From Amycolatopsis pretoriensis (GTDB lineage: Bacteria > Actinomycetota > Actinomycetes > Mycobacteriales > Pseudonocardiaceae): a stretch of 64,000 bases of DNA. The position numbers and the translations under genes were made by a program. The notes under the pieces are model-generated. The model did no database searches. It saw only the letters and a list, made by a program, of their open reading frames with translations, and was not told the DNA's origin. Shown here in pieces: positions 1 through 64,000 of the stretch. The stretch is from assembly GCF_900107925.1 (NCBI RefSeq), contig NZ_FNUJ01000003.1, forward strand, positions 62,001 through 126,000. Direction: 5' to 3'. Positions within the stretch are counted from its first letter, which is position 1. Every line of letters begins with the position of its first letter.

Positions 1-35
1 GGACATGCCGACGTGACCGACGTTACCCTCGGGGG

Positions 36-310
36 GTGAAGCGCACCGTCGTGTTCGTGACCGCCGCGGTGCTGGCCGCCGGCTGTGGCAACGAGGTACC
101 GCCGGGCGAGCCGCACCAGCTCGGCTGCCCTGGAGCCGCACGTTCAGCTTCCCGGCCGGCACCGGCAAGCACGAGTACCGGGTGGTCCTGAAGTACACGG
201 ACGGGTCGGTGAACGCGACGGCCAAGCTCGACGGCAAGCTCCAGAGCAGCAGCGCGGGCTCCGGCGACGGCCCGTCCACCCAGTCGATGAACGGAGACTT
301 CAGCGACTGA
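36..310 (+). pseudogene. small lipoprotein gene with an apparent frameshift
   Basis: A GTG at 36 opens a frame with a lipoprotein signal: basic start (VKRT), hydrophobic stretch and lipobox LAAGC, so Cys17 would be lipidated. That frame drifts into unlikely sequence and stops at 191. From about 131 a second frame reads WSRTFSFPAGTGKHEYRVV and continues as normal-looking protein to the TGA at 308-310. The second frame has no start of its own (stop at 14-16). The simplest reading is one ~90-residue secreted lipoprotein broken by a single indel between about 110 and 131. This could be true decay or a base-calling error. No family was recognised. Confidence 0.5.
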
Positions 311-337
311 CCGCCGGCCCCGCCTCCCGGACCGCGC

Positions 338-3619
<3,282 letters not shown>

Positions 3620-3620
<1 letters not shown>

Positions 3621-4105
3621 CAGACGTACTCCAGGCTCGCGTCGGCCAGCCAGGCGTGGAAGTAGTCCGAAAAGGACTGCCGAACGAGGATCGTGAAGCC
3701 TTCTTCCCGGACCATCAGCACGATCCCGGTGCGCGCCAGCAGCGTCTGCACGCACGTCCCCGGCGGTGCCGCCTCCAGGTCGATCGAGCACCCGTGCGCC
3801 AGCACATCGGCCGCGTGCGCCCCGGTGAGCCGCACGACGTTCCGCTGCGCCGAGACGTCCACCACGGCGGCACTTTCACGTGAAAGTGCCGCTTCCAGGT
3901 CGGAGCTTTCACGTGAAAGCTCCGGTCCGAGGACCAGGTATTCGTCGGGGCCCATCCAGAGGATGTCGACGTCCCTGCCCTTGCTGTCACTGCCGCTGGT
4001 GAACGTGCACGGGCCGGGTAGGGGGACGCCGAGGAGTGAGTCGCCGTCGCGGAGGCGGACGGTGAGCTGGGTGCGGAACGGTTCGTCGACCGCGTCAACC
4101 GTCAC
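3620..4105 (-). CDS. soxG: sarcosine oxidase gamma subunit
   Basis: 161 residues, the small folate-domain-like subunit of heterotetrameric sarcosine oxidase. Recognisable segments are MGPDEYLVLGP, VVDVSAQRNVVRLTG, ADVLAHGCSIDL and the C-terminal QSFSDYFHAWLADASLEYV. The start ATG lies inside the end of soxA (11 bp overlap) and the stop overlaps purU. An oddity is that residues around 64-82 contain LSRES twice, each encoded by a long palindrome with core TTTCACGTGAAA. Both copies are read in the same frame and seem tolerated in a loop before the conserved VVDVSAQR strand. Confidence 0.88.
3868..3893. repeat. 26-bp perfect palindrome with TTTCACGTGAAA core, inside soxG
   Basis: Arms 3868-3880 and 3881-3893 are perfect reverse complements with no spacer. 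It encodes ALSRESA in soxG. The same 14-bp core CTTTCACGTGAAAG recurs at 3901-3924 and 11321-11368, but the flanking arm bases differ while staying self-complementary in each copy. This suggests a dispersed palindromic element rather than chance. Confidence 0.8.
3901..3924. repeat. 24-bp perfect palindrome with TTTCACGTGAAA core, inside soxG
   Basis: Arms 3901-3912 and 3913-3924 are perfectly complementary. It encodes ELSRESS in soxG, seven bases from the previous palindrome and in the same reading frame. The two copies flank a short DLEA peptide. Confidence 0.8.
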
Positions 4106-6632
4106 GGCGGGCTCCTTCCTTGTCGAAGAGCACGGATTCGGTCACGGTCACGGGCACCACTTCGTCGCCGACCGGCACGTACAGCGTTTCGCCCACCCGC
4201 TCGCGACCCGAGCGGACCAGAGCGAGCGCGAAGGTGCGGCCGAGGGCGGCGCTGTCGTAGCTGGAGGTGACGTGGCCGAGCATCCGCACCGGCGGTTCGG
4301 GCACGACCTCCGATTCGATGAGCTGCGACCCCTCGGGCAGCAGCACCGACGGGTCCGCCGGGAGCAAACCGACCAGGTGCTTGCGGTCGGGGCGGTTGTT
4401 CTCCGGGCGGGCGAAGGAGCGCTTGCCGATGAAGTCGGCCTTCTTCTTGGACACCGCCCAGGACATGCCTAGGTCCTGCGGGGTGACTGTGCCGTCGGTG
4501 TCCTGGCCGATGATCGGGTAGCCCTTCTCGGCGCGCAGGACGTGCATGGTCTCGGTGCCGTACGGCGTCGCACCTTGATCCACTATGGACTGCCAGAGCG
4601 CGGGCCCGTGCCACGACTTGACGTTGATCTCGTAGGCCAGCTCGCCGGAGAAGCTGATCCGGCAGACGCGTGCTTGGAGGCCGGCGACTTCGGCGTCCTG
4701 CCAGGTCATGAACCCAAAGGCCTCGTTGGAGACGTCGAGGTCCGGGGCCAACCGGCCGAGGACTTCCCGCGACCGCGGGCCGACCAGCGGGATCGTGGTC
4801 CAGTGCTCGGTCACCGACGTCGCGAAGACGCGCAGGTGCGGCCACTCCGTCTGGAGCCACTCCTCCATCCACTCGAGGACCATGGCCGCGTTGCCGGTCG
4901 TCGTGGTGACCAGGAACCGCTCTTCGCCGACGCGGATGACCGTGCCGTCGTCGATCACCATGCCGTCGACGCCGCACATCACGCCGTAGCGGATCCGGCC
5001 GACCTTGAGGTTGCTCATCATGTTCGTGTAGAGCATGTCGAGGAACCAGCCGGCGTCCGGACCCTGGACGTCGATCTTGCCCAAAGTGGACCCGTCCATG
5101 CACGCGACGTCGTTGCGGGCCGCGCGGCATTCGCGCCGGACGGCGTCGGGCATCGACTCGCCGGGCCGCGGGTAGTACCACGGCCGCTTCCACTGGCCGA
5201 CGTTCTCGAACTCGGCGCCGTGCTCGACGTGCCACGGGTGGATCGTCGTGACGCGCACGGGGTCGTGCAGCTCACCGCGGTCGCGTCCGGCCAGTGCGGC
5301 GAACGGCACCGGGGTGTACGGCGGCCGGAACGTCGTCGGCCGGCGGTCGGCGAGGTCGACGCCGAGGGCCTCGGCGGTGATCCCGGCGGCGAGCATGCCG
5401 GACGTCTTGCCCTGGTCGTGCGCGGTGCCGATGGTGGTGTACCGCTTGACGTGCTCCAGCGAGACGAGCCCGGCACCGGTCGCGCGCAGGACGTCGGACA
5501 CGGTCGCGTCGCGTTGCTGGTCCACGAACCGCGTGTCCACTTCGGACTCGGGTGCGGGCACCTGCCAGAGCACCTTGGTCTCCGGCAGTCCTTCCCCGGC
5601 GGCCGCACCGACGACGCTCACGTTCGGCAGGTCGCCGGCCGGGACGTACGCACCGAGTTCCGGGGCGTACCGGAGGGTGCCGCGAGCCTGGCTGTAGAGG
5701 TGCACGGCCGGGTTCCAGCCGCCGGACACGAGCAGCAGGTCGCACGGCACCCGCTCCCCCTCCAGCGAACCCAAGGGCGCGACGTGCGCGGCGGTGATGT
5801 GGGAGTCACCGTCGGTGCCGATGACGCCGTAGCCCTCGCGGGCGTCGACGATCCGCACGATCTCGGCCCCGGCGTCGGCCAGTTCGGAGGCGGCGTCGAG
5901 CGCGGAGTCGTTGGTGGTGAAGACGACCACGCGCTGCCCGGCCAGGACGCCGTAGCGGTTCAGGTAAGTGCGGGCGGCGGAGGCGAGCATGATGCCCGGG
6001 CGGTCGTTGTCCGGGAACACGATCGGCCGTTCGTGGGCGCCGGTCGCGATGACGATCCGCTTCGCCCGGATCCGCCAGACGCGCTGCCGCGAGATGCGTT
6101 CGGGGGCCGTGGGCTCGCCCCGGCGTTCCAGGGCGAGCACGAAACCGTCGTCGTAGACGCCGAATGCCGTGGTGCGCGAAAGGAACCGGACTCCTTCGGG
6201 CGCCTCGCCGTCGGGCTGGTCGTCCACCAGCAGGACCCGGCCGGACGCGGCGGCAGCGGCCGCGCGGCCCGCGGGCCCGGCGCCGATGACCAGGACGTCA
6301 CAGTGGGCGTGTTTGGCGTCGTAGCGCGCCGGGTCGGGCTCGGTGGCCAGCCGGCCCTGACCGCGCAGGCCCCGCGCGACCAGGCCGTCGTACAGCTCGA
6401 CCGTCGTCGCGGACAGCATCGGCTCCGGGAACGGCTTTTCGATCTGCACCAAGGCGTTCGAGTCCTCGACGCCGGCGCCGATGATGCCGCGCGGCCGGCC
6501 GTACTTGATGCTGGTCGCGACCTGGTGGATGCCGTTGGCCAGCAACGCCGAAGCCAGGGTGTCGCCGAGGTAACCGGTCAGCTCGCGGTCGTCGAAGGTG
6601 AACTTGAGCGGGACGCCGGACAGTCGGCTCAT
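4095..6632 (-). CDS. soxA: sarcosine oxidase alpha subunit (compact form)
   Basis: 845 residues. It starts with a small 2Fe-2S-like fold domain (LKFTFDDRELTGYLGDTLAS, then SIKYGRPRGIIGAGVEDSNALV), followed by an FAD/NAD domain (VLVIGAGPAGRAAAAAA; ATGAHERPIVFPDNDRPGIM) and a C-terminal GcvT-like folate domain (SGELAYEINV). The family's well-studied Corynebacterium subunits are about 965 aa. Here the stretch between LYDGLVAR and HCDVLVIGAGPAG is only about 23 residues and lacks the usual long segment, and the region after the FAD motif is also short. The ATG at 6632 was preferred to a longer frame because it forms ATGA with the soxD stop and begins the conserved domain. With SoxB, SoxD and SoxG it oxidises sarcosine to glycine plus methylene-THF. 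Confidence 0.9.
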   Translation of the reverse strand: MSRLSGVPLKFTFDDRELTGYLGDTLASALLANGIHQVATSIKYGRPRGIIGAGVEDSNALVQIEKPFPEPMLSATTVELYDGLVARGLRGQGRLATEPDPARYDAKHAHCDVLVIGAGPAGRAAAAAASGRVLLVDDQPDGEAPEGVRFLSRTTAFGVYDDGFVLALERRGEPTAPERISRQRVWRIRAKRIVIATGAHERPIVFPDNDRPGIMLASAARTYLNRYGVLAGQRVVVFTTNDSALDAASELADAGAEIVRIVDAREGYGVIGTDGDSHITAAHVAPLGSLEGERVPCDLLLVSGGWNPAVHLYSQARGTLRYAPELGAYVPAGDLPNVSVVGAAAGEGLPETKVLWQVPAPESEVDTRFVDQQRDATVSDVLRATGAGLVSLEHVKRYTTIGTAHDQGKTSGMLAAGITAEALGVDLADRRPTTFRPPYTPVPFAALAGRDRGELHDPVRVTTIHPWHVEHGAEFENVGQWKRPWYYPRPGESMPDAVRRECRAARNDVACMDGSTLGKIDVQGPDAGWFLDMLYTNMMSNLKVGRIRYGVMCGVDGMVIDDGTVIRVGEERFLVTTTTGNAAMVLEWMEEWLQTEWPHLRVFATSVTEHWTTIPLVGPRSREVLGRLAPDLDVSNEAFGFMTWQDAEVAGLQARVCRISFSGELAYEINVKSWHGPALWQSIVDQGATPYGTETMHVLRAEKGYPIIGQDTDGTVTPQDLGMSWAVSKKKADFIGKRSFARPENNRPDRKHLVGLLPADPSVLLPEGSQLIESEVVPEPPVRMLGHVTSSYDSAALGRTFALALVRSGRERVGETLYVPVGDEVVPVTVTESVLFDKEGARRDG

Positions 6633-6907
6633 GAGATCACCGGCCGGGGCTCGTCGAGGCGGTAGACCGCCAGGAGGTCGTGGGTACGGGTGTCGCGGAC
6701 GGCGTTGAACCAGCGACGGCAGCCCGCGGAGTGGCTCCACCGCTCGGCGAACGGTCCGCTCGGGTTCTCGCGGAAGAAGACGAACTTGGCCCAGTCCTCA
6801 TCGGACAGTGCCGACGGGTCCGCCGGGTAGGCGACGTGCGCTTGGCCGCCGTAGTGGAACTCGGCTTCCTCGCGTGGCCCGCACCAGGGGCAGGGAATCA
6901 GTTGCAC
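6629..6907 (-). CDS. soxD: sarcosine oxidase delta subunit
   Basis: 92-residue zinc-binding subunit of heterotetrameric sarcosine oxidase. The N-terminal CPWCGPR gives two cysteine ligands (Cys6, Cys9), and HSAGCRRWFNAVRDTRTH supplies the His and Cys that complete the site in this family. FFRENPSGPFAERWSH is also characteristic. It sits between soxB (8 bp gap) and soxA (ATGA overlap), the normal order B-D-A-G. Confidence 0.93.
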   Translation of the reverse strand: MQLIPCPWCGPREEAEFHYGGQAHVAYPADPSALSDEDWAKFVFFRENPSGPFAERWSHSAGCRRWFNAVRDTRTHDLLAVYRLDEPRPVIS

Positions 6908-6915
6908 GGAAACTC

Positions 6916-8127
6916 CTAATGCGCGACGGCGGCGGCGCCGTGCTCGTCGACGAGGGCACCGGTGGTGAACCGGTCGAGGGCGAAGGGTTCGGCGTACTCG
7001 TGCGGCTTGCCCCGCGCAATGGTCGCGGCGAAGACGTCACCGATACCGGGGGTGGCCTTGAACCCGCCGGTCCCCCAGCCGCAGTTGAGGAACAGGTTCT
7101 CCACCGGCGTGAGGCCGACGATCGGCGACGCGTCCGGGCTCGTGTCGACGATCCCGGCCCACGTCCGCAGCAGGTGCGCCCGCGCGAACACCGGGAACAG
7201 CTCCAGCGCGGCCGCCATCTGCTGCTCGATGATGTGGAACGAGCCGCGCTGGCCGTAGCCGTTGTAGCTGTCGATGCCCGCGCCCATCACGAGTTCGCCC
7301 TTGTGCGCCTGGGAAACGTAGACGTGCACGGCGTTCGACATGACGACCGTCGGGTGGATCGGTTCGAGGAGCTCGGACACCAGCGCCTGCAACGGGTGCG
7401 ACGTCAGCGGCAGGTCGAGCCCCACCATGCGCGCCAGCACCGACGTGTGCCCGGCCGCGCACAGCGCCACTTTGCCCGCGGCGATCCGGCCCCGGGACGT
7501 CTCGACGCCGGTGACCCGTCCGTCCACTGTGGAGATCCCGGTGACCTCGCAGTTCTGGATGAGGTCGACGCCCAGTTCGTGTGCGGCACGGGCGAAGCCC
7601 CAGGCCACGTAGTCGTGCTTGGCGATGCCCGCGCGCGGCTGGAAGGTCGCGCCGAGCACCGGGTAGCGGACGTCCGGCGAGGTGTTGACGATCGGGCAGA
7701 TCTCCTTGACGCCGGCGGCGTCCACCCATTCGGCGTCGATGCCGTTGAGCTTGTTGGCCTCGACGCGCCGGACGCTGTCCCGGACGTCCTGCAGGCTGTG
7801 CGCCAGGTTCAGCACGCCGCGCTGGCTGAACAGGATCGGGTAGCCGAGGTCCTCTTCGAGCCCTTCCCACAGCTTGAGGGAGTGCTCGTAGATGCCGGAG
7901 CTCTCGTCCCAGAGGTAGTTGGACCGGATGATCGTGGTGTTGCGAGCCATGTTGCCGCCCGCGAGCCAGCCCTTCTCCAGCACGGCGACGTTCGTGATGC
8001 CCTGTTTGGCCAGGTAGTAGGCGGTGGCGAGCCCGTGCCCGCCGCCACCGACGATGACGACGTCGTAGCCCTTGCTCGGCTCCGGGTTGTCCCAGAGGAA
8101 GTCCGGGTGCTCCGGCAGGTCCGTCAT
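6916..8127 (-). CDS. soxB: sarcosine oxidase beta subunit
   Basis: 403-residue DAO-family flavoprotein, the catalytic subunit that removes the N-methyl group of sarcosine. The FAD motif is [17 protein letters not shown] near the N-terminus; [14 protein letters not shown] contains the histidine that carries covalent FMN in the family; [15 protein letters not shown] is the C-terminal flavin-binding signature. The length is typical (about 405). The start ATG overlaps the glyA stop (ATGA), showing tight coupling. Confidence 0.95.
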
Positions 8128-9398
8128 CGGGTCTCCTCCCCGGGGTACAGCGGGAACGCCTCGGCCAGCGCGGTGACGCGGGCGCGCAGCTTCTCGGCGT
8201 CGAAGCCGGGTTTCAACGCTTCGGCGATGACGTCGGCGGCCTCCCGGAACTCGGTGTCGCCGAAGCCGCGGGTGGCCAGGGCCGGGGTGCCGATCCGCAG
8301 CCCGGACGTCACCATCGGCGGCCGCGGGTCGAACGGGACGGCGTTGCGGTTCACCGTGATGCCGACCTCGTGCAGCCGGTCCTCGGCCTGCTTGCCGTCC
8401 AGTTCGGAGTTCCGCAGGTCGGCGAGCACGAGGTGGACGTCGGTGCCGCCGGTCAGCACGGAGATGTCGTCTTCGGCGACCAGTCGCTCGGCCAGGAGCT
8501 TCGCGCCCTGCAAGGTGCGCTGCTGGCGTTCGACGAACTCCGGCTCGGCGGCCATCTTGAACGCGACGGCCTTGGCCGCGATGACGTGTTCGAGCGGCCC
8601 ACCCTGCTGGCCGGGGAACACGGCGGAGTTGACCTTCTTGGCCAGCGCCGGATCGTTGGTGAGCACGACGCCGCCGCGCGGGCCGCCGAGGGTCTTGTGC
8701 GTGGTGGTCGTCGTGACGTGCGCGTGCGGCACCGGCGACGGGTGCAGCCCCGCGGCGACCAGGCCGGCGAAGTGGGCCATGTCGACCATCAGGTACGCGC
8801 CGACCTCGTCGGCGATCTCCCGGAACCGCGCGAAGTCCAGCTGACGCGGGTAGGCCGACCAGCCGGCGATGATCACCTTCGGCCGGTGTTCGCGAGCCAG
8901 CCGCTCGACCTCCGCCAGGTCCACGCGGTAGTCCTTTTCGGACACTTCGTAGGCGGCGACGTCGTAGAGCAGGCCGGAGAAGTTGATCCGCATGCCGTGC
9001 GTGAGGTGGCCGCCGTGGGCCAGCGAGAGGCCGAGGATCTTGTCGCCGGGCTTGAGGAGCGCGGCCATCGCGGCCGCGTTGGCCTGGGCGCCCGAGTGCG
9101 GCTGGACGTTGGCGAACCCCGCGCCGAAGAGCGCCTTCACGCGGTCGATGGCCAGCTGTTCGACGACGTCGACGTGCTCGCAGCCGCCGTAGTAGCGCCG
9201 GCCGGGGTAGCCCTCGGCGTACTTGTTCGTCAGCACCGAGCCCTGCGCCTGGAGCACGCTGAGCGGGGCGAAGTTCTCGGAGGCGATCATCTCGAGCGTC
9301 GACTGCTGCCGGTGCAGCTCGGCGCCGATCGCTTCGGCCACCGCCGGGTCGTAGTCGGCCAGAGTTCGGTTGAGCACCGGTTCGATCGTCGCGGTCAT
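8124..9398 (-). CDS. glyA: serine hydroxymethyltransferase
   Basis: 424-residue PLP enzyme joining glycine and 5,10-methylene-THF into serine, or the reverse. Seen in the sequence: ASENF at 39-43, [14 protein letters not shown], the aldimine-forming Lys235 in [14 protein letters not shown], and [13 protein letters not shown]. It is the first gene of the sarcosine operon, with a GGAAGG ribosome site upstream. This copy is probably dedicated to using the glycine and methylene-THF made by SoxABDG; a second housekeeping glyA would be expected elsewhere. Confidence 0.96.
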
Positions 9399-9422
9399 CG
9401 CGGACCTTCCGTGGTCGACTTC

Positions 9423-9432
9423 TGATATATCA
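9423..9432. promoter_or_regulatory. probable GntR operator between glyA and its regulator
   Basis: A perfect 10-bp palindrome, TGATATATCA, lies in the 57-bp gap between the divergent glyA operon and the GntR gene. Short AT-rich palindromes of this type are usual operators for FCD-type GntR proteins. On the - strand it lies where a -10 box for glyA could be, so binding could block transcription. Confidence 0.55.
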
Positions 9433-9455
9433 ATCGTCGATGTAGGCTAAGCGCC

Positions 9456-10103
9456 ATGCACCCGCAGGTCAATCCCCCGTCCCTGGCGGAACAGGCGTAC
9501 CGGTTCGTCCGTGATCGCCTGGTCATGCTCGACATCCGGCCCGGCTCCCCCATCAACGAGGAGGAGCTCGGCAGCGAACTCGGCATGGGCCGCACGCCGA
9601 TCCGCGAGGCGCTGAAGCGCCTGGAGTCCGAGCGGCTGGTCGTCGCCTACCCGCGGCGCGGGACGTTCGCCACCGACGTCAACATCTCCGACCTCGCGCA
9701 CATCTCCGAGGTCCGGCGGACCCTCGAACCGATGGCCACGGCCGCCGCGGCCGAGCGCGCGACCGCGGCCGACCGGGCGACCCTGACCGAGCTGCGCGCC
9801 CAGCTCGACGCCGGCGTTCCCGGGGGCGGCAACAGCGAACTGCTGCGCACCGACCTCGCCCTGCACCGGGCGATCTACGGGTGCGTGCACAACCCGTTCC
9901 TCGAGGACACGCTGATCCGGTACGACAACCTGGCGACGCGGATCTGGTGCGTGTTCGTGCCCCGGCTGCCGGGGATGGCCGGCCACGTCGACGAGCACGT
10001 CCCGCTCCTCACCGCGATCATCGAGGGTGACGCCGAGAAGGCGGCCGCGTTGACGCACGCGCACGTCACCGGCTTCGAGGCCGCCATCCGGGCCTTGATC
10101 TAG
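9456..10103 (+). CDS. GntR family regulator, FCD type
   Basis: 215 residues. An N-terminal winged helix (about residues 8-75, with SLAEQAYRFVRDRLVMLDI, GRTPIREALKRLE, YPRRGTF) is followed by an all-helical FCD ligand domain whose metal-type residues can be seen in DLALHRAIYG, PGMAGHVDEH and ALTHAHV. It is divergent from the glyA-sox operon and shares the 57-bp promoter gap with it, so it most likely controls that operon and itself, perhaps in response to a methylglycine or folate-linked metabolite (inference). Its stop overlaps the convergent Rieske oxygenase stop by 4 bp. No clear Shine-Dalgarno is visible and the message may be leaderless (TAGGCT at 9443). Confidence 0.88.
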   Translation: MHPQVNPPSLAEQAYRFVRDRLVMLDIRPGSPINEEELGSELGMGRTPIREALKRLESERLVVAYPRRGTFATDVNISDLAHISEVRRTLEPMATAAAAERATAADRATLTELRAQLDAGVPGGGNSELLRTDLALHRAIYGCVHNPFLEDTLIRYDNLATRIWCVFVPRLPGMAGHVDEHVPLLTAIIEGDAEKAAALTHAHVTGFEAAIRALI

Positions 10104-11221
10104 ACCGCCAGGCGGGCGCGGACCCAGTCGTGGAACGCGCCGATGTGGTGCTCACTGGGCACGAGCACCCCGCCGCGCGCGTACGAACGGGAGTCCATCG
10201 CGAGCTGACAGCGTTCGCACGCCTCGAAGTCCTGCAGGTTGACGCGGTGGAACAGCTCGACCGACCGGCTGAGGTCCCGGCCGGACTCGACCACTTCGGG
10301 CAGGTACAGCCAGTCGCAGCGCACCAGCGTCCGGTCCGCTGCCAGGGGGAACATCCGGTGGACGATGACGTGGTCGGGGACGAGGTTGACGAACACCCCC
10401 GGCTTGATCGTGATGGCGTAGTACTTGCGGTCCTGAGCCTCGGTGACGCCAGGGAGGCGGTCGACGCCTTCGGAGCCGTCGACGGTGAAGCCCTTGATCT
10501 CGCCGCCGAACTCGGCGCCGTGGCCGACGTAGTACTGCGCGGCGTAGCCGTCGGCGAACTCCGGGAGCACCTCGGTGAGCTCCGGGTGGATCGTCGCGCA
10601 GTGGTAGCACTCCATGAAGTTCTCGATGATCTGCTTCCAGTTCGCCCGCACGTCGTACTCGATGCGCTTGCCGAGCGCGAGGCCGTCGATGCCGTAGGCG
10701 TCGATTTCGGCCGGGCCGCCGAGCCGTTCGGTGACGGCACCGATGACGGTCTCTTCGAACGACGGCGGCTCGTCGGCCAGGCAGACCCAGGCGTAGCCGA
10801 GCCATTCCCGCAGGTGAAGCCTCGTCAGCCCGAACTCGGTGCGGTCGACGTCCGGCATCCCGGTGAGGTTCGGCGCGGCGACGAGCTTGCCGTCGAGGCC
10901 GTACGTCCAGGCGTGGTACGGGCACTGGAACGCGCGCTTCACCGTCCCGCTTTCGGACGTGCACAGCCGGGCGCCGCGGTGGCGGCAGACGTTGAGGAAG
11001 GCGTTGAGCCTGCCGTCCCGGCCCCGCGAGACCAGGACGCTCTCCTTGCCGATCTGGACGGTCTCGAACGCCCCGGGCCCGGCGAGGTCGGCGCTGCGCA
11101 CGGCGCAGAACCAGTCCGCCTCGAAGATCTTCGCCTGCTCCAGCGCGAAGACCGCCGGATCGGTGTAGGCGGAGCCGGGCAGGGTGGCGAGCAGGCTCGG
11201 CGGGAGATCGATTGCGGTCAC
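10100..11221 (-). CDS. Rieske non-heme iron oxygenase, probable glycine betaine demethylase
   Basis: 373 residues. The Rieske cluster motif is CRHRG plus CPYHAWTY (Cys79, His81, Cys100, His103). The catalytic mononuclear iron site lies in NWKQIIENFMECYHCATIHPEL (His207, His212). This matches the oxygenase subunit of glycine betaine monooxygenase (GbcA/BmoA type), which releases formaldehyde and dimethylglycine. Context strongly supports this: betaine is made by the neighbouring dehydrogenases and dimethylglycine is consumed by the enzyme at 338-2764. No GbcB-type reductase is nearby; electron partners are probably the Rieske ferredoxin and reductase at 16908-18355. Other quaternary amines such as stachydrine or carnitine remain possible substrates. 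Confidence 0.82.
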   Translation of the reverse strand: MTAIDLPPSLLATLPGSAYTDPAVFALEQAKIFEADWFCAVRSADLAGPGAFETVQIGKESVLVSRGRDGRLNAFLNVCRHRGARLCTSESGTVKRAFQCPYHAWTYGLDGKLVAAPNLTGMPDVDRTEFGLTRLHLREWLGYAWVCLADEPPSFEETVIGAVTERLGGPAEIDAYGIDGLALGKRIEYDVRANWKQIIENFMECYHCATIHPELTEVLPEFADGYAAQYYVGHGAEFGGEIKGFTVDGSEGVDRLPGVTEAQDRKYYAITIKPGVFVNLVPDHVIVHRMFPLAADRTLVRCDWLYLPEVVESGRDLSRSVELFHRVNLQDFEACERCQLAMDSRSYARGGVLVPSEHHIGAFHDWVRARLAV

Positions 11222-11320
11222 CGGCGTGGTCCTCTCCGCGGATCAGTTCGGGAGTTGCGCATAACGCGTCTTGTTGCTCACTCCGGAACAGAGTGACTGC
11301 CGCCACGCACGGCTGTCAAC

Positions 11321-11368
11321 CCTGTGGACAAGCGCAGCTTTCACGTGAAAGCTGCGCTTATCCACAGG
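11321..11368. repeat. 48-bp inverted repeat with TTTCACGTGAAA core at the end of the TetR gene
   Basis: Arms 11321-11344 and 11345-11368 are complementary at 23 of 24 positions, with no spacer and the CACGTG core at the centre. The stop codon of the TetR gene (11358-11360) lies in the right arm. It could act as a transcription stop for that gene, but it has no T-tract and shares its core with two copies inside soxG. That argues for a dispersed element. Confidence 0.75.
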
Positions 11369-11942
11369 GGGCCGGGCCGTTGATCGCCCGGCGGAACAGG
11401 GTTTCGACCTCCGCGCGGTCCGGGCGGGGGTCGGCCAGCGCCAGCTGCATCAGCAGGCCGCAGAACAGGCCGGCCAGCAGACGGCCGGTGAGCGGGTCCG
11501 TGCGGATGCCGAAGAACTCGATGAGCGCTTCGTCCCAGGCCGCGCTCGCCTTGCGCAGCGCGGGCCGGTGCAGGGCGGCGACGTACAGGTCGTACTCGAC
11601 CACGGTGTCCCGGTACTGCTCGTTGACGTAGCCCATCACCAGGTCGGCGAGCGCCGCGGCGAAGTCGGCGTCCGGCGGCAGCGCGGCCTCCCACTCCTTC
11701 AGCGCGTGGACGTTCTTCTCGGCCGCCTCGTGCAGCGCGACCTCCAGGAGGTCGTCCAGCGTCGCGAAGTGGTAGGTCGTCGAGCCGAGCGGGACGCCGG
11801 CCGCCGCGGCGACCGAGCGGTGCGTGACCCCGTCGATCCCCCGCTGGGCGACGACCTCGATCGCCGCCTGGGCGATCCGCGCGCGCCGCTCGGGGTCGTT
11901 CGGACCACGGCGCCGCGTCGCGCCGGGTTCGTCCTTGGCCAT
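11358..11942 (-). CDS. TetR family regulator, BetI-like
   Basis: 194 residues. The N-terminal helix-turn-helix runs about residues 15-65 (RRARIAQAAIEVVAQRGIDGVTHRSVAAAAGVPLGSTTYHF); the rest is helical ligand domain. The ATG at 11942 was chosen over an upstream in-frame ATG because it follows an AAGGGGG ribosome site at proper spacing. It is divergent from betaine aldehyde dehydrogenase and upstream of the betaine oxygenase on its own strand, the usual position of BetI, the choline-responsive repressor. Symbol not assigned because similarity cannot be measured here. Confidence 0.82.
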   Translation of the reverse strand: MAKDEPGATRRRGPNDPERRARIAQAAIEVVAQRGIDGVTHRSVAAAAGVPLGSTTYHFATLDDLLEVALHEAAEKNVHALKEWEAALPPDADFAAALADLVMGYVNEQYRDTVVEYDLYVAALHRPALRKASAAWDEALIEFFGIRTDPLTGRLLAGLFCGLLMQLALADPRPDRAEVETLFRRAINGPAPCG

Positions 11943-11962
11943 TGAGCCCCCTTGTGGACATC

Positions 11963-11981
11963 TGTACACGTTTCGCGTACA
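11963..11981. promoter_or_regulatory. probable operator for the BetI-like repressor
   Basis: TGTACACG-TTT-CGCGTACA forms a 19-bp inverted repeat (8-bp arms, one mismatch) in the 91-bp gap between the divergent TetR and betaine aldehyde dehydrogenase genes. An extra half-site TGTACGC follows at 11984-11990. Size, symmetry and place fit a TetR dimer site. Confidence 0.6.
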
Positions 11982-12033
11982 AATGTACGCACTCTCGACG
12001 CGAAGCAGCCACTACCGATCCGGGAAGGGCCGC

Positions 12034-13461
12034 ATGACGGACCGCTACCTCGACGTACTGAACCCCGCGACCGGCCAGGTGATCGAGCAGGTCGCCGCAG
12101 CCGGCCCCGAGGAGGTCGACGCCGCGGTCAGAGCCGCCCGCCGGGCTTTCGACGAAGGCCCGTGGCGGCGGACGACCGCCACCGAACGCGGTGCCTTACT
12201 GCGTAAGGTGGCGGATCTGCTGGTCCGCGACCGCGAGGAACTGGCCCGCACCGAGAGCCTCGACACCGGCAAGACGCTCGGCGAGGGCGGCATCGACATC
12301 GACGACGTCACGAACGTCTTCCGCTACTACGCCGATCTCGCCGACAAGGACGCCGGTCGCCTGGTCGACGCGGGCAGCGCGACCGTCGTCAGCCGGATCG
12401 TGCACGAACCCGTCGGCGTCTGCGCGTTGATCGCGCCGTGGAACTACCCGCTGCTGCAGATGTCCTGGAAGGTCGCGCCGGCGCTGGCCGCGGGCAACAC
12501 CGTCGTGCTCAAGCCGAGCGAGGTCACGCCGCTGACCACGATCAAGCTCGTCGCCCTGCTCGAAGAGGCCGGCGCGCCGGCCGGCGTCGTCAACCTGCTG
12601 CTCGGCGACGGCCGGGTCGGGGCGGCGATGGTCGAGCACCCGGGGGTCGACCTCGTCTCCTTCACCGGCGGTTACGCGACCGGAGAGAAGATCATGACAG
12701 CCGCCGCGAAGGGCGTCCGCCGGGTCGCCCTCGAACTCGGCGGCAAGAACCCGAACGTGGTTTTCGCCGACGCCGACTACGACACCGCGCTCGACTACGC
12801 GCTGATGGCCGCGTTCGTCCACTCCGGACAGGTCTGCTCGGCGGGCGCGCGCCTGATCGTTCAGGATGAGATCCATGACCGGTTCGTCGCGGACCTCGCC
12901 GCGCGCGCCGAAAAGATCCGCGTCGGCGACGGCCTGGACCCGAACACCGAGACGGGCCCGCTCGTCTCGGCGCAGCACCGCGCCAAGGTCGAGGGCTACA
13001 TCGAAAGCGCTCTCAAGGACGGCGCCACGCTCCGGGCGGGCGGCAAGCGTCCCGAAGGACCGGAGTACGAAAACGGTTTCTTCTTGCGCCCCACCGTGTT
13101 TTCCGACTGCACCAGGGACATGGCGGTCGTCCGGGAAGAGGTCTTCGGCCCGGTCGTCACCGTGGAACGCTTCGCGCGCGAGGCCGACGCGATCGCGCTG
13201 GCCAACGACACCGAGTACGGGCTCGCCGGAGCCGTGTGGACGTCGGACGCGTCCCGCGCCCAGCGGGTCGCCGGGGCCCTGCGCCACGGCACCGTGTGGA
13301 TCAACGACTACCACCCCTACCTGCCGCAGGCGGAGTGGGGCGGTTTCGGCAGATCCGGCATCGGCCGCGAGCTCGGACCGTCCGGGCTGGCGGAGTACCA
13401 GGAGAGCAAGCACGTCTACCAGAACATCGATCCCGTTCCGCAGCACTGGTTCAAGGGCTGA
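12034..13461 (+). CDS. betB: betaine aldehyde dehydrogenase
   Basis: 475-residue NAD(P)-dependent aldehyde dehydrogenase, predicted to turn betaine aldehyde into glycine betaine. Catalytic residues are all present: Asn137 in PWNYP, Lys160, Glu234 in LELGGKNP and nucleophile Cys268 in SGQVCSAGAR. The nucleotide loop reads FTGGYATGEK instead of the common FTGST. The frame is open further upstream, but the ATG at 12034 follows GGGAAGGG and begins the conserved domain. It leads a + strand operon with the permease and choline dehydrogenase, under the divergent TetR regulator. Aldehyde dehydrogenase specificity is taken from context. Confidence 0.9.
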   Translation: MTDRYLDVLNPATGQVIEQVAAAGPEEVDAAVRAARRAFDEGPWRRTTATERGALLRKVADLLVRDREELARTESLDTGKTLGEGGIDIDDVTNVFRYYADLADKDAGRLVDAGSATVVSRIVHEPVGVCALIAPWNYPLLQMSWKVAPALAAGNTVVLKPSEVTPLTTIKLVALLEEAGAPAGVVNLLLGDGRVGAAMVEHPGVDLVSFTGGYATGEKIMTAAAKGVRRVALELGGKNPNVVFADADYDTALDYALMAAFVHSGQVCSAGARLIVQDEIHDRFVADLAARAEKIRVGDGLDPNTETGPLVSAQHRAKVEGYIESALKDGATLRAGGKRPEGPEYENGFFLRPTVFSDCTRDMAVVREEVFGPVVTVERFAREADAIALANDTEYGLAGAVWTSDASRAQRVAGALRHGTVWINDYHPYLPQAEWGGFGRSGIGRELGPSGLAEYQESKHVYQNIDPVPQHWFKG

Positions 13462-13490
13462 AACCTCCCCCACCACGTGAGGACGTTGCG

Positions 13491-15059
13491 ATGACCACCA
13501 GGGAAATACCGGCGGGCGGGGGGCCTGCTCCGGACGACTCTTCCGAACTCGAAAAGTTCGGCTACCGCCAGGAGCTCGAGCGCTCGCTCGGGTCGTTCTC
13601 CAGCTTCGCCGCCGGGTTCAGCTACATCTCGATCCTGACCGGCGTGTTCCAGCTCTTCTTCTTCGGCTTCGGGTCGGGTGGCCCGGCGTTCATCTGGACG
13701 TGGCCGCTGGTCTTCCTCGGCCAGTTCGCCGTAGCCCTGTGCTTCGCCGAGCTCGCCGGCCAGTTCCCGCTCGCCGGCTCGGTCTACCAGTGGGCCAAGC
13801 AGATCGCGAAACCCGCGACGTCGTGGCTGGCCGGCTGGATCATGATCATCGGCGCGATCGTGACGGCGGGCGCCGTCGCGGTGGCCTACCAGATCATCCT
13901 GCCGCAGGTCTCGACCGCGTTCCAGATCGTCGGCAGCGACTCCGACGCCGGCCTGACGTCCACCCCGGGCGGCGCGCAGAACGCCATCATCCTGGCCGTG
14001 GTGCTGATCGTGTTCGCCACGATCGTCAACATCATCGGCGTCCGGCTGATGGCCAAGATCAACAACTTCGGCGTGGCCGTCGAGCTCGGCGCGAGCATCC
14101 TGCTCGTGATCGCGCTCGCCATCCACATCAAGCGCGGTCCCGGCCTCGTCTTCGACACCGCGGGCACCGGCGAGGGTCACTCGTTCGGGTACCTCGGGGC
14201 GTTCCTGGTGGCGTCGCTGATGAGCGCGTACGTCTTCTACGGCTTCGACACCGCGGGTTCGCTGGCCGAGGAGACCACCCAGCCGCGGCGGCACGCGCCA
14301 CGCGCGATCCTGCGGGCGCTCGCGGCCGCGTTCATCGTCGGCGGCCTGATCATGCTGTTCGGCATGATGGCGGTCGGCAACCTCAAGGCCGACGAGCTCA
14401 GCACGTCCGGCATGCCGTACCTGCTCAAGAGCACCCTCGGCGAGGGGCTCGGCGACGCGTTCCTGATCTGCTCGGCGATCGCGATCACCGTGTGCTGCCT
14501 GGCCGTGCAGACCGCGGCCATCCGGATGACGTGGGCGATGGCCCGCGACGGCCGCCTGCCGTTCAGCAAGGCGATGGCGAAGGTGTCACCGCGGTCCAAG
14601 ACGCCGGTGCTGCCGGCGCTGCTCACCGGCGGCCTCACGATCGTGGTGCTGCTGATCAACCTGGGCAACCAGCGGGCGTTCTTCATCCTGACCTCGACCG
14701 CGATCATCCTGTTCTACATCCCCTACCTGATGGTCACCGGCCCGATGCTGGTGCGCCGCCTGCGCGGGCACTGGCCGCGTCCGGAACACGGCCCGTACTT
14801 CAAGCTCGGCCGCTGGGGCACGCTGGTGAACCTGGTCGCGGTCGTCTACGGCGGCGCGATGACGGTCAACCTGATCTGGCCGCGCGCCGAGGTCTACGGC
14901 GACGACCACTGGTACTTCCAGTGGGGCGCGGTGATCGTCACCGGGCTGATCGTGATCATCGGTGGGATCATGCTGTACGTCCGGCGCCGCACCTGGGGTT
15001 CGTCGCACACGAGCCCCGAGCACATGCCCGACAACGCCCCGGACACCCTGCCCGGCTAG
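13491..15059 (+). CDS. APC family permease, probable choline or betaine uptake
   Basis: 522 residues with about 12 hydrophobic segments and the APC-family opening [25 protein letters not shown], resembling GABA/amino acid permeases. [29 protein letters not shown] is the family's cytosolic loop. It lies between betB and the choline dehydrogenase gene and is transcribed with them, so choline or a related quaternary amine is the likely substrate (inference; BCCT or ABC carriers are more usual). The ATG at 13491 was chosen over a longer frame that overlaps betB. Confidence 0.82.
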
Positions 15060-15067
15060 GAGGACGC

Positions 15068-16726
15068 ATGAGTTCCGATACCTACGACTTCGTCATCGTC
15101 GGCGGTGGCTCGGCGGGCTGCGCGCTGGCGAACCGGCTCTCGGCCGACCCGGCGAACAAGGTCCTCGTCCTGGAGGCGGGCCGGTCGGACTACAAGTGGG
15201 ACGTCTTCATCCACATGCCGGCCGCGCTGACCTTCCCGATCGGGTCGAAGTTCTACGACTGGGGCTACCGCAGCGAACCCGAGCCGTACATGAACCGCCG
15301 GCGCATCTACCACGCGCGCGGCAAGGTGCTCGGCGGGTCGTCCAGCATCAACGGGATGATCTTCCAGCGCGGCAACCCGATGGACTACGAACGCTGGGGC
15401 GCCGACCCCGGAATGTCCACTTGGGACTACGCGCACTGCCTGCCGTACTTCAACCGGATGGAGAACTGCCTCGCCGACCCGCCGGACGGGAAGTGGCGCG
15501 GCCACGACGGTCCCCTCGAACTGGAGCGCGGCCCGGCGTCGAACCCGTTGTTCCAGGCCTTCTTCGACGCCGCCGAGCAAGCGGGCTACCCGCGCACCGA
15601 CGACGTCAACGGCTACCGGCAGGAAGGCTTCGCCGCCTTCGACCGCAACGTCCGGAAAGGACGGCGGCTGTCCGCCGCGGGCGCGTACCTGCACCCGGTC
15701 ATGAACCGGCCCAACCTCACGGTGAAGACGCACGCGTTCGTGTCGCAGATACTCTTCGACGGCACGCGCGCGATCGGCGTCGAGTTCACCGAGGGCCGCG
15801 GCGCGCCGGGTGAGGTGTACGGCAAGGAGATCATCCTCTGCGGCGGCGCGATCAACAGCCCGCAGCTGCTGCAGCTCTCCGGCGTCGGGAACGCGGCCGA
15901 CCTGGAGAAGCTCGGCATCGACGTCGTCAAGGACCTGCCCGGCGTCGGCGAGAACCTGCAGGACCACCTCGAGGTGTACATCCAGTACGCCTGCAAGCAA
16001 CCGGTGTCGATGCAGCCGTCGCTGGCGAAGTGGAAGCGGCCCTACATCGGCGCGCAGTGGCTGTTCCTGCGGTCCGGGCCGGCCGCGACCAACCACTTCG
16101 AGGGCGGCGGGTTCGTCCGGTCCAACGACGAGGTGAAGTACCCGAACCTGATGTTCCACTTCCTGCCGGTGGCGATCCGCTACGACGGTTCGGCACCGAC
16201 GGGCGGCCACGGCTACCAGGTGCACGTCGGCCCGATGTACGCCGACACGCGCGGTTCGGTGAAGATCACCTCGACCGACCCGCGGCAGCACCCGGCGATC
16301 AAGTTCAACTACCTCTCGACCGAGACCGACCGCCGCGAGTGGGTCGAAGCGGTGCGGGTGGCGCGGAAGATCCTCAACCAGTCCGCGCTGGACCCGTTCA
16401 ACGACGGGGAGATCTCGCCGGGGCCGTCGGTGGAGACCGACGAGGAGATCCTCGACTGGGTCGCCAAGGACGCCGAGACCGCGCTGCACCCGTCGTGCAC
16501 GGCCAAGATGGGCGTGGACGAGAAGTCCGTCGTCGACCCGCAGACCATGCGGGTGCACGGCACCGAGGGCCTGCGCGTGGTCGACGCGTCGGTGATGCCC
16601 TACATCACCAACGGCAACATCTACGCGCCGGTGATGATGACCGCCGAGAAGGCCGCCGACCTGATCCTCGGCAACACCCCGCTCGCCCCGATCAAGACGC
16701 CGTTCTACCGCCACGGCGAGAACTAG
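15068..16726 (+). CDS. betA: choline dehydrogenase, GMC oxidoreductase
   Basis: 552-residue FAD enzyme predicted to oxidise choline to betaine aldehyde. It has the ADP-binding motif [20 protein letters not shown] signature 1 ([16 protein letters not shown]), signature 2 ([16 protein letters not shown]) and the C-terminal active-site histidine in [10 protein letters not shown] with the later [10 protein letters not shown]. Length is typical. AGGAGG overlapping the permease stop gives tight coupling. Other alcohol-oxidising GMC enzymes look alike, but the neighbouring betB decides for choline. Confidence 0.88.
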
Positions 16727-16741
16727 CCCCGACGTCGCAGC

Positions 16742-16768
16742 GCCCGTACCGCCATCCCCGGTACGGGC
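16742..16768 (+). terminator. hairpin after betA
   Basis: GCCCGTACC / GGTACGGGC form a perfect 9-bp stem around a 9-base loop, 15 bp after the betA stop. There is no T-tract, as is common in high-GC actinomycetes. Confidence 0.55.
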
Positions 16769-16776
16769 CTTCGGCG

Positions 16777-16816
16777 TACCCGGGATACCCGTTACCCGGT
16801 AACGAAAACTACCCGG
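16777..16816. promoter_or_regulatory. cluster of TACCCGG repeats upstream of the Rieske ferredoxin
   Basis: TACCCGG occurs at 16777, 16793 and 16810 (spacings 16 and 17), with a related TACCCG at 16786. The middle copy is inside a 15-bp palindrome CGTTACC-C-GGTAACG (16790-16804). The cluster ends 9 bp before the proposed -35 box, a position suited to an activator. Confidence 0.5.
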
Positions 16817-16825
16817 GCGTACCCC

Positions 16826-16854
16826 TTGACGACGTCCTTCGCGAGACTCAGACT
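16826..16854 (+). promoter_or_regulatory. promoter of the ferredoxin-reductase pair
   Basis: TTGACG at 16826-16831 and CAGACT at 16849-16854 are separated by 17 bases, fitting a primary-sigma promoter. A 7-bp inverted repeat TGTTGCG...CGCAACA lies in the leader, and ATGCGCAAC at 16884-16892 also occurs, inverted, before the Rieske oxygenase (11254-11262). Confidence 0.45.
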
Positions 16855-16907
16855 TTGTTGCGTAAGACAGTTGATGTTCCCTCATGCGCAACAGTCTCGG
16901 AGGACTC

Positions 16908-17228
16908 ATGATTCGCGCATGCACCGTGGACGAGCTGCCCCCGGGTGAGTCCGTCCGGATCCCCGGACCGCCCGCCATCGCGGTGTTCCACACCGAGGAG
17001 GGCGAGCTGTACGCCATCGGCGACACCTGCACCCACCAGGACGCCTCCCTGGCCGACGGCTGGCTCGAAGGCTGCTTCGTCGAGTGCCCGCTGCACGCGG
17101 CGCTGTTCGACCTGCGCACGGGCATGCCGACGTGCCTGCCGGCGAAGGACCCGGTGCGGACGTACGCGGTCGTGGTCGACGAAGGCGTCGTCTACGTGCG
17201 GGGCGTGGCCGGCGAGGACGCCGCGTGA
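16908..17228 (+). CDS. Rieske 2Fe-2S ferredoxin
   Basis: 106-residue soluble electron carrier with the Rieske ligands in CTHQDASL and CPLHAALFDLRTG. It resembles ferredoxins of three-component ring-hydroxylating oxygenases. The ATG at 16908 follows GGAGGA; a slightly longer frame lacks a ribosome site. Its stop overlaps the reductase start (GTGA). It most likely carries electrons from that reductase to the Rieske oxygenase at 10100-11221. Confidence 0.9.
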   Translation: MIRACTVDELPPGESVRIPGPPAIAVFHTEEGELYAIGDTCTHQDASLADGWLEGCFVECPLHAALFDLRTGMPTCLPAKDPVRTYAVVVDEGVVYVRGVAGEDAA

Positions 17229-18355
17229 AGCGCATCGCGGTCGTCGGCGCGTCGCTCGCCGGGGTCCGCGCGGCGCAGGAGCTGCGCGCGCAGGGGTACG
17301 ACGGCGGGATCGTGCTGATCGGCGCCGAAGCCCACCTGCCGTACGACCGGCCGCCGCTGTCGAAGGGCTTCCTGGCCGGGACCGCTTCCGCGGCGTCGCT
17401 GGAGCTGCTCGACGCCGGGGACCTCGCCTCGCTGGCACTGGACTTCCGGCTCGGCGTCCGGGCGACGGCGTTGGAGCCGGCCGCGCGTCGAGTGCTGCTC
17501 TCGGACGGCGGTTCGGTGCACGCGGACGGCGTCGTCATCGCGACCGGCGGCCGGGCGCGCACGCTGCCGGGGTTCGAGGGCGCTTTCGTGCTGCGGACGC
17601 TCGACGACGCGCTCGCTTTGCGCGCGGCTTTGGTGCCCGGGGTGCGGGTGGCGATCGTCGGCGCGGGTTTCATCGGGGCCGAGGTGGCTTCGACCTGCCG
17701 TTCGCTGGGTCTGGACGTGGTGGTCCTGGAAGCTTTGGACGCTCCTTTGGCGCCAGTGCTGGGCCCGACGCTGGCCGCCGTGTGCGCCCGGCTGCACCAC
17801 GAGAACGGCACGGACCTGCGGTGCGGCGTCCGGGTCTCGGGGCTGTCCCCCGCCGGCGTCTCGCTCTCCGACGGTTCGTCGGTGCCGGCCGACGTGGTCG
17901 TGACGGGCGTCGGGATGACCCCGGCGACGGAGTGGCTGGCGGGTTCGGGTTTGAAGGTCGGCGACGGCGTCCACACGGACGCGGGGCTGGTGACGTCGCT
18001 GCCGAACGTGGTGGCGGTCGGGGACGTGGCCCGGTACGCGGGACGGCGGCACGAGCACTGGACGAACGCGTCGGAGCAGGCGCCGGTCGCGGTGGCCAAC
18101 CTGCTGGCCGGGCACACCGCGCGGACGTACACACCCAGCGGGTACGTGTGGTCGGACCAGTATTCGGGGACGTTGCAGCTGGCCGGGCACCCCCGCCCGG
18201 ACGACACGCTTTCCTTCGTCGACGGCGATCCGGCATCGTCGTCGTTCGCGGCGGTGTGGCAGCGGGACGGCGAGACGGTGGGGGTGTTCGCGTTGAACAA
18301 CGCGAAGCTGTTCAACCGGCTGCGGCGGCCCCTTCGCCGGCCGGCGGTCGTCTGA
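17225..18355 (+). CDS. FAD-dependent ferredoxin reductase
   Basis: 376 residues with two dinucleotide-binding folds: VVGASLAGVRAAQELR (FAD) at the start and VAIVGAGFIGAEVAS (NAD(P)H) in the middle, plus YDRPPLSKGFL and VVAVGDVARY, as in BenD/CamA-like ferredoxin reductases. The GTG start overlaps the ferredoxin stop. Together they form the electron supply of a three-component oxygenase whose terminal component is encoded 6 kb away on the other strand. Confidence 0.9.
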   Translation: MKRIAVVGASLAGVRAAQELRAQGYDGGIVLIGAEAHLPYDRPPLSKGFLAGTASAASLELLDAGDLASLALDFRLGVRATALEPAARRVLLSDGGSVHADGVVIATGGRARTLPGFEGAFVLRTLDDALALRAALVPGVRVAIVGAGFIGAEVASTCRSLGLDVVVLEALDAPLAPVLGPTLAAVCARLHHENGTDLRCGVRVSGLSPAGVSLSDGSSVPADVVVTGVGMTPATEWLAGSGLKVGDGVHTDAGLVTSLPNVVAVGDVARYAGRRHEHWTNASEQAPVAVANLLAGHTARTYTPSGYVWSDQYSGTLQLAGHPRPDDTLSFVDGDPASSSFAAVWQRDGETVGVFALNNAKLFNRLRRPLRRPAVV

Positions 18356-18393
18356 AAGTCTCAACCGGGGTTTCAAAGATACGCTTCACCCAC

Positions 18394-18876
18394 ATGGAGC
18401 TGACTCTGGACGAACTGCGTGCGCTGACGGGCTGGGCGGCCGACTGCGCGGCGCGGGTGCTGCCGTTGGTACCGGATCCGCGCCCGGCGACGGCGATCGC
18501 GGCGGCGCGGGAGTTCGCTTCGGGAGGCCCGCGAACGCGCGCGCTGCGCACGGCGGCCTGGGAAGCGTTGGCGGCGAGCAAGACTTCGGACCCGGCGGCC
18601 GCGGCGGCCGCCCGCGCGGCGGTGGGCGCGGCCGGGGCGGCTTACCTGCACCCGCTGGAGTCGCCGCACCAGGTGAAACACATCGTCGGACCCGCACAGC
18701 AGGCGGCGTTGGCCCGCGAACTGGCGGGCGGTTCGGCGGAGGCGGAGATCCGGTGGGCTCTCGAACACGCGCCACGCGAGGTCGGCGAGATCCTGCGGAG
18801 GTTCCCGGAGGGCAAGCCGGGCAAGACGCGCGCAGGCGAACTGCACCGCGAGCTGGAGTCGGCGCTGCGCGGCTGA
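18394..18876 (+). CDS. Imm5-like putative immunity protein
   Basis: 160 residues, helical and Ala-rich. The pattern LRTAAWEALAASK, AYLHPLESPHQVKHIVGPAQQAALARELA and EVGEILRRFPEGKPGKTRAGELHRELESAL matches what I recall of proteins annotated as putative immunity protein (Imm-5), common in Streptomyces and relatives. No toxin gene is adjacent, so the immunity role is only a family label. It is separated from the reductase by 38 bp and convergent with the next gene. Confidence 0.55.
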   Translation: MELTLDELRALTGWAADCAARVLPLVPDPRPATAIAAAREFASGGPRTRALRTAAWEALAASKTSDPAAAAAARAAVGAAGAAYLHPLESPHQVKHIVGPAQQAALARELAGGSAEAEIRWALEHAPREVGEILRRFPEGKPGKTRAGELHRELESALRG

Positions 18877-18880
18877 GTGC

Positions 18881-19867
18881 CTACAGCGAGAGGTCGTCCA
18901 GATCCGACTCCAGGCGGGCCCGCCAGGTCCACCGCCGCTCGGTCGTGTCCGCGCCCTCCAGCGCCGGCGGGCCGAGCGGCAACGCCGGGTCCGTGATCCC
19001 GAACGTCACCCGGTACGCCAGCACCGAAGCCGCCGTGCGGATCCACGCGTCTCCCGAGGCTCCCGCCGGTGGTGCCACCCCCAGCGCGTGACCGAACCAC
19101 GTCGGCAGCAACGCGTTCGACCCCAACGCGTCCGTGATCCGCGTCCGCAGCCGCACCTGCAGGTCGTGCCACGCGCGCTCGGCCCGCTCCAGCTGCGGGA
19201 CCACCCGGGCCTCGACCGCGTCCGCTTCCCGCAACGCCAGCCGGCCCTGGTCCGCCGCCGCGACCGCCGCCGGGATCTCCTCGTCCAGCAACGTCCGGCG
19301 CCGCGTCGACAACGCCCGCAACGACGACTCCGCATCTCCCCGCGCCCGCGAAGCGCGATCGGTCGACGCCAGGACCCCCATCACGTCCAGCAGGTCGGCG
19401 TCGCAGCGGGACAACGCCGCCTGCACCGACGAAAGCCGCGAGATCTCGTCGGAGTACCGCGCCCGCTGCTCCTTCGTGACGAGCTCCTTGTGCAGGTCGT
19501 CCCAGCGCGCCGCCTCCGCCGCCAGCGCGCGCGTCTCCGCGCCGACGTCGTCGAGGTTCACCTGCGGCACCCCGTCCGACACGCGCACCGCGCGCTCCAG
19601 GGCCTGGACCTGCTGCTGCAGCCGGTCCAGGCGCCGGCCGAGCAGGTCGAGCCGGTCCTCCTGCCGTTGCGCGCCGCCGGTCTCGAGCCGCTCGGTCAGG
19701 TCGGCGACGTCCTGGCGCACCCGGTCGTCGGTCTCCTCGACGGCCGCGCGCAGCCCGTCGACGGCCGCGAACAGCTCGTCGAGGTCGCGCCGCGTCGGGT
19801 CGACGGGCTCCTCGTAATCGGCCGAGAACTCGGGGTCGTCGCCGTAGGTCGCGTAGCCGTGGCTCAC
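18881..19867 (-). CDS. uncharacterised coiled-coil protein
   Basis: 328 residues, no family recognised. The N-terminal 50 residues are acidic (YGDDPEFSADYEEPVDPTRRDLDELFAAVDGLRAAVEETDDRVRQDV), then long heptad-like helices rich in Leu, Arg, Glu and Gln to about residue 230 (RRLDRLQQQVQALERAV). A C-terminal globular part follows with TWFGHALGV and WTWRARLESDLDDLSL. The GTG start overlaps the stop of the membrane protein gene (GTGA), so the two are co-translated and probably act together, perhaps as a membrane-anchored scaffold (inference). Confidence 0.7.
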   Translation of the reverse strand: MSHGYATYGDDPEFSADYEEPVDPTRRDLDELFAAVDGLRAAVEETDDRVRQDVADLTERLETGGAQRQEDRLDLLGRRLDRLQQQVQALERAVRVSDGVPQVNLDDVGAETRALAAEAARWDDLHKELVTKEQRARYSDEISRLSSVQAALSRCDADLLDVMGVLASTDRASRARGDAESSLRALSTRRRTLLDEEIPAAVAAADQGRLALREADAVEARVVPQLERAERAWHDLQVRLRTRITDALGSNALLPTWFGHALGVAPPAGASGDAWIRTAASVLAYRVTFGITDPALPLGPPALEGADTTERRWTWRARLESDLDDLSL

Positions 19868-20412
19868 GGGATCCGGCTTTCCCGCCACAGCAGCCCGCAC
19901 GTGACCGCGACGCCCAGCGCCGTCAGGATCGTGCAGACCACCGCCCCGGACCACGGGATCAGCGCCGCCACCAGCAGCGCCGCCGTGCCGCACCCCGCCC
20001 ACGCCGCACGCGTCCGCGAGCGGATGACGTCGCCGACGCGCCGCACCGGGCCGAAGCCGATCCACAGCCCGGCCGCGAACAGCGGCACGAGCGCGAGCAG
20101 CCACACCGGCGACAGCACGTCGAACAGCACCAGCGCCGCGGCGACCAGCGGCACCAGCACCGGCGCGGCCGCGTAGTACACGACCGCGCGCTGCGTCGCC
20201 GCGTGCCGGGACTCGAGCTCGGCGTTCGCGAGCCGGTGCTTCGCCTCGTCGAACGCCACTTCGGCGTCGAGCAGCCGGTGCGCCGTCGCGACGAGCTCGT
20301 CCATCGCCTCGACGTCGGCGGGCGGGGTCGCCAGCCCGCCCCGCAGGTCCTGCTTGAGCCGGCCCACGCGGGCTTCCGCCTGGTCCCGGTCGTGCTGGGC
20401 TGGAGTCGTCAC
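19864..20412 (-). CDS. uncharacterised membrane protein
   Basis: 182 residues. The first ~85 residues are a helical cytosolic segment (RDQAEARVGRLKQDLRGGL, DEAKHRLANAELESRH). Four hydrophobic helices follow: VVYYAAAPVLVPLVAAALVL, PVWLLALVPLFAAGLWIGFG, AAWAGCGTAALLVAALI and AVVCTILTALGVAVTCGLLW. I chose the GTG at 20412 (VTTPAQHD); the frame is open further, but that part is Arg/Gly-rich shadow sequence. Family unknown; paired with the coiled-coil gene downstream. Confidence 0.68.
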   Translation of the reverse strand: MTTPAQHDRDQAEARVGRLKQDLRGGLATPPADVEAMDELVATAHRLLDAEVAFDEAKHRLANAELESRHAATQRAVVYYAAAPVLVPLVAAALVLFDVLSPVWLLALVPLFAAGLWIGFGPVRRVGDVIRSRTRAAWAGCGTAALLVAALIPWSGAVVCTILTALGVAVTCGLLWRESRIP

Positions 20413-20441
20413 GCGAACACTGTAGGTGCCAAAACCGTCAC

Positions 20442-20462
20442 CACCGGCCAATGCGGCCGGTG
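20442..20462 (-). terminator. hairpin after the branched-chain dehydrogenase operon
   Basis: CACCGGCC / GGCCGGTG make a perfect 8-bp stem with a 5-base loop (AATGC), immediately beyond the E2 stop at 20466 on the - strand. Confidence 0.6.
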
Positions 20463-20465
20463 CGT

Positions 20466-21659
20466 CTACAAATCGCCGAGGGCGGTGACCGGCGACTCCA
20501 CGCAGTCGGCGACGAACCGCAGGAACCCGCCGGCCGTGCCTCCGTCGCAGACGCGGTGGTCGAACGCCAGCGTCAGCTCGCAGACCTTGCGCACGCCCAG
20601 CGCGCCGTCGACCACCCACGGCCGGTCGATGATCCGGCCGATGCCGAGGATCGCGGCCTCGGGGTGGTTGATGATCGCCGCGGACCCGTCGACGCCGAAG
20701 ACGCCGTAGTTGTTGACGGTGAACGTGCCGCCGGTGAGGTCCGCGGGCGCGAGCTTGCCGTCCCGCGCGGTGCGGGCGCGGTCGCCGATCGCCGCCGACA
20801 GGTCCCGCGTCGACAGCGCGCCGGCGTCCCGCACGACCGGCACGACCAGCCCGCGGTCGGTCTGCGCGGCGAACCCGAGGTGGATCTCGTCGAGCAGCAC
20901 GATCTCGTCGCCTTCGACGCGCGAGTTCAGCTCCGGGTACTTGCGCAGGCCCGCGACGGCGAACCGCGCGATCAGCCCGAGCAGGCTGACCGGCCGGTCG
21001 GACTTCGCGTTGAGCGCCGCGCGGGCGGCGACCAGCTCGGACGCGTCGACGTCCACCCAGACCGTGGCCTCGGGGATCTCCCGCCGGGACGTCGTCAGCT
21101 TGTCGGCGACGGCCTTGCGCACGCCGGTCAGCGGGATCCGCTTGCCCTTCGCGACGGGCTTCTCGGGCACCGGGTTCTTGAGCACCGCCTCGACGTCGGC
21201 GCGGCGGATGATGCCGTCGGTACCGGCCGGGGTGAGCTTCGCGAGGTCGATCCCGTTGTCCGAAGCCAGCTTCCGGACGAACGGCGAGATGACGCCGGGC
21301 GCCTTGGCCGCCTTCGGGGCGGGCGCTTCGACGCGGCGGGCGCGCTTGCGCCGGGTGGTGGGCGCGGTGCCGTAGCCGATGAGGACGTTGCCGCTCCCCG
21401 AAGAGGTCGTCACGCCCGGCTCGGCGAACCCGCCGACGGACAGCAGCGGCGCGCCGACCGGCAGCAGCTGCCCCGGCTCGCCGTGCAGCGCGGAGACCAC
21501 GCCGGCGAACGGCACGGGCACCTCGACCGCGGCCTTCGCGGTCTCGACCTCGACGACGATCTGGTCGACCTTGACCGTGTCGCCGACGGTCACGTGCCAG
21601 TTCAGGATCGCCGCCTCGGTCAGGCCTTCGCCGAGGTCGGGCAGCAGGAAGTCAGGCAC
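20466..21659 (-). CDS. dihydrolipoamide acyltransferase E2, branched-chain 2-oxoacid dehydrogenase
   Basis: 397 residues. An N-terminal lipoyl domain (LPDLGEGLTEAAILNW, lipoyl Lys42 in VETAKAAVEVP) is followed by an Ala/Lys-rich linker, a peripheral-subunit-binding domain (PFVRKLASDNGIDLAKLTP) and a catalytic domain ending with the active-site motif HRVCDGG. Only one lipoyl domain is present. Starts with GTG, overlapping the E1beta stop by 8 bp. It transfers the acyl group to CoA; an E3 gene is not in the window. Confidence 0.92.
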   Translation of the reverse strand: MPDFLLPDLGEGLTEAAILNWHVTVGDTVKVDQIVVEVETAKAAVEVPVPFAGVVSALHGEPGQLLPVGAPLLSVGGFAEPGVTTSSGSGNVLIGYGTAPTTRRKRARRVEAPAPKAAKAPGVISPFVRKLASDNGIDLAKLTPAGTDGIIRRADVEAVLKNPVPEKPVAKGKRIPLTGVRKAVADKLTTSRREIPEATVWVDVDASELVAARAALNAKSDRPVSLLGLIARFAVAGLRKYPELNSRVEGDEIVLLDEIHLGFAAQTDRGLVVPVVRDAGALSTRDLSAAIGDRARTARDGKLAPADLTGGTFTVNNYGVFGVDGSAAIINHPEAAILGIGRIIDRPWVVDGALGVRKVCELTLAFDHRVCDGGTAGGFLRFVADCVESPVTALGDL

Positions 21660-22647
21660 CGGCCACCACCGGCGTGTCGTTCCACTGCAGGCGCGCGATC
21701 GTGTCGAGGATCCGGTCGACGTCGGGCAGCGTGTGCCGCTCCAGCTTCGGCGCCGGGTACGGGATGTCGAGCCCGGTCACGCGCAGCACGGGCGCGTGCA
21801 GCTGGTGGAAGCACTGCTCGGTGACGCGCGCGACGACTTCGGCGCCGTAGCCGCCGAAGCCCGCGGCCTCGTGGACCACGACGGCCCGGCCGGTGCGGCG
21901 CACGGACGCCGTGACGGTCTCGTCGTCGAACGGGCTCAAGGAACGCAGGTCGACGACCTCGACGTCCCAGCCCTCGTCCTTCGCGGCTTCGGCGGTCTCC
22001 ATGGCCGTGGCGACCATCGGGCCGTACGCGATGAGCGTGACGTCCTTGCCTTGGCGCCGCACCACGGCCTTGTCCATGGCCGGGCCGTTCCGGGTGAAGG
22101 TGACTTCTTCGCCGGACCAGTAGCGGGCCTTCGGCTCGAGGAAGACGACCGGGTCCGGTGACTCGATGGCGTCGCGGAGCAGGTCGTAGGCGTCCTGCGC
22201 GGTGCCCGGCGTGACGACGCGCAGGCCCGGCGTGTGCGTGTAGTAGACCTCGCTGGAGTCGCAGTGGTGCTCGACGCCGCCGATGCCGCCGGCGTACGGG
22301 ATCCGGATGACCATGGGCAGTTCCAGCGCGCCGCGGGTGCGGTTGCGCAGCTTCGCGACGTGCGAGGTGATCTGCTCGAACGCGGGGTAGGCGAAGGCGT
22401 CGAACTGCATCTCGACGACCGGGCGGAAGCCGCCCATGGCCATCCCGACGGCGAACCCGACGATGCCGGATTCAGCCAGGGGGGTGTCGAAGCAGCGGTC
22501 CTCGCCGAAGTCGGCGGTGATGCCGTCGGTGACCCGGAAGACGCCGCCGAGCGTGCCGACGTCCTCGCCGAAGACGAGCACGCGGTCGTCGTCCTTGAGC
22601 GCGTCGCGCAGGGCCGCGTTGAGCGCCTGCGCCATCGTGGTCGTCAT
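21652..22647 (-). CDS. 2-oxoisovalerate dehydrogenase E1 beta subunit
   Basis: 331 residues with the conserved MAQALNAALRDALKDDDRVLVFGEDVG opening, DTPLAESGIVGFAVGMA, EMQFDAFAYPAFEQ and IRIPYAGG of E1 beta chains. It pairs with E1alpha to decarboxylate branched-chain 2-oxoacids from Val, Leu and Ile. The ATG at 22647 shares a base with the E1alpha stop (TGATG). In actinomycetes this complex also supplies primers for branched fatty acids. Confidence 0.92.
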   Translation of the reverse strand: MTTTMAQALNAALRDALKDDDRVLVFGEDVGTLGGVFRVTDGITADFGEDRCFDTPLAESGIVGFAVGMAMGGFRPVVEMQFDAFAYPAFEQITSHVAKLRNRTRGALELPMVIRIPYAGGIGGVEHHCDSSEVYYTHTPGLRVVTPGTAQDAYDLLRDAIESPDPVVFLEPKARYWSGEEVTFTRNGPAMDKAVVRRQGKDVTLIAYGPMVATAMETAEAAKDEGWDVEVVDLRSLSPFDDETVTASVRRTGRAVVVHEAAGFGGYGAEVVARVTEQCFHQLHAPVLRVTGLDIPYPAPKLERHTLPDVDRILDTIARLQWNDTPVVAGA

Positions 22648-23711
22648 CAGGCCTCCAGTTCGGCTTGCAGGGCGGCCCGCTGGGCTTCGAGGTGGCGGGT
22701 CGGCTCGGCGTAGACGTGGTCGAACAGGGACATCGGGTCGAGCTCGGTGTCGGCGTTGAGGGTGTCGCGGACGGACTGGGCGAACTCCTCCGCTTCGGCG
22801 TGACAGAGCTCGATCTCGTTCTGGCTCAGGGCGTCCCCGAGGTAGGTCTCGAGGCGCTTGAGCGGGTCGGCTTCGCGCCACTTCGCGACTTCGTCCGCGT
22901 CGCGGTAGCGGGTGGCGTCGTCGGCGTTGGTGTGGGCGTCGATGCGGTAGGTGTGGGCTTCGACGAGCACCGGGCCCTGGCCCTCGCGGGCGTGCCTGAC
23001 GGCGTCGTCGAGGACGGCGAGGACCGCGACGGCGTCGTTGCCGTCGACCTGCTCCGAGCGCATGCCGTAGCCGATCCCCTTGTAGGCGAGGGCGGGTGCG
23101 GCGCTCTGCTTCTCGAAGGGGACGGAGATGGCGTAGCGGTTGTTCTGCACGAAGAACACGACGGGCGCCTTGAAGACGGCGGCGAAGTTGAGGGCCTCGT
23201 GGAAGTCGCCTTCGCTGGTGGCGCCGTCCCCGATGAGCGCGAGCGCGACGGCGTCTTCACCGCGTCGCTGCATCGCGTGCGCGAGACCGGCGGCGTGCAG
23301 CGTCTGCGTCGCGAGCGGAGTGCACTGCGGCGCGACGCGCGTCTCGGCGGGGTTGTAGCCGCAGTGCGCGTCGCCGCGAAGCAGCGTCAGGACTTCGCCG
23401 GGCTCCAGACCGCGCGCGACGAGGGCGACGGAGTCGCGGTAGGTCGGGAAGAGCCAGTCCTGGTCCTGCAGCGCGAGCGCGGCGGCGACCTGGCAGGCCT
23501 CCTGGCCGGCGCTGGAGGGGTAGACGGCGAGGCGGCCCTGCTTGGTGAGGGCGGTCGCCTGGACGTCGAACCGGCGGCCCAGGACCATCAGCCGGTAGGC
23601 GGCCTTCAGCCGGTCCTCGGTGGGCCGGGCGTACTCGCCGTGCTGGTCGACGGGTGTCCCGTCCTCGGCGACGAACCGCACCGGCGACGCGGACGGCAGC
23701 AGGGTATCCAC
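22647..23711 (-). CDS. 2-oxoisovalerate dehydrogenase E1 alpha subunit
   Basis: 354 residues. The thiamine diphosphate motif is GDGATSEGDFHEALNFAAV...VQNN; also YPSSAGQEACQVAAALAL and AHTYRIDAHTNADDATRYR. The frame is open upstream to 23843, but the GTG at 23711 (VDTLLPSASPVR) has AGAGG eight bases before it; a second GTG at 23717 is possible. First gene of the E1alpha-E1beta-E2 operon, divergent from an Lrp regulator. Confidence 0.9.
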   Translation of the reverse strand: MDTLLPSASPVRFVAEDGTPVDQHGEYARPTEDRLKAAYRLMVLGRRFDVQATALTKQGRLAVYPSSAGQEACQVAAALALQDQDWLFPTYRDSVALVARGLEPGEVLTLLRGDAHCGYNPAETRVAPQCTPLATQTLHAAGLAHAMQRRGEDAVALALIGDGATSEGDFHEALNFAAVFKAPVVFFVQNNRYAISVPFEKQSAAPALAYKGIGYGMRSEQVDGNDAVAVLAVLDDAVRHAREGQGPVLVEAHTYRIDAHTNADDATRYRDADEVAKWREADPLKRLETYLGDALSQNEIELCHAEAEEFAQSVRDTLNADTELDPMSLFDHVYAEPTRHLEAQRAALQAELEA

Positions 23712-23785
23712 GGACACCACCTCTCGCAGACATATGATGCTGAAATGGTGGTTCTTACTGGTCGGGTGTACAAGGACTTGGCCGA

Positions 23786-24319
23786 ATGAGCGACAAACGG
23801 CCTTCAGTTGGCGGTTCCGGTGACCAAACGTCCATCGGCGCACTGGCGCACGGCGGCCTGCCGGGACGAACGGCCGCGGCCCTCGACGAGGTCGACCGGG
23901 CGATGCTGGCGGAGCTGTCCACGGACGGCCGGCTGGCGGTGCGGGCGCTGGCGGAGAAGCTGCACATTTCGCGCACGAACGCGTACGCCCGGTTGGAGCG
24001 GCTGCTGGCCGAGGGCGTGATCACGGGCTTCGGCGCCCGCATCGACCCGAGACGGGCGGGGCTGGGCACCTCGGCGTACATCATGGTGACGGTGGAGCAG
24101 ACGTCGTGGCGCACGATGGCGACGGACCTGCACGAGATCCCGTTCGTCGACCACGTGGCGCTGGTCGGCGGCGACTTCGACATCCTGCTGCTGGTGCGCA
24201 CACCGGACAACCAGACGCTGCGGGACGTGGTGCTGGAGCGGCTGCAGGCCCTGGAGGGGGTCCGGTCGACGCGGACCTGGCTGATCTTCGAGGAACTGCC
24301 GGGCTCGGTCCTCGGCTGA
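23786..24319 (+). CDS. Lrp/AsnC family regulator of the branched-chain dehydrogenase operon
   Basis: 177 residues. The helix-turn-helix is at about 33-90 (LDEVDRAMLAELSTDGRLAVRALAEKLHISRTNAYARLERLL), then the RAM/ligand domain (YIMVTVEQTS, VDHVALVGGDFDILLLV). Divergent from the E1alpha gene across a 74-bp gap, the classic BdkR/BkdR position, so it probably senses a branched-chain amino or oxo acid. The 30-residue Gly/Ser-rich leader before the HTH is longer than usual; a later start is possible. Confidence 0.88.
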   Translation: MSDKRPSVGGSGDQTSIGALAHGGLPGRTAAALDEVDRAMLAELSTDGRLAVRALAEKLHISRTNAYARLERLLAEGVITGFGARIDPRRAGLGTSAYIMVTVEQTSWRTMATDLHEIPFVDHVALVGGDFDILLLVRTPDNQTLRDVVLERLQALEGVRSTRTWLIFEELPGSVLG

Positions 24320-24334
24320 CCTAGGCTGCGGGGC

Positions 24335-24823
24335 ATGAAGGGCTACGCCTGCACCAGCTGCGGCGAGCACCACGAGGACCTGCCGTTCGCCTACAGCGCA
24401 CCGGCTCCGGCCTTCTGGCAGGACGGCCTTCCGGACAGCGTCCTCGAACCCGAACGCTGCGTGATCGAGGGTCAGCACTTCTTCCTCCGCGGCCGCCTGG
24501 TCCTCCCCGTGCTCGACGCCGACGACGACTTCGAGTGGGGCGTCTGGGTCTCCGTCAGCAAAGACAACTTCTTCCGCGCCGAAGAACTCTGGGACAGCCC
24601 CGAGCGCGTCGAAGAACCGCCGTACTTCGGCTGGCTCGCGACCGAGCTGCCCGGCTACGAACCCGGCTCCCTGAACCTCAAGACCCACCTCCACACGCGG
24701 CCGCCGGGTGAACGGCCCGTCATCGAGGTCGAGTCGACCGGGCACCCGCTCGCCGTCGAGCAGCGGGACGGGATCACGCTCGTCCGGGTGCAAACCGTCG
24801 CCGAGATGCTGCTGCACCCCTGA
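24335..24823 (+). CDS. DUF2199 family protein
   Basis: 162 residues starting MKGYACTSCGEHHEDLPFAY, with the paired Cys and the FEWGVWVSVSKDNFFRAEELWDS and YFGWLATELPGYEPGSLNLKTHLHTRPPGERPVIEVE segments I recall from DUF2199. The two N-terminal cysteines suggest a metal site. Function unknown. It follows the Lrp gene by 15 bp. Confidence 0.8.
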   Translation: MKGYACTSCGEHHEDLPFAYSAPAPAFWQDGLPDSVLEPERCVIEGQHFFLRGRLVLPVLDADDDFEWGVWVSVSKDNFFRAEELWDSPERVEEPPYFGWLATELPGYEPGSLNLKTHLHTRPPGERPVIEVESTGHPLAVEQRDGITLVRVQTVAEMLLHP

Positions 24824-24825
24824 CG

Positions 24826-24848
24826 CGCGGGCAAAACCGCTGCCCGCG
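24826..24848 (+). terminator. hairpin after the DUF2199 gene
   Basis: CGCGGGCA / TGCCCGCG, a perfect 8-bp stem with a 7-base loop, two bases after the stop codon. Confidence 0.6.
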
Positions 24849-25019
24849 AGCACCCTTGCCTTTCACCACGGCACCGATTAGGCAGGACACCACGTGACCC
24901 CGTCGCCGGGCGACTCTTATTTTATGTCGAGAAATAACTACCTCGAAACCTATTGACGCCGCTCCCCTCACCCGGTGAGGATCGGCCGGTCCGCCGTTCA
25001 TCGCAGAATGGACCAGACC
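24849..25019 (+). promoter_or_regulatory. AT-rich leader of the GH3 gene
   Basis: This gap has an AT-rich island (24914-24952) that stands out from the GC-rich surroundings. It contains an inverted repeat TCGAG-N10-CTCGA at 24927-24946, likely an operator. TATTGACG at 24951 could serve as a -35 region. No ORF is supported here apart from alternative starts of the GH3 gene. Confidence 0.4.
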
Positions 25020-27668
25020 ATGCCCAGAAGATCCCGCGCGTGGGTCCGTGCGCGCCGAAGTTCGCTCGTCACCTTGATGAGCCTGAGCCTGCTCGGCGGG
25101 GCCGCGCAGGCGATCCCGGCCCAAGCCGCCGAGGCGCCGCAGCCCGTCATCGGCCAGCCCGCCAAGGACAAGGACGGCTGCGCCAAGATCGAGAACAGCC
25201 TGCCGACCCTCGCCGACTGGCCGAAGGTCGACAGCCGGTTCAAGGGCAAGGCCGACGACGAGGCGCGCATCGCCCAGATCCTCAAGGGGATGACCCTGGA
25301 GGAGAAGGTCGGGCAGATGACGCAGCCCGAGATCACCTCCATCACCCCCGACGAGGTCAAGCAGTACGCCATCGGCTCCGTCCTCAACGGCGGCGGCGCG
25401 TGGCCCGGCGGCAACAAGCACGCCACCCAGCAGGACTGGCTGAACCTCGCCGACGCCTACTGGAACGCCTCCAAGACCAGCCGCACCAAGATCCCCGTCA
25501 TCTGGGGCATCGACGCGGTGCACGGCAACAACAACGTCTACGGCGCGACCGTGTTCCCCCACAACATCGGTCTCGGCGCCGCGCACGACCCGTGCCTCGT
25601 CCGCGACGTCGCCGGCGCGACCGCGCGGCAGATCCGCGCCACCGGCCAGGACTGGGCCTTCTCGCCCACCCTCGCCGTCGTGCAGGACGACCGCTGGGGC
25701 CGCACCTACGAAGGCTTCTCCGAGGACCCGCGCATCACGCGCTCCTACGGCTTCGAGGCCATCAACGGCCTCCAGGACGGCGCCACCAAGCGCATCGGCT
25801 ACAACGGCGTCATCGCCACGGCCAAGCACTTCATCGGTGACGGCGGCACGATCAAGGGCCAGGACCAGGGCGTCAACCCCTCGTCCGAGGCCGACATGAT
25901 CAACATCCACGGCCAGGGCTACTACGGCGCGCTCGCCGCCGGCACCCAGACCGTCATGGTGTCGTTCAACAGCTGGACCAACGCCGACCTCGGCATCAAC
26001 GAGGGCAAGCTGCACGGCAGCGACAAGGCGCTGAACCAGATCCTCAAGGGCAAGATGGGCTTCGACGGCCTGGTCGTGTCCGACTGGAACGGCATCGGCC
26101 AGGTCACCGGCTGCACGAACTCCTCGTGCCCGCAGGCGATCAACGCCGGCATCGACATCGTGATGGTGCCCGCCGACTGGAAGGCGTTCATCACCAACAC
26201 GATCGCCCAGGTCCAGAGCGGCCAGATCCCGATGTCACGCATCGACGACGCCGTCACGCGCATCCTGCGGGTGAAGATCCGCGACGGCCTCTTCGAGTCG
26301 CAGAAGCCGTCCGACCGCTCCTACGCGAACTCCGACGAGGCGCTGAAGGACAACTGGCTGGCCCGTGACGCGGCCCGTGAGTCGCAGACGCTGCTGAAGA
26401 ACAACGGCAACGTGCTGCCGCTGAAGCCGAAGTCGAAGGTCCTGGTCGTCGGCAAGAGCGCCGACAACATCCAGAACCAGACCGGCGGCTGGACGCTGAG
26501 CTGGCAGGGCACCGGCAACACCAACGCCGACTTCCCGAACGCCACCTCGATCCTGACCGGCATCAAGCAGGACCTCGGCGACGCGAACGTCACGTTCGAC
26601 GCCACCGGGAACGTCGACCCGAAGGGCTACGACGCCGTCATCGCGGTCATCGGCGAGACGCCGTACGCCGAGGGCGTCGGCGACCTGACCCGCAAGACCC
26701 TCGAGGCGTCGAAGCTCTACCCCGAGGACCTGGCCGTGCTGGACAAGGTCAGCGGCAAGGGCACCCCGGTCGTCACCGTCTACGTCGGCGGCCGCCCGCT
26801 GTACATGAACAAGGAGATCAACCGCTCCGACGCGTTCGTGGCGGCCTGGCTGCCCGGCACCGAGGGCGGCGGCGTCGCCGACATGCTGGTCAAGGGCAAG
26901 GACGGCACGGGCTACCAGGGCACGCTGTCGTACTCGTGGCCGAAGAGCGCGTGCCAGTCGCCGCTCAACCCGTGGTCCCCGGACTACGACCCGCTGTTCA
27001 AGCTGGGCTACGGCCTGAAGAGCGGCCAGCGCGTCACGATCGGCCAGCTGGACGAGACGCCGGGCCCGGCGGCCTGCGGGTCGACCGGCGGCGGCGGGAC
27101 GGCGACCGAGGACCTGTCGATCTACGACCGCACCGACGTGCCGCCGTACACCAGCCAGATCGGCTCGGCTTCGAACTGGGGCGGCACCGTGATCGGCCCG
27201 GACGGCACGGCTTCGCACCCGGAGATCACCACGGTCCCGACGGACGTCAACGTGCAGGGCGACGGCCTGAAGGCCACCTGGACGGGCACCGGAGCGGCTC
27301 AGCTCTACATGCAGAACACGGCGGGCACGAACGACCTGCGCAGCTACCTGAACGCGGACGGGGCGCTGGAGTTCGACACGACCGTGCAGCAGGCGCCGGT
27401 CAACCGGACGGTGATCAGCATGCACTGCGTCTACCCGTGCTTCTCGGAGGTGAACGCGACGAAGCTGTTCACCGACCTGGCGGGCGGCCCGAAGACGACG
27501 GTCAAGATCCCGTTGTCCTGCTTCAACAACGGGCTGGACTTCGAGCACATCAACACGCCGTTCCTCGTGTACACCGACGCCGCGTTCCAGGCGTCGTTCG
27601 CGAACGTGCGCTGGGTGCCCAACGGGGCGAAGGATCCTGATGCGAGGCCCTGTTCGAGTTTGACCTAG
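25020..27668 (+). CDS. secreted GH3 beta-glucosidase/glucan glucohydrolase
   Basis: 882 residues. A twin-Arg-like basic start and hydrophobic core (RARRSSLVTLMSLSLLGGAAQA) give a signal peptide cleaved near AQAA. Next is the GH3 TIM-barrel (EEKVGQMTQPE; DRWGRTYEGFSEDP; TAKHFIGDGGT) with the nucleophile Asp in GLVVSDWNGIG. The GH3 C-terminal domain follows (SQTLLKNNGNVLPL; GETPYAEGVGD), and from about residue 690 a galactose-binding-like domain as in ExoP-type glucohydrolases. It should cut terminal glucose from beta-glucans outside the cell. Start codons at 24975, 25008 and 25020 are all possible; I chose 25020 as the best signal peptide start. Confidence 0.88.
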   Translation: MPRRSRAWVRARRSSLVTLMSLSLLGGAAQAIPAQAAEAPQPVIGQPAKDKDGCAKIENSLPTLADWPKVDSRFKGKADDEARIAQILKGMTLEEKVGQMTQPEITSITPDEVKQYAIGSVLNGGGAWPGGNKHATQQDWLNLADAYWNASKTSRTKIPVIWGIDAVHGNNNVYGATVFPHNIGLGAAHDPCLVRDVAGATARQIRATGQDWAFSPTLAVVQDDRWGRTYEGFSEDPRITRSYGFEAINGLQDGATKRIGYNGVIATAKHFIGDGGTIKGQDQGVNPSSEADMINIHGQGYYGALAAGTQTVMVSFNSWTNADLGINEGKLHGSDKALNQILKGKMGFDGLVVSDWNGIGQVTGCTNSSCPQAINAGIDIVMVPADWKAFITNTIAQVQSGQIPMSRIDDAVTRILRVKIRDGLFESQKPSDRSYANSDEALKDNWLARDAARESQTLLKNNGNVLPLKPKSKVLVVGKSADNIQNQTGGWTLSWQGTGNTNADFPNATSILTGIKQDLGDANVTFDATGNVDPKGYDAVIAVIGETPYAEGVGDLTRKTLEASKLYPEDLAVLDKVSGKGTPVVTVYVGGRPLYMNKEINRSDAFVAAWLPGTEGGGVADMLVKGKDGTGYQGTLSYSWPKSACQSPLNPWSPDYDPLFKLGYGLKSGQRVTIGQLDETPGPAACGSTGGGGTATEDLSIYDRTDVPPYTSQIGSASNWGGTVIGPDGTASHPEITTVPTDVNVQGDGLKATWTGTGAAQLYMQNTAGTNDLRSYLNADGALEFDTTVQQAPVNRTVISMHCVYPCFSEVNATKLFTDLAGGPKTTVKIPLSCFNNGLDFEHINTPFLVYTDAAFQASFANVRWVPNGAKDPDARPCSSLT

Positions 27669-27675
27669 GTACCGC

Positions 27676-27708
27676 ACCGGGCCGGGAGCGTGAAGCTCCC
27701 GGCCCGGT
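27676..27708. terminator. bidirectional terminator between GH3 and the ABC ATPase gene
   Basis: A perfect 14-bp stem (27676-27689 with 27695-27708) and 5-base loop lies between two convergent stop codons. It serves both strands. Confidence 0.8.
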
Positions 27709-29088
27709 CTACGTTCCCGCGTTCATCGCCACGCTCAGCGCGCGTTCGGACAGCTCCGATCGCGTCAACCGGGCCACCACCCGGCCGCGCTGGAACACCA
27801 GTACCCGGTCGCACAGCTCGCACAGTTCCGCCAAATCCGTCGACGCCAGCACGACCGGCGTCCCCGCGGCGGCGAGCGAAGAGATCACCGCGTGCATCTC
27901 CGCCCTGGCACCCACGTCGACGCCGCGGGTCGGATCGTCCAGCACCAAGAGCCGGGGATCCGCTTCGAGCCACTTCGCGAACACCACCTTCTGCTGGTTG
28001 CCGCCGGACAGCGTGGCCACGAGGTCGTCCGGGCCGCCGCGGATGCGCAGCCGGGTGATCGAGCGGCGCGCTGCCGAAACGTGCGCGCGGCGGTGCAGCC
28101 ACCAGCCGCCGCGGCCGGCGCCGAGCCACGCCGCTGCACTCGTGTTCTGCCACAACGGCTTGTCGAGCATCAGGCCGTAGCGCTTCCGGTCGCTCGGCAC
28201 GAACGCCACCCCCGCCCGGACCGCCGCCCGCACCGAACGCGGCATGCCGGTGCCGCTTCCCCGGCCGGACAACGCGGCCAGTACCTCGAGGTGGCCGGCG
28301 CCCTGCAGACCCGCCAGCCCGACTATTTCCCCGGGTGCCACCGAAAACAGGCCATCGACCACGAGCGCCGGCGGCCCGTCCCGCGGTGGTCGCCGCTGCG
28401 CGACGGGAGCGAGTGCGCGGTTCCCCAGCATCGCCGCCACCACGCCGTCCAGGTCCACCGAAGCCGTCTCGACACCCGCCAGCACGGACCGGCCGTCGCG
28501 CAGCACCGTGATCCGCGTGGCGATCCGCAGCACCTCCTCCAGGAAGTGCGACACGTACAGCACCGCCACGCCCCGCGAAACCAGCTTGCGCAGCACGCCC
28601 ATCAGCCGCGACACGGCGTCGGCCGGCAACGCCGACGTCGGCTCGTCCAGGATCAGCACCGCCGGCTCCCGCAGCAGCGCCCGGCCGATCTCCACCAGCT
28701 GCTGGTCGGCCAGCGACAGCGTCCCGGCCCGGGCGTCCAGCGGCACGTCCAAGCCCAGTTCCCGCAACACCGGCGAAGCGAGTGAAGCCATCCGCCGCCG
28801 GCTGACCAGGAAGCCGCGCCGCGGCGGGTCGAGCGGGAACAGGTTCTCCGCCACCGTCAGGTCCGGGAACACCGTCAGCTCCTGCGCCACCAGCGCGATC
28901 CGGTCCAAACGCGACAGTGTGCCCGCGTCCGGCCGCTCCACACCGGACAGGAGCTTCACGAGCGTCGATTTACCCGCGCCGTTCTCCCCCACCACGGCGT
29001 GCACTTCGCCCGGCGCCAATGCGATGTCCACTTCGGACAGTGCGGTGACGCCGCCGTAGCGCCGGGTCAGGCCGGTCGCGCGCAGCAC
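27709..29088 (-). CDS. sugar ABC transporter ATP-binding protein (RbsA/MglA type)
   Basis: 459 residues with two ABC domains. The first has Walker A GENGAGKST, signature LSLADQQLVEI and Walker B ILDEPTSALP. The second has a degenerate Walker A (GLQGAGHLEV), signature LSGGNQQKVVFAKWL and Walker B LVLDDPTRGVDVG, the pattern of monosaccharide importers. It is shorter than the usual ~500 aa, mainly in the linker and second domain. Two bases separate it from the binding-protein gene. Confidence 0.9.
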   Translation of the reverse strand: MLRATGLTRRYGGVTALSEVDIALAPGEVHAVVGENGAGKSTLVKLLSGVERPDAGTLSRLDRIALVAQELTVFPDLTVAENLFPLDPPRRGFLVSRRRMASLASPVLRELGLDVPLDARAGTLSLADQQLVEIGRALLREPAVLILDEPTSALPADAVSRLMGVLRKLVSRGVAVLYVSHFLEEVLRIATRITVLRDGRSVLAGVETASVDLDGVVAAMLGNRALAPVAQRRPPRDGPPALVVDGLFSVAPGEIVGLAGLQGAGHLEVLAALSGRGSGTGMPRSVRAAVRAGVAFVPSDRKRYGLMLDKPLWQNTSAAAWLGAGRGGWWLHRRAHVSAARRSITRLRIRGGPDDLVATLSGGNQQKVVFAKWLEADPRLLVLDDPTRGVDVGARAEMHAVISSLAAAGTPVVLASTDLAELCELCDRVLVFQRGRVVARLTRSELSERALSVAMNAGT

Positions 29089-29089
29089 G

Positions 29090-30133
29090 TCAGCGGGCCT
29101 CGGCCAGCGGCCGCACCAAGGCGGTCGGGTTCGCCAGGATGCGGTCGATCTCCGGCTTGTAGAAGTCGTACGCGGCTTGCGTCGACGTCTGGCGCTTGAT
29201 GACCGCGTCGATGTTCGACGAGTCCACGACCAGCCCCGGCATCCGCAACCACCCCTGCGGCAACGGCTTCTTCTCCTTCACCGACCGGATCAGCAGCGCC
29301 GTCACGACGTACCCCTTGAGGAAGTGCTCGGGGTCGATGGTGACGAAGTCGAGGCCGTCCTTGACGCCCTGCAACGTCTTCGCGTCGACGTCCGCGCCCG
29401 CGACGAGGTACTTGCCGTTCTCCGTCTGCTTGATCTTCGCGAGGTCGTAGCTGTCCGCGTCGCCGACGCCGAGGAACGCCAACGCACCGGGGTTCGCGTG
29501 CACCAGGGCCGCCCAGGCGCCGTAGTTCTGGTTGGGGTCGCTGTAGGTCTGGAACGGGCCGAGCACCTTGATCCCCGGCGCCTTCGCGGCCAGGGTCCCC
29601 TTGATACCGCGGGCGCGGCTGTCCAGCACCGGCGTCCCCGGGTTCGGCACGCCGACGACGACCGTGCCAGACGGGTTGGCGGGCAACCGCTTCAGCAGTT
29701 CGGAAGCGAGCTGGACGCCGAGGTCGTAGTTGTCGTTGCCGACGTAGAACGTGATCTTGCTGCCGTCGGTGGGCGCGGTGTCCAGCGCGACCACCGGCAC
29801 GCCGCGGTCGATCGCGGTCGCGGCCGGGCGGGTGAAGATCGGCGGGTCGAGGTTCTCCAGCACCACGCCGTCCGGGTTGGTCTGCGTGAGGTTGGTGAAC
29901 AGCTGCTGCTCGGCCGGGCCGTCGGTGTTGGGCGGCCCCACGGCCTTGAAGTCGACGCCGCCTTCGTGCTGCGCGGCGGTTTCCGCGCCTTCGACCATCT
30001 CGTGGGCGAAGTTGAGGCTGATGTTGGCGACGGCGATGCCCATCTTGAGGTTTCCGCCGCCGCCTCCGCCGGAACTACCGCACGCGGTCGCCGTCAGGCA
30101 CGCGATCAGGGCCAGGATCGGGATGCGTTTCAC
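29090..30133 (-). CDS. sugar-binding lipoprotein of the ABC transporter
   Basis: 347 residues: signal peptide with lipobox TATAC (Cys18), a Gly-rich linker, then a periplasmic-binding-protein type 1 fold (LKMGIAVANISLNFAHEMVEGAE; GVVLENLDPPIF; LDTAPTDGSKITFYVGNDNYDLG; IKVLGPFQTYSDPNQNY). This matches ribose/xylose-type solute receptors. The start overlaps the permease gene by 59 bp. Confidence 0.88.
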   Translation of the reverse strand: MKRIPILALIACLTATACGSSGGGGGGNLKMGIAVANISLNFAHEMVEGAETAAQHEGGVDFKAVGPPNTDGPAEQQLFTNLTQTNPDGVVLENLDPPIFTRPAATAIDRGVPVVALDTAPTDGSKITFYVGNDNYDLGVQLASELLKRLPANPSGTVVVGVPNPGTPVLDSRARGIKGTLAAKAPGIKVLGPFQTYSDPNQNYGAWAALVHANPGALAFLGVGDADSYDLAKIKQTENGKYLVAGADVDAKTLQGVKDGLDFVTIDPEHFLKGYVVTALLIRSVKEKKPLPQGWLRMPGLVVDSSNIDAVIKRQTSTQAAYDFYKPEIDRILANPTALVRPLAEAR

Positions 30134-31100
30134 GGGATCTCCTAGTGGACCGGCCGCGCGTGCGGCGCAGCACGCTGTCGAAGGCGACGGCGACCAGGAT
30201 CACCGCGCCGGTGGCGAACGTCGTCCAGTTGATCGGCACCTGCAGGAACACCAGGCTGGCCGCGACGGTGGTGAGGATGAGGTTGCCGAGCACCGCGCCG
30301 GGCACCGAGCCGCGGCCGCCGGCGAGCGGGGTGCCGCCGATGATGCACGCGGCGATCGCGGTCAGCTCGTAGCCGTTGCCGACGGTCGGGTCGCCGGCGG
30401 TGAAGAACGCCAGCCCGAGCACGGCCGCGACGCCGCCCATGAACCCGGACAGGCCCAGCGCGGCGATCCGCGTCCGGGCGATCGGCAGGCCGCTGAACTC
30501 GGCGGCGTCCGGGTTCGACCCGACCGCTCGCACCCGCGCCCCGAACCGGGTCCGCGTGAACACGACCGTGAGGGCGATCGTGGCCGCGAGGAGCACCCAG
30601 ACCGACGTCGGCGCGCCGGCGAAGTCGCCGCCGAGCACGCTGAAGAACGCGTGGTCCAGCGGCATGCCGCTGATCTGCTTGCCGTCGGCCAGCGCGAGCG
30701 CGGCGCCGCGGAACAGGAGCGCGGCGGCGAGGGTGACGATGAACGACGGCAGCCGCAGGTACGTCGTGATCACGCCGTTGAGGCAGCCGAGGACGGTCGC
30801 GACGAGCAGGATCGCCGGCAGCGCGAGCCACGGCGACCAGCCGTCGCGGATCAGCACCGCGCCGAGCACGATGCCGAGCGCGTACTGCCCGCCCAGCGAC
30901 AAGTCGACTTCGCGCATGGCGAGCGGGAACACCATCCCGCAGGCCATCAGGCCGACGTAGACCGAGCTCTGCGCGGTGGAGAGCAGGTTGACCGGGCGCA
31001 GGAAGTCCGGGTGCGCCAGCCCCACGACGCCCACCAGCACGGCCAGGACCAGCACGACGCCGAGTTCGTCGCGGTACCAGCGGACGGCCGGAGTGGTCAT
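30075..31100 (-). CDS. sugar ABC transporter permease (RbsC type)
   Basis: 341 residues with about ten hydrophobic segments and the family signatures MREVDLSLGGQYALG, LGCLNGVITTYLRLPSFIVTL and IIGGTPLAGGRGSVPGAVLG. The last ~24 residues (TRRSRETHPDPGPDRVPDGD) are charged and read through the ribosome site and start of the binding-protein gene in another frame. A TAG lies one base out of frame just before it, so this tail may come from a small indel. Start: ATG at 31100; a GTG at 31115 is possible. Confidence 0.85.
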   Translation of the reverse strand: MTTPAVRWYRDELGVVLVLAVLVGVVGLAHPDFLRPVNLLSTAQSSVYVGLMACGMVFPLAMREVDLSLGGQYALGIVLGAVLIRDGWSPWLALPAILLVATVLGCLNGVITTYLRLPSFIVTLAAALLFRGAALALADGKQISGMPLDHAFFSVLGGDFAGAPTSVWVLLAATIALTVVFTRTRFGARVRAVGSNPDAAEFSGLPIARTRIAALGLSGFMGGVAAVLGLAFFTAGDPTVGNGYELTAIAACIIGGTPLAGGRGSVPGAVLGNLILTTVAASLVFLQVPINWTTFATGAVILVAVAFDSVLRRTRGRSTRRSRETHPDPGPDRVPDGDRVR

Positions 31101-31204
31101 GGCCGCGAAGGTCACCAGCCGGGCGCGGGTTCGGCAAGACGCGCGTTTCGGTGGGTGAAACGGTGACCTTGTCGCGACCCGGCCCCGGCCGCCACGCTGC
31201 CGCC

Positions 31205-31945
31205 ATGCCGTCCAGCCGCGTCGCCGTGGTCACCGGGGCCGCGCGTGGGCTCGGTCAGGAGTTCGCCGTCGCGCTCGCCGGGCTGGGCCACCGCGTGGCC
31301 GGCTGGGACGTCGAGAACCAGGCCGAGACGTCCGCGCGGGTGGTCGCCGCGGGCGGGGAGTTCCTGCCGGTGACCGTCGACGTGACGCACCCCGTCGCCG
31401 TCGAAGCCGCCGTCGAGCAGGTGGTGGCTTCCTTCGGCGGGCTGCACATCGTGGTGAACAACGCCGGGATCTACCCGCCGATCGCGTTCGAAGAGACCAC
31501 TGTGGACGACTGGCGCGACGTCATGCGGCTCAACCTGGAGGGCCCGTTCCTGGTCACCCGGGCCGCGCTGCCGCACCTGCGCGCCGCCGGCTGGGGCCGG
31601 ATCGTGAACATCGTGTCGGCCGTCGTCTTCCTCGGGCCGCCGGAGCTGGTCGCCTACACGACGTCCAAGGCGGGGCTGGTCGGGTTCACGCGCGCGCTGG
31701 CCAACGCCGTCGGCCCGGACGGCATCACGGTGAACGCCATCGCGCCCGGGCTGGTGACGACCGCGACCGCCACGCGGACGACCGGCGCCGGCGGCGGGTT
31801 CGAGCGCGTCCGGGCGAGCCAGGCGGTGCCGCGCACGGGAAGCCCGGCGGACCTGGTGTCGACGCTGCGGTACGTCTGCGACGAGGGCAGCGGGTTCCTG
31901 ACCGGCCAGACGCTGAACGTCGACGGCGGGTCGGCTTTCCGATGA
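31205..31945 (+). CDS. short-chain dehydrogenase/reductase
   Basis: 246-residue SDR with NAD(P) motif TGAARGLGQE, NNAGIYPP, the catalytic Ser in IVNIVSAVVF and YxxxK in AYTTSKAGLVGF. C-terminal TGQTLNVDGGSAFR is typical. It is divergent from the sugar ABC cassette and followed by a GMC enzyme and an IclR regulator; oxidation of an imported sugar or polyol is the likely setting, but the substrate is unknown. ATG at 31205 chosen at the start of the Rossmann fold. Confidence 0.9.
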   Translation: MPSSRVAVVTGAARGLGQEFAVALAGLGHRVAGWDVENQAETSARVVAAGGEFLPVTVDVTHPVAVEAAVEQVVASFGGLHIVVNNAGIYPPIAFEETTVDDWRDVMRLNLEGPFLVTRAALPHLRAAGWGRIVNIVSAVVFLGPPELVAYTTSKAGLVGFTRALANAVGPDGITVNAIAPGLVTTATATRTTGAGGGFERVRASQAVPRTGSPADLVSTLRYVCDEGSGFLTGQTLNVDGGSAFR

Positions 31946-31963
31946 GTGCATTGAGGGGGGCGT

Positions 31964-33337
31964 GTGAGCCAGCTGCTGGGGGCCGGCGAGGCGGCCGTGG
32001 TGACGCGGGTCTGCGAGCTGCTCGTCCCCGGCTCGGCCGCCGCCCGCCCGGACCGCTACCTCGCCGCGACCCTGCCCGCTCTCTCCCCCGCCGACGAGGA
32101 CGCGGTGCACGCGGCGATCGGGGTGCTGGCCGGCGTCTCGGACGCGCGGGCGCTGGCGAGGGTGGCCGGGAGCGCCGCCGTCGACCGGTTCCGCCTGCTG
32201 GCGATCGAGGCGTTCTACGGCGACCACACCCCGCCGGGCCGGCGGGGGCCTGACCAGGCCGACGTGCTGGTCGTCGGCGCCGGCGGCGGGGCGGTCGCGT
32301 CGGTGCTGGCCGCGCGGGGAGCCGACGTGCTGCTGCTCGACAGCGGACCCGGCCGCGCCCGTTTCGTGTCCACAGTGGACGAGGAGCCGATCGGGCCGCC
32401 GGCCGCGCCCGGCCCGGCGAAGGCCGAGCGCGCGCCCGCGTCCGACGTCGCGAAGTTCCACGAGCACACCGGCCTGCTCGGCGCGGCGGGACCGTTCGGG
32501 CCGGCCGACCTCGAACCGTGGTACGACCGCCCGGTACCGGTCTCCCGGGCCCGGATGCGCCGGCGGCACGACGTCCGGCGCGTCCTGGTCGACACGTCGG
32601 GGCCGCGCCCGAAGGTCACCGGCGTCGCCTGCACGGGCGACCGCGTGCTCCGAGCCCCGGTCGTCGTGCTCGCCGCCGGTCCGCTCGCGACACCCCGGAT
32701 CCTGTTGCACACCCAGGAGTCGGCCGAGATCGACTCCCCGTCGGCCCGGTTGACCGGGCGGACGCTGGGCCTGCGCCCGGCCCGGTTGGTGTACGGCCTG
32801 CGCGCCCGGGCACCGGGCCCCCGCCCGGGCGCGGGGTTCACCGTCGAACCGGCCGAGCTGCCCGGCCCGGTCGGCTTTGCCGCGAGCCTCGTCGACCCCG
32901 CGGACCGGCCGCTGTGGGGCGGGCGGCTGGCCGAGGTCGTCGGCGGGCACCCCGGCTGGACGGGCGTGCGGGTGCCGGTCACCGACGACAACACCGCCGT
33001 CGCCGGCCTCGGCGTCGGGGACGAGGTCGTCGTGGGCAAGCGGTTCTCGACGGCCGAACGGCTTTTGCTCGCCGACGCGCTCGAGGCCGCCGTGGCGCTG
33101 CTTCGCGAGGCCGGGGCGTGTGACGTCGTGTGGAGCGGCCTGTTCGCGGCGCACCCGCAGGGCGGCGCGCCGATGGGCGACGACCCGGCGCGCTCGGTGG
33201 TGGGTCCGGACGGGCGGTCCCACGACGTCGACGGCCTGTACGTCGCCGACGCGTCGCTGCTGCCGGCCGTGCTCTCGGTGGCCCCGGACCTGACCGTGCG
33301 CGCGCTGGCCGCCAAGGTCGCCGAGGCGATCCGGTGA
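31964..33337 (+). CDS. compact GMC-type oxidoreductase with N-terminal gluconate dehydrogenase-3-like domain
   Basis: 457 residues from a GTG. Residues ~1-90 (EAAVVTRVCELLVPG, LSPADEDAVHAAIGVLAG, RFRLLAIEAFYGDH) resemble the small subunit (GLDH-3) of gluconate 2-dehydrogenase, here fused in front. An FAD motif follows (DVLVVGAGGGAVASVLAARGADVLLLD) and a GMC C-terminal part with AAGPLATPRILLHT, HPQGGAPMGDDPA and DASLLPAVLSVAPDLTV. It is much shorter than fused homologues (over 550 aa): the segment after the FAD motif lacks the GG-S-x-N signature. It may be active on a sugar acid or alcohol, or reduced in function. Confidence 0.7.
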   Translation: MSQLLGAGEAAVVTRVCELLVPGSAAARPDRYLAATLPALSPADEDAVHAAIGVLAGVSDARALARVAGSAAVDRFRLLAIEAFYGDHTPPGRRGPDQADVLVVGAGGGAVASVLAARGADVLLLDSGPGRARFVSTVDEEPIGPPAAPGPAKAERAPASDVAKFHEHTGLLGAAGPFGPADLEPWYDRPVPVSRARMRRRHDVRRVLVDTSGPRPKVTGVACTGDRVLRAPVVVLAAGPLATPRILLHTQESAEIDSPSARLTGRTLGLRPARLVYGLRARAPGPRPGAGFTVEPAELPGPVGFAASLVDPADRPLWGGRLAEVVGGHPGWTGVRVPVTDDNTAVAGLGVGDEVVVGKRFSTAERLLLADALEAAVALLREAGACDVVWSGLFAAHPQGGAPMGDDPARSVVGPDGRSHDVDGLYVADASLLPAVLSVAPDLTVRALAAKVAEAIR

Positions 33338-33390
33338 CCGCTCGGCTCACCGGCGTTGCCCCGGCGGAACCACCGGATCATCATCACGGG

Positions 33391-34161
33391 ATGACCGGCC
33401 CGCCGAAGTCCGTGCTCGCCCGCGGCCTGACGCTGCTGGACGCGTTCTCCTCGGCGGACACGACGCTGTCGCTGGCCGAGCTGACGGCGCGGACCGGGCT
33501 GCCGAAGCCGACCGTGCACCGGCTGGCCGCCGAGCTGGTCGGCTGGGGCGGCCTGGAGCGCACCGACGGCCGGTACCGGCTCGGCATGAAGCTGTTCGAG
33601 CTCGGCCAGCGCGTGCCGCGGCGGCGTGACCTGCGCGAAGCCGCGCTGCCGTACCTGGAGGACCTGTACGAGGCGACGCACGAGAACATCCACCTGGCGG
33701 TGCAGGACGGGCCGCACACGCTGTTCCTGGAGAAGGTGAGCGGCCGCCGGTCGATGCCGATCGAGTCGCAGGTGGGCGGCAAGCTGCCGCTGCACTGCAC
33801 GGCGACCGGCAAGGTGTTCCTCGCGCTCGGCGCGCCCGACTGGTTCCGCCGGGTCGCCGTCGGCGGGCTGGCGCGCTGGACGCCGCGCACGATCGTCGCG
33901 CCCGGGCGGCTGCGGCAGGAGCTGGCCCGGGCGGCGGTGAGCGGCTACGGCGTCAACCACGAGGAGTACGAGGTCGGCGTGTCGGCGGTCGCCGCGCCGG
34001 TGTTCGACGCGCGCCGCCGGGTCCTCGCGGCGCTGTCGATCACGGGCAACGCGGCGAAGCTCGACCTCGACCGGCTCGCCCCGGCGGTCCGGACGGCGGC
34101 GCTGGCGTTGTCCCGGGAGCTGGCGCTCGCGCCGGTGCGAAATCCCCTGGATCGCGGCTGA
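33391..34161 (+). CDS. IclR family regulator
   Basis: 256 residues. Winged helix at about 5-65 (SVLARGLTLLDAFSS, LSLAELTARTGLPKPTVHRLAAEL), then the effector domain with LPLHCTATGKVFLA, GYGVNHEEYEVGVSAVAAPVFD. It follows the SDR-GMC genes in the same direction and faces the sugar transporter across them, so it probably regulates this catabolic island. Confidence 0.9.
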   Translation: MTGPPKSVLARGLTLLDAFSSADTTLSLAELTARTGLPKPTVHRLAAELVGWGGLERTDGRYRLGMKLFELGQRVPRRRDLREAALPYLEDLYEATHENIHLAVQDGPHTLFLEKVSGRRSMPIESQVGGKLPLHCTATGKVFLALGAPDWFRRVAVGGLARWTPRTIVAPGRLRQELARAAVSGYGVNHEEYEVGVSAVAAPVFDARRRVLAALSITGNAAKLDLDRLAPAVRTAALALSRELALAPVRNPLDRG

Positions 34162-34183
34162 GCGGCGCCGACAGAATGGGGAG

Positions 34184-35806
34184 ATGACCTCCGCCACCGC
34201 GCTCGCGGACGAACTGCTGGACGTGCTGGGCACCTTGATGCCGCTCGAAGCGACCTTGGTGGGCATCCCCGGTCACGACGCGCAGCTGCCCGATCCGTCC
34301 GAAGCCGGGCACGCCCGGATCCGGGAGCGGGCCGCCGACGTCCTCGCCCGGGCCAGGGCCTCGGTTGATCCGGACCGGGTGACGCTCGGGGTCGTCGTCC
34401 AGCAGGCCGAGGCGGTGCTCACCCAGCTCGACGCGCGGGTCGTCGAGTTCACCCTCGCCGACCCGATGTTCGCGGTCGGTATCAGCCACCTGTCGTTCCT
34501 GCCGCAGCTGACGCCGTCCGGCGAGCAGGCGGAGGAGGACTACCTGACCCGGCTGGCCGCGCTCCCGGCGTTCTACGCGGCGCTGGCGCAGCGCCAGCTA
34601 GCCGGCCTGCGCGCCGGCCGGACACCGGTGGACCGCAACGCGCGCAACGCGGTCGCGTTCCTGGACCGGTACCTGGCGCAGGAGGAACTGTTCGCCCAGC
34701 CGCTGACGCCCGCCCGCGGCGAGCGTCGCGACCGGCTGGTGGCCGAGGCGGTCCGGCCCGCGTTGACGCGCTACCGCGAGTTCCTGGCCACCGACGTCGT
34801 CGGGCACGGCCGGGCCGACGACCGGCCGGGGCTTTGCCACCTCGAGGACGGAGCAGCGCACTACGCGGCGTTGGCGCGCATGCACACGACCACGAGCCAC
34901 ACGCCGGAGGAGCTGCACCAGCTGGGTCTCGACGTGCTCGCGGAGCTGGAGGCGGAGTACGCCGAGATCGGCGCCCGCGAGTTCGGGTTGACGGACCCGG
35001 CGGAGGTCCGCCACCGGCTTCGCACTTCCGCATCTTTCCGCTGGACGGACGCGGAGGAGATGCTCGAAGTGGCCCGGGCGGCGGTAGCCCGCGCGACGGC
35101 GGCGGCCCCGGAGTGGTTCCATCGGATCCCTCGCGCGGAGTGCGTCGTGCGAGCGGTCCCGGCGGCCGACGCGCCTCTCGCGGCCCCGGCGTACTACTTG
35201 CCGGCGGCCCTCGACGGTTCGCGCCCGGGCATCTACTTCACGAACACCCACGAGGTGCACAAGCGTGACTGGTTCATCGCGGAGACGGTGGCGTTCCACG
35301 AAGCCGTACCGGGCCACCACTTCGAGGTGTCGCTGGCCCAGGAGCTGACGGACCTGCCATTGCTGCGCCGAATCGCCCCGGTGACGGCGTACGGCGAGGG
35401 GTGGGGGTTGTATTCCGAGCGGCTGGCCGACGAGATGGGGTTGTTTTCGAGTGACTTGATGAGGTTGGGAATGGTGGCCGAGGATTCGGTCCGCGCGGCC
35501 CGGCTGGTGGTGGACACGGGCCTGCACGCGTTGGGTTGGACGCGTTCGCAGTGTGTGGAGTTCTTGCGGACGCGGACGGTGTTGAGCGAGGTGGAGGTCC
35601 AGTCGGAGACGGACCGGTATATAGAGTGCCCGGGCCAGGCGCTGGCGTACATGACGGGGCGGTTGGAGATCATGCGCCTGCGGCGGTTCGCCGCGGAGGA
35701 GCTGGGGGAACGGTTTTCTTTGAGGGACTTCCATGGTGTGGTGCTTGGGGGTGGGCCGTTGCCGTTGTCGGTTTTGGAGGAGGTGGTCCGCGCTTGGGTG
35801 GGTTGA
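34184..35806 (+). CDS. DUF885 family (predicted zinc metallopeptidase-like) protein
   Basis: 540 residues. The motif FHEAVPGHHFEVSLAQEL is the HExxxGHH-type metal site of DUF885, with YGEGWGLYSERLADEMG supplying further conserved residues and RYIECPGQALAYMTGRLEI near the end. No signal peptide, so probably cytosolic. Members are related to zincin peptidases but substrates are mostly unknown. It is 22 bp after the IclR gene and is the last gene before the repeat array. Confidence 0.85.
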   Translation: MTSATALADELLDVLGTLMPLEATLVGIPGHDAQLPDPSEAGHARIRERAADVLARARASVDPDRVTLGVVVQQAEAVLTQLDARVVEFTLADPMFAVGISHLSFLPQLTPSGEQAEEDYLTRLAALPAFYAALAQRQLAGLRAGRTPVDRNARNAVAFLDRYLAQEELFAQPLTPARGERRDRLVAEAVRPALTRYREFLATDVVGHGRADDRPGLCHLEDGAAHYAALARMHTTTSHTPEELHQLGLDVLAELEAEYAEIGAREFGLTDPAEVRHRLRTSASFRWTDAEEMLEVARAAVARATAAAPEWFHRIPRAECVVRAVPAADAPLAAPAYYLPAALDGSRPGIYFTNTHEVHKRDWFIAETVAFHEAVPGHHFEVSLAQELTDLPLLRRIAPVTAYGEGWGLYSERLADEMGLFSSDLMRLGMVAEDSVRAARLVVDTGLHALGWTRSQCVEFLRTRTVLSEVEVQSETDRYIECPGQALAYMTGRLEIMRLRRFAAEELGERFSLRDFHGVVLGGGPLPLSVLEEVVRAWVG

Positions 35807-37371
35807 GGTGGAGGAGGTCTCGAGGCTTTGCGGCGCTCACTGACGCAACGGGTGCCGGCCGAGCCAGGTCGCCTTGGCGGGCATCGGGTTCCGACCGCCG
35901 AGCCGACTCCGCGCGGGTGAGGTGGCCAATCCGAGCCGATGCGCCAAGACCGGCCCAGCCGGCCTGGGCCTCCGACCACCGGACCGGGCAGGCCGATTCC
36001 CGCTCGGGTGATGAGGCTTTGGGCTCAAGCTGATGCGCTGAGCCACGACCGGCTCGGCGAGCACCGACTTCCGACCGGGCGGGCAAGCCGAATTGCCGCC
36101 AGACGATGCGGCCGACCCAAGCCAATGCGCCATGACCGGCCCAGCCGGCCTTGGCCTCCGACCGCCGGACCCGGCAGGCCAATTCCCGCTCGAGTGATGC
36201 GGCTTTGGGCTCAAGCTGATGCACCGAGGCACGACCGGCTCGGCGAGCACCGACTTCCGACCGGGCGGGCAAGCCGAATTGCCGCCAGACGATGCGGCCG
36301 ACCCAAGCCAATGCGCCATGACCGGCCCAGCCGGCCTTGGCCTCCGACCGCCGGACCCGGGCAGACCGATTCCGCTCGAGTGATGCGGCTTTGGGCTCAA
36401 GCTGATGCACCGAGCCACGACCGGCTCGGCGAGCACCGACTTCCGACCGGGCGGGCAAGCCGAATTGCCGCCAGACGATGCGGCCGACCCAAGCCAATGC
36501 GCCATGACCGGCCCAGCCGGCCTTGACCTCCGACCGCCGGACCGGGCAACCGACTCCCACCCGGGCAATGCGACGCAGGCTCAGGCTGATGCGCGGGTTA
36601 TGGCCGGCCCGGCGGGCGCTGGCTTCCCGACCGCCGGGCTGAGCAAACCGATACCTGCCCCGGTGACATGGCCGACGCGGCGCGGGCTCAAGCCAATGCG
36701 CCAAGCCAAGACTGACCCGGCGAGTACCCCCTTCCGACCACCGGGCCGGACAAGCCGATTCCTACCCGAGTGACGTCGCCGACGCGGCGCAGGCTCAGGC
36801 TGACGCGCCGAGTTGTGGCTGGCCCGGCGGACCGGCCGGGCTGGAAGGCTGTTTCTCGGCCGTGGCGTGGCCGGTTCAAGCTCATGCGGCGAGCCAAGGC
36901 CCGCTCGGCGGCTACCAGTTTCTGGCCATTGGGTAGAGCGAACCGGTACCTGCCCAGGTGATGCGGCTGATGGCAGTGGGGGCTCAAGCCGATGCGCCGA
37001 GCTAGGCCGGCTCGGCCGGCCGGTTTCCGGCCGTCGGGCCGGGCAAGCAAGCTGATTCCCAGCCGGGTGGGCGTGGTTGATTCAAGCTGGTGCGCCGAAT
37101 GACTTGCCTGTGCCCTCACAACGGCGGGTTTACCGTGTGCGGTGCCCATGCCGGGCTGTAACTCGAGCGGGGGCCAGGCGACGGTGGCCAGGAAGCGACT
37201 TGATCGTTGCTGGCGGTGGGCGGTGGCGAGGCTGATTTGCTGACGTTGCAGAACCAGCACCGTGTCAGCAACGTTTGCCGCCTGCAGTGGCGGATCTACC
37301 GCTGGCAGGGTGAGGACGTGGGTGTAGGCCCGGAGCCTTCTGGCTGCGGGCCTTTCCCATCTTCGGTTGTC
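35807..37371. repeat. degenerate tandem array, about 14 units of ~93 bp
   Basis: No gene is supported in this 1.56-kb gap. From 35842 to about 37100 a unit of roughly 93 bp recurs. The RATGCG anchor is at 35938, 36032, 36124, 36218, 36310, 36404, 36496, 36588, 36695, 36802, 36883, 36991 and, weaker, 35842 and 37089. In the core (36032-36588) units alternate in two versions of 94 and 92 bp, making a 186-bp dimer repeated about three times at near identity; flanking units are diverged and up to 108 bp. Recurring words are ACCGGCYCGGC, TTCCGACCG, GGGCAAGCCGATT and GGGCTCAAGCY. Some units contain a small inverted repeat (GAGCC-N6-GGCTC). From about 37110 to 37325 no repeat or gene was recognised. 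Confidence 0.85.
37326..37353. terminator. hairpin between the repeat array and the HNH gene
   Basis: A 12-bp stem with one mismatch (37326-37337 with 37342-37353) and TTCT loop. On the + strand it is followed by TTTCCC, so it could end a transcript from the array; on the - strand it follows the HNH stop. Confidence 0.55.
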
Positions 37372-38595
37372 TCAAGCCGCGAACGGCAACGGTTGATGCA
37401 GGTTGTTGCGCCTGGGTTTTCGACGCTTGTCCAAGAATGCTGGCGGTAAGAACTCGGGAAGGCCGTCAGCGGCAATGCGGACCTCCCAGCCTGAGCGGTG
37501 CAACAGTCGGTGGTGGTGGGCGCACATCAAGACCAGGTTGGTCAAGTTCGTCGGGCCGCCTTCGGACCAGTGGCGGATGTGGTGACCCTGGCAATGCCGG
37601 GGCGGGCGGTGGCAGCCCGGGAACGCACAGCCTCGGTCGCGCAGGTAGAGCGCTCGGCGTAAGCCTGCGGAGATCAGGCGGCGGAGGCGGCCCAAGTTCA
37701 AGGGCTCGCTCTTCTCGCCTAGGACCGCTGGGATGATCATGCTGTCGCACGCGTGGATCCGCGCCTCGGCTGCCGTGATTGTGCCGGTGTCGCCGAGGGT
37801 TGCCTGGCCGACCGCGGACTTCAGGTCCTTCAACGACACCGCCACCATCACGTGCGCTCGCTCGCCCGCCCGCATCGGCAGGGTCGGGGCGTTAAGGGCC
37901 AGGTCGATCGCGTCGGAGAACGCGTCGCCGTAACGTTCCTGCGGGGAACGGTGATCGCCACCCTCGTCCGTGGTGCGGCGTTCGGCTAGCGCGTCCAGGA
38001 GGGCGCTGGCCCGGGAACCCGTTTCGTCGTCGAAGCGGCCGTGCAGCTCCCAGATACCGGTTCTTTTGCGGCGAAGGGAGAGTTCCCGGTTGGGGATGGC
38101 CGGTTCGGTGGTGTCGGGTTCGGGGCCGTCGGGATCGAGGTGGGCGATGATGCGGGCGCCGAGGGCGGCGACCTGCTTGTGGCCCGCTTCTTCGGCGAAG
38201 GCGAGGAGGTGTTGCTCGGCGTCCTCGCGGTGCTCCGGCGGGATCTGCGTCAGGGCACCGGCGATGGTGTCGATCATCGGGTTGCTCAGGCGACCCTCCG
38301 CGGCCACGGCAGCGGTGGCAGGCGCGACCGTGGGAGGGCTGTCCAGGTGGTGGCCAGGGTGGAGGGAGCGGGCTCGTTTGACAACCGTTTCAGCAGCGGA
38401 CTTCGGGACGTCCGCCAGGTGCTCGAAGAGACGCGCGACAGAGCGGTAACCGAAGAGCTCCATCACTCCACGGGACTCGATCTCCACCAGCAACGCACCG
38501 ATCTCCGCCTCGGCGGAGCGCACCACAGTAAGCAGAGTGGAGATACGATCGGCCAAAGCCATCGCATCCGCCTTCCACGCCGCTTCCGTTGCCAT
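37372..38595 (-). CDS. DUF222/13E12-type HNH endonuclease
   Basis: 407 residues. The N-terminal DUF222 helical domain (MALADRISTLLTVVRSAEAEIGALLVEIESRGVMELFGYRSVARLFEHL) is followed by a C-terminal HNH nuclease: RDRGCAFPGCHRPPRHCQGHHIRHWSEGGPTNLTNLVLMCAHHHRLLH, with both zinc-type Cys pairs and the HH...N...H metal site intact. This family (13E12 repeat family of mycobacteria) is multicopy in actinobacteria and its role is unclear. It directly adjoins the 93-bp array. The promoter looks leaderless: TAGTCT six bases before the ATG. Confidence 0.9.
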   Translation of the reverse strand: MATEAAWKADAMALADRISTLLTVVRSAEAEIGALLVEIESRGVMELFGYRSVARLFEHLADVPKSAAETVVKRARSLHPGHHLDSPPTVAPATAAVAAEGRLSNPMIDTIAGALTQIPPEHREDAEQHLLAFAEEAGHKQVAALGARIIAHLDPDGPEPDTTEPAIPNRELSLRRKRTGIWELHGRFDDETGSRASALLDALAERRTTDEGGDHRSPQERYGDAFSDAIDLALNAPTLPMRAGERAHVMVAVSLKDLKSAVGQATLGDTGTITAAEARIHACDSMIIPAVLGEKSEPLNLGRLRRLISAGLRRALYLRDRGCAFPGCHRPPRHCQGHHIRHWSEGGPTNLTNLVLMCAHHHRLLHRSGWEVRIAADGLPEFLPPAFLDKRRKPRRNNLHQPLPFAA

Positions 38596-38656
38596 ACAAC
38601 AAGACTACCGAACTTCGAACGCATGATCACCACACGAACGAGCTAACTCCCCAAAC

Positions 38657-39085
38657 CTAATGCTGCATACCGTAAGACCTCTGACAGGGATACCCATCAT
38701 TGGTGGCCGACCAGCTGGCCGGATACCCGTTCTGCGCCCAAGCCGCGTACGCCTGCGCGTAGGAGTAGCCGCGCGCGTGCAACCACTGGCACGGCGTCTG
38801 CCCGGCCGCCGGGGTGATCGTGATCCACGGCTGGGCGGAAATCCAGCTCGGCTGGGTATACCACCGGGCAGAAGGAGGCGCGACGACGACGGTCTGCGGT
38901 GGCTGAACGACGACCGTCTGCGGCGGAGCGACAGTGACAGTCGGCGTACTCGGCGCGGTGGTGACCACAGTGGACACTGCCGGCTGACCGCTCCCGGAAA
39001 GAGTCCTCGGCAACCCGCACGCGGCGAGCGCCAACACGGCGGAAAGAACTACTGTTGCGCGGAAAAGACGCATGTGCTGGCTCAT
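38657..39085 (-). CDS. small lipoprotein, unknown function
   Basis: 142 residues. Signal peptide with lipobox LALAACG, then a Pro/Val/Thr-rich stalk containing repeats of PPQTVVV, then a Trp-rich C-terminal domain (WYTQPSWISAQPWITI; PCQWLHARGYSYAQAYAAWAQNGYPASWSATNDGYPCQRSYG) with two cysteines. The ATG at 39085 overlaps the upstream gene's stop (ATGA). The C-terminal part resembles small actinobacterial cell-wall modules but no family is certain. Confidence 0.75.
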   Translation of the reverse strand: MSQHMRLFRATVVLSAVLALAACGLPRTLSGSGQPAVSTVVTTAPSTPTVTVAPPQTVVVQPPQTVVVAPPSARWYTQPSWISAQPWITITPAAGQTPCQWLHARGYSYAQAYAAWAQNGYPASWSATNDGYPCQRSYGMQH

Positions 39086-39480
39086 TTCGTCCGGGTCATG
39101 TGACTTCCGGTGATGACGCCGCCGGAAACCGTATAGGTGCCAGTGAAGATCCGCGTACTGCCGTCGGTCTGCGCAGCGGACAACACGACGGATACCGTGC
39201 TCCCGCGGACCTCCGTCACGGTCAGCGTGTCCCACGACGTCGTCGCGAAACCGTTCACGTACTTGGTATATCCGCCGCCGCCCGCGATTCGGCTGCCGCC
39301 GAGGGACCACGCCGTCGTGAAGTCGCGGCGGTTGAGGGCGTCGTAGTACGCCACCACCGTGTCGGCCGGAGCGGCGTAAGCCGGTTGTGGCACGTAAACC
39401 GTCTGCGGCACGGCGACGACTGCCGTACTGGTGGTCGGTGCCGGTGGTGTGACGGCGACCAGAATTACGGAGGCTTTCAT
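39082..39480 (-). CDS. NTF2-like domain protein
   Basis: 132 residues. A short Pro/Thr/Val-rich leader (TPPAPTTSTAVVAVPQTVYVPQP) precedes an NTF2/SnoaL-like fold: DTVVAYYDALNRRDFTTAWSLGG, then VNGFATTSWDTLTVTEVRGSTVSVVLSAAQTDGSTRIFTGTYTV. Domains of this type sit at the ends of many actinobacterial secreted or membrane proteins. The leader is too weak for a sure signal peptide. I chose the ATG at 39480, preceded by GGAAGAAG; a TTG at 39489 is also open. Co-translated with the lipoprotein gene. Confidence 0.7.
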   Translation of the reverse strand: MKASVILVAVTPPAPTTSTAVVAVPQTVYVPQPAYAAPADTVVAYYDALNRRDFTTAWSLGGSRIAGGGGYTKYVNGFATTSWDTLTVTEVRGSTVSVVLSAAQTDGSTRIFTGTYTVSGGVITGSHMTRTK

Positions 39481-39579
39481 GGGAATCAACTTCTTCCGTG
39501 TCCGCCCTCAGGAATCGGCCGCCCGCGCCGATCCGCAACGGATCCGGGAGAACGCGACCCAAGCGTTATCCCGTGAGGA

Positions 39580-40698
39580 TCAGCCGTTCCGGCGCACGAT
39601 GTCGTGAGCCGTCATCGCCGCGGCCAGTTGACGCGCGTCCGCCGGCTGCGTCGCGTCGTACCCCGTCATCAGCTGGATGCGGCCCAGCCGGTACGTCAAC
39701 GTATTCCGGTGAATGTTCAACGCCGAAGCCGCTTCGCCGCGGTTGTACCCCGACGCCACGAACGCCCGCAAAGCGTCGATCAAATGCGGGTGGTCCGCCA
39801 ACGGCGCCAGCACGAGAGCCAACGCCTCCCGCGCCGGACCGGGCTGGGCGATCTGGTATTCGATCGCCAGATCACCCAGCCGGTAGAGCCGCGGCGGCCG
39901 ACCCAAGTTCTCCGCCAGTGCAAGGATTTCCAACGCCGACGAATGCGCGAAAGGAATGTCCGCGTGCGTCGAAGCGCGGGCGGTGGCCGCGACGCAAGGA
40001 CGTCCGCAAACCCGGTCCACCCGAGCTGCCACGTCGTCGGCGGACGACGAGGCCGGCACCAGCAGCACGCCCCCGTCCCCTTCGAACGTCACCAGCACGC
40101 CCGGCTGACCGTCCAAATCGGACCGGACCGCGCGGAACAGGTCCGTCGCCGCGCGCGAGTCCGCGGCCGCCGGCAACGCGGGCAGGTGGAACGCCACGAC
40201 GTCGTAGCTCTCGGCCAGCTCGCGGCGACGCACCGGCCGGCCGGCGAGCAGGTTGGCCGTGAGGTGCTGCCGGTCCTCCCGCTCCTCCCAGTCGAGCGCG
40301 TCACGCTCACTCAGGTACGCCGAGGCGACGCGCGGCATCACCTCGCCGAGGAAGCCGAGCATCCGCGCCCCGAGCAGCGCGCGGTCGCCGTCGACCTGCT
40401 CCCACGCGACCTGAGCGGCCAGCGGGTAGATCCGCAGCACGGCCTCCAGCGGCAGGCCGTCCCGGGCCCGCTCCGCACCCCACGCGATCGGCAACGCGAG
40501 CTCCTCGGCGGTCGGCCGGCGGTCCTCCGCCACCGTCGCCAGGAACAGCTCGAACACGGCCGTCGCGTTGGCGACCAGGTCACCTTCGAGCACGCTCGCC
40601 GGCAGCAGCCGGTACGCCGGGATCTCGGCGGCGCACCGGGCGATCATCGCGGCGGCGATCTCCCCGGACCGCGGGAAGAGCGCCTCGACGGCATCCAC
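39580..40698 (-). CDS. PucR/CdaR-type helix-turn-helix regulator
   Basis: 372 residues. The C-terminal PucR HTH is clear: ALRAFVASGYNRGEAASALNIHRNTLTYRLGRIQLMTGYD. The middle holds a GGDEF-like degenerate domain (VAFHLPALP, GVLVTFEGDGGVLLVPAS), and the N-terminal ~150 residues are helical. The GTG at 40698 was selected as a leaderless start: GACAAT lies about five bases before it. The frame is open to 40734. It is divergent from the lipase gene and may control it. Confidence 0.82.
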   Translation of the reverse strand: MDAVEALFPRSGEIAAAMIARCAAEIPAYRLLPASVLEGDLVANATAVFELFLATVAEDRRPTAEELALPIAWGAERARDGLPLEAVLRIYPLAAQVAWEQVDGDRALLGARMLGFLGEVMPRVASAYLSERDALDWEEREDRQHLTANLLAGRPVRRRELAESYDVVAFHLPALPAAADSRAATDLFRAVRSDLDGQPGVLVTFEGDGGVLLVPASSSADDVAARVDRVCGRPCVAATARASTHADIPFAHSSALEILALAENLGRPPRLYRLGDLAIEYQIAQPGPAREALALVLAPLADHPHLIDALRAFVASGYNRGEAASALNIHRNTLTYRLGRIQLMTGYDATQPADARQLAAAMTAHDIVRRNG

Positions 40699-40814
40699 CC
40701 CTACATTGTCACCATGCACAAACGGCCGCGGCAAGTTTCTGCGCGTTTTGCCAGCAGACAGCGTTGATCAACCGGCGCATGCTGTGCACAACCACCAGAC
40801 GAAGGGACTTCGCA

Positions 40815-41675
40815 ATGGCGCGGGGAACGAAACGATGGCTGGCCGCGATGGGCCTGGCGAGCCTGCTGACGCTGGGCGCGACCGTCCCGGCCCAGGCGGC
40901 CGGCGGCGGGAACAACGACTTCGGCTGCCGCCCGAGCGCGGCCCACCCGAACCCGGTCGTCCTGCTCCACGGCACCTTCGCCACCTACTACGAGGACCTC
41001 AACTTCCTGCAGGCCGACCTCGCCGCCCGCGGCTACTGCACGTTCTCGCTCACCTACGGCGCCTACCCGCAGTTCCCGTTCGTCGGCGGGCTGAAGCCGG
41101 TCGCGGAGTCGTCGCTGGAGATCAAGGCCTTCGTCGAGAAGGTCCGCGCGGCCACCGGCGCGGCCAAGGTCGACGTCGTCGGGCACTCCGAAGGCGGCCT
41201 CCAGTCGCTCTACCTGGCCAAGATGCAGGGCATCCAGAGTGAGCTCGGCCAGGTCGTCGCGATCGCCCCGCCGACGCACGGCGCGAACGCGTCCGGCCTC
41301 CTGACGCTGGCCTACACGCTGCTCGGCAAGAGCACGTGGGACACGATCGTCAAGACCATCGGCCTGCCGATCTTCGCCGACGAGCTGGACGGCGGCGCCG
41401 CGGTCGTCGCGCTGAACACCGGCCCGGTCGCCCAGCCCGGCATCGGCTACACGATCATCACCTCGCGCTACGACGAGCTCGTGACGCCGACCGAGACGTC
41501 GTTCGTGCGCGAGCCCGGCGTCAAGAACCAGTACGTCCAGGACTTCTGCCCGTTCGACCCGGTGGGCCACATCGGCGAGGCCTACGACCTGAACGTGTGG
41601 CACCTGGTCCGCAACGCGCTCGACCCGGCGCACGCGGCGCCGATCAAGGTCTGCGCCGTCGGCTCCCCCGGCTGA
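40815..41675 (+). CDS. secreted lipase, alpha/beta hydrolase
   Basis: 286 residues. Signal peptide about 28 residues (KRWLAAMGLASLLTLGATVPAQAA). The fold opens with NPVVLLHGTFATYYEDLNFLQADLAARGY; the nucleophile is Ser in VVGHSEGGLQS; Asp in TSRYDELVTP and His in FDPVGHIGEAYD complete the triad. Cysteines at the ends (FGCRPS; DFCPF; IKVCAVG) suggest disulfides. It resembles actinomycete triacylglycerol lipases/esterases. ATG at 40815 follows GAAGGGA. Confidence 0.88.
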   Translation: MARGTKRWLAAMGLASLLTLGATVPAQAAGGGNNDFGCRPSAAHPNPVVLLHGTFATYYEDLNFLQADLAARGYCTFSLTYGAYPQFPFVGGLKPVAESSLEIKAFVEKVRAATGAAKVDVVGHSEGGLQSLYLAKMQGIQSELGQVVAIAPPTHGANASGLLTLAYTLLGKSTWDTIVKTIGLPIFADELDGGAAVVALNTGPVAQPGIGYTIITSRYDELVTPTETSFVREPGVKNQYVQDFCPFDPVGHIGEAYDLNVWHLVRNALDPAHAAPIKVCAVGSPG

Positions 41676-41728
41676 GTATCTGCATCCGCGCGTTCCCCCT
41701 CTTCTCGGTGCGAGCGGAGGGGGAACAG

Positions 41729-41968
41729 ATGAACGACGGCGTCTTCGAACGCGTCGAGCGGCTGAGCCGGCGGGAGCGCGAGATCTTCGGCCTGCTCGGC
41801 AACGGCCTGTCCAACCGCGGGATCGCCCGCCGGCTGGAGATCAGCGAAAGCACCGTGAAGTTTCACGTCAGCAACGTCTTGATCAAGCTGCGCGTCGAGT
41901 CGCGGCTGCAGGCCGGATCGGTGGCCTGCCTGCTCCTCGCCCGGCCGGCTCCGCCCGGTCTCCCCTGA
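41729..41968 (+). CDS. stand-alone LuxR-type helix-turn-helix protein
   Basis: 79 residues, almost only a LuxR/GerE DNA-binding domain: LSRREREIFGLLGNGLSNRGIARRLEISESTVKFHVSNVLIKLRVESRLQAG. There is no receiver or sensor domain. The ATG follows GGAGGGGGAAC. It sits between the lipase and the secreted protease and may regulate extracellular enzymes, but targets are unknown. Confidence 0.82.
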   Translation: MNDGVFERVERLSRREREIFGLLGNGLSNRGIARRLEISESTVKFHVSNVLIKLRVESRLQAGSVACLLLARPAPPGLP

Positions 41969-42062
41969 ACGGCGCAACTCCAAGGTCCAGTGTCGCCGGC
42001 CGCGCCGCGACGGCAATCTGGCTGCCGGGCGGGTTCGCCGTCCGGAACAGGGGAGGTTTCGC

Positions 42063-43076
42063 ATGAGGAGATGGGCAGGCGTCGCCGCCGTCGTCGCGCT
42101 GGGGGGATTGCTGGTGCACGGCACCGCGCAAGCGGGGACACCCGCGGTGCCGGGAAAGGCTTCCGCCGCGGTCGTCCAGCAGTCCACCACGGCCGAAAAG
42201 GACGTCCTCAGCTCGTGGACGCCCGAACGGATGCGGGCGGCCAAGCCGGTCGACGTCCCGCGTGAGCAGCACGGGGCCGAGCCGCAGTCGCACGTCCTGG
42301 CCGCGCGGTCGGCGCCGGGCGCGGCGGTGACGAAACCCGGGCAGGTGCGCCCGGACGCGCTGACTTCCCTCAGCCAGTCGCAGGTCTGGACCGCGCACGG
42401 CCAGATGCCCGCGACGACCGTCGGCAAGCTGTACTTCGACAAGCCCGACGGCGGCTACCAGTGCACCGCCAGCGTCATCAACTCGACGAACCGCAGCATG
42501 ATCTGGACCGCCGGGCACTGCGTGACCGACGGGGCCAAGCACTGGTACAGCAACTTCGTGTTCGTCCCGGACTACGCCGGTTCCGGTGAGCCGCTGGGCC
42601 GGTGGAGCTGGAAGTCGGTGTCGACGCCGAACGGGTACTTCGACGGCAAGGACAGCGACTACGACTTCGCCGCCATCACGCTCTGGCCGCGGGCCGGCGT
42701 GAGCGTCGCCAATGTGACCGGCTGGCAGGGTTACAAATTCGGCCAGGGCTACGACTGGAACGTCTACGAGTTCGGCTACCCGTCCGACACGCACCCGGCC
42801 CGCACCGGCATCACCGGGCAGCAGCTGCGCTACTGCACGGGGACGACGTGGCGCCCGGGGATCTGGCCGTTCCAGCCCGACCAGGAAGCGATCCACTGCG
42901 ACCAGGGCCACGGCGCGAGCGGCGGCCCCTGGCTCGACGACCTGCAGCTCGCCCGCGGCTGGGGCTACCTGGTCGGCAACGTGAGCTACCACTCCGACGA
43001 CAACTCGGACGAGGAACGCAGCCCGCACTTCGGCGACGCGGCGATCAACGTCTACAACGCCCAGCAAGCCGCCTGA
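42063..43076 (+). CDS. secreted trypsin-like serine protease
   Basis: 337 residues: signal peptide (WAGVAAVVALGGLLVHGTAQA), a ~90-residue propeptide-like region, then a chymotrypsin fold with His in WTAGHCV, Asp in DSDYDFAAI and Ser in QGHGASGGPWL. Cysteines near the His (QCTASV/GHC) and near the Ser can form the usual disulfides. Likely an extracellular endopeptidase of the glutamyl/trypsin-like group of actinomycetes. Confidence 0.88.
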   Translation: MRRWAGVAAVVALGGLLVHGTAQAGTPAVPGKASAAVVQQSTTAEKDVLSSWTPERMRAAKPVDVPREQHGAEPQSHVLAARSAPGAAVTKPGQVRPDALTSLSQSQVWTAHGQMPATTVGKLYFDKPDGGYQCTASVINSTNRSMIWTAGHCVTDGAKHWYSNFVFVPDYAGSGEPLGRWSWKSVSTPNGYFDGKDSDYDFAAITLWPRAGVSVANVTGWQGYKFGQGYDWNVYEFGYPSDTHPARTGITGQQLRYCTGTTWRPGIWPFQPDQEAIHCDQGHGASGGPWLDDLQLARGWGYLVGNVSYHSDDNSDEERSPHFGDAAINVYNAQQAA

Positions 43077-43084
43077 CCCCACCC

Positions 43085-43132
43085 CGTCGTGAGTGGTAAT
43101 TCGGGTTAGAACCCGAATTACCACTCACGACG
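43085..43132. terminator. bidirectional terminator, 23-bp perfect stem
   Basis: Arms 43085-43107 and 43110-43132 are perfect complements with a two-base centre (AG), between convergent stops at 43076 and 43137. The arms are AT-richer (GGTAATTCGGGTT) than the surrounding genes. Confidence 0.8.
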
Positions 43133-43136
43133 TCTT

Positions 43137-46100
43137 TCAGCCGAGGCCGATGGCGAACACGTGCAGGTTCGTGTCGGAGGGCAGGGTCACCGAGGCGATC
43201 TGCTTCCCGGCCGGGGCGTCGAACGGCGTCGTCGCGTAGACCGACGCCCCGCCGCCCGGGCCGCCCGGCTGGTTGCGGTGGTCCGTGCGGGCCACCAGCG
43301 TGTTGCCGAACACCGGGTCCGTGCCGCCGCCCGGGAACACCCAGTCGCCGAAGGACAGGTCCGCCGCCGCGGTGGTGCCGTCGGTGAACGTCACCGTCGC
43401 CGACGCGCGGTGGTCGCCGTTCGATGCCGTGCCGATGAACGACAACCGCGTGCCCGAAAGCCGGATCGTCTGCCCGGCCGGGACGACGTTGTCCGGCCGT
43501 CCCGCCGGCGCGGCGGGCCACACGAACGACGTGCCCACCGCTTGCGTGGTCTGACCGCCCACCAGTCCGGCGGAAGCCAAAGCCTGCCGGGACAGGCTGT
43601 TCCCGGCGCCGTCGATGTCGGCCGAGCCCGTGTCGCCGTCGTCGGAGACGCCGACGTTCGAGTACGCCGCCGCCAGCCCGTCCTTCGGCGCCACCAGCAC
43701 GATCACCGAGCCCGGCACCGACGTCGGGCCGCCGCGGACGGTCACCGGCACCTGGTAGTAGCCCTCGGGCGTCCCGGCGGCCACCGACACCGCCAGCTTC
43801 GTGGTCCCGCTGCCGGTCCGGTCGTCGAGCCGCAGCTGCCGCGGCCCGGTCACCGAGATCCCGGCCGGCGCCTTCGTGGTGACGTCGAGGACGCGGTCGT
43901 GCCCGCCGAGCCGCTGCCCGCTGATCACGGCCTCCCCGGTGCTGCCGGGCGACACGACGACCTGGTTGGTCGCCGAAGCCAGGAACGGCTTCTCACTGTC
44001 CCGATAGGACGGTGGCACGGAGTCGGCCGCCCACCGCTTGTCCGGAGTGGACACGAGCGAGAAGTCCAGCCGGCCACCATCACGGGCCACCCCGGCGGGC
44101 AGCGACGTCCGGTTCCAGTCCCGGCCGTTCAACGACAGCGAGTGGACGTACGTCGCCGGCGCTTTCGGCGCGCGGATGTCGAGCGTCCGCCCGGAAGGCA
44201 GCGAGAGCACCGCGCGCTCGAACAGCGGGGTGTGCACGACCAGGTCCGGCGTCCCCGGCGTGGCCGGGTAGATGCCGAGCGCGGCCCAGACGTACCACGA
44301 CGACTGCGCGCCGAGGTCGTCGTTGCCCGGCTCGCCGTCCGGCGTCGCGCTGAACAGCGTCGTCGCGATCTCGCGGACCACCTGCTGCGTCTTCCACGGC
44401 TGCCCGACGTGGTTGTACAGCCACGGCACCCCGAAGTCGGGTTCGTTGCCCGCCCACATGTTCGGCTCGTTCGGGCCGACGTTCAGCTTCTGGAAGAACG
44501 TGTCCAAACGGGACGCGACCGCCGACGGCCCGCCCATCGCCGTCACCAGCCCGGCCGGGTCCTGCGGCACCAGCCACGTGTACTGGGCCGCGTTGCCCTC
44601 GTCGAAGCCGTCCTGGCCGAACTTGCCGGGCGGCGGCGGGACGTACGCCGGACCGTCCGGGAAGCGGCCGTCCTGCCCGCGCGGCTGGAGGTAGCCGGTC
44701 AGCGGGTTGAAGATGTTCTGCCAATTCTGACCTCGCCGGGTGAACTCGCGGGCGACGTCACGGTCGCCGATCCCCTGCGCGAACTGCGCGATGGCGAAGT
44801 CGTCGATCGCCCACTCCAGGGTGATCGACGCGCCGACACGGGCGTGGTCACCGCGCGAGGCGTCGTTGTTCGGCAGGTACCCGCGAGCGACGTAGTCCGC
44901 GATGCCTCGCCGTTCCTGGTACGCACCCGGCGTGTCGTCGACCGAAGTGGCGCCCTTGACCAGGTACTTCAACGCCGTCTTGACGTCGAAGTCCCGCGCG
45001 CCGAACGCGTAGAGGTTCGAGATCAGCGCGACCGAGCTGTCGCCGGTCATCTGCCCGGTGTAGCCGTTCGCCATCGGCCAGCGCGGCCACCAGCCACCCT
45101 GCACGGCGTCGTTCGTCAGCGACTGCGCCATGTCGCTGGCTTCCTTCGGGAACAGCATGGCGTGCAACGGCGCGAGCGAGCGGTAGGTGTCCCAGTCGGA
45201 GAAGTTCGCGTACTGGTGCCGTCCTGCCGGTAGCGTCCGGACTTGGTTGTCGAAGCCGATGTAACGGCCATCGGCGTCGTCGAAAGTGTTGGGGTGCAGC
45301 AGCGAGTGGTACAGCGACGTGTAGAACGTCTTGAGCTGTGCCTCATCACGCCCGGCGACGCGTATCTTGCCCAGCGCCTGCGTCCACTTGTCCCGTGTGG
45401 ACTTCCGGACCGCGGCGAAGTCGAAGCCCGGGGCTTCCGCGGCCATGTTGGCCTTCGCGCCGTCGACGCCCACATAGGACATCGACACCTTCGCGCGCAC
45501 GGTCCCCGAACCGAACGTCAGGTACGCGCCCGCCCGCGGCGAGTCGACGCTGTCGGTGCCCGGCTTGACCGACGAGCCGTCCCACGTCCCGTGCGCGGTG
45601 AACGGCTGGTCGAACGCGATGTCGTAGTAGACGGTGTAGTGGTTGCCCTTGCCGCAGAAGTTGCCGGTGGTCGCCGAGCCGCTGACCTCGCGGTCCCCGG
45701 TGATCTTCAGATCCGCGTGTGAGTTCCCCGCCAGGCTCGCCCCGCCCTTGACCAGCACCTGCGGTGTCGAGCCGGCCGGGTAGGTGAACGTCGCGAGCCC
45801 GGTGCGGGTCGTCGCGGTCAGCTCGGCCCGGACGTTCGAGTCGGCGAGCGTCACGGCGTAGTAGCCGGGCTCGGCCTGCTCGCCGTCGTGGCCGAAGTGC
45901 TCGGTGCGGTCCCAGGGCGCGCTGCCGACGTCCCCGGTGACGGGCAGGAGCGGCACGTCCCCGAACGCGTTGCAGCCGACGGAGGCGTGGTCGAGACTGA
46001 AACCCCGGATCTGGTCCGAGTGGTACTGGTAGCCGGCGTACGCGCCTTGGGTGTCCGGCGAGAACTGCATCATCCCGAACGGCGCCGCCGGCCCGGGGAA

Positions 46101-46271
46101 GTTGTTGATCTCGCCGACCGAGCTGCCGCCGCGGCCGGTGCCGATCAGCGGGTCGACGTGGGCCGCCGGGTCCCCGACCAGCGGTGACAACGTTGTCGGG
46201 GCCGCTGAAGCGACGGCGGGTGCCCCGATCACCGCCGTCGCGACCAGCGCCGCCATGAACTTGTATCGCAC
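43137..46271 (-). CDS. secreted GH92 alpha-mannosidase
   Basis: 1044 residues. Signal peptide VRYKFMAALVATAVIGAPAVASA. The GH92 region shows VDPLIGTGRGGSSVGEINNFPGPAAPFGMMQFSPDT, SDWDTYRSLAPLHAMLFPKEASDMAQSL, GNEPDFGVPWLYNHVGQPWKTQ and ALGIYPATPGTPDLVVHTPLF. After about residue 750 come NEW3-like (TPEGYYQVPVTVRGG) and C-terminal beta-sandwich modules. Members remove alpha-linked mannose (often 1,2) from glycans. The GTG at 46271 has GGGAGG six bases upstream; a longer frame from 46328 is open but lacks this. Confidence 0.9.
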   Translation of the reverse strand: MRYKFMAALVATAVIGAPAVASAAPTTLSPLVGDPAAHVDPLIGTGRGGSSVGEINNFPGPAAPFGMMQFSPDTQGAYAGYQYHSDQIRGFSLDHASVGCNAFGDVPLLPVTGDVGSAPWDRTEHFGHDGEQAEPGYYAVTLADSNVRAELTATTRTGLATFTYPAGSTPQVLVKGGASLAGNSHADLKITGDREVSGSATTGNFCGKGNHYTVYYDIAFDQPFTAHGTWDGSSVKPGTDSVDSPRAGAYLTFGSGTVRAKVSMSYVGVDGAKANMAAEAPGFDFAAVRKSTRDKWTQALGKIRVAGRDEAQLKTFYTSLYHSLLHPNTFDDADGRYIGFDNQVRTLPAGRHQYANFSDWDTYRSLAPLHAMLFPKEASDMAQSLTNDAVQGGWWPRWPMANGYTGQMTGDSSVALISNLYAFGARDFDVKTALKYLVKGATSVDDTPGAYQERRGIADYVARGYLPNNDASRGDHARVGASITLEWAIDDFAIAQFAQGIGDRDVAREFTRRGQNWQNIFNPLTGYLQPRGQDGRFPDGPAYVPPPPGKFGQDGFDEGNAAQYTWLVPQDPAGLVTAMGGPSAVASRLDTFFQKLNVGPNEPNMWAGNEPDFGVPWLYNHVGQPWKTQQVVREIATTLFSATPDGEPGNDDLGAQSSWYVWAALGIYPATPGTPDLVVHTPLFERAVLSLPSGRTLDIRAPKAPATYVHSLSLNGRDWNRTSLPAGVARDGGRLDFSLVSTPDKRWAADSVPPSYRDSEKPFLASATNQVVVSPGSTGEAVISGQRLGGHDRVLDVTTKAPAGISVTGPRQLRLDDRTGSGTTKLAVSVAAGTPEGYYQVPVTVRGGPTSVPGSVIVLVAPKDGLAAAYSNVGVSDDGDTGSADIDGAGNSLSRQALASAGLVGGQTTQAVGTSFVWPAAPAGRPDNVVPAGQTIRLSGTRLSFIGTASNGDHRASATVTFTDGTTAAADLSFGDWVFPGGGTDPVFGNTLVARTDHRNQPGGPGGGASVYATTPFDAPAGKQIASVTLPSDTNLHVFAIGLG

Positions 46272-46327
46272 CGTGCCTCCCAGAGCTGTCATCCGACCTT
46301 TGCCGGTCACCGAGCCCCGGGTCAACA

Positions 46328-46338
46328 CTTTGACAAAG
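46328..46338. promoter_or_regulatory. short palindrome between GH92 and the two-component genes
   Basis: CTTTG-A-CAAAG, an 11-base inverted repeat in the 146-bp gap between divergent genes. It is a possible operator; no partner is known. Confidence 0.25.
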
Positions 46339-46417
46339 ACCTGGCTCGTGCCCTCAACGTATGAAGATCCGGTCAGGATCGGGTGGTGACCGTGTCAGGA
46401 CGCCTAACCTCGACGCC

Positions 46418-47113
46418 GTGTGCGCACGTGTACTGGTCGCCGAGGACGACGAGAAGCAGGCCGAAGTCCTCCGCCTCTACCTCGAGAGCGAAGGTCACAC
46501 CGTGGTGCTGGCCCCGGACGGCCGCGCGGCCCTCGACGAGGCCCGCCGCGAGCGGCCCGACCTGCTGGTCCTCGACGTGATGATGCCCGAGGTCGACGGG
46601 TTGGACGTCTGCCGCATCCTGCGCGGGGAGTCCGACGTCGCGGTGCTGATGCTCACCGCCCGCGCGACCGAGGAGGACCTGCTCCTCGGTCTCGACCTCG
46701 GCGCCGACGACTACCTGACCAAGCCCTACAGCCCGCGTGAGCTGATGGCCCGCGTCCGGACGCTGCTGCGCCGGACGTCGGCCCGCGGTGAGCCGCCCGA
46801 CCCGGCGTTGCGGGCCGGCGCCCTGCGGCTCGACCCGGTCCGGCACGAGGTGTCGGTCGACGGCCGCCCGGTGGAGACCACCCCGGGCGAGTTCCAGCTG
46901 CTGGAGACGCTGATCCGGCAGCCCGGACGGGTGTTCACCCGGCGGCAACTGCTGGAGCTGACCCGCGGCGACGACCGGTTCGTCAGCACCCGGATCATCG
47001 ACGTCCACGTCCTCAACCTGCGCAAGAAGCTCGAGCCCGACCCGCAGAAGCCCGTCTACCTGCGTACCGTCTTCGGTGTGGGGTACAAGCTGACGGCGGA
47101 AAATGACGCGTAG
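46418..47113 (+). CDS. OmpR-type response regulator
   Basis: 231 residues. Receiver domain with acidic pair D10/D11, phospho-acceptor Asp53 in LLVLDVMMPEVDG, Thr80 and Lys102. A winged-helix DNA-binding domain follows (TPGEFQLLETLIRQPGRVFTRRQLLE; RIIDVHVLNLRKKLEPDP; VFGVGYKL). The start is the GTG at 46418, apparently leaderless: TAACCT at 46405-46410. It overlaps the kinase gene by 11 bp. Confidence 0.92.
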   Translation: MCARVLVAEDDEKQAEVLRLYLESEGHTVVLAPDGRAALDEARRERPDLLVLDVMMPEVDGLDVCRILRGESDVAVLMLTARATEEDLLLGLDLGADDYLTKPYSPRELMARVRTLLRRTSARGEPPDPALRAGALRLDPVRHEVSVDGRPVETTPGEFQLLETLIRQPGRVFTRRQLLELTRGDDRFVSTRIIDVHVLNLRKKLEPDPQKPVYLRTVFGVGYKLTAENDA

Positions 47114-49007
47114 CTTTCCTCTCCGCCGCAGTCTCGTCGTCCGGCTGACGGCGGTCTCCCTGCTGATCGCGCTGGGCTCGATCGCCGCGACCGCGTGGCT
47201 GGCCGTGCAGACCACGACCCGCGCGATCCAGCAGGAGCAGGGCCAGGCGCTGTCGGGCGACGCGACCATCTACACCGAGCTGATCGGCTTCGCCGCGGCC
47301 AACCACACGTGGGACCAGGTCGGGCCGCGGCTGCGGGAGCTGTCGGCCGGCACCGGCCGCCGGATCGTGCTGACCACCCTCGACCGGCGGGTCCTCGGCG
47401 ACTCCGGCGGCGAGCCGGTCACGCTGCCGGTGAAGGCGACGGCGTCGGTCGACCCGCTGCACGTCGACCCGGTGCTGCTGCCGCAGGCCGGGACCAGCGG
47501 CATCGACCCGCGCGCGGCGGGTCCGTTCCGGCTGCCCGCGGACGAACGCGGCGACCTCGACGGCCTGGCGAAGAAGGCCGCCGCGTGCCTGACCTCGTTC
47601 GGCTTCCCCAGCCAGGTGCGGGCGGGGCCGAGCGGCCGGCCGCAGCTCACCGGGCTCGACCCGCTCGCCGCGCGTTACTTCGCGGCCAAGTGCGGCATCT
47701 ACGACCTGGCCAGCCCGACCCCGACCGAGCAGACCGCGCTCGACAGCCTCGACGAAGCCGTCAACCGCTGCCTGCAGGCCCAGGGCGCCGAGCAGGTGAA
47801 GCTGGGCCTCGACTTCGACGCGCTCGGCGTCGCCGACCAGGGCCCGAGCCGTGCCTGCGTCGACTCCGCCCGCCGCGCGCAGCTGACGCCGTTCGTCGCG
47901 CCGCCCGCGTTGCTCTTCACGCTCGGCCCCGGCGGGTCGCAGCTGCCGACGTTCACGCTCTCGAAGGAGAACCTCACCCGGATCCTCGCGGTGACCGGCG
48001 GCGTGCTGGTGCTGGCCGCGTTGATCACCGTGCTGGTCGCGCGGCGGCTGTCGCGGCCGCTGCGCGCGCTGACCGAGGCCGCGAAGCAGGACCGGCCGGC
48101 GCCGGTGAAGTCCCGCGACGAGGTCGGCTACCTCGCGGCCGCGTTCAACGACCTCACGGCGCGGCGCGAACGCATCGAGGAGCAGCGCAAGGCGATGGTC
48201 AGCGACATCGCCCACGAGCTGCGCAACCCGCTCAACGTCATCCGCGGCCGGCTGGAGGCCGCCGAGGACGGGCACCTGCCGTTCGACCGGGCGCTGTCGA
48301 CGTCGCTGCTCGAGGAAACCGTGCTGCTGCAGCACATCGTCGAGGACCTGCAGGACCTCGCCGCGGCCGACGCCGGCCGGCTGCGGCTGCACCCGGAGCC
48401 GGTGGACGCGGCCGAGCTGGCCGGCCACGTCGCCGCCGCGCACGCCGACCGGGCCGCCGAGGCCGGCGTCACGCTCGCCGTCGAGCCGACCGGCGAGACC
48501 GCGTTGGACGCCGATCCCGTGCGGCTGCGCCAGATCGTCGGCAACCTGGTGACCAACGCGGTCCGGCACACCCCGCCCGGCGGCCGCGTGACGATCCGCG
48601 TGTCGTCCACTGTGGACGTTGTGACGCTCGCCGTCGCGGACACCGGCACCGGGATCGCCGCCGAGGACCTGCCGCACGTGTTCGACCGGTTCTGGCGGGC
48701 CGAGAAGTCCCGCAGCCGCCAGACCGGCGGCAGCGGGCTCGGCCTCGCCATCGTGCGGCACCTCGTGCAGGCGCACGGGGGCACCATCGCCGTCGAGTCC
48801 GAAGTGGACATCGGGTCGACGTTCACCGTCCGGCTACCGAAGCCGGATTTCCGTGGTGAGGGTACCGGGGTGCGGGACGCGCAGGACGTGCAGCTTCCGG
48901 GCGCCGTCGCGCAGGAACGTGACGGCGGCGGCGGTGACGGTCGCGGCCAGGGCGACGCCCCAGCCGAAGGTGATCGTCGTGCCGCCGCGGCGGATCGTCA
49001 GCCCTGA
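47103..49007 (+). CDS. sensor histidine kinase
   Basis: 634 residues. TM1 near 12-32 (LTAVSLLIALGSIAATAWLA), an extracellular domain of ~250 residues with four cysteines (AACLTSF, AKCGIY, NRCLQAQ, RACVDS), TM2 (ILAVTGGVLVLAALITVLVA), HAMP, phospho-His in SDIAHELRNPLNVI, and ATPase boxes NLVTNAVRHTPPGG, DTGTGIAAEDLPHVF, GGSGLGLAIV. The kinase core ends at TFTVRLPKP; about 50 more residues (Gly/Asp/Arg-rich) run antisense over the neighbouring pseudogene, suggesting the normal stop was lost. Unlike most HKs, the ligand domain could form disulfides. Confidence 0.9.
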   Translation: MTRSFPLRRSLVVRLTAVSLLIALGSIAATAWLAVQTTTRAIQQEQGQALSGDATIYTELIGFAAANHTWDQVGPRLRELSAGTGRRIVLTTLDRRVLGDSGGEPVTLPVKATASVDPLHVDPVLLPQAGTSGIDPRAAGPFRLPADERGDLDGLAKKAAACLTSFGFPSQVRAGPSGRPQLTGLDPLAARYFAAKCGIYDLASPTPTEQTALDSLDEAVNRCLQAQGAEQVKLGLDFDALGVADQGPSRACVDSARRAQLTPFVAPPALLFTLGPGGSQLPTFTLSKENLTRILAVTGGVLVLAALITVLVARRLSRPLRALTEAAKQDRPAPVKSRDEVGYLAAAFNDLTARRERIEEQRKAMVSDIAHELRNPLNVIRGRLEAAEDGHLPFDRALSTSLLEETVLLQHIVEDLQDLAAADAGRLRLHPEPVDAAELAGHVAAAHADRAAEAGVTLAVEPTGETALDADPVRLRQIVGNLVTNAVRHTPPGGRVTIRVSSTVDVVTLAVADTGTGIAAEDLPHVFDRFWRAEKSRSRQTGGSGLGLAIVRHLVQAHGGTIAVESEVDIGSTFTVRLPKPDFRGEGTGVRDAQDVQLPGAVAQERDGGGGDGRGQGDAPAEGDRRAAAADRQP

Positions 49008-49691
49008 CGCGGTCGGCTCCGGGAGCATGACCTCGAAGTTGTAGTTGACGTCCATGCGGCGAGGAACTCGATGCGGTCGTGGAGCTCTCTCGAGAGCCCG
49101 GCGTCCGCGTTCAGCTTCACTGCCAGTTGCGACGACAGCCCGGACGCGTTCTGGTTCGCGAACTCGACCGGGTGCGCCCGGATCGGGTTGGCCGGGTTCA
49201 GGAACCACGTCATGCCCTGGTGCGACGCCGCCTCGATTTCAGCGCGGGCGGGCGGGTAGCGCGTTGACCTGGCGGAGGTTGGCCGGCGTCTTCGCCACGT
49301 AGCCCAGGCCGGACCCGGTGGCGGCCTTGGACCTCTCGGTGATCGAGTACTCCGGAAGCGAGCCGCCGCGTCGAGCCGGTTCCGCAGGGCACTGTCCAGG
49401 TAGTACGGGTTCCACGGGCGCCGGTTCGCATAGAACCATCCCCAGCGTGGCCGGATCGGTGCCGACATCGTTGACAACGCCTGGCAAAATGGCGAGGTAG
49501 GGCGCGAAACGCTGCTCCGCGGTGAGAAGAGCCGCCGGTTCGGGGCACCGGGCGGGAGCGGGGCGAAGTACCCCCGGCGGGAACGGGCCCACCGCCGGGG
49601 GTACTTCGGCGGACGCGGTCCCGGCGCCGGCGACCCCGAGGAGGGTCGCCGCGGCGGCTCCGCCGTGGACGGTTCTGCGATCGATCACCAC
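48834..49691 (-). pseudogene. secreted protein gene broken by several frameshifts
   Basis: Coding-like peptides alternate between two frames on the - strand. Frame A: signal peptide DRRTVHGGAAAATLLGVAGA to GTDPATLG. Frame B: WFYANRRPWNPYYLDSALRN. Frame A: SLPEYSITERSKAATGSGLG to its stop near 49239. Frame B: EIEAASHQGMTWFLNPANPI through DRIEFLAA. Frame A again: MDVNYNFEVMLPEPTASGLT to LTTEIRLR at 48834. Four indels are needed to join them into one ~280-residue secreted protein with a near-C-terminal hydrophobic segment (FGWGVALAATVTAAAVTFL). No family recognised. Confidence 0.65.
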
Positions 49692-49697
49692 TGCCTC

Positions 49698-50525
49698 CTA
49701 GCCTTTGAGGCCGCTCTGGGCGAGCCCTTCGACGAACTGGCGCTGCGCGATGATGAAGACGATCAGGACCGGCACGACCGTGGTGGTCGCGGCGGCGAGC
49801 TGGACGTTCCAGAGGTGGCCGCCGTAGACGTCGACGTACTGCGTCAGCGCCACCGGCAGCGTGAACATGTCCTTGTCGGTCAGGTACACGAGGGGTTCCA
49901 GGAAGAAGTTCCACGTGTTGAGGAACGTGAAGATGGCGACCGCGGCCAGGGCGGGTTTCGCGATCGGCAGGGCGACCCGGCGGTAGAGCCCGAACCGGGA
50001 CAGGCCGTCGAGCCGGCCCGCCTCTTCGAGCTCGCCCGGGATCGTGATGAAGAACTGCCGCATCACGAACGTCGCCAGCACGCTCGGCGCGCCGAAGATC
50101 GGCACGATGATGAGCGGCCAGTGCGTGTTGGTCAGGCCGAGGTCGTCGACCACCCGGAACAGCGGGATGATCGTGACCTCGCTCGGCACCATGAGTCCGA
50201 TGAGGATCAACGCGAACAGCTTCTCGCCGCGGAACCGGATGCGCGCGAACGCGTACCCGGCGAGCGAAGAGAAGAACATCGTGCCGAGCGTGACGAGCAC
50301 GGCGATGTACAAGCTGTTGAAGTACTGCCGCGCCAACGGGAAGTCCGTGAACGCGGTCCGGTAGTTCTCCCACTGCGGCTGGTTCGGGAACAGCTTCGGC
50401 GGGTACGCGAGCACTTCGTTGGCCGGCAGCAGCGACGCCGTGATCATCCACCACGTGGGGAACACGAACGGCACGGCCAGCACGACCATCACCGCGTAGC
50501 AGGCGATCTTGGCCCTACGACTCAT
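49698..50525 (-). CDS. carbohydrate ABC transporter permease (MalG type)
   Basis: 275 residues, six hydrophobic segments, with the EAA loop EEAGRLDGLSRFGLYRRVALPIAKPAL that contacts the ATPase and the PTWWMITASLLP and MVPSEVTIIPLF patterns of MalG-like proteins. Overlaps the upstream permease gene by 11 bp. No ATPase gene is in the operon; such systems usually share an MsiK-type ATPase. Confidence 0.92.
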   Translation of the reverse strand: MSRRAKIACYAVMVVLAVPFVFPTWWMITASLLPANEVLAYPPKLFPNQPQWENYRTAFTDFPLARQYFNSLYIAVLVTLGTMFFSSLAGYAFARIRFRGEKLFALILIGLMVPSEVTIIPLFRVVDDLGLTNTHWPLIIVPIFGAPSVLATFVMRQFFITIPGELEEAGRLDGLSRFGLYRRVALPIAKPALAAVAIFTFLNTWNFFLEPLVYLTDKDMFTLPVALTQYVDVYGGHLWNVQLAAATTTVVPVLIVFIIAQRQFVEGLAQSGLKG

Positions 50526-51399
50526 GGAACACCCACCGCTTCCGCATCCGCCACTGCAGCAGCGTGAGCACGAGGATGACGAGGAACAGCACGACGGCCA
50601 GCGCGGAGCCGTAGCCGAGGTCGTGGTTGGCGAACGCCTGCTGGTAGAAGTAGAACACCAGGACGTTGGTGCTGTCGGCGGGCCCGCCCAGGGTCAGCAC
50701 CTGGATCTGCGCGAACACCTGCAGCGCACCGGCGACGGTGATGATCGCCGTGAGCAGCGTCGTCGGGCTGATCATCGGCAGCATCACCGAGCGGAACCGC
50801 CGCCACGGCCCGGCACCGTCCAATTGCGACGCTTCCATGACGGACGCCGGGATGCCCTGCAACGCGGCGAGGAACAGCACCATGTTGAGCCCGACGTTCT
50901 TCAGCACCTGCACGACGATCACCGAAAGCATCGCGGTGCCGTTGCCCCGCAACCAGTTCGGCCCGTCGACCCCGATCGTCTGCAGCAGCGAGTTGATGCC
51001 GCCGTTGTCCTGCAGGAGGAAGTTCCAGACGATCGTCCACGCGACGAGCGTGACGACCACCGGCGAGAAGAACACCGTCCGGAACACCGTGGTGCCGCGC
51101 AGCTTCAGGTTGAGCAGCAACGCCAGCGACAGCGCGAGCGCCAGGTTCAGCACGACCAGGCCGACGCAGAAGATCGCCGTGGCACGGGCGACCTTCGGCG
51201 CGGTCGGGTCGTCGAAGAGCTTCGCGTAGTTGTCCGCACCCGCGAACGACGACGTCCCGGCCAGCAGGTTGACGTCCTGGAAGCTGTACCAGACCACCGC
51301 GACCAGCGGCGCGACGACGAAGGCGAGGAACCCGAGAGCCTGCGGGGCGACGAAGAGCCACCCCGCCAGCTCGTCGCGCTTCTTCGTCGTCCACGTCAT
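50515..51399 (-). CDS. carbohydrate ABC transporter permease (MalF type)
   Basis: 294 residues, six hydrophobic segments; EAA loop MEASQLDGAGPWRRFRSVMLPMISP; opening LAGWLFVAPQALGFLAFVVAPLVAVVWYSFQ is typical. Start ATG at 51399 overlaps the binding-protein stop (ATGA). Confidence 0.92.
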   Translation of the reverse strand: MTWTTKKRDELAGWLFVAPQALGFLAFVVAPLVAVVWYSFQDVNLLAGTSSFAGADNYAKLFDDPTAPKVARATAIFCVGLVVLNLALALSLALLLNLKLRGTTVFRTVFFSPVVVTLVAWTIVWNFLLQDNGGINSLLQTIGVDGPNWLRGNGTAMLSVIVVQVLKNVGLNMVLFLAALQGIPASVMEASQLDGAGPWRRFRSVMLPMISPTTLLTAIITVAGALQVFAQIQVLTLGGPADSTNVLVFYFYQQAFANHDLGYGSALAVVLFLVILVLTLLQWRMRKRWVFHES

Positions 51400-52685
51400 C
51401 GGCTCAGCGCCGGGTCGATCGCCTGGCAGACGCCGGCCAGCGCGGCGGGCACGTTCGCGTCCGGCTTCCACATCGGGTCCAAAGCGGACTGGACGAGCGA
51501 CGCGATCCGCGCGCTCCCGGTGTGCGACGGCAGCACCGCGCCGGTCTTGATCCCGTTGACGACGACGTTCTGCAGCTGCTCCTGGCTGAACAGCGGGTTC
51601 GCCTTCGCCAGGGTGGCGGCGTTGAGCAGGCTGTCGCGGGCCGGCGGGAAATACTGGCCGAGCTTCGCGGAATTGGCCGGGTTGGTGAAGAACGCGAGGA
51701 AGTCCGCGGCGGCCTTGGCGTGCTTGCCCTTGACCGGGACGCCGATCCCGGCCTGGCCGATGACCTGCGCGGCCGCCTTCGGCCCGGCGGGCAGCGGGAC
51801 GATCCCCCACTCGAACGGCTTGGCCTTGAGCAGCCCGGCGCGGCTGATCTGCGCGATCGTCAGGCCCGACTCGCCGGCGAAGAAGTCCGCCGTCGTGCCC
51901 GGGCCCGGCAGTGCCTTGTCGGTGAAGATCGCCTGGTGCAGGAACGTCATCGCGGACGTCATCTCCGGGGAGGTGAACCCGCACGTCTTGCCGTCCGGGC
52001 CCCAGGCGTCGGCGCCGAAGCCGCGCCAGACCGAGGCGAGCAGCACCCACTGCTTGTACTCGAACTCGCGGATGACCAGGCCGGCCTTGCCGGTGTCCTT
52101 CGCGGCGACCTGGGTGGCGATCCGCTTGGCCGCGTCCCAGGTCCACCGTCCACTCGCGAGCAGCTGGTCCGGGGTTTCGGTGATCCCGGCCTGGGTCAGC
52201 AGGTTCTTGTTGTAGAACATGCCGAACGGCGAGGTCGAGAACGGGTAGGCGTAGAGGCCGTCGTCCTTGGTCCACAGCTTCGTCGCGGACGGCACCAGCT
52301 CCCCGGCGTCGTACCCGGCGGCACTGTCCAAAGTGGGCTTGAGGTTCGTCAGCGCCCCGGACTGGACGAAGTCCGGGGCATCGCGCTCGAGGATCCACGC
52401 GAGGTCCGGCGGGTTGCCGCCGGAGAGCTGCGTGGTGAGCGCGGCCGAGTACGCGCTGGTGTCGCCCGGGACGACGTCGAACTTGACCGACGTGACCTCC
52501 GGGTGGGCCGTGCGGTACTCGGTGGCGATGGAGTCGAAGAGGGCGAGCTGGTTCTTGTCCGTCGTCCAGACGGTCATGCGCAGGGCGATGTTCTTGTCGT
52601 CGCCGGCGCCGCCCGAGCACGCCGTCGAAGCCAGTGCGACGGCGGACAGGGCCGCGGCGAGCAGCCGGATTCTCCGGTAGGCCAC
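51396..52685 (-). CDS. carbohydrate-binding lipoprotein of the ABC transporter
   Basis: 429 residues. Lipobox ASTACSG (Cys23), then a type-1 extracellular solute-binding fold (ALRMTVWTTDKNQLALFDSIATEYRTAHPEVTSVKFDVVPG; FSTSPFGMFYNKNLLTQAG). GTG start with AGGAGG upstream. Transport substrate is probably an oligosaccharide or sugar; the LacI repressor and FAD oxidoreductase share its control. Confidence 0.92.
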   Translation of the reverse strand: MAYRRIRLLAAALSAVALASTACSGGAGDDKNIALRMTVWTTDKNQLALFDSIATEYRTAHPEVTSVKFDVVPGDTSAYSAALTTQLSGGNPPDLAWILERDAPDFVQSGALTNLKPTLDSAAGYDAGELVPSATKLWTKDDGLYAYPFSTSPFGMFYNKNLLTQAGITETPDQLLASGRWTWDAAKRIATQVAAKDTGKAGLVIREFEYKQWVLLASVWRGFGADAWGPDGKTCGFTSPEMTSAMTFLHQAIFTDKALPGPGTTADFFAGESGLTIAQISRAGLLKAKPFEWGIVPLPAGPKAAAQVIGQAGIGVPVKGKHAKAAADFLAFFTNPANSAKLGQYFPPARDSLLNAATLAKANPLFSQEQLQNVVVNGIKTGAVLPSHTGSARIASLVQSALDPMWKPDANVPAALAGVCQAIDPALSR

Positions 52686-52697
52686 GATGCCTCCTGG

Positions 52698-52709
52698 TTA
52701 TTCGAATTA
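52698..52709. promoter_or_regulatory. LacI operator before the ABC operon
   Basis: TTATTCGAATTA, a 12-base near-palindrome, 12 bp upstream of the binding-protein start. It matches the perfect TAATTCGAATTA at 55502-55513 in 11 of 12 positions. Confidence 0.6.
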
Positions 52710-52758
52710 GCAGCGACGGTAGGTTCCGCCGCCAAAGCTGTCAACAGGCCATTCGGCC

Positions 52759-53814
52759 TCAGCGGGAGTCTGTTGTGGAGGGTCCGGTCGTGGTGGCGCC
52801 CTCGTGGATCGTGCACGGCAGGAGCAGCTGGCGGGGCTGGGGGTTCTTCAGCAGCCCGACGAGCACGCGCACGGCGTGCGCGCCCATTTCGTGACGCGGG
52901 ATGCGGAACATCGACCAGTCCGTGCCGGTGCTCGGCACGGCGTGCGCGTGGGGCTGCTGCGACGGGTCGGCGTCCCCGAGCACCACAATGGACAGGTCGG
53001 CGGGCACGTCCAGGCCGAGCTCGTGCGCGCGGGCCAGGATCCCGTCGGCCATCGCCGAGCTCTCGACGAGCAACGCCGTGACACCCTCGTCGAGCGCCTG
53101 CCGCAGCGCGACCGCCGGGTCGTCGGCGAGGAAGACCAGCGGCGGCCGGCGGTGCTTGCGCGCCGCCGCTTCGTAACCGCTGCGGCGATCGAGCGTCGGC
53201 TCGTTCTCCTCGGTCACGCTGAGCAGTCCGATCCGGCGGTGTCCGAGGCCCCACAGCCGTTCGTGGACCTCACGGGTGGCGGCGACGTAGTCCGCGCCGA
53301 CGTAGCTGATCGGCCCGGTCGGCGACTCGCGGCGCCCGACGAACACGAACGGGAACTGCTCCTCGACGAGCTGCGCGAGCTCTTGGGGGTCGTTGTGCCG
53401 GCCGAGCAGGACCGAGCCGTCGGCGATGCGCAGCCGGTTCGTGCCCGCCTCGTAGATGCGGCGGCGCCCGTCGCGGCGGCCACCGCTGGTGAACAGCAGC
53501 AGGTCGAAGCCCTGCGCCTCGGCTTCCTCCTCGATGCCGAGCAGGAACGGCCGGTAGAAGTCGGCCACGCCGGAGGGGAACACCGACTCGTAGGTGAAGA
53601 CGCCGAGGATCTGGTTGGACCCGCCGCGCAGCCGGCGGCCCATGATGTCCACCGTGTACCCGGTTTCGCGCAGCACCTGCTGCACGCGGTCGCGGGTCTC
53701 GGGGGTGATGCGCAGGCTGTCGGAGCCGTTGAGCACCATGGACACGACGGCCTGCGAGACGCCTGCCAGCCGCGCCACCTGGGCCTGCGTGACCCGGCCC
53801 GAACCCGCCGTCAT
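52759..53814 (-). CDS. LacI family repressor
   Basis: 351 residues. N-terminal HTH and hinge (TQAQVARLAGVSQAVVSMVLNGSDSLRITPETRDRVQQVLRETGYTVDIMGRRLR), then a sugar-binding-protein fold (QILGVFTYESVFPSGVADFYRPFLLGIEEEAE; GHRRIGLLSV). It lies between the ABC operon and the FAD oxidoreductase gene, all on the same strand; both flanking promoters carry the TTCGAA-centred operator, so it is the probable regulator. Confidence 0.9.
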   Translation of the reverse strand: MTAGSGRVTQAQVARLAGVSQAVVSMVLNGSDSLRITPETRDRVQQVLRETGYTVDIMGRRLRGGSNQILGVFTYESVFPSGVADFYRPFLLGIEEEAEAQGFDLLLFTSGGRRDGRRRIYEAGTNRLRIADGSVLLGRHNDPQELAQLVEEQFPFVFVGRRESPTGPISYVGADYVAATREVHERLWGLGHRRIGLLSVTEENEPTLDRRSGYEAAARKHRRPPLVFLADDPAVALRQALDEGVTALLVESSAMADGILARAHELGLDVPADLSIVVLGDADPSQQPHAHAVPSTGTDWSMFRIPRHEMGAHAVRVLVGLLKNPQPRQLLLPCTIHEGATTTGPSTTDSR

Positions 53815-53862
53815 CGGTGACTCCCTCCCGTGCGGTTCGCCTGGACTCTACCGGCGGCACGG

Positions 53863-55482
53863 TCAGTAACCCCGCACTTCCGGCCACCGGCGCTCCACCC
53901 CGGCGGCGTCCAACACGCGGGCGAAGTCTTCGAAGAGCCGGATGTCTTCCCGGACGGCCTTCGGTTCGACGTCCTCGCTGATGGCGAACGCCGCGAGCAG
54001 CCCCGCGACCTCGCCGATGTTCCACTCCACCGGGTGCAGCCGGAAGCAGCCGTTGGTGATGTGCGTGGTGCCGATGTTCTTGCCGGCGGGCAGCAGGTTC
54101 TTGGTGCGGATGGGCAGCAGCGCCCCGAGCGGGATCTCGTAGGGCACGCTGGCGACGTCGATGTAGTTGTCGCCGCCGGTCGACGGGTGCAGGTCGATCC
54201 GGTAGCTCCCGACACCGACGGCGTCCGCGCGGCGCACCTGGCCGTCCACGCCGAGGATTTCCGCCGAGACGTCGTGCTCGGTGACGGTCGTGACCGCCTT
54301 GATGCGCCGTGCTTCGCGGACGTACGCGGATTTCGCGAGTCCGTCCTTTGTGTCCGTCACATCGGGACGGAGCTTGAGCCCCGGGAAGCCGGTGCCGCCG
54401 TCCGCGCGGGGCGCTTCGGTCTGGAGCCAATAGAGGACGGACAGACTGAGCTGCTTGGCCTCGTGGTGCGCTGCTGCGACGTCCGCTTCGGTCGTGTGGC
54501 CGGGGATCGTGAGCGCGGGCTTGAGCCAGTAGTCGTTGAGCGGCCAGTTGACGAGCGTGATGTCGGAGTCGAACGCGCCTTCGGTGTGCAGGTTGCGGGC
54601 GAGGATGCGGCGGAAGGCCCACAGTTCCTTGTCGCCGGCGTCGGCGCTCTGGTCGGCGCTCACCGCGAGGGGGTCGCCGGGCGGGTTCGGGACGAAGGTG
54701 CGTTTCACCGGTTCGAGCGTCCGCGGGTCCGGGGCGACGAAGCCGAGCAGCGGCCCGGGCCAGAAGTCCGGCTGGTAGTCGCGCCAGAAGCCGTACATCT
54801 CCGGCTGGTCGATGACGTGGTTTTCGCCTTCGTGGTGGGAAACCGCGAAGCAGTAGGTGATTCCCTGCAGGTTGGCCGGGGCGGCTTCGTCGGGCGCGTG
54901 CGGTTCGTCGTGCGTGCTCTTCGCTTCCGCGCCGGTGACGTGTTCGGTGCCGGTGAGCGGCAGCAGGTCGCCGTTTTCGGTGGCGTCGACGACGTACTGG
55001 GCCCGGACGGTGATCCGTTCCTCGCCATTCTCGAGCGTCACGGCGTCGACGCGATCTCGTGTCGTGTGCGCTTCGACCGGCCGGTGGTGGCGCAGGACGT
55101 GGATCCGCCCGGCGCTGACGTGCGGCGCGAGCATGGCCTCGATGACCGCGAGGGCGACGCGGGGTTCGCCGCAGAGCTTGCTGACGCGCCCGGCCCCGGG
55201 GTTCAGCTCGGACCGTTTCGCGGCTTCGGCCCGCAGCGGGTAGTGGCGGCGGTAGTGGTCACGGATGCCTTGGCGCAGGTCGCGGTAGGTGCGGGTGGAG
55301 CCGAACCGCTCGATCCAGGGGTTCTCGTCCGGCGGCACGGCCTGCGCGGTGAGCTGCCCGCCGAGCCAATCGGTCTCCTCGGTGAGCACGACGCGCCGTC
55401 CATGGGCCGCGGCGGCCAGCGCGGCGGCGACCCCGCCGAGTCCGCCGCCGACCACCAGAATCTCCGTGTCCAGTTCCCTCAT
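53863..55482 (-). CDS. FAD-dependent oxidoreductase (FAD_oxidored family)
   Basis: 539 residues. FAD motif EILVVGGGLGGVAAALAAAAHGRRVVLTEETDWLGGQLTAQAVPPDE is typical of the PF12831-type family found in carbohydrate operons; YVVDATENGDLLPLTG and LLPAGKNIGTTHITNGCFRLHPVEWNIGE are further family segments. Reaction unknown; it may modify a sugar brought in by the adjacent ABC system. Its promoter carries the same operator as that operon. Confidence 0.85.
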   Translation of the reverse strand: MRELDTEILVVGGGLGGVAAALAAAAHGRRVVLTEETDWLGGQLTAQAVPPDENPWIERFGSTRTYRDLRQGIRDHYRRHYPLRAEAAKRSELNPGAGRVSKLCGEPRVALAVIEAMLAPHVSAGRIHVLRHHRPVEAHTTRDRVDAVTLENGEERITVRAQYVVDATENGDLLPLTGTEHVTGAEAKSTHDEPHAPDEAAPANLQGITYCFAVSHHEGENHVIDQPEMYGFWRDYQPDFWPGPLLGFVAPDPRTLEPVKRTFVPNPPGDPLAVSADQSADAGDKELWAFRRILARNLHTEGAFDSDITLVNWPLNDYWLKPALTIPGHTTEADVAAAHHEAKQLSLSVLYWLQTEAPRADGGTGFPGLKLRPDVTDTKDGLAKSAYVREARRIKAVTTVTEHDVSAEILGVDGQVRRADAVGVGSYRIDLHPSTGGDNYIDVASVPYEIPLGALLPIRTKNLLPAGKNIGTTHITNGCFRLHPVEWNIGEVAGLLAAFAISEDVEPKAVREDIRLFEDFARVLDAAGVERRWPEVRGY

Positions 55483-55501
55483 GAGCCCTTCCCGGCGCTG
55501 A

Positions 55502-55513
55502 TAATTCGAATTA
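55502..55513. promoter_or_regulatory. LacI operator before the FAD oxidoreductase
   Basis: Perfect 12-bp palindrome TAATTCGAATTA, 19 bp upstream of the start at 55482. An 11/12 match lies before the ABC operon at 52698-52709. Confidence 0.65.
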
Positions 55514-55572
55514 CTACGCGGGTATGGTGCGACGCGGGCGCACTGGGCGTCAAGAGTCAGAACCGGACAGGA

Positions 55573-56724
55573 CTACAGCGGCAGGCCCGCGTAGTTGTCC
55601 GCGAGCTCGGTCATCGCGGCGGTCGACGTGACCGTGCGGCGCAGCTGGGACAGCTGGAGCTGGGCGTCGAAGTCGTCACCGTGGCGGTGCAGCATCGACG
55701 TCATCCACCACGAGAAGTGCGTGCAGCGCCAGACCCGTCGCAACGCCGTCTCCGAGTAGGCGTCGACGAGTTCGTCGTCGCCGGCGAAAGACGCCTTCAG
55801 GGCGCGGGCCAGCAGGGCGACGTCGGCGACCGCCAGGTTCAGGCCCTTCGCGCCGGTCGGCGGCACGATGTGGGCCGCGTCCCCGGCCAGGTAGAGGTTG
55901 CCGTGCCGCATCGGCGTCGTCACGAAGCTGCGCATCGGCAGGACGCTCTTTTCGGTGATCGTCCCGGTTTCGAGCGTCCAGCCGTCGACGCCCAGCCGGT
56001 CGGACAGCGCCGTCCAGATCCGGTCGTCGCTCCACCGCTCGATGTCCTCGTCCGGCGCCACCTGCAGGTAGAACCGGCTGACCCGCGGCGAGCGCATGCT
56101 GTGCATCGCGAAGCCGTCCGGGTGCCAGGCGTAGATCAGCTCGTCCGTCGACGGCGCGACATCGGCCAGCACGCCCAGCCACGCGAACGGGTAGGTCCGC
56201 TCCCAGACCTTCGGCTCCGGGACGGACGCGCGGCTCGGTCCGTGGAACCCGTCGCAGCCGACGACGACGTCCGCGTCGATCCGCCGTGCTTTGCCGTCAC
56301 CGTCCACAAAGGTCACGTACGGCTTGCCGGTGACGTCGTGCACGGCGACGTCCGAAGTGGAGTAATACGCCTGGCGGCCGGCCTTTTCCCGCGCCACCAT
56401 GAGGTCCTTGGTCACCTCGGTCTGCCCGTAGACCGTCACCGACCGTCCGATGAGGTCGGTGAAGTCGATGTGGTGGCGCTCCCCCGCCGACTGCAGGTGG
56501 ATGCCGCGGTGTTCCATGCCCTCGACGTCGAGCCGGTCGCCGAGGCCGACCTGCCGCAGCAGCTCGACCGTGCCCGCCTCGAGGATGCCCGCGCGGATCC
56601 GGGCCTGGACGTACTCGGCGGTCTGGCGTTCGAGCAGCACCGAGTCGATGCCGTCGAGCCCGAGCAGGTGGGACAGCAGCAGCCCGGCCGGGCCGGCGCC
56701 GACGATGACGACCTGGGTGCGCAC
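55573..56724 (-). CDS. pobA: 4-hydroxybenzoate 3-monooxygenase
   Basis: 383-residue flavoprotein hydroxylase converting 4-hydroxybenzoate to protocatechuate. GxGxxG in VVIVGAGPAGLLLSHLL, the DG motif VVGCDGFHGPSR, and the GD motif LYLAGDAAHIVPPTGAKGLNLAVADV; ERQTAEYVQARIRAGILEAGTVELL is specific to PobA. The GTG at 56724 follows AAAGGA; an upstream frame is open. Protocatechuate ring-cleavage genes are not in the window. Confidence 0.92.
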   Translation of the reverse strand: MRTQVVIVGAGPAGLLLSHLLGLDGIDSVLLERQTAEYVQARIRAGILEAGTVELLRQVGLGDRLDVEGMEHRGIHLQSAGERHHIDFTDLIGRSVTVYGQTEVTKDLMVAREKAGRQAYYSTSDVAVHDVTGKPYVTFVDGDGKARRIDADVVVGCDGFHGPSRASVPEPKVWERTYPFAWLGVLADVAPSTDELIYAWHPDGFAMHSMRSPRVSRFYLQVAPDEDIERWSDDRIWTALSDRLGVDGWTLETGTITEKSVLPMRSFVTTPMRHGNLYLAGDAAHIVPPTGAKGLNLAVADVALLARALKASFAGDDELVDAYSETALRRVWRCTHFSWWMTSMLHRHGDDFDAQLQLSQLRRTVTSTAAMTELADNYAGLPL

Positions 56725-56797
56725 TGGAGGAGTCCTTTCCCGCGACAGAGCCCAAAGCATCTCCCGGCGGGTCCGGCGCCGACCAGAGCATTCTCAT

Positions 56798-57535
56798 TCA
56801 GTGAGAGAGCATCCGCGAGATGCCCCGCGCGGCCGCCCGCAGCGCGGGGATCTGCATCCGCGCGTTCCGGTCGTTGGGGACGATCACCGACAGCGCCGCG
56901 ACGACGGTGTCACCGCGCCCGCGCAGCGGCACGGCGATCCCGGTCGTCTCCTCGTCGATGAAGCCGGCGCAGAACGCGTAGCCGTTGCGCCGGACATCGG
57001 CGAGGAACCGCCGCAGCCGCGCCGGGTCGGTCAACGTCGTGCGGCGGAACGCCTCGAGCGGACCGGACAGGACCTGTTCCTGCAGGTCGACGGGGGCGTG
57101 GGCGAGCAGCACGAGGCCGGACGACGACGCGTGCAGCGGCAGCCGGCCGGCCACCCGCGTCACGTTGACGACCGCGCCGGGCGCCGAAAGCCGCTCGACG
57201 AACAGCACCTCCCGGTCCTCCAGCACGGCGAGCTGGGTGTGGTGCCCGACGACGGCGTGCAGGTCCTCCATGAAGGGCATCGCGGCCTCGCGCAGCCCCA
57301 GCGTCGGCGACGCGCGCGACGCCAGCTCCCACAGTCGAACGCCCACGCGGATCCTCCGATCGGGGTCGCGGTGCAGCCAGCCGTGGCCGACCAGCTCGTC
57401 GACGAGCCGGGACGCCGTGGCGACGTGCAGTTCGGCGCGGCGCGCGATGTCGGTGACGCGCAGCGCCGGCGTGTCCGGCCCGAAGGTCTCGTAGATGCGG
57501 ACGATGCGCGTCAGCACGGAGTCGCGTTTTGCCAC
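56798..57535 (-). CDS. IclR family regulator (PobR/PcaR-like)
   Basis: 245 residues. HTH in ALRVTDIARRAELHVATASRLVDELVGHGWL, effector domain with LPLHASSSGLVLLAHAP and GYAFCAGFIDEETTGIAVPLRG. It lies directly upstream of pobA on the same strand. A small inverted repeat TCTCA-N5-TGAGA (56792-56806) overlaps its stop, 68 bp from the pobA start, and could be its operator. Confidence 0.88.
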   Translation of the reverse strand: MAKRDSVLTRIVRIYETFGPDTPALRVTDIARRAELHVATASRLVDELVGHGWLHRDPDRRIRVGVRLWELASRASPTLGLREAAMPFMEDLHAVVGHHTQLAVLEDREVLFVERLSAPGAVVNVTRVAGRLPLHASSSGLVLLAHAPVDLQEQVLSGPLEAFRRTTLTDPARLRRFLADVRRNGYAFCAGFIDEETTGIAVPLRGRGDTVVAALSVIVPNDRNARMQIPALRAAARGISRMLSH

Positions 57536-57539
57536 GTCA

Positions 57540-57573
57540 GGCAGTGTGCCCCACCTGAGCGGGGCACACTGCC
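57540..57573 (-). terminator. hairpin after the chitinase gene
   Basis: Perfect 13-bp stem (57540-57552 with 57561-57573) and 8-base loop, starting 5 bp after the chitinase stop and just before the IclR start. Confidence 0.75.
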
Positions 57574-57578
57574 CGGCG

Positions 57579-59345
57579 TCACGGCAGCGAGTTCAGGAAC
57601 GACTCGTGGCTGTTCTGGAACTCCCAGTTGTAGTACCTGTCCCAGTTGATCGACCAGGTCATCAGGCCCCGCAGCGCCGGCGAGGTACCGCCGCGCAGCG
57701 TGTACGAGCCGCATCCGGTGCCCTTGACCAGGCAGTTCACCGCCGTCTGGACGTCGGCCGGCGAGGTGTAGCCGTTGCCGGCGCTGACCGCGGCGGGCAG
57801 GCCGATCGCGATCTGGTCGGGGCGCAGGCCGGGGAAGAACTGGCCGGTGTTCGCCACGGTGAAGCCGGCTTTGAGCATGTCGGTCATCGCGATGTGGAAC
57901 TCGGCGCCGCCCATGTTGTGGTACTGGTTGTCGAGCCCCATCACCGGGCCGGAGTTGTAGTCCTGGACGTGCAGCACGGTGAGCGAGTCGCGCAGCGCGT
58001 GGATGACGGGCAGGTAGGCGCCGGTCCGCGCGTCACCGGCGCTGGTGCCGCCGTAGAACTGGTAGCCGACCTGCACGAAGAACGTCTCCGGCGCCATCGT
58101 CAGGACGAACCCCGAGCCGTACTTGGCCTTGAGCGACTTCAGCGCGGAGATGAGGTTGACGATCACCGGCGTGGTCGGGTTGCGGAAGTCGGTGTCACCG
58201 GCGTTGAGCGAGAGCGAGTGGCCCTCGAAGTCGACGTCGAGTCCGTTGAGGCCGTACTTGTCGATGATGGCGGAGACGGAGCTGACGAACTTGTCCCGCG
58301 CGGCGGTCGTCGTCAGCTGGACCTGGCCGTTCTGGCCGCCGATGGAGATGAGGACCTTCTTGCCCTGCGCCTGCTTGGCCTTGATGGCGGCGGTGAAGTC
58401 GGCGTCGCTCTCGACGTTCGGGCACTCGGTGGCCGGGCAGCGGTTGAAGCGGATGTCCCCGGAGGTGACGGAGGTGGGTTCGCCGAAGGCGAGGTCGATG
58501 ATGTCCCAGGCGGCGGGGACGTCGGCCATCCGGACGTAGCCGGAGCCGTTGGCGAAGCTGGCGTGCTGGTAGCCGATGAGGGCGTGCTTGGGCAGGCCGG
58601 TGTCGACGCAGCCGGTGGTGGTGGCGCTGGTGGTCGAGGTTTTGGGCGATTCGCCGGCACTGTTGTACGCCGCGACGGCGTAGCTGTGGGTTTCGCAGGC
58701 TTTCAGGCCGCCGACGGTGGCGCTGGTCCCGGTCGTCGTGGCGACGACGGTGCTGCCCTCGTAGACGCGGTACCCGGTGACGGTCCCGGCGCTCGCGCCC
58801 CAGCTCAGGGCGATGGAGTTGGCCGTGACGGTGGTGATCTGGGGAGTGCTCGGCGTGGTGGGCGTGCCGGGGGTGTTGCCACCGGGGCCGTCGAGGACGA
58901 CGTCGTCGGCGTAGTAGGTGCCGGCGCCGTACCAGCCGTGGAGGTAGAGCTGGGCGGAGGTCTGGGCGCCGGTGGTGAAGGTGAGGGAGAGCTGGTTGTA
59001 GGCGCCGCTGTTGCCGGACCAGGTCGAGGGTCCACCGGTGACGCCGAGGTAGACGGGGTTCCCGCGCACCCAGGCCGAGACGGAGTAGGTGGTGTTCGGC
59101 TGAACGGACACGGTTTGCGAGCACTGGGCGTAATCGGCACCGACGGGCGTGCCGGCGAGGGCGTAACCGCCGCTGTGGGTGGGGGTGCTGACGGCGGCGG
59201 CGTTGGCGCAGGTCCAGCCGGTGAGGGAGCCGGCTTCGAAGCCGGGGTTGGCGAGGAGGTTGGCCGCTTCGGCGGTTCCGGTGGCGAGTCCGGAGAGCGC
59301 GAGTATCGCGGCGGCGAGGATTGCGGACAGTCTGGAACGCCTCAT
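57579..59345 (-). CDS. secreted GH18 chitinase with carbohydrate-binding and FnIII domains
   Basis: 588 residues: signal peptide (SRLSAILAAAILALSGLATGTAEA); a jelly-roll binding module (NLLANPGFEAGSLTGWTC to DDVVLDG); a short Pro/Thr linker; a fibronectin type III domain (PQITTVTANSIALSWGASAGTVTGYRVYEGS); and a GH18 barrel from about residue 285 with SIGGQNG and the catalytic DxxDxDxE motif in NGLDVDFEG. Chitin hydrolysis outside the cell. GGAGGA precedes the ATG. Two DasR-like sites lie upstream, so N-acetylglucosamine-linked control is likely. Confidence 0.92.
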   Translation of the reverse strand: MRRSRLSAILAAAILALSGLATGTAEAANLLANPGFEAGSLTGWTCANAAAVSTPTHSGGYALAGTPVGADYAQCSQTVSVQPNTTYSVSAWVRGNPVYLGVTGGPSTWSGNSGAYNQLSLTFTTGAQTSAQLYLHGWYGAGTYYADDVVLDGPGGNTPGTPTTPSTPQITTVTANSIALSWGASAGTVTGYRVYEGSTVVATTTGTSATVGGLKACETHSYAVAAYNSAGESPKTSTTSATTTGCVDTGLPKHALIGYQHASFANGSGYVRMADVPAAWDIIDLAFGEPTSVTSGDIRFNRCPATECPNVESDADFTAAIKAKQAQGKKVLISIGGQNGQVQLTTTAARDKFVSSVSAIIDKYGLNGLDVDFEGHSLSLNAGDTDFRNPTTPVIVNLISALKSLKAKYGSGFVLTMAPETFFVQVGYQFYGGTSAGDARTGAYLPVIHALRDSLTVLHVQDYNSGPVMGLDNQYHNMGGAEFHIAMTDMLKAGFTVANTGQFFPGLRPDQIAIGLPAAVSAGNGYTSPADVQTAVNCLVKGTGCGSYTLRGGTSPALRGLMTWSINWDRYYNWEFQNSHESFLNSLP

Positions 59346-59374
59346 CGGGTCCTCCAGTCGGGGAGACTGGGTAT

Positions 59375-59389
59375 ATTGTCTAGACCAAT
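59375..59389. promoter_or_regulatory. dre-like site (DasR operator) before the chitinase
   Basis: TTGTCTAGACCA at 59376-59387 matches the streptomycete dre core TGGTCTAGACCA in 11 of 12 positions, 31 bp upstream of the chitinase start. Confidence 0.65.
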
Positions 59390-59396
59390 ATGTAAA

Positions 59397-59408
59397 ATGT
59401 CCAGACCA
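59397..59408. promoter_or_regulatory. second, weaker dre-like/chitinase repeat
   Basis: ATGTCCAGACCA shares 9 of 12 bases with the dre core and resembles the TGGTCCAGACC direct repeats known before Streptomyces chitinase genes. It starts 21 bp from the first site, about two helical turns. Confidence 0.45.
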
Positions 59409-59966
59409 ACCGAGGGTGAGGCTTGCGCAGCTGGATAACCCTGCGCCTCGACGGCTCGAACTCATCCGCACGTCTCGGCGGCCGTCGGGATCAACCTCGC
59501 TGCACCCGATCGCCCGGAGAGTCGGCCCTGCCACGCCCGGCGGCCCTCGCCGCCACAGATTCGCCGCGCGCCCCGGCGGCCCGCCGCCACGCGAACCGCT
59601 CGACCCCGCGATCCTCGCCAACCGCCACGGTTCCGCCCCAGCTCCCAGCAGCCCGCCGCGAAGACCTCCGCCAAGCCAAGCCCCACTCAACAGCCCTCCA
59701 CTGCCCGAACTCGCGCCTCAAAAGCCCGAGTTTCGCCTCACAGCACCCGCAGCCCAGCCCGCCGCACCTGGCGATCCCCGCCACCCTGCTCACCGCCCAG
59801 CCATCCCCGTCGCGGCTCCGGCCACTCCTGCCCCGACAGCCGGCCGGCCGCCGCGCCGGCAACCGACCCACCAGCGCCCGCAAGCCTCGCAGGCCCAAAC
59901 CGCGGCACCCGCCGCCGAGCGATCTGCCGCAGCTCGGCCGGTCTTCCGCGGCTCGTCGTACCCGCG
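59409..59966. other. 558-bp region without a supported gene
   Basis: Open frames exist on both strands, but all translate to Arg/Pro/Ala- or Arg/Gly-rich low-complexity text without ribosome sites or family motifs. No repeats or RNA structures stood out. It may be decayed coding sequence beyond the end of the P-loop gene. Confidence 0.5.
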
Positions 59967-60518
59967 TCAGCAGCCCACCAGGGACTTCGCCACCAGGCGC
60001 GTCCGGCCCGCACCGGCCCGGTCGATCACCTGCACGCTGCTCCACCCCGCCGGCACCCGCTCCGCCAGCAACCCCTCCCGCCAGCGCCGCACCCGCCGCA
60101 CGTGCCGGGCGAACGACCGCGGCCGCACCACTCTCCCCCGGCTGCGCTGGCCCGCCAGTGCCTGCGCCGCCGTCACGTCCAGGAACAACAGCCGCACCGG
60201 GCGGCCGCTCACCGCTCCCACCAGGGCCAGCAACCCGCGGGTCGAAGCGCGCGTCGACGGCTCGTGGACCACGATCGGCCCTCTCGCCAGCGCCCTTCTG
60301 ACCACCCTCGCCCGGTGCCACGCGTGGACGACCGGCCGGTAGCAGCGGTACGGCACCGATGGCACCGCCGCCGCCAGCCGCGTGCGGACCTGGTCGGAAT
60401 CCAGCACCACCAGGCCGGGCGCGGCGTGGTGGAGCATCGTCGTCTTGCCCGCGCCGGGCAGACCCGCCACGACGAGCATGTCGCGGGGCCCGAGTTCGAT
60501 GACCGTGGGCTCGCTCAT
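59967..60518 (-). CDS. P-loop AAA-type ATPase/kinase
   Basis: 183 residues. Walker A at 19-26 (GLPGAGKTTMLHH), then LVVLDSDQVRTRLAA and PIVVHEPSTRASTRGLLALVG, LLFLDVTAAQALAGQRSRGRVV, in the style of zeta-toxin/polynucleotide-kinase-like AAA_33 proteins that phosphorylate small substrates. The C-terminal tail is basic. Substrate unknown. No antitoxin-like partner is adjacent. Confidence 0.75.
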   Translation of the reverse strand: MSEPTVIELGPRDMLVVAGLPGAGKTTMLHHAAPGLVVLDSDQVRTRLAAAVPSVPYRCYRPVVHAWHRARVVRRALARGPIVVHEPSTRASTRGLLALVGAVSGRPVRLLFLDVTAAQALAGQRSRGRVVRPRSFARHVRRVRRWREGLLAERVPAGWSSVQVIDRAGAGRTRLVAKSLVGC

Positions 60519-60536
60519 GCCCCGTCAACGCCCCGG

Positions 60537-60562
60537 CAAAGGTAATGGTTCCTTTACCTTTG
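60537..60562. promoter_or_regulatory. inverted repeat upstream of the P-loop gene
   Basis: CAAAGGTAA and TTACCTTTG are perfect 9-bp arms with an 8-base spacer, 18 bp from the ATG of the P-loop gene. AT-rich against its background, so a likely operator. The rest of the 283-bp gap to 60801 shows nothing else clear. Confidence 0.5.
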
Positions 60563-60801
60563 CCTCACCGAGCGTAACCAAGCCCGGAGCAAACCCGACC
60601 GTACGGACGGCGCCACCCGGGAAGACGCGCCGATGTCACCTCCCGTGCCCGGTGTCACCCACTCGCCTGAAAACCCATGCGCGGCAAGGCATTCGTCGCC
60701 CGGGAACCGCTTCGGGTGAAGATCTTCCCGTTCCCTTCCCGGCGTCCGGATTTTCCCTATCTTCTGAAAGGGACGCTCGGCCTAGAACAGGGGAACTCGT
60801 C

Positions 60802-61224
60802 ATGACCCAGTCGCTCGAACTCCCGGTCCAGGAATTCTGTCTCGATTGGACGCTCACGGGCGACGAAAGCGGGCGGGTCGCCGTCACGCTCTCCGGGCAG
60901 GTGTCCCTGCTCGACAACAACCGGTTCTACAAGATCGACGGCGTCGTCTACGTCACCGAGGGTGACGCCGACATCCGCGCGGTCGGCAACCCGTGCCTGT
61001 CCGTGCGCCGTAACGGCGTCGAGAAGTCCGGGCGCCAGTGGGGCTGGGAGATGTGCTCGGCCCGCAAGCGGCTCGGCGCGCTGAACACGATGGAGGGCTA
61101 CTTCGTCCGCACCGGCTACTGGGCGCCCGCCGACCGCGCGATCCAGCTGGGCCTCTGCGCCGAAACCGGGTGGAGCCGGCGCAAGAGCTACAGCCCGCAC
61201 GTCACCGTCCGGATGGTCGACTGA
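60802..61224 (+). CDS. uncharacterised small protein
   Basis: 140 residues, no family recognised. It begins TQSLELPVQEFCLDWTLTGDESGRVAVTLSGQVSLLDNNRFYKIDGVVYV, has three Cys (FCLDW, NPCLSV, EMCSAR) and many aromatic residues, and reads as a compact beta-rich soluble protein without signal peptide. ATG follows GGGGAAC. Its 3' end overlaps the convergent kinase gene by 23 bp. Confidence 0.65.
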   Translation: MTQSLELPVQEFCLDWTLTGDESGRVAVTLSGQVSLLDNNRFYKIDGVVYVTEGDADIRAVGNPCLSVRRNGVEKSGRQWGWEMCSARKRLGALNTMEGYFVRTGYWAPADRAIQLGLCAETGWSRRKSYSPHVTVRMVD

Positions 61225-63394
61225 CCACTGTGGACGCGCGGCGCCGCGCCGCCGCGACCACGAGCCCCGCCGCGACCGCACCCGCGACGGCGCACCCGGC
61301 GCCGAACCCCGGCGCCGGCTCGTGCACCCGCAACACGCAGACGCACAGCCACGCGACGGCGCCGAACAGCAGGCCCAGCACCGGCCCGCCCACGGCCGCG
61401 CCGCGCCAGCGGTGGCCGTTGCGGATGGTCCGCAGCCCGGATTCGAGGTAGGCGAGCGCGAACAGCGCCAGGATCAGGCTGCCCGCGCCCATCGCGCTGG
61501 CCAGCGGGTGCTGGCTGGTGAGCAGAGTGAAGGTCTGGGTGACGGGTCCGGTTTGGACGGTCGCGGTGACCGCCCCGCCGACCACCCACCGCGCGATCGC
61601 CGGCAGGGTGAGCTCGGCGGTGAAGCCGTTGCCGGCCGGCTTCGCGACGGTTTCAGCCGAGCCGAGCGGAATCCCGGCGGCGGACAGGCTGATCGCGACC
61701 CGCCCGGGGTTCCCGGCCCCGGCGAGGACGAGCGGCGTGCTGAGGTCCACTTCGACCGGAGCGGTGACGCGGGTGTCGCCGAGCAACAGGGTGGGCGACG
61801 CCTCGTGCGGCAATCGGTCAGGGTTGAGCAGCGCGAGGACGACGAGAACGACGGCGGCGGCAGCGGCGGCCAGGCGGAGCCAGAGGACGGCGGCCTGGGA
61901 GCGGCTGGAAGGGTCGGAATCCGGGGCGAGGGTGCCACCGGCCGAGCCGGAGCCGGTGCCGCCGAAGCCGGACGCGGAGCCGGAGCTGCCCGCCGGGCTC
62001 GCACCGCCACCGGCATAGCCCGCCTGGAGACCGCCTGCCGAGCCGGAACCCGCTCCGGCGAAGCCGGCCGCGGCGCCCGGGTTGCCGGCCAGACCGGCTC
62101 CGGCCGCAGCGCCACCCGCATAACCCGCCTGGAGACCGCCTGCCGAGCCAGAACCCGCTCCGGCCGCAGCGCCACCCGCATAGCCCGCCTGGGGACCGCC
62201 TGCCGAGCCGGAACCCGCGCCGGCCGCAGGGCCACTGGCATAGCCGGCCTGGGGACCGTCTGCCAGGCTCGTGCCGCTGGCAGAGCCTGGTCCGAAGCCG
62301 CCCGCGGCTCCTGCCGAGCCAGGCCCGCCGGCGAAGCCGGCCGCGGCGCCCCCTGCCAGGCCTGCGCCACCCGCAGCGCCACCCGAGCCGGGGCTCGTGG
62401 CCACCCCACCACTCGTCGCGACGAGTGTCGCGTTTGGACCCGTTGGCCTTCTCACCGGCCGCGTCAGCTCTTCGCCCGGCGAAACCGTGGCCGAGTTCAA
62501 CCCCGCGATCACCCGGGGCGTCAAGTGCAGCACCGGCACTCCGGACCGCTCCAGCCACCCCGGCCCGTAAACCGCCGTCGCCGCTCCGGCCAGGTCCGCC
62601 GCGAACGACTCCGCCTCTCGGTACCGCGAGTCCAGCTCGCGGGCCAGCGCTCGCATGATCACGCCCGCGATCGGCATCGGTACGCCCGAAATCGGCTTCG
62701 GGTCGGTGAACATGTGCTGGCGCATCATGCTGATCGCGCCGCGCGTGTTGTCGAACGGCAGCTCCCTCGCCAGCAGCTCGTACAGCACCGTGCCCGCCGC
62801 GTACACGTCGGCCGCCGGGCTCAGGGCGTTGCCCATCGCCTGCTCCGGGGCGATGTACGCCGGCGTGCCGAGGATTTCGCCACCGTGCGTGACCAGGGTC
62901 GCGCCCTCGCTGATCACCCGGGCGATGCCGAAGTCGGCCACCTTCACCACGCCCTGCAGGGTGAACAGCAAGTTGCGCGGCTTGACGTCCAGGTGCAGCA
63001 CGCCCGCGCGGTGCGCCGCGTGCAGCCCGGCGAGCATCGCCAGGCCGATCGCGCACGCCTGCTCGCCGGTGACACCGTCGCCGTGGAACCGGCTGTGCAC
63101 GGTGCCGCCGTCGAGGCGCTCCATCACCAGCAGGTGCTCGCGGCCGGTGCGGACGTAGTCGTACACCGGCACGATGTGCGGGTGGTCCAGGCTGGCCAGC
63201 ACGCGCGCCTCGCGGTCGAACAGCTCGCTGCTCGCCGCGTGGTTGAGCACGTCCCACGGCAGCTGCTTGATCGCGACGTTCCGCCCGAGCGTCCGGTGCG
63301 TCCCGGCGAACACGACCCCCATGCCGCCTTCGCCGATCTCCGCCCCGATGTCGTACTGCGGCAGGGCGGCGACCAGCTCGGCCGGTGCGCTCAT
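61202..63394 (-). CDS. membrane Ser/Thr protein kinase with Gly/Ala repeat linker
   Basis: 730 residues. Kinase domain: glycine loop IGEGGMGVVF, Lys43 in AIKQLP, catalytic loop HLDVKPRN (Asp136; Leu replaces the usual Arg of HRD), DFG at 154-156, GTPAYIAPEQAMG. Kinase ends near residue 275. A ~150-residue linker follows containing a 20-residue repeat (GGLQAGYAGGAAAGAGSGSA). Then TM1 (VLWLRLAAAAAAVVLVVLALL), a ~100-residue external domain, and three more hydrophobic helices near the C-terminus. The start overlaps the stop of the upstream membrane gene (ATGA). Confidence 0.88.
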   Translation of the reverse strand: MSAPAELVAALPQYDIGAEIGEGGMGVVFAGTHRTLGRNVAIKQLPWDVLNHAASSELFDREARVLASLDHPHIVPVYDYVRTGREHLLVMERLDGGTVHSRFHGDGVTGEQACAIGLAMLAGLHAAHRAGVLHLDVKPRNLLFTLQGVVKVADFGIARVISEGATLVTHGGEILGTPAYIAPEQAMGNALSPAADVYAAGTVLYELLARELPFDNTRGAISMMRQHMFTDPKPISGVPMPIAGVIMRALARELDSRYREAESFAADLAGAATAVYGPGWLERSGVPVLHLTPRVIAGLNSATVSPGEELTRPVRRPTGPNATLVATSGGVATSPGSGGAAGGAGLAGGAAAGFAGGPGSAGAAGGFGPGSASGTSLADGPQAGYASGPAAGAGSGSAGGPQAGYAGGAAAGAGSGSAGGLQAGYAGGAAAGAGLAGNPGAAAGFAGAGSGSAGGLQAGYAGGGASPAGSSGSASGFGGTGSGSAGGTLAPDSDPSSRSQAAVLWLRLAAAAAAVVLVVLALLNPDRLPHEASPTLLLGDTRVTAPVEVDLSTPLVLAGAGNPGRVAISLSAAGIPLGSAETVAKPAGNGFTAELTLPAIARWVVGGAVTATVQTGPVTQTFTLLTSQHPLASAMGAGSLILALFALAYLESGLRTIRNGHRWRGAAVGGPVLGLLFGAVAWLCVCVLRVHEPAPGFGAGCAVAGAVAAGLVVAAARRRASTVVSRPSGR
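61995..62280 (-). repeat. 60-bp tandem repeats in the kinase linker
   Basis: Near-identical 60-bp units start at 62101, 62161 and 62221 (last one diverged); a separate copy lies at about 61995-62060. They encode the 20-residue Gly/Ala repeat. Unit length is a multiple of three, so copy changes keep the frame. Confidence 0.75.
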
Positions 63395-64000
63395 CGGGTG
63401 AATTCCTGCGTCGGCGGGACCGCCAGCCGGACCGTGGTGTCACTGTCGGTGACGACCGGCGGCGGCGCGGGGTGCGGCGTCAGGTAGCCGAGCAGGAACG
63501 CGATCGCCGCGGCGCCGAGCACCACCGGGATCTCGACCGCCGGCTCCGGCGGAACCAGCCGCAGCACCGACAGCGTGATCACCGCGACCAGGCCGGTGCC
63601 GAACCCGGCGGGCAGGAACCGCAGGCCACGGCGCCAGCGGTTGGGCGCCAGCCGGTGCCGGGCCAGCGCGAGCAGCGCGGTCAGCCACGCCAGCACGGTG
63701 AGCACGAGCATCGCCAGGCCGAAGACGCCGTAGACCGACCAGAAGGACCCCTGGACGTCGGCGACGGTCGTCGCTTCACCGAGCGTCGCGCGCTGGGCGT
63801 CGAGCAGCTCGACCGACGACGGCAGCAGCCCCGTCGCCTGTCCGGTGAGGTCGCCGAGGTCGAGCACGAACGTCCGGGTGATCGAGCCCCGCGCCGGAAC
63901 TTCGAAGGGTGCCGTCGTGTCGTAGGCGAAGAACGTCAGGGCGAGCGCGACGCCGGAGAGCCGCACGCTGCGGACCTTCACCGGCGCGGTGCCCGAGTTG
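63391..64000 (-). CDS. membrane protein, 5' end beyond the window
   Basis: The frame is open to the window edge (reads NSGTAPVKVRSVRLSG before the first internal Met/Val), so the true start is outside. Visible part about 202 residues: an extracellular beta-type segment (PFEVPARGSITRTFVLDLGDLTGQATGLLPSSVELLD), then three or four hydrophobic helices (SVYGVFGLAMLVLTVLAWLTALLAL; GTGLVAVITLSVLRLV; VEIPVVLGAAAIAFLLGYL) and a short tail. Translationally coupled to the kinase, so it may be its partner or substrate. Family not recognised. Confidence 0.7.
   Translation of the reverse strand, partial: NSGTAPVKVRSVRLSGVALALTFFAYDTTAPFEVPARGSITRTFVLDLGDLTGQATGLLPSSVELLDAQRATLGEATTVADVQGSFWSVYGVFGLAMLVLTVLAWLTALLALARHRLAPNRWRRGLRFLPAGFGTGLVAVITLSVLRLVPPEPAVEIPVVLGAAAIAFLLGYLTPHPAPPPVVTDSDTTVRLAVPPTQEFTR

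Follow-up and report, generated by a model that had tools for sequence, protein, structure and literature searches.

What is a degenerate tandem array doing in a gene-free gap of the Amycolatopsis pretoriensis genome, and how did it come to be there? The array lies in a window of 64,000 nucleotides, by which we mean the whole stretch of DNA analysed here, and it had been singled out from the letters alone, with suggestions for its origin that ranged from slippage to a nuclease target.

The array and what it is not

The gap between the adjacent genes runs from 35807 to 37371 and, as had been claimed, holds no supported gene. The array itself was confirmed by Tandem Repeats Finder, by a profile and by a covariance model, although its units, given as about 14 in the original prediction, number 13 both by eye and by the covariance model. 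Its core (35938-36587) is laid out in 94/92-bp pairs, and the starts of the core units, at 35938, 36032, 36124, 36218, 36310, 36404 and 36496, show the alternation of two subtypes that had been described for the central units. Tandem Repeats Finder reports 186 bp x 3.3 copies at 35934-36548 (95% matches) and, at 36570-36829, a further row with a period of 107; the profile, built from six core units, recovers 12 units, whose envelopes span 35859-37086. Searched against the 10.3-Mb genome (150 of 32,835 first-look candidates scored), the covariance model has 13 matches at E <= 1, all of them within the array. Comparison of the array with itself over lags of 20-499, the check proposed for periodicity, gives identity above 42% at 186 and 372 only. 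The array is not a chance arrangement, because its 3' flank (in the orientation of the neighbouring DUF222-HNH gene, Table 1) has a self-match of 754 bits, while 0 of 84 dinucleotide-shuffled 3' flanks reach 40 bits. Repeated unequal exchange or slippage, the process first proposed, fits this arrangement.

Table 1. Features of the array locus and its flanks, in window coordinates.
Feature	Position	Strand	Remarks
Degenerate tandem array, 13 units of ~93 bp	35842..37090	+	3' of the DUF222-HNH gene; not present at empty sites
Whole insertion, 2,850 bp	35807..38656	.	Separates two genes whose 3' ends meet or overlap in relatives
DUF222-HNH endonuclease gene, 407 aa, cassette core	37372..38595	-	PF02720 7.7e-34, PF01844 5.2e-06
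SOS/LexA-like box GATC-ATGC-GTTC	38617..38628	-	1 mismatch to GAAC-N4-GTTC; -33 to -22 of the gene
Terminator-like hairpin downstream of the gene	37326..37353	-	Fold z -3.11, matched by 0 of 200 shuffles; seen in copies
Conserved 3' terminal motif CCTACACCCACG	37317..37328	-	Sequence comparison of cassette copies
Last 500 nt of the DUF885 gene	35307..35806	+	Inward C>T/G>A 22/4, C>G/G>C 21/1
Other flank, lipoprotein-like gene onward	38657..40156	.	Plus-strand G>A/C>T 19/4 in 500 nt, 41/11 in 1,500 nt

Several identities can be set aside. The suggested blastn search returned just short, chance-level matches in the organism's own genome and in 60 relatives, and no match beyond chance level was found in plasmid and phage collections, so that the array is not a dispersed repeat. 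It is not CRISPR, as had been said: the alignment of units runs on without spacers, where a CRISPR array would have identical repeats with distinct spacers between them. The idea of a structured RNA array finds no support in folding, since the consensus unit forms 8 pairs at -4.1 kcal/mol and four single units fold no better than their shuffles (z 0.08, -0.50, -1.17 and -0.33); over the window no Rfam family reaches its gathering score, and the three weak sub-threshold matches all lie outside the array. A plus-strand frame, open over the core only, does score above the cut-off for PF23016 RsmI_C (37 bits vs 27), but this match is a sum over repeats, because single 186-bp units stay under the cut-off at 14.6-16.1 bits, and we reject it as a sign of an encoded protein. 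An array of fixed-sequence protein-binding sites, another of the early suggestions, is not supported either, since other species with a cassette at the same site have repeats that match little or not at all; at the window's own site, the 118-bp array of A. iheyensis (L123) does not match that of the window. Derivation of the array from the cassette's own sequence was considered and rejected as well, the alignments being mostly at shuffle level with a best p of 0.03 in six comparisons.

An inserted endonuclease cassette

We fetched the DUF885 regions of 13 relatives, seven of which are syntenic and were used. In six of the seven the flanking genes, encoding a DUF885 protein and a lipoprotein-like protein, abut or overlap tail to tail; the seventh has an additional small gene in between. 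Since the flanking genes meet in six of seven relatives, 35807-38656 is inserted DNA, array included, and array and gene make up one insertion in which the array is not a free-standing repeat. The earlier assertion that this is no insertion sequence holds for the repeat as such, but overlooks that the repeat belongs to an inserted, multi-copy and mobile-looking cassette. No DDE or similar transposase domain is found in the cassette gene, which shows DUF222 and HNH only, so by its domains the cassette does not pass for an insertion sequence. The suggestion that a nuclease is involved fits, with a DUF222-HNH endonuclease gene adjoining the array.

In the encoded protein a DUF222 domain is followed by an HNH domain, both over their Pfam cut-offs, as in the 13E12/DUF222-HNH family, and the dispersed copies typical of that family are also seen: A. 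pretoriensis has 4 copies of the gene, the other three 90-91% identical in DNA to the window copy, and Amycolatopsis sp. MtRt-6 has at least 28 DUF222 loci, including three pairs with identical ends. Nearly all close relatives of the cassette protein come from Amycolatopsis. Across 24 aligned sequences C323, C328, H338, H339, N353, C358, H361 and H362 are invariant, and the HNH catalytic motif expected of a homing endonuclease is, at the level of sequence, intact. Occupied and empty alleles at one site, also expected of homing endonucleases, occur at three sites, and at all three, compared with empty relatives, the cassette is placed where two convergent genes abut. The gene has no RuvC-like Pfam domain and the window no Rfam guide RNA at gathering score, which separates the cassette from IscB/OMEGA systems.

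Comparison of the four loci in A. pretoriensis marks out the edges of the cassette, identity extending from about 45-92 bp before the start codon to about 55-65 bp past the stop and then ending sharply. The common 5' edge contains the SOS-like box, and the common 3' edge is the terminator-like hairpin followed by CCTACACCCACG; the duplicated unit of the L058 cassette takes in this motif, and the duplication at L060 starts inside it. With one mismatch at most, the box is present in 61 of 77 cassettes (35 perfect) against 9 of 231 control stretches, and judged from its letters it is a putative LexA/SOS operator of the type reported for some members of the family.

A few further observations concern the DNA around the cassettes. 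A palindromic element (GTGGGGAATCGGCGCT ... AGCGCCGATTCCCCAC) lies just 5' of cassettes in several species, for example at about 6600-6740 of L058, a palindrome-like upstream motif being found in 42 of 74 cassettes, and a second motif, CGAAATGACCTGAACAGTTAC, likewise recurs just 5' of cassettes in different species; both may be further mobile or target sequences. By eye, many of the MtRt-6 loci (L079-L146) have a common upstream stretch and a partly common 3' tail from which different internal pieces are missing.

Arrays in the tails of other cassettes

Removal of 4 duplicates with identical ends and of L132, L146 and L150, which have broken or odd gene ends, reduced 92 loci to 85, the 3' flank being complete in 84 of these and the 5' flank in 76. 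We called an array where a 1,500-nt flank matches itself in blastn with 40 bits or more. This was the case for 24 of 84 flanks on the 3' side and 1 of 76 on the 5' side (Fisher 4.7e-07), compared with 6 of 82 (3') and 4 of 75 (5') windows placed 2 kb out and 0 of 84 shuffles; at 150 bits or more the counts are 12 on the 3' side, 0 on the 5' side, 1 (3') and 0 (5') at 2 kb out, and 0 among shuffles. Of the 24 array tails, 19 have a best match that starts no more than 300 nt from the stop. At the 40-bit threshold the remaining 60 of 84 tails have no array, and in MtRt-6 arrays occur in 2 of 24. The 24 array tails do not match each other between genomes, and some match within one genome (L125-L126-L128, L124-L143 and L071-L074).

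Two further sites of the A. pretoriensis genome were compared with relatives, site A with 19 and site B with 13, using one genome per species. At site A, 8 of 20 taxa have a cassette, 11 are cassette-free and 1 has 3.7 kb of other DNA; the cassette-free taxa L222 and L223 hold other inserts of 1.1 kb. The tails of seven filled taxa there measure 363, 380, 564, 830, 871, 1,013 and 1,744 bp (for L058 the measurement stops some 90 bp before the junction), and 4 of these 7 have arrays with differing units, the best being 148 (L058), 171 (L207, = 2 x 85), 215 (L209) and 65 bp (L211). In two more species at this site the best tandem units are 98 (L125) and 57 bp (L143). Arrays cross-match here only in the close pair L069/L070 and over short stretches of L207 with L208 and L211. 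None of the three non-DUF222 inserts of 1.1-3.7 kb at site A reaches a 40-bit self-match. At site B, 1 of 3 filled taxa has an array (L059), and the fragment locus L233 has a 63-bit self-match. At one site tails are of different lengths, and most species also differ in the sequence of the repeats, their arrays being wholly different.

A. iheyensis is the one other filled species found at the window's site. Its cassette and array lie between IclR and PucR genes, with no match there to the DUF885 or lipoprotein-like gene, which suggests a deletion at the cassette.

The DUF222-HNH protein alone is not sufficient for arrays or for the strand switch described below, because DUF222 loci outside the cassette lineage show neither clearly. 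We took 40 such loci, 38 in other genera and 2 of a divergent subfamily within the genus, and placed them by known domain coordinates; the motif anchor recovered 19 of the 40 and was negative there too. Self-matches occur in 2 of 40 3' flanks and 3 of 40 5' flanks, and in place of a clear strand switch the 3' side has a faint GC skew in the direction seen at the cassettes, between -0.01 and -0.06 past 250 nt.

A strand-switching scar in the flanks

The DNA on both sides of the cassettes is unusual in composition. With the loci in gene orientation, GC skew over 85 loci in the 250-nt edge is +0.105 on the 5' side and -0.165 on the 3' side and decays to about zero over 2 kb (5') and 3.25 kb (3'); AT skew has the opposite sign, and G+C falls from about 0.72 to 0.64 and 0.69 at the cassette edges. 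Both signs are found in 51 of 74 loci and the reverse in 3, and two A. bullii loci have no asymmetry (-0.003). In the window the plus strand of the array core is rich in C and A, a skew opposite to the expected trend, and the whole 3' flank has a GC skew of -0.01, compared with -0.22 to -0.35 in six of eight other array loci. The composition also flips between the start and the end of the gene, fourfold sites having T 0.21 and A 0.02 at the 5' end and T 0.03 and A 0.245 at the 3' end, against T 0.038 and A 0.017 in seven host genes; because of coding constraint, the flip point does not give a sharp break position.

We polarised substitutions against cassette-free relatives and counted them on the inward strand, the one whose 3' end points at the cassette. 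On the left of the window cassette, where the filled allele has a strong excess of C>T and C>G (Table 1), seven cassette-free taxa together have C>T/G>A 20/26 and C>G/G>C 34/37 over the same 500 nt; over equal stretches C>T/G>A is 21/1 against 17/23 in 420 nt (a hand-picked length) and 23/6 against 23/27 in 600 nt. On the right, inward C>T/G>A in 500 nt is 19/4 compared with 31/33 in cassette-free taxa. The C>G excess is clear on the left of this cassette only (right: 8/6 vs 56/29).

Over 500 nt on the left of site A, C>T/G>A is 97/10 in filled taxa, 21/28 in cassette-free taxa and 2/0 in the taxon with another insert, and the right of that site has no excess (29/16 filled vs 22/12 cassette-free). 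The left of site B gives 86/15 against 13/7 (mostly L224), and the difference comes to p 0.053 because the cassette-free taxa lean the same way; this p value, like the others reported here, is optimistic, since relatedness links the filled taxa of one site as well as the copies of one genome, and neither are independent. On the right of site B, filled and cassette-free taxa have 39/6 vs 15/9 and, at 500-1000 nt, 23/6 vs 3/7. L214 has no right flank in the comparison of the two sites. Past 500 nt the left signal is absent (A 22/32, B 10/17). L226 and L227, whose DUF222 genes are divergent (~56% identical), were counted apart and have no scar, with 5 C>T vs 13 G>A on the left. At site B, L233 (G077), with a gene fragment, and L236 (G099), with no detectable gene, keep the scar (39/12 left), and both resemble footprints of a lost cassette. 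Taken together, the flanks carry a two-sided, strand-switching C>T gradient aimed at the cassette.

Likeness of copies within genomes

Thirteen sites are common to more than one species. Among 76 near-full-length genes, mean identity is 0.892 within the same genome (n 353), 0.777 at the same site in different genomes (n 72) and 0.760 for other pairs (n 2,425), and the nearest neighbour is from the same genome for 72 of 76. In a midpoint-rooted FastTree phylogeny the copies are monophyletic in 13 of the 14 genomes with two or more, the exception being sp. A133. Cassettes that share a genome resemble each other more than do cassettes that share a site in different genomes, a pattern that both concerted evolution and repeated insertion at preferred sites would produce, and which does not separate the two.

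A possible mechanism and its alternatives

On balance we lean towards regarding the array as the 3' tail of a mobile, multi-copy DUF222-HNH cassette with an SOS-like box that has been broken and repaired repeatedly; the cut, its place and the deamination are steps that we infer. At the core of the cassette there would be a damage-inducible, selfish HNH nuclease, switched on by DNA damage, that cuts or nicks cassette-bearing loci, the break falling inside the cassette or at its end. Resection in the 5'-to-3' direction would then bare the strands whose 3' ends face the break, and cytosines on the bared strands would be deaminated and then copied by error-prone synthesis. Another copy of the cassette would serve as the repair template, so that the genes become homogenised, while the tail, lacking fixed homology, would be rebuilt by slipped or microhomology-mediated joining because it has no fixed partner, and tandem arrays would be built and rebuilt in the process. 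The array would then be repair debris that forms again and again, and the 93-bp array with its recent 186-bp amplification would be one such product. The SOS-type operator, taken with the reported LexA control of M. tuberculosis relatives, suggests by analogy when the nuclease might act, and the flank scar suggests that occupied loci are broken too. We consider about as likely as not the wider claim that a damage-induced chromosomal nuclease family repeatedly breaks its own loci, leaving a kataegis-like single-switch scar in host genes and new locus-specific 3' arrays, with the cassettes acting as heritable fragile sites and local mutators.

The cassette might instead be passive, landing where selection is absent, with ordinary slippage making the tail repeats and the direction of replication or transcription making the skew. 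That arrays lie in non-coding tails, and that most tails are without one, would be expected from such an origin, and we still find it unlikely. A replication skew would not flip its sign at the cassette as it does in the majority of loci, relaxed selection alone should yield symmetric changes, cassette-free sites with the same convergent genes have no switch, and the three non-DUF222 inserts at site A are without a 40-bit array. If transcription were responsible, gene direction should set the sign, but 5' neighbours at 500-1000 nt show the opposite of this prediction (on a rough coding call), those coding on the minus strand having an inward GC skew of +0.095 (n 10) and those on the plus strand -0.006 (n 21).

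The break itself could have another source. SbcCD-type nucleases cleave hairpins at palindromes, and if the upstream palindromic element were cut in this way the HNH protein would not be needed. The 5' skew is indeed stronger in the 42 of 74 cassettes with the motif (AT -0.138 vs -0.026, GC +0.038 vs +0.014), but the motif makes no difference to the 3' skew (-0.102 with it, -0.112 otherwise), and the arrays are on the other side of the cassette. The window cassette, with 61 bp to the next gene, has no room for the element, yet is scarred, and the word of the left arm, searched for exactly, occurs once in the genome, at the L058 cassette. We consider a palindrome-driven break quite improbable.

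We give a similarly low probability to a scar left once, in which mutations and tail repeats were made during insertion (for example by break-induced replication) and no repeated cutting came later. A single event also yields strand-coordinated clusters, and the scars that persist at L233 and L236 are in keeping with it. It does not by itself account for units and tail lengths that differ between species at one site, nor for copies homogenised within genomes, although independent re-insertion at preferred sites could mimic both. That the array codes for a repeat protein or a structured RNA is very improbable, given the sub-threshold scores of its single units, a frame confined to the core, shuffle-level folds and relatives with no match above chance.

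Related systems

The REP13E12 or 13E12 members of M. tuberculosis combine a DUF222 and an HNH domain, and the window cassette is like them in this domain pair, in its multi-copy state and in a predicted LexA control. Its tail arrays and scar set it apart from the 40 DUF222 loci examined outside the lineage, which lack both in clear form. In the literature, 'REP13E12/HNH endonuclease/DUF222' is given as one category of repeats (PMC10589994), four M. tuberculosis genes of the 13E12 family are counted in the LexA regulon (PMC5005354) and a role in mismatch repair is proposed for the 13E12/DUF222-HNH group (PMC4181829). The literature found offers only proposals for what these proteins do, though DUF222 genes are widespread in the order, occurring in 42 of 61 genomes. 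Among the open-licence papers listed, no title or abstract opening describes repeat arrays in the tails, or a scar in the flanks, of DUF222 genes. The flank mutation pattern would be a readable record of break positions and a direct test of function.

The closest precedent for the mechanism that we favour is SegB, a free-standing homing endonuclease of T-even phages for which tandem amplification through breaks and recombination is described (PMC13096335). By that account a small endonuclease gene amplifies DNA that includes its own neighbourhood, with microhomology at the joint. SegB differs in being a GIY-YIG enzyme of phage, with a 718-bp gene-bearing repeat under selection, whereas the cassette is HNH, chromosomal and followed by non-coding repeats. 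For the flanks the parallel is with resected breaks in yeast, where PMC6786661 reports single-switch clusters with C changes to the left and G changes to the right on the top strand. The cassette flanks have the same C-left/G-right pattern; the yeast clusters are APOBEC-damaged and follow induced breaks, whereas those of the cassette would have accumulated over evolution in a bacterium. If our preferred explanation is true, the cassettes offer a natural example, in a bacterium, of strand-switching hypermutation where an endogenous endonuclease gene lies, as well as a source of new tandem arrays, and this would explain the locally fast-evolving ends of neighbouring genes.

The HNH motif of the cassette protein is also similar to that of IscB/OMEGA nucleases (best PDB sequence match 7.7e-05 over about 40 residues). 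This match is in the HNH part only, the cassette having no other domain of these nucleases and no Rfam match at gathering score.

A second, smaller tandem array, 60 bp x 3.1, lies at 62083-62264 of the window, within a long minus-strand frame (61202-63394) that by eye opens like a serine/threonine protein kinase and has a Gly/Ala-rich linker at this place; these are probably ordinary coding repeats.
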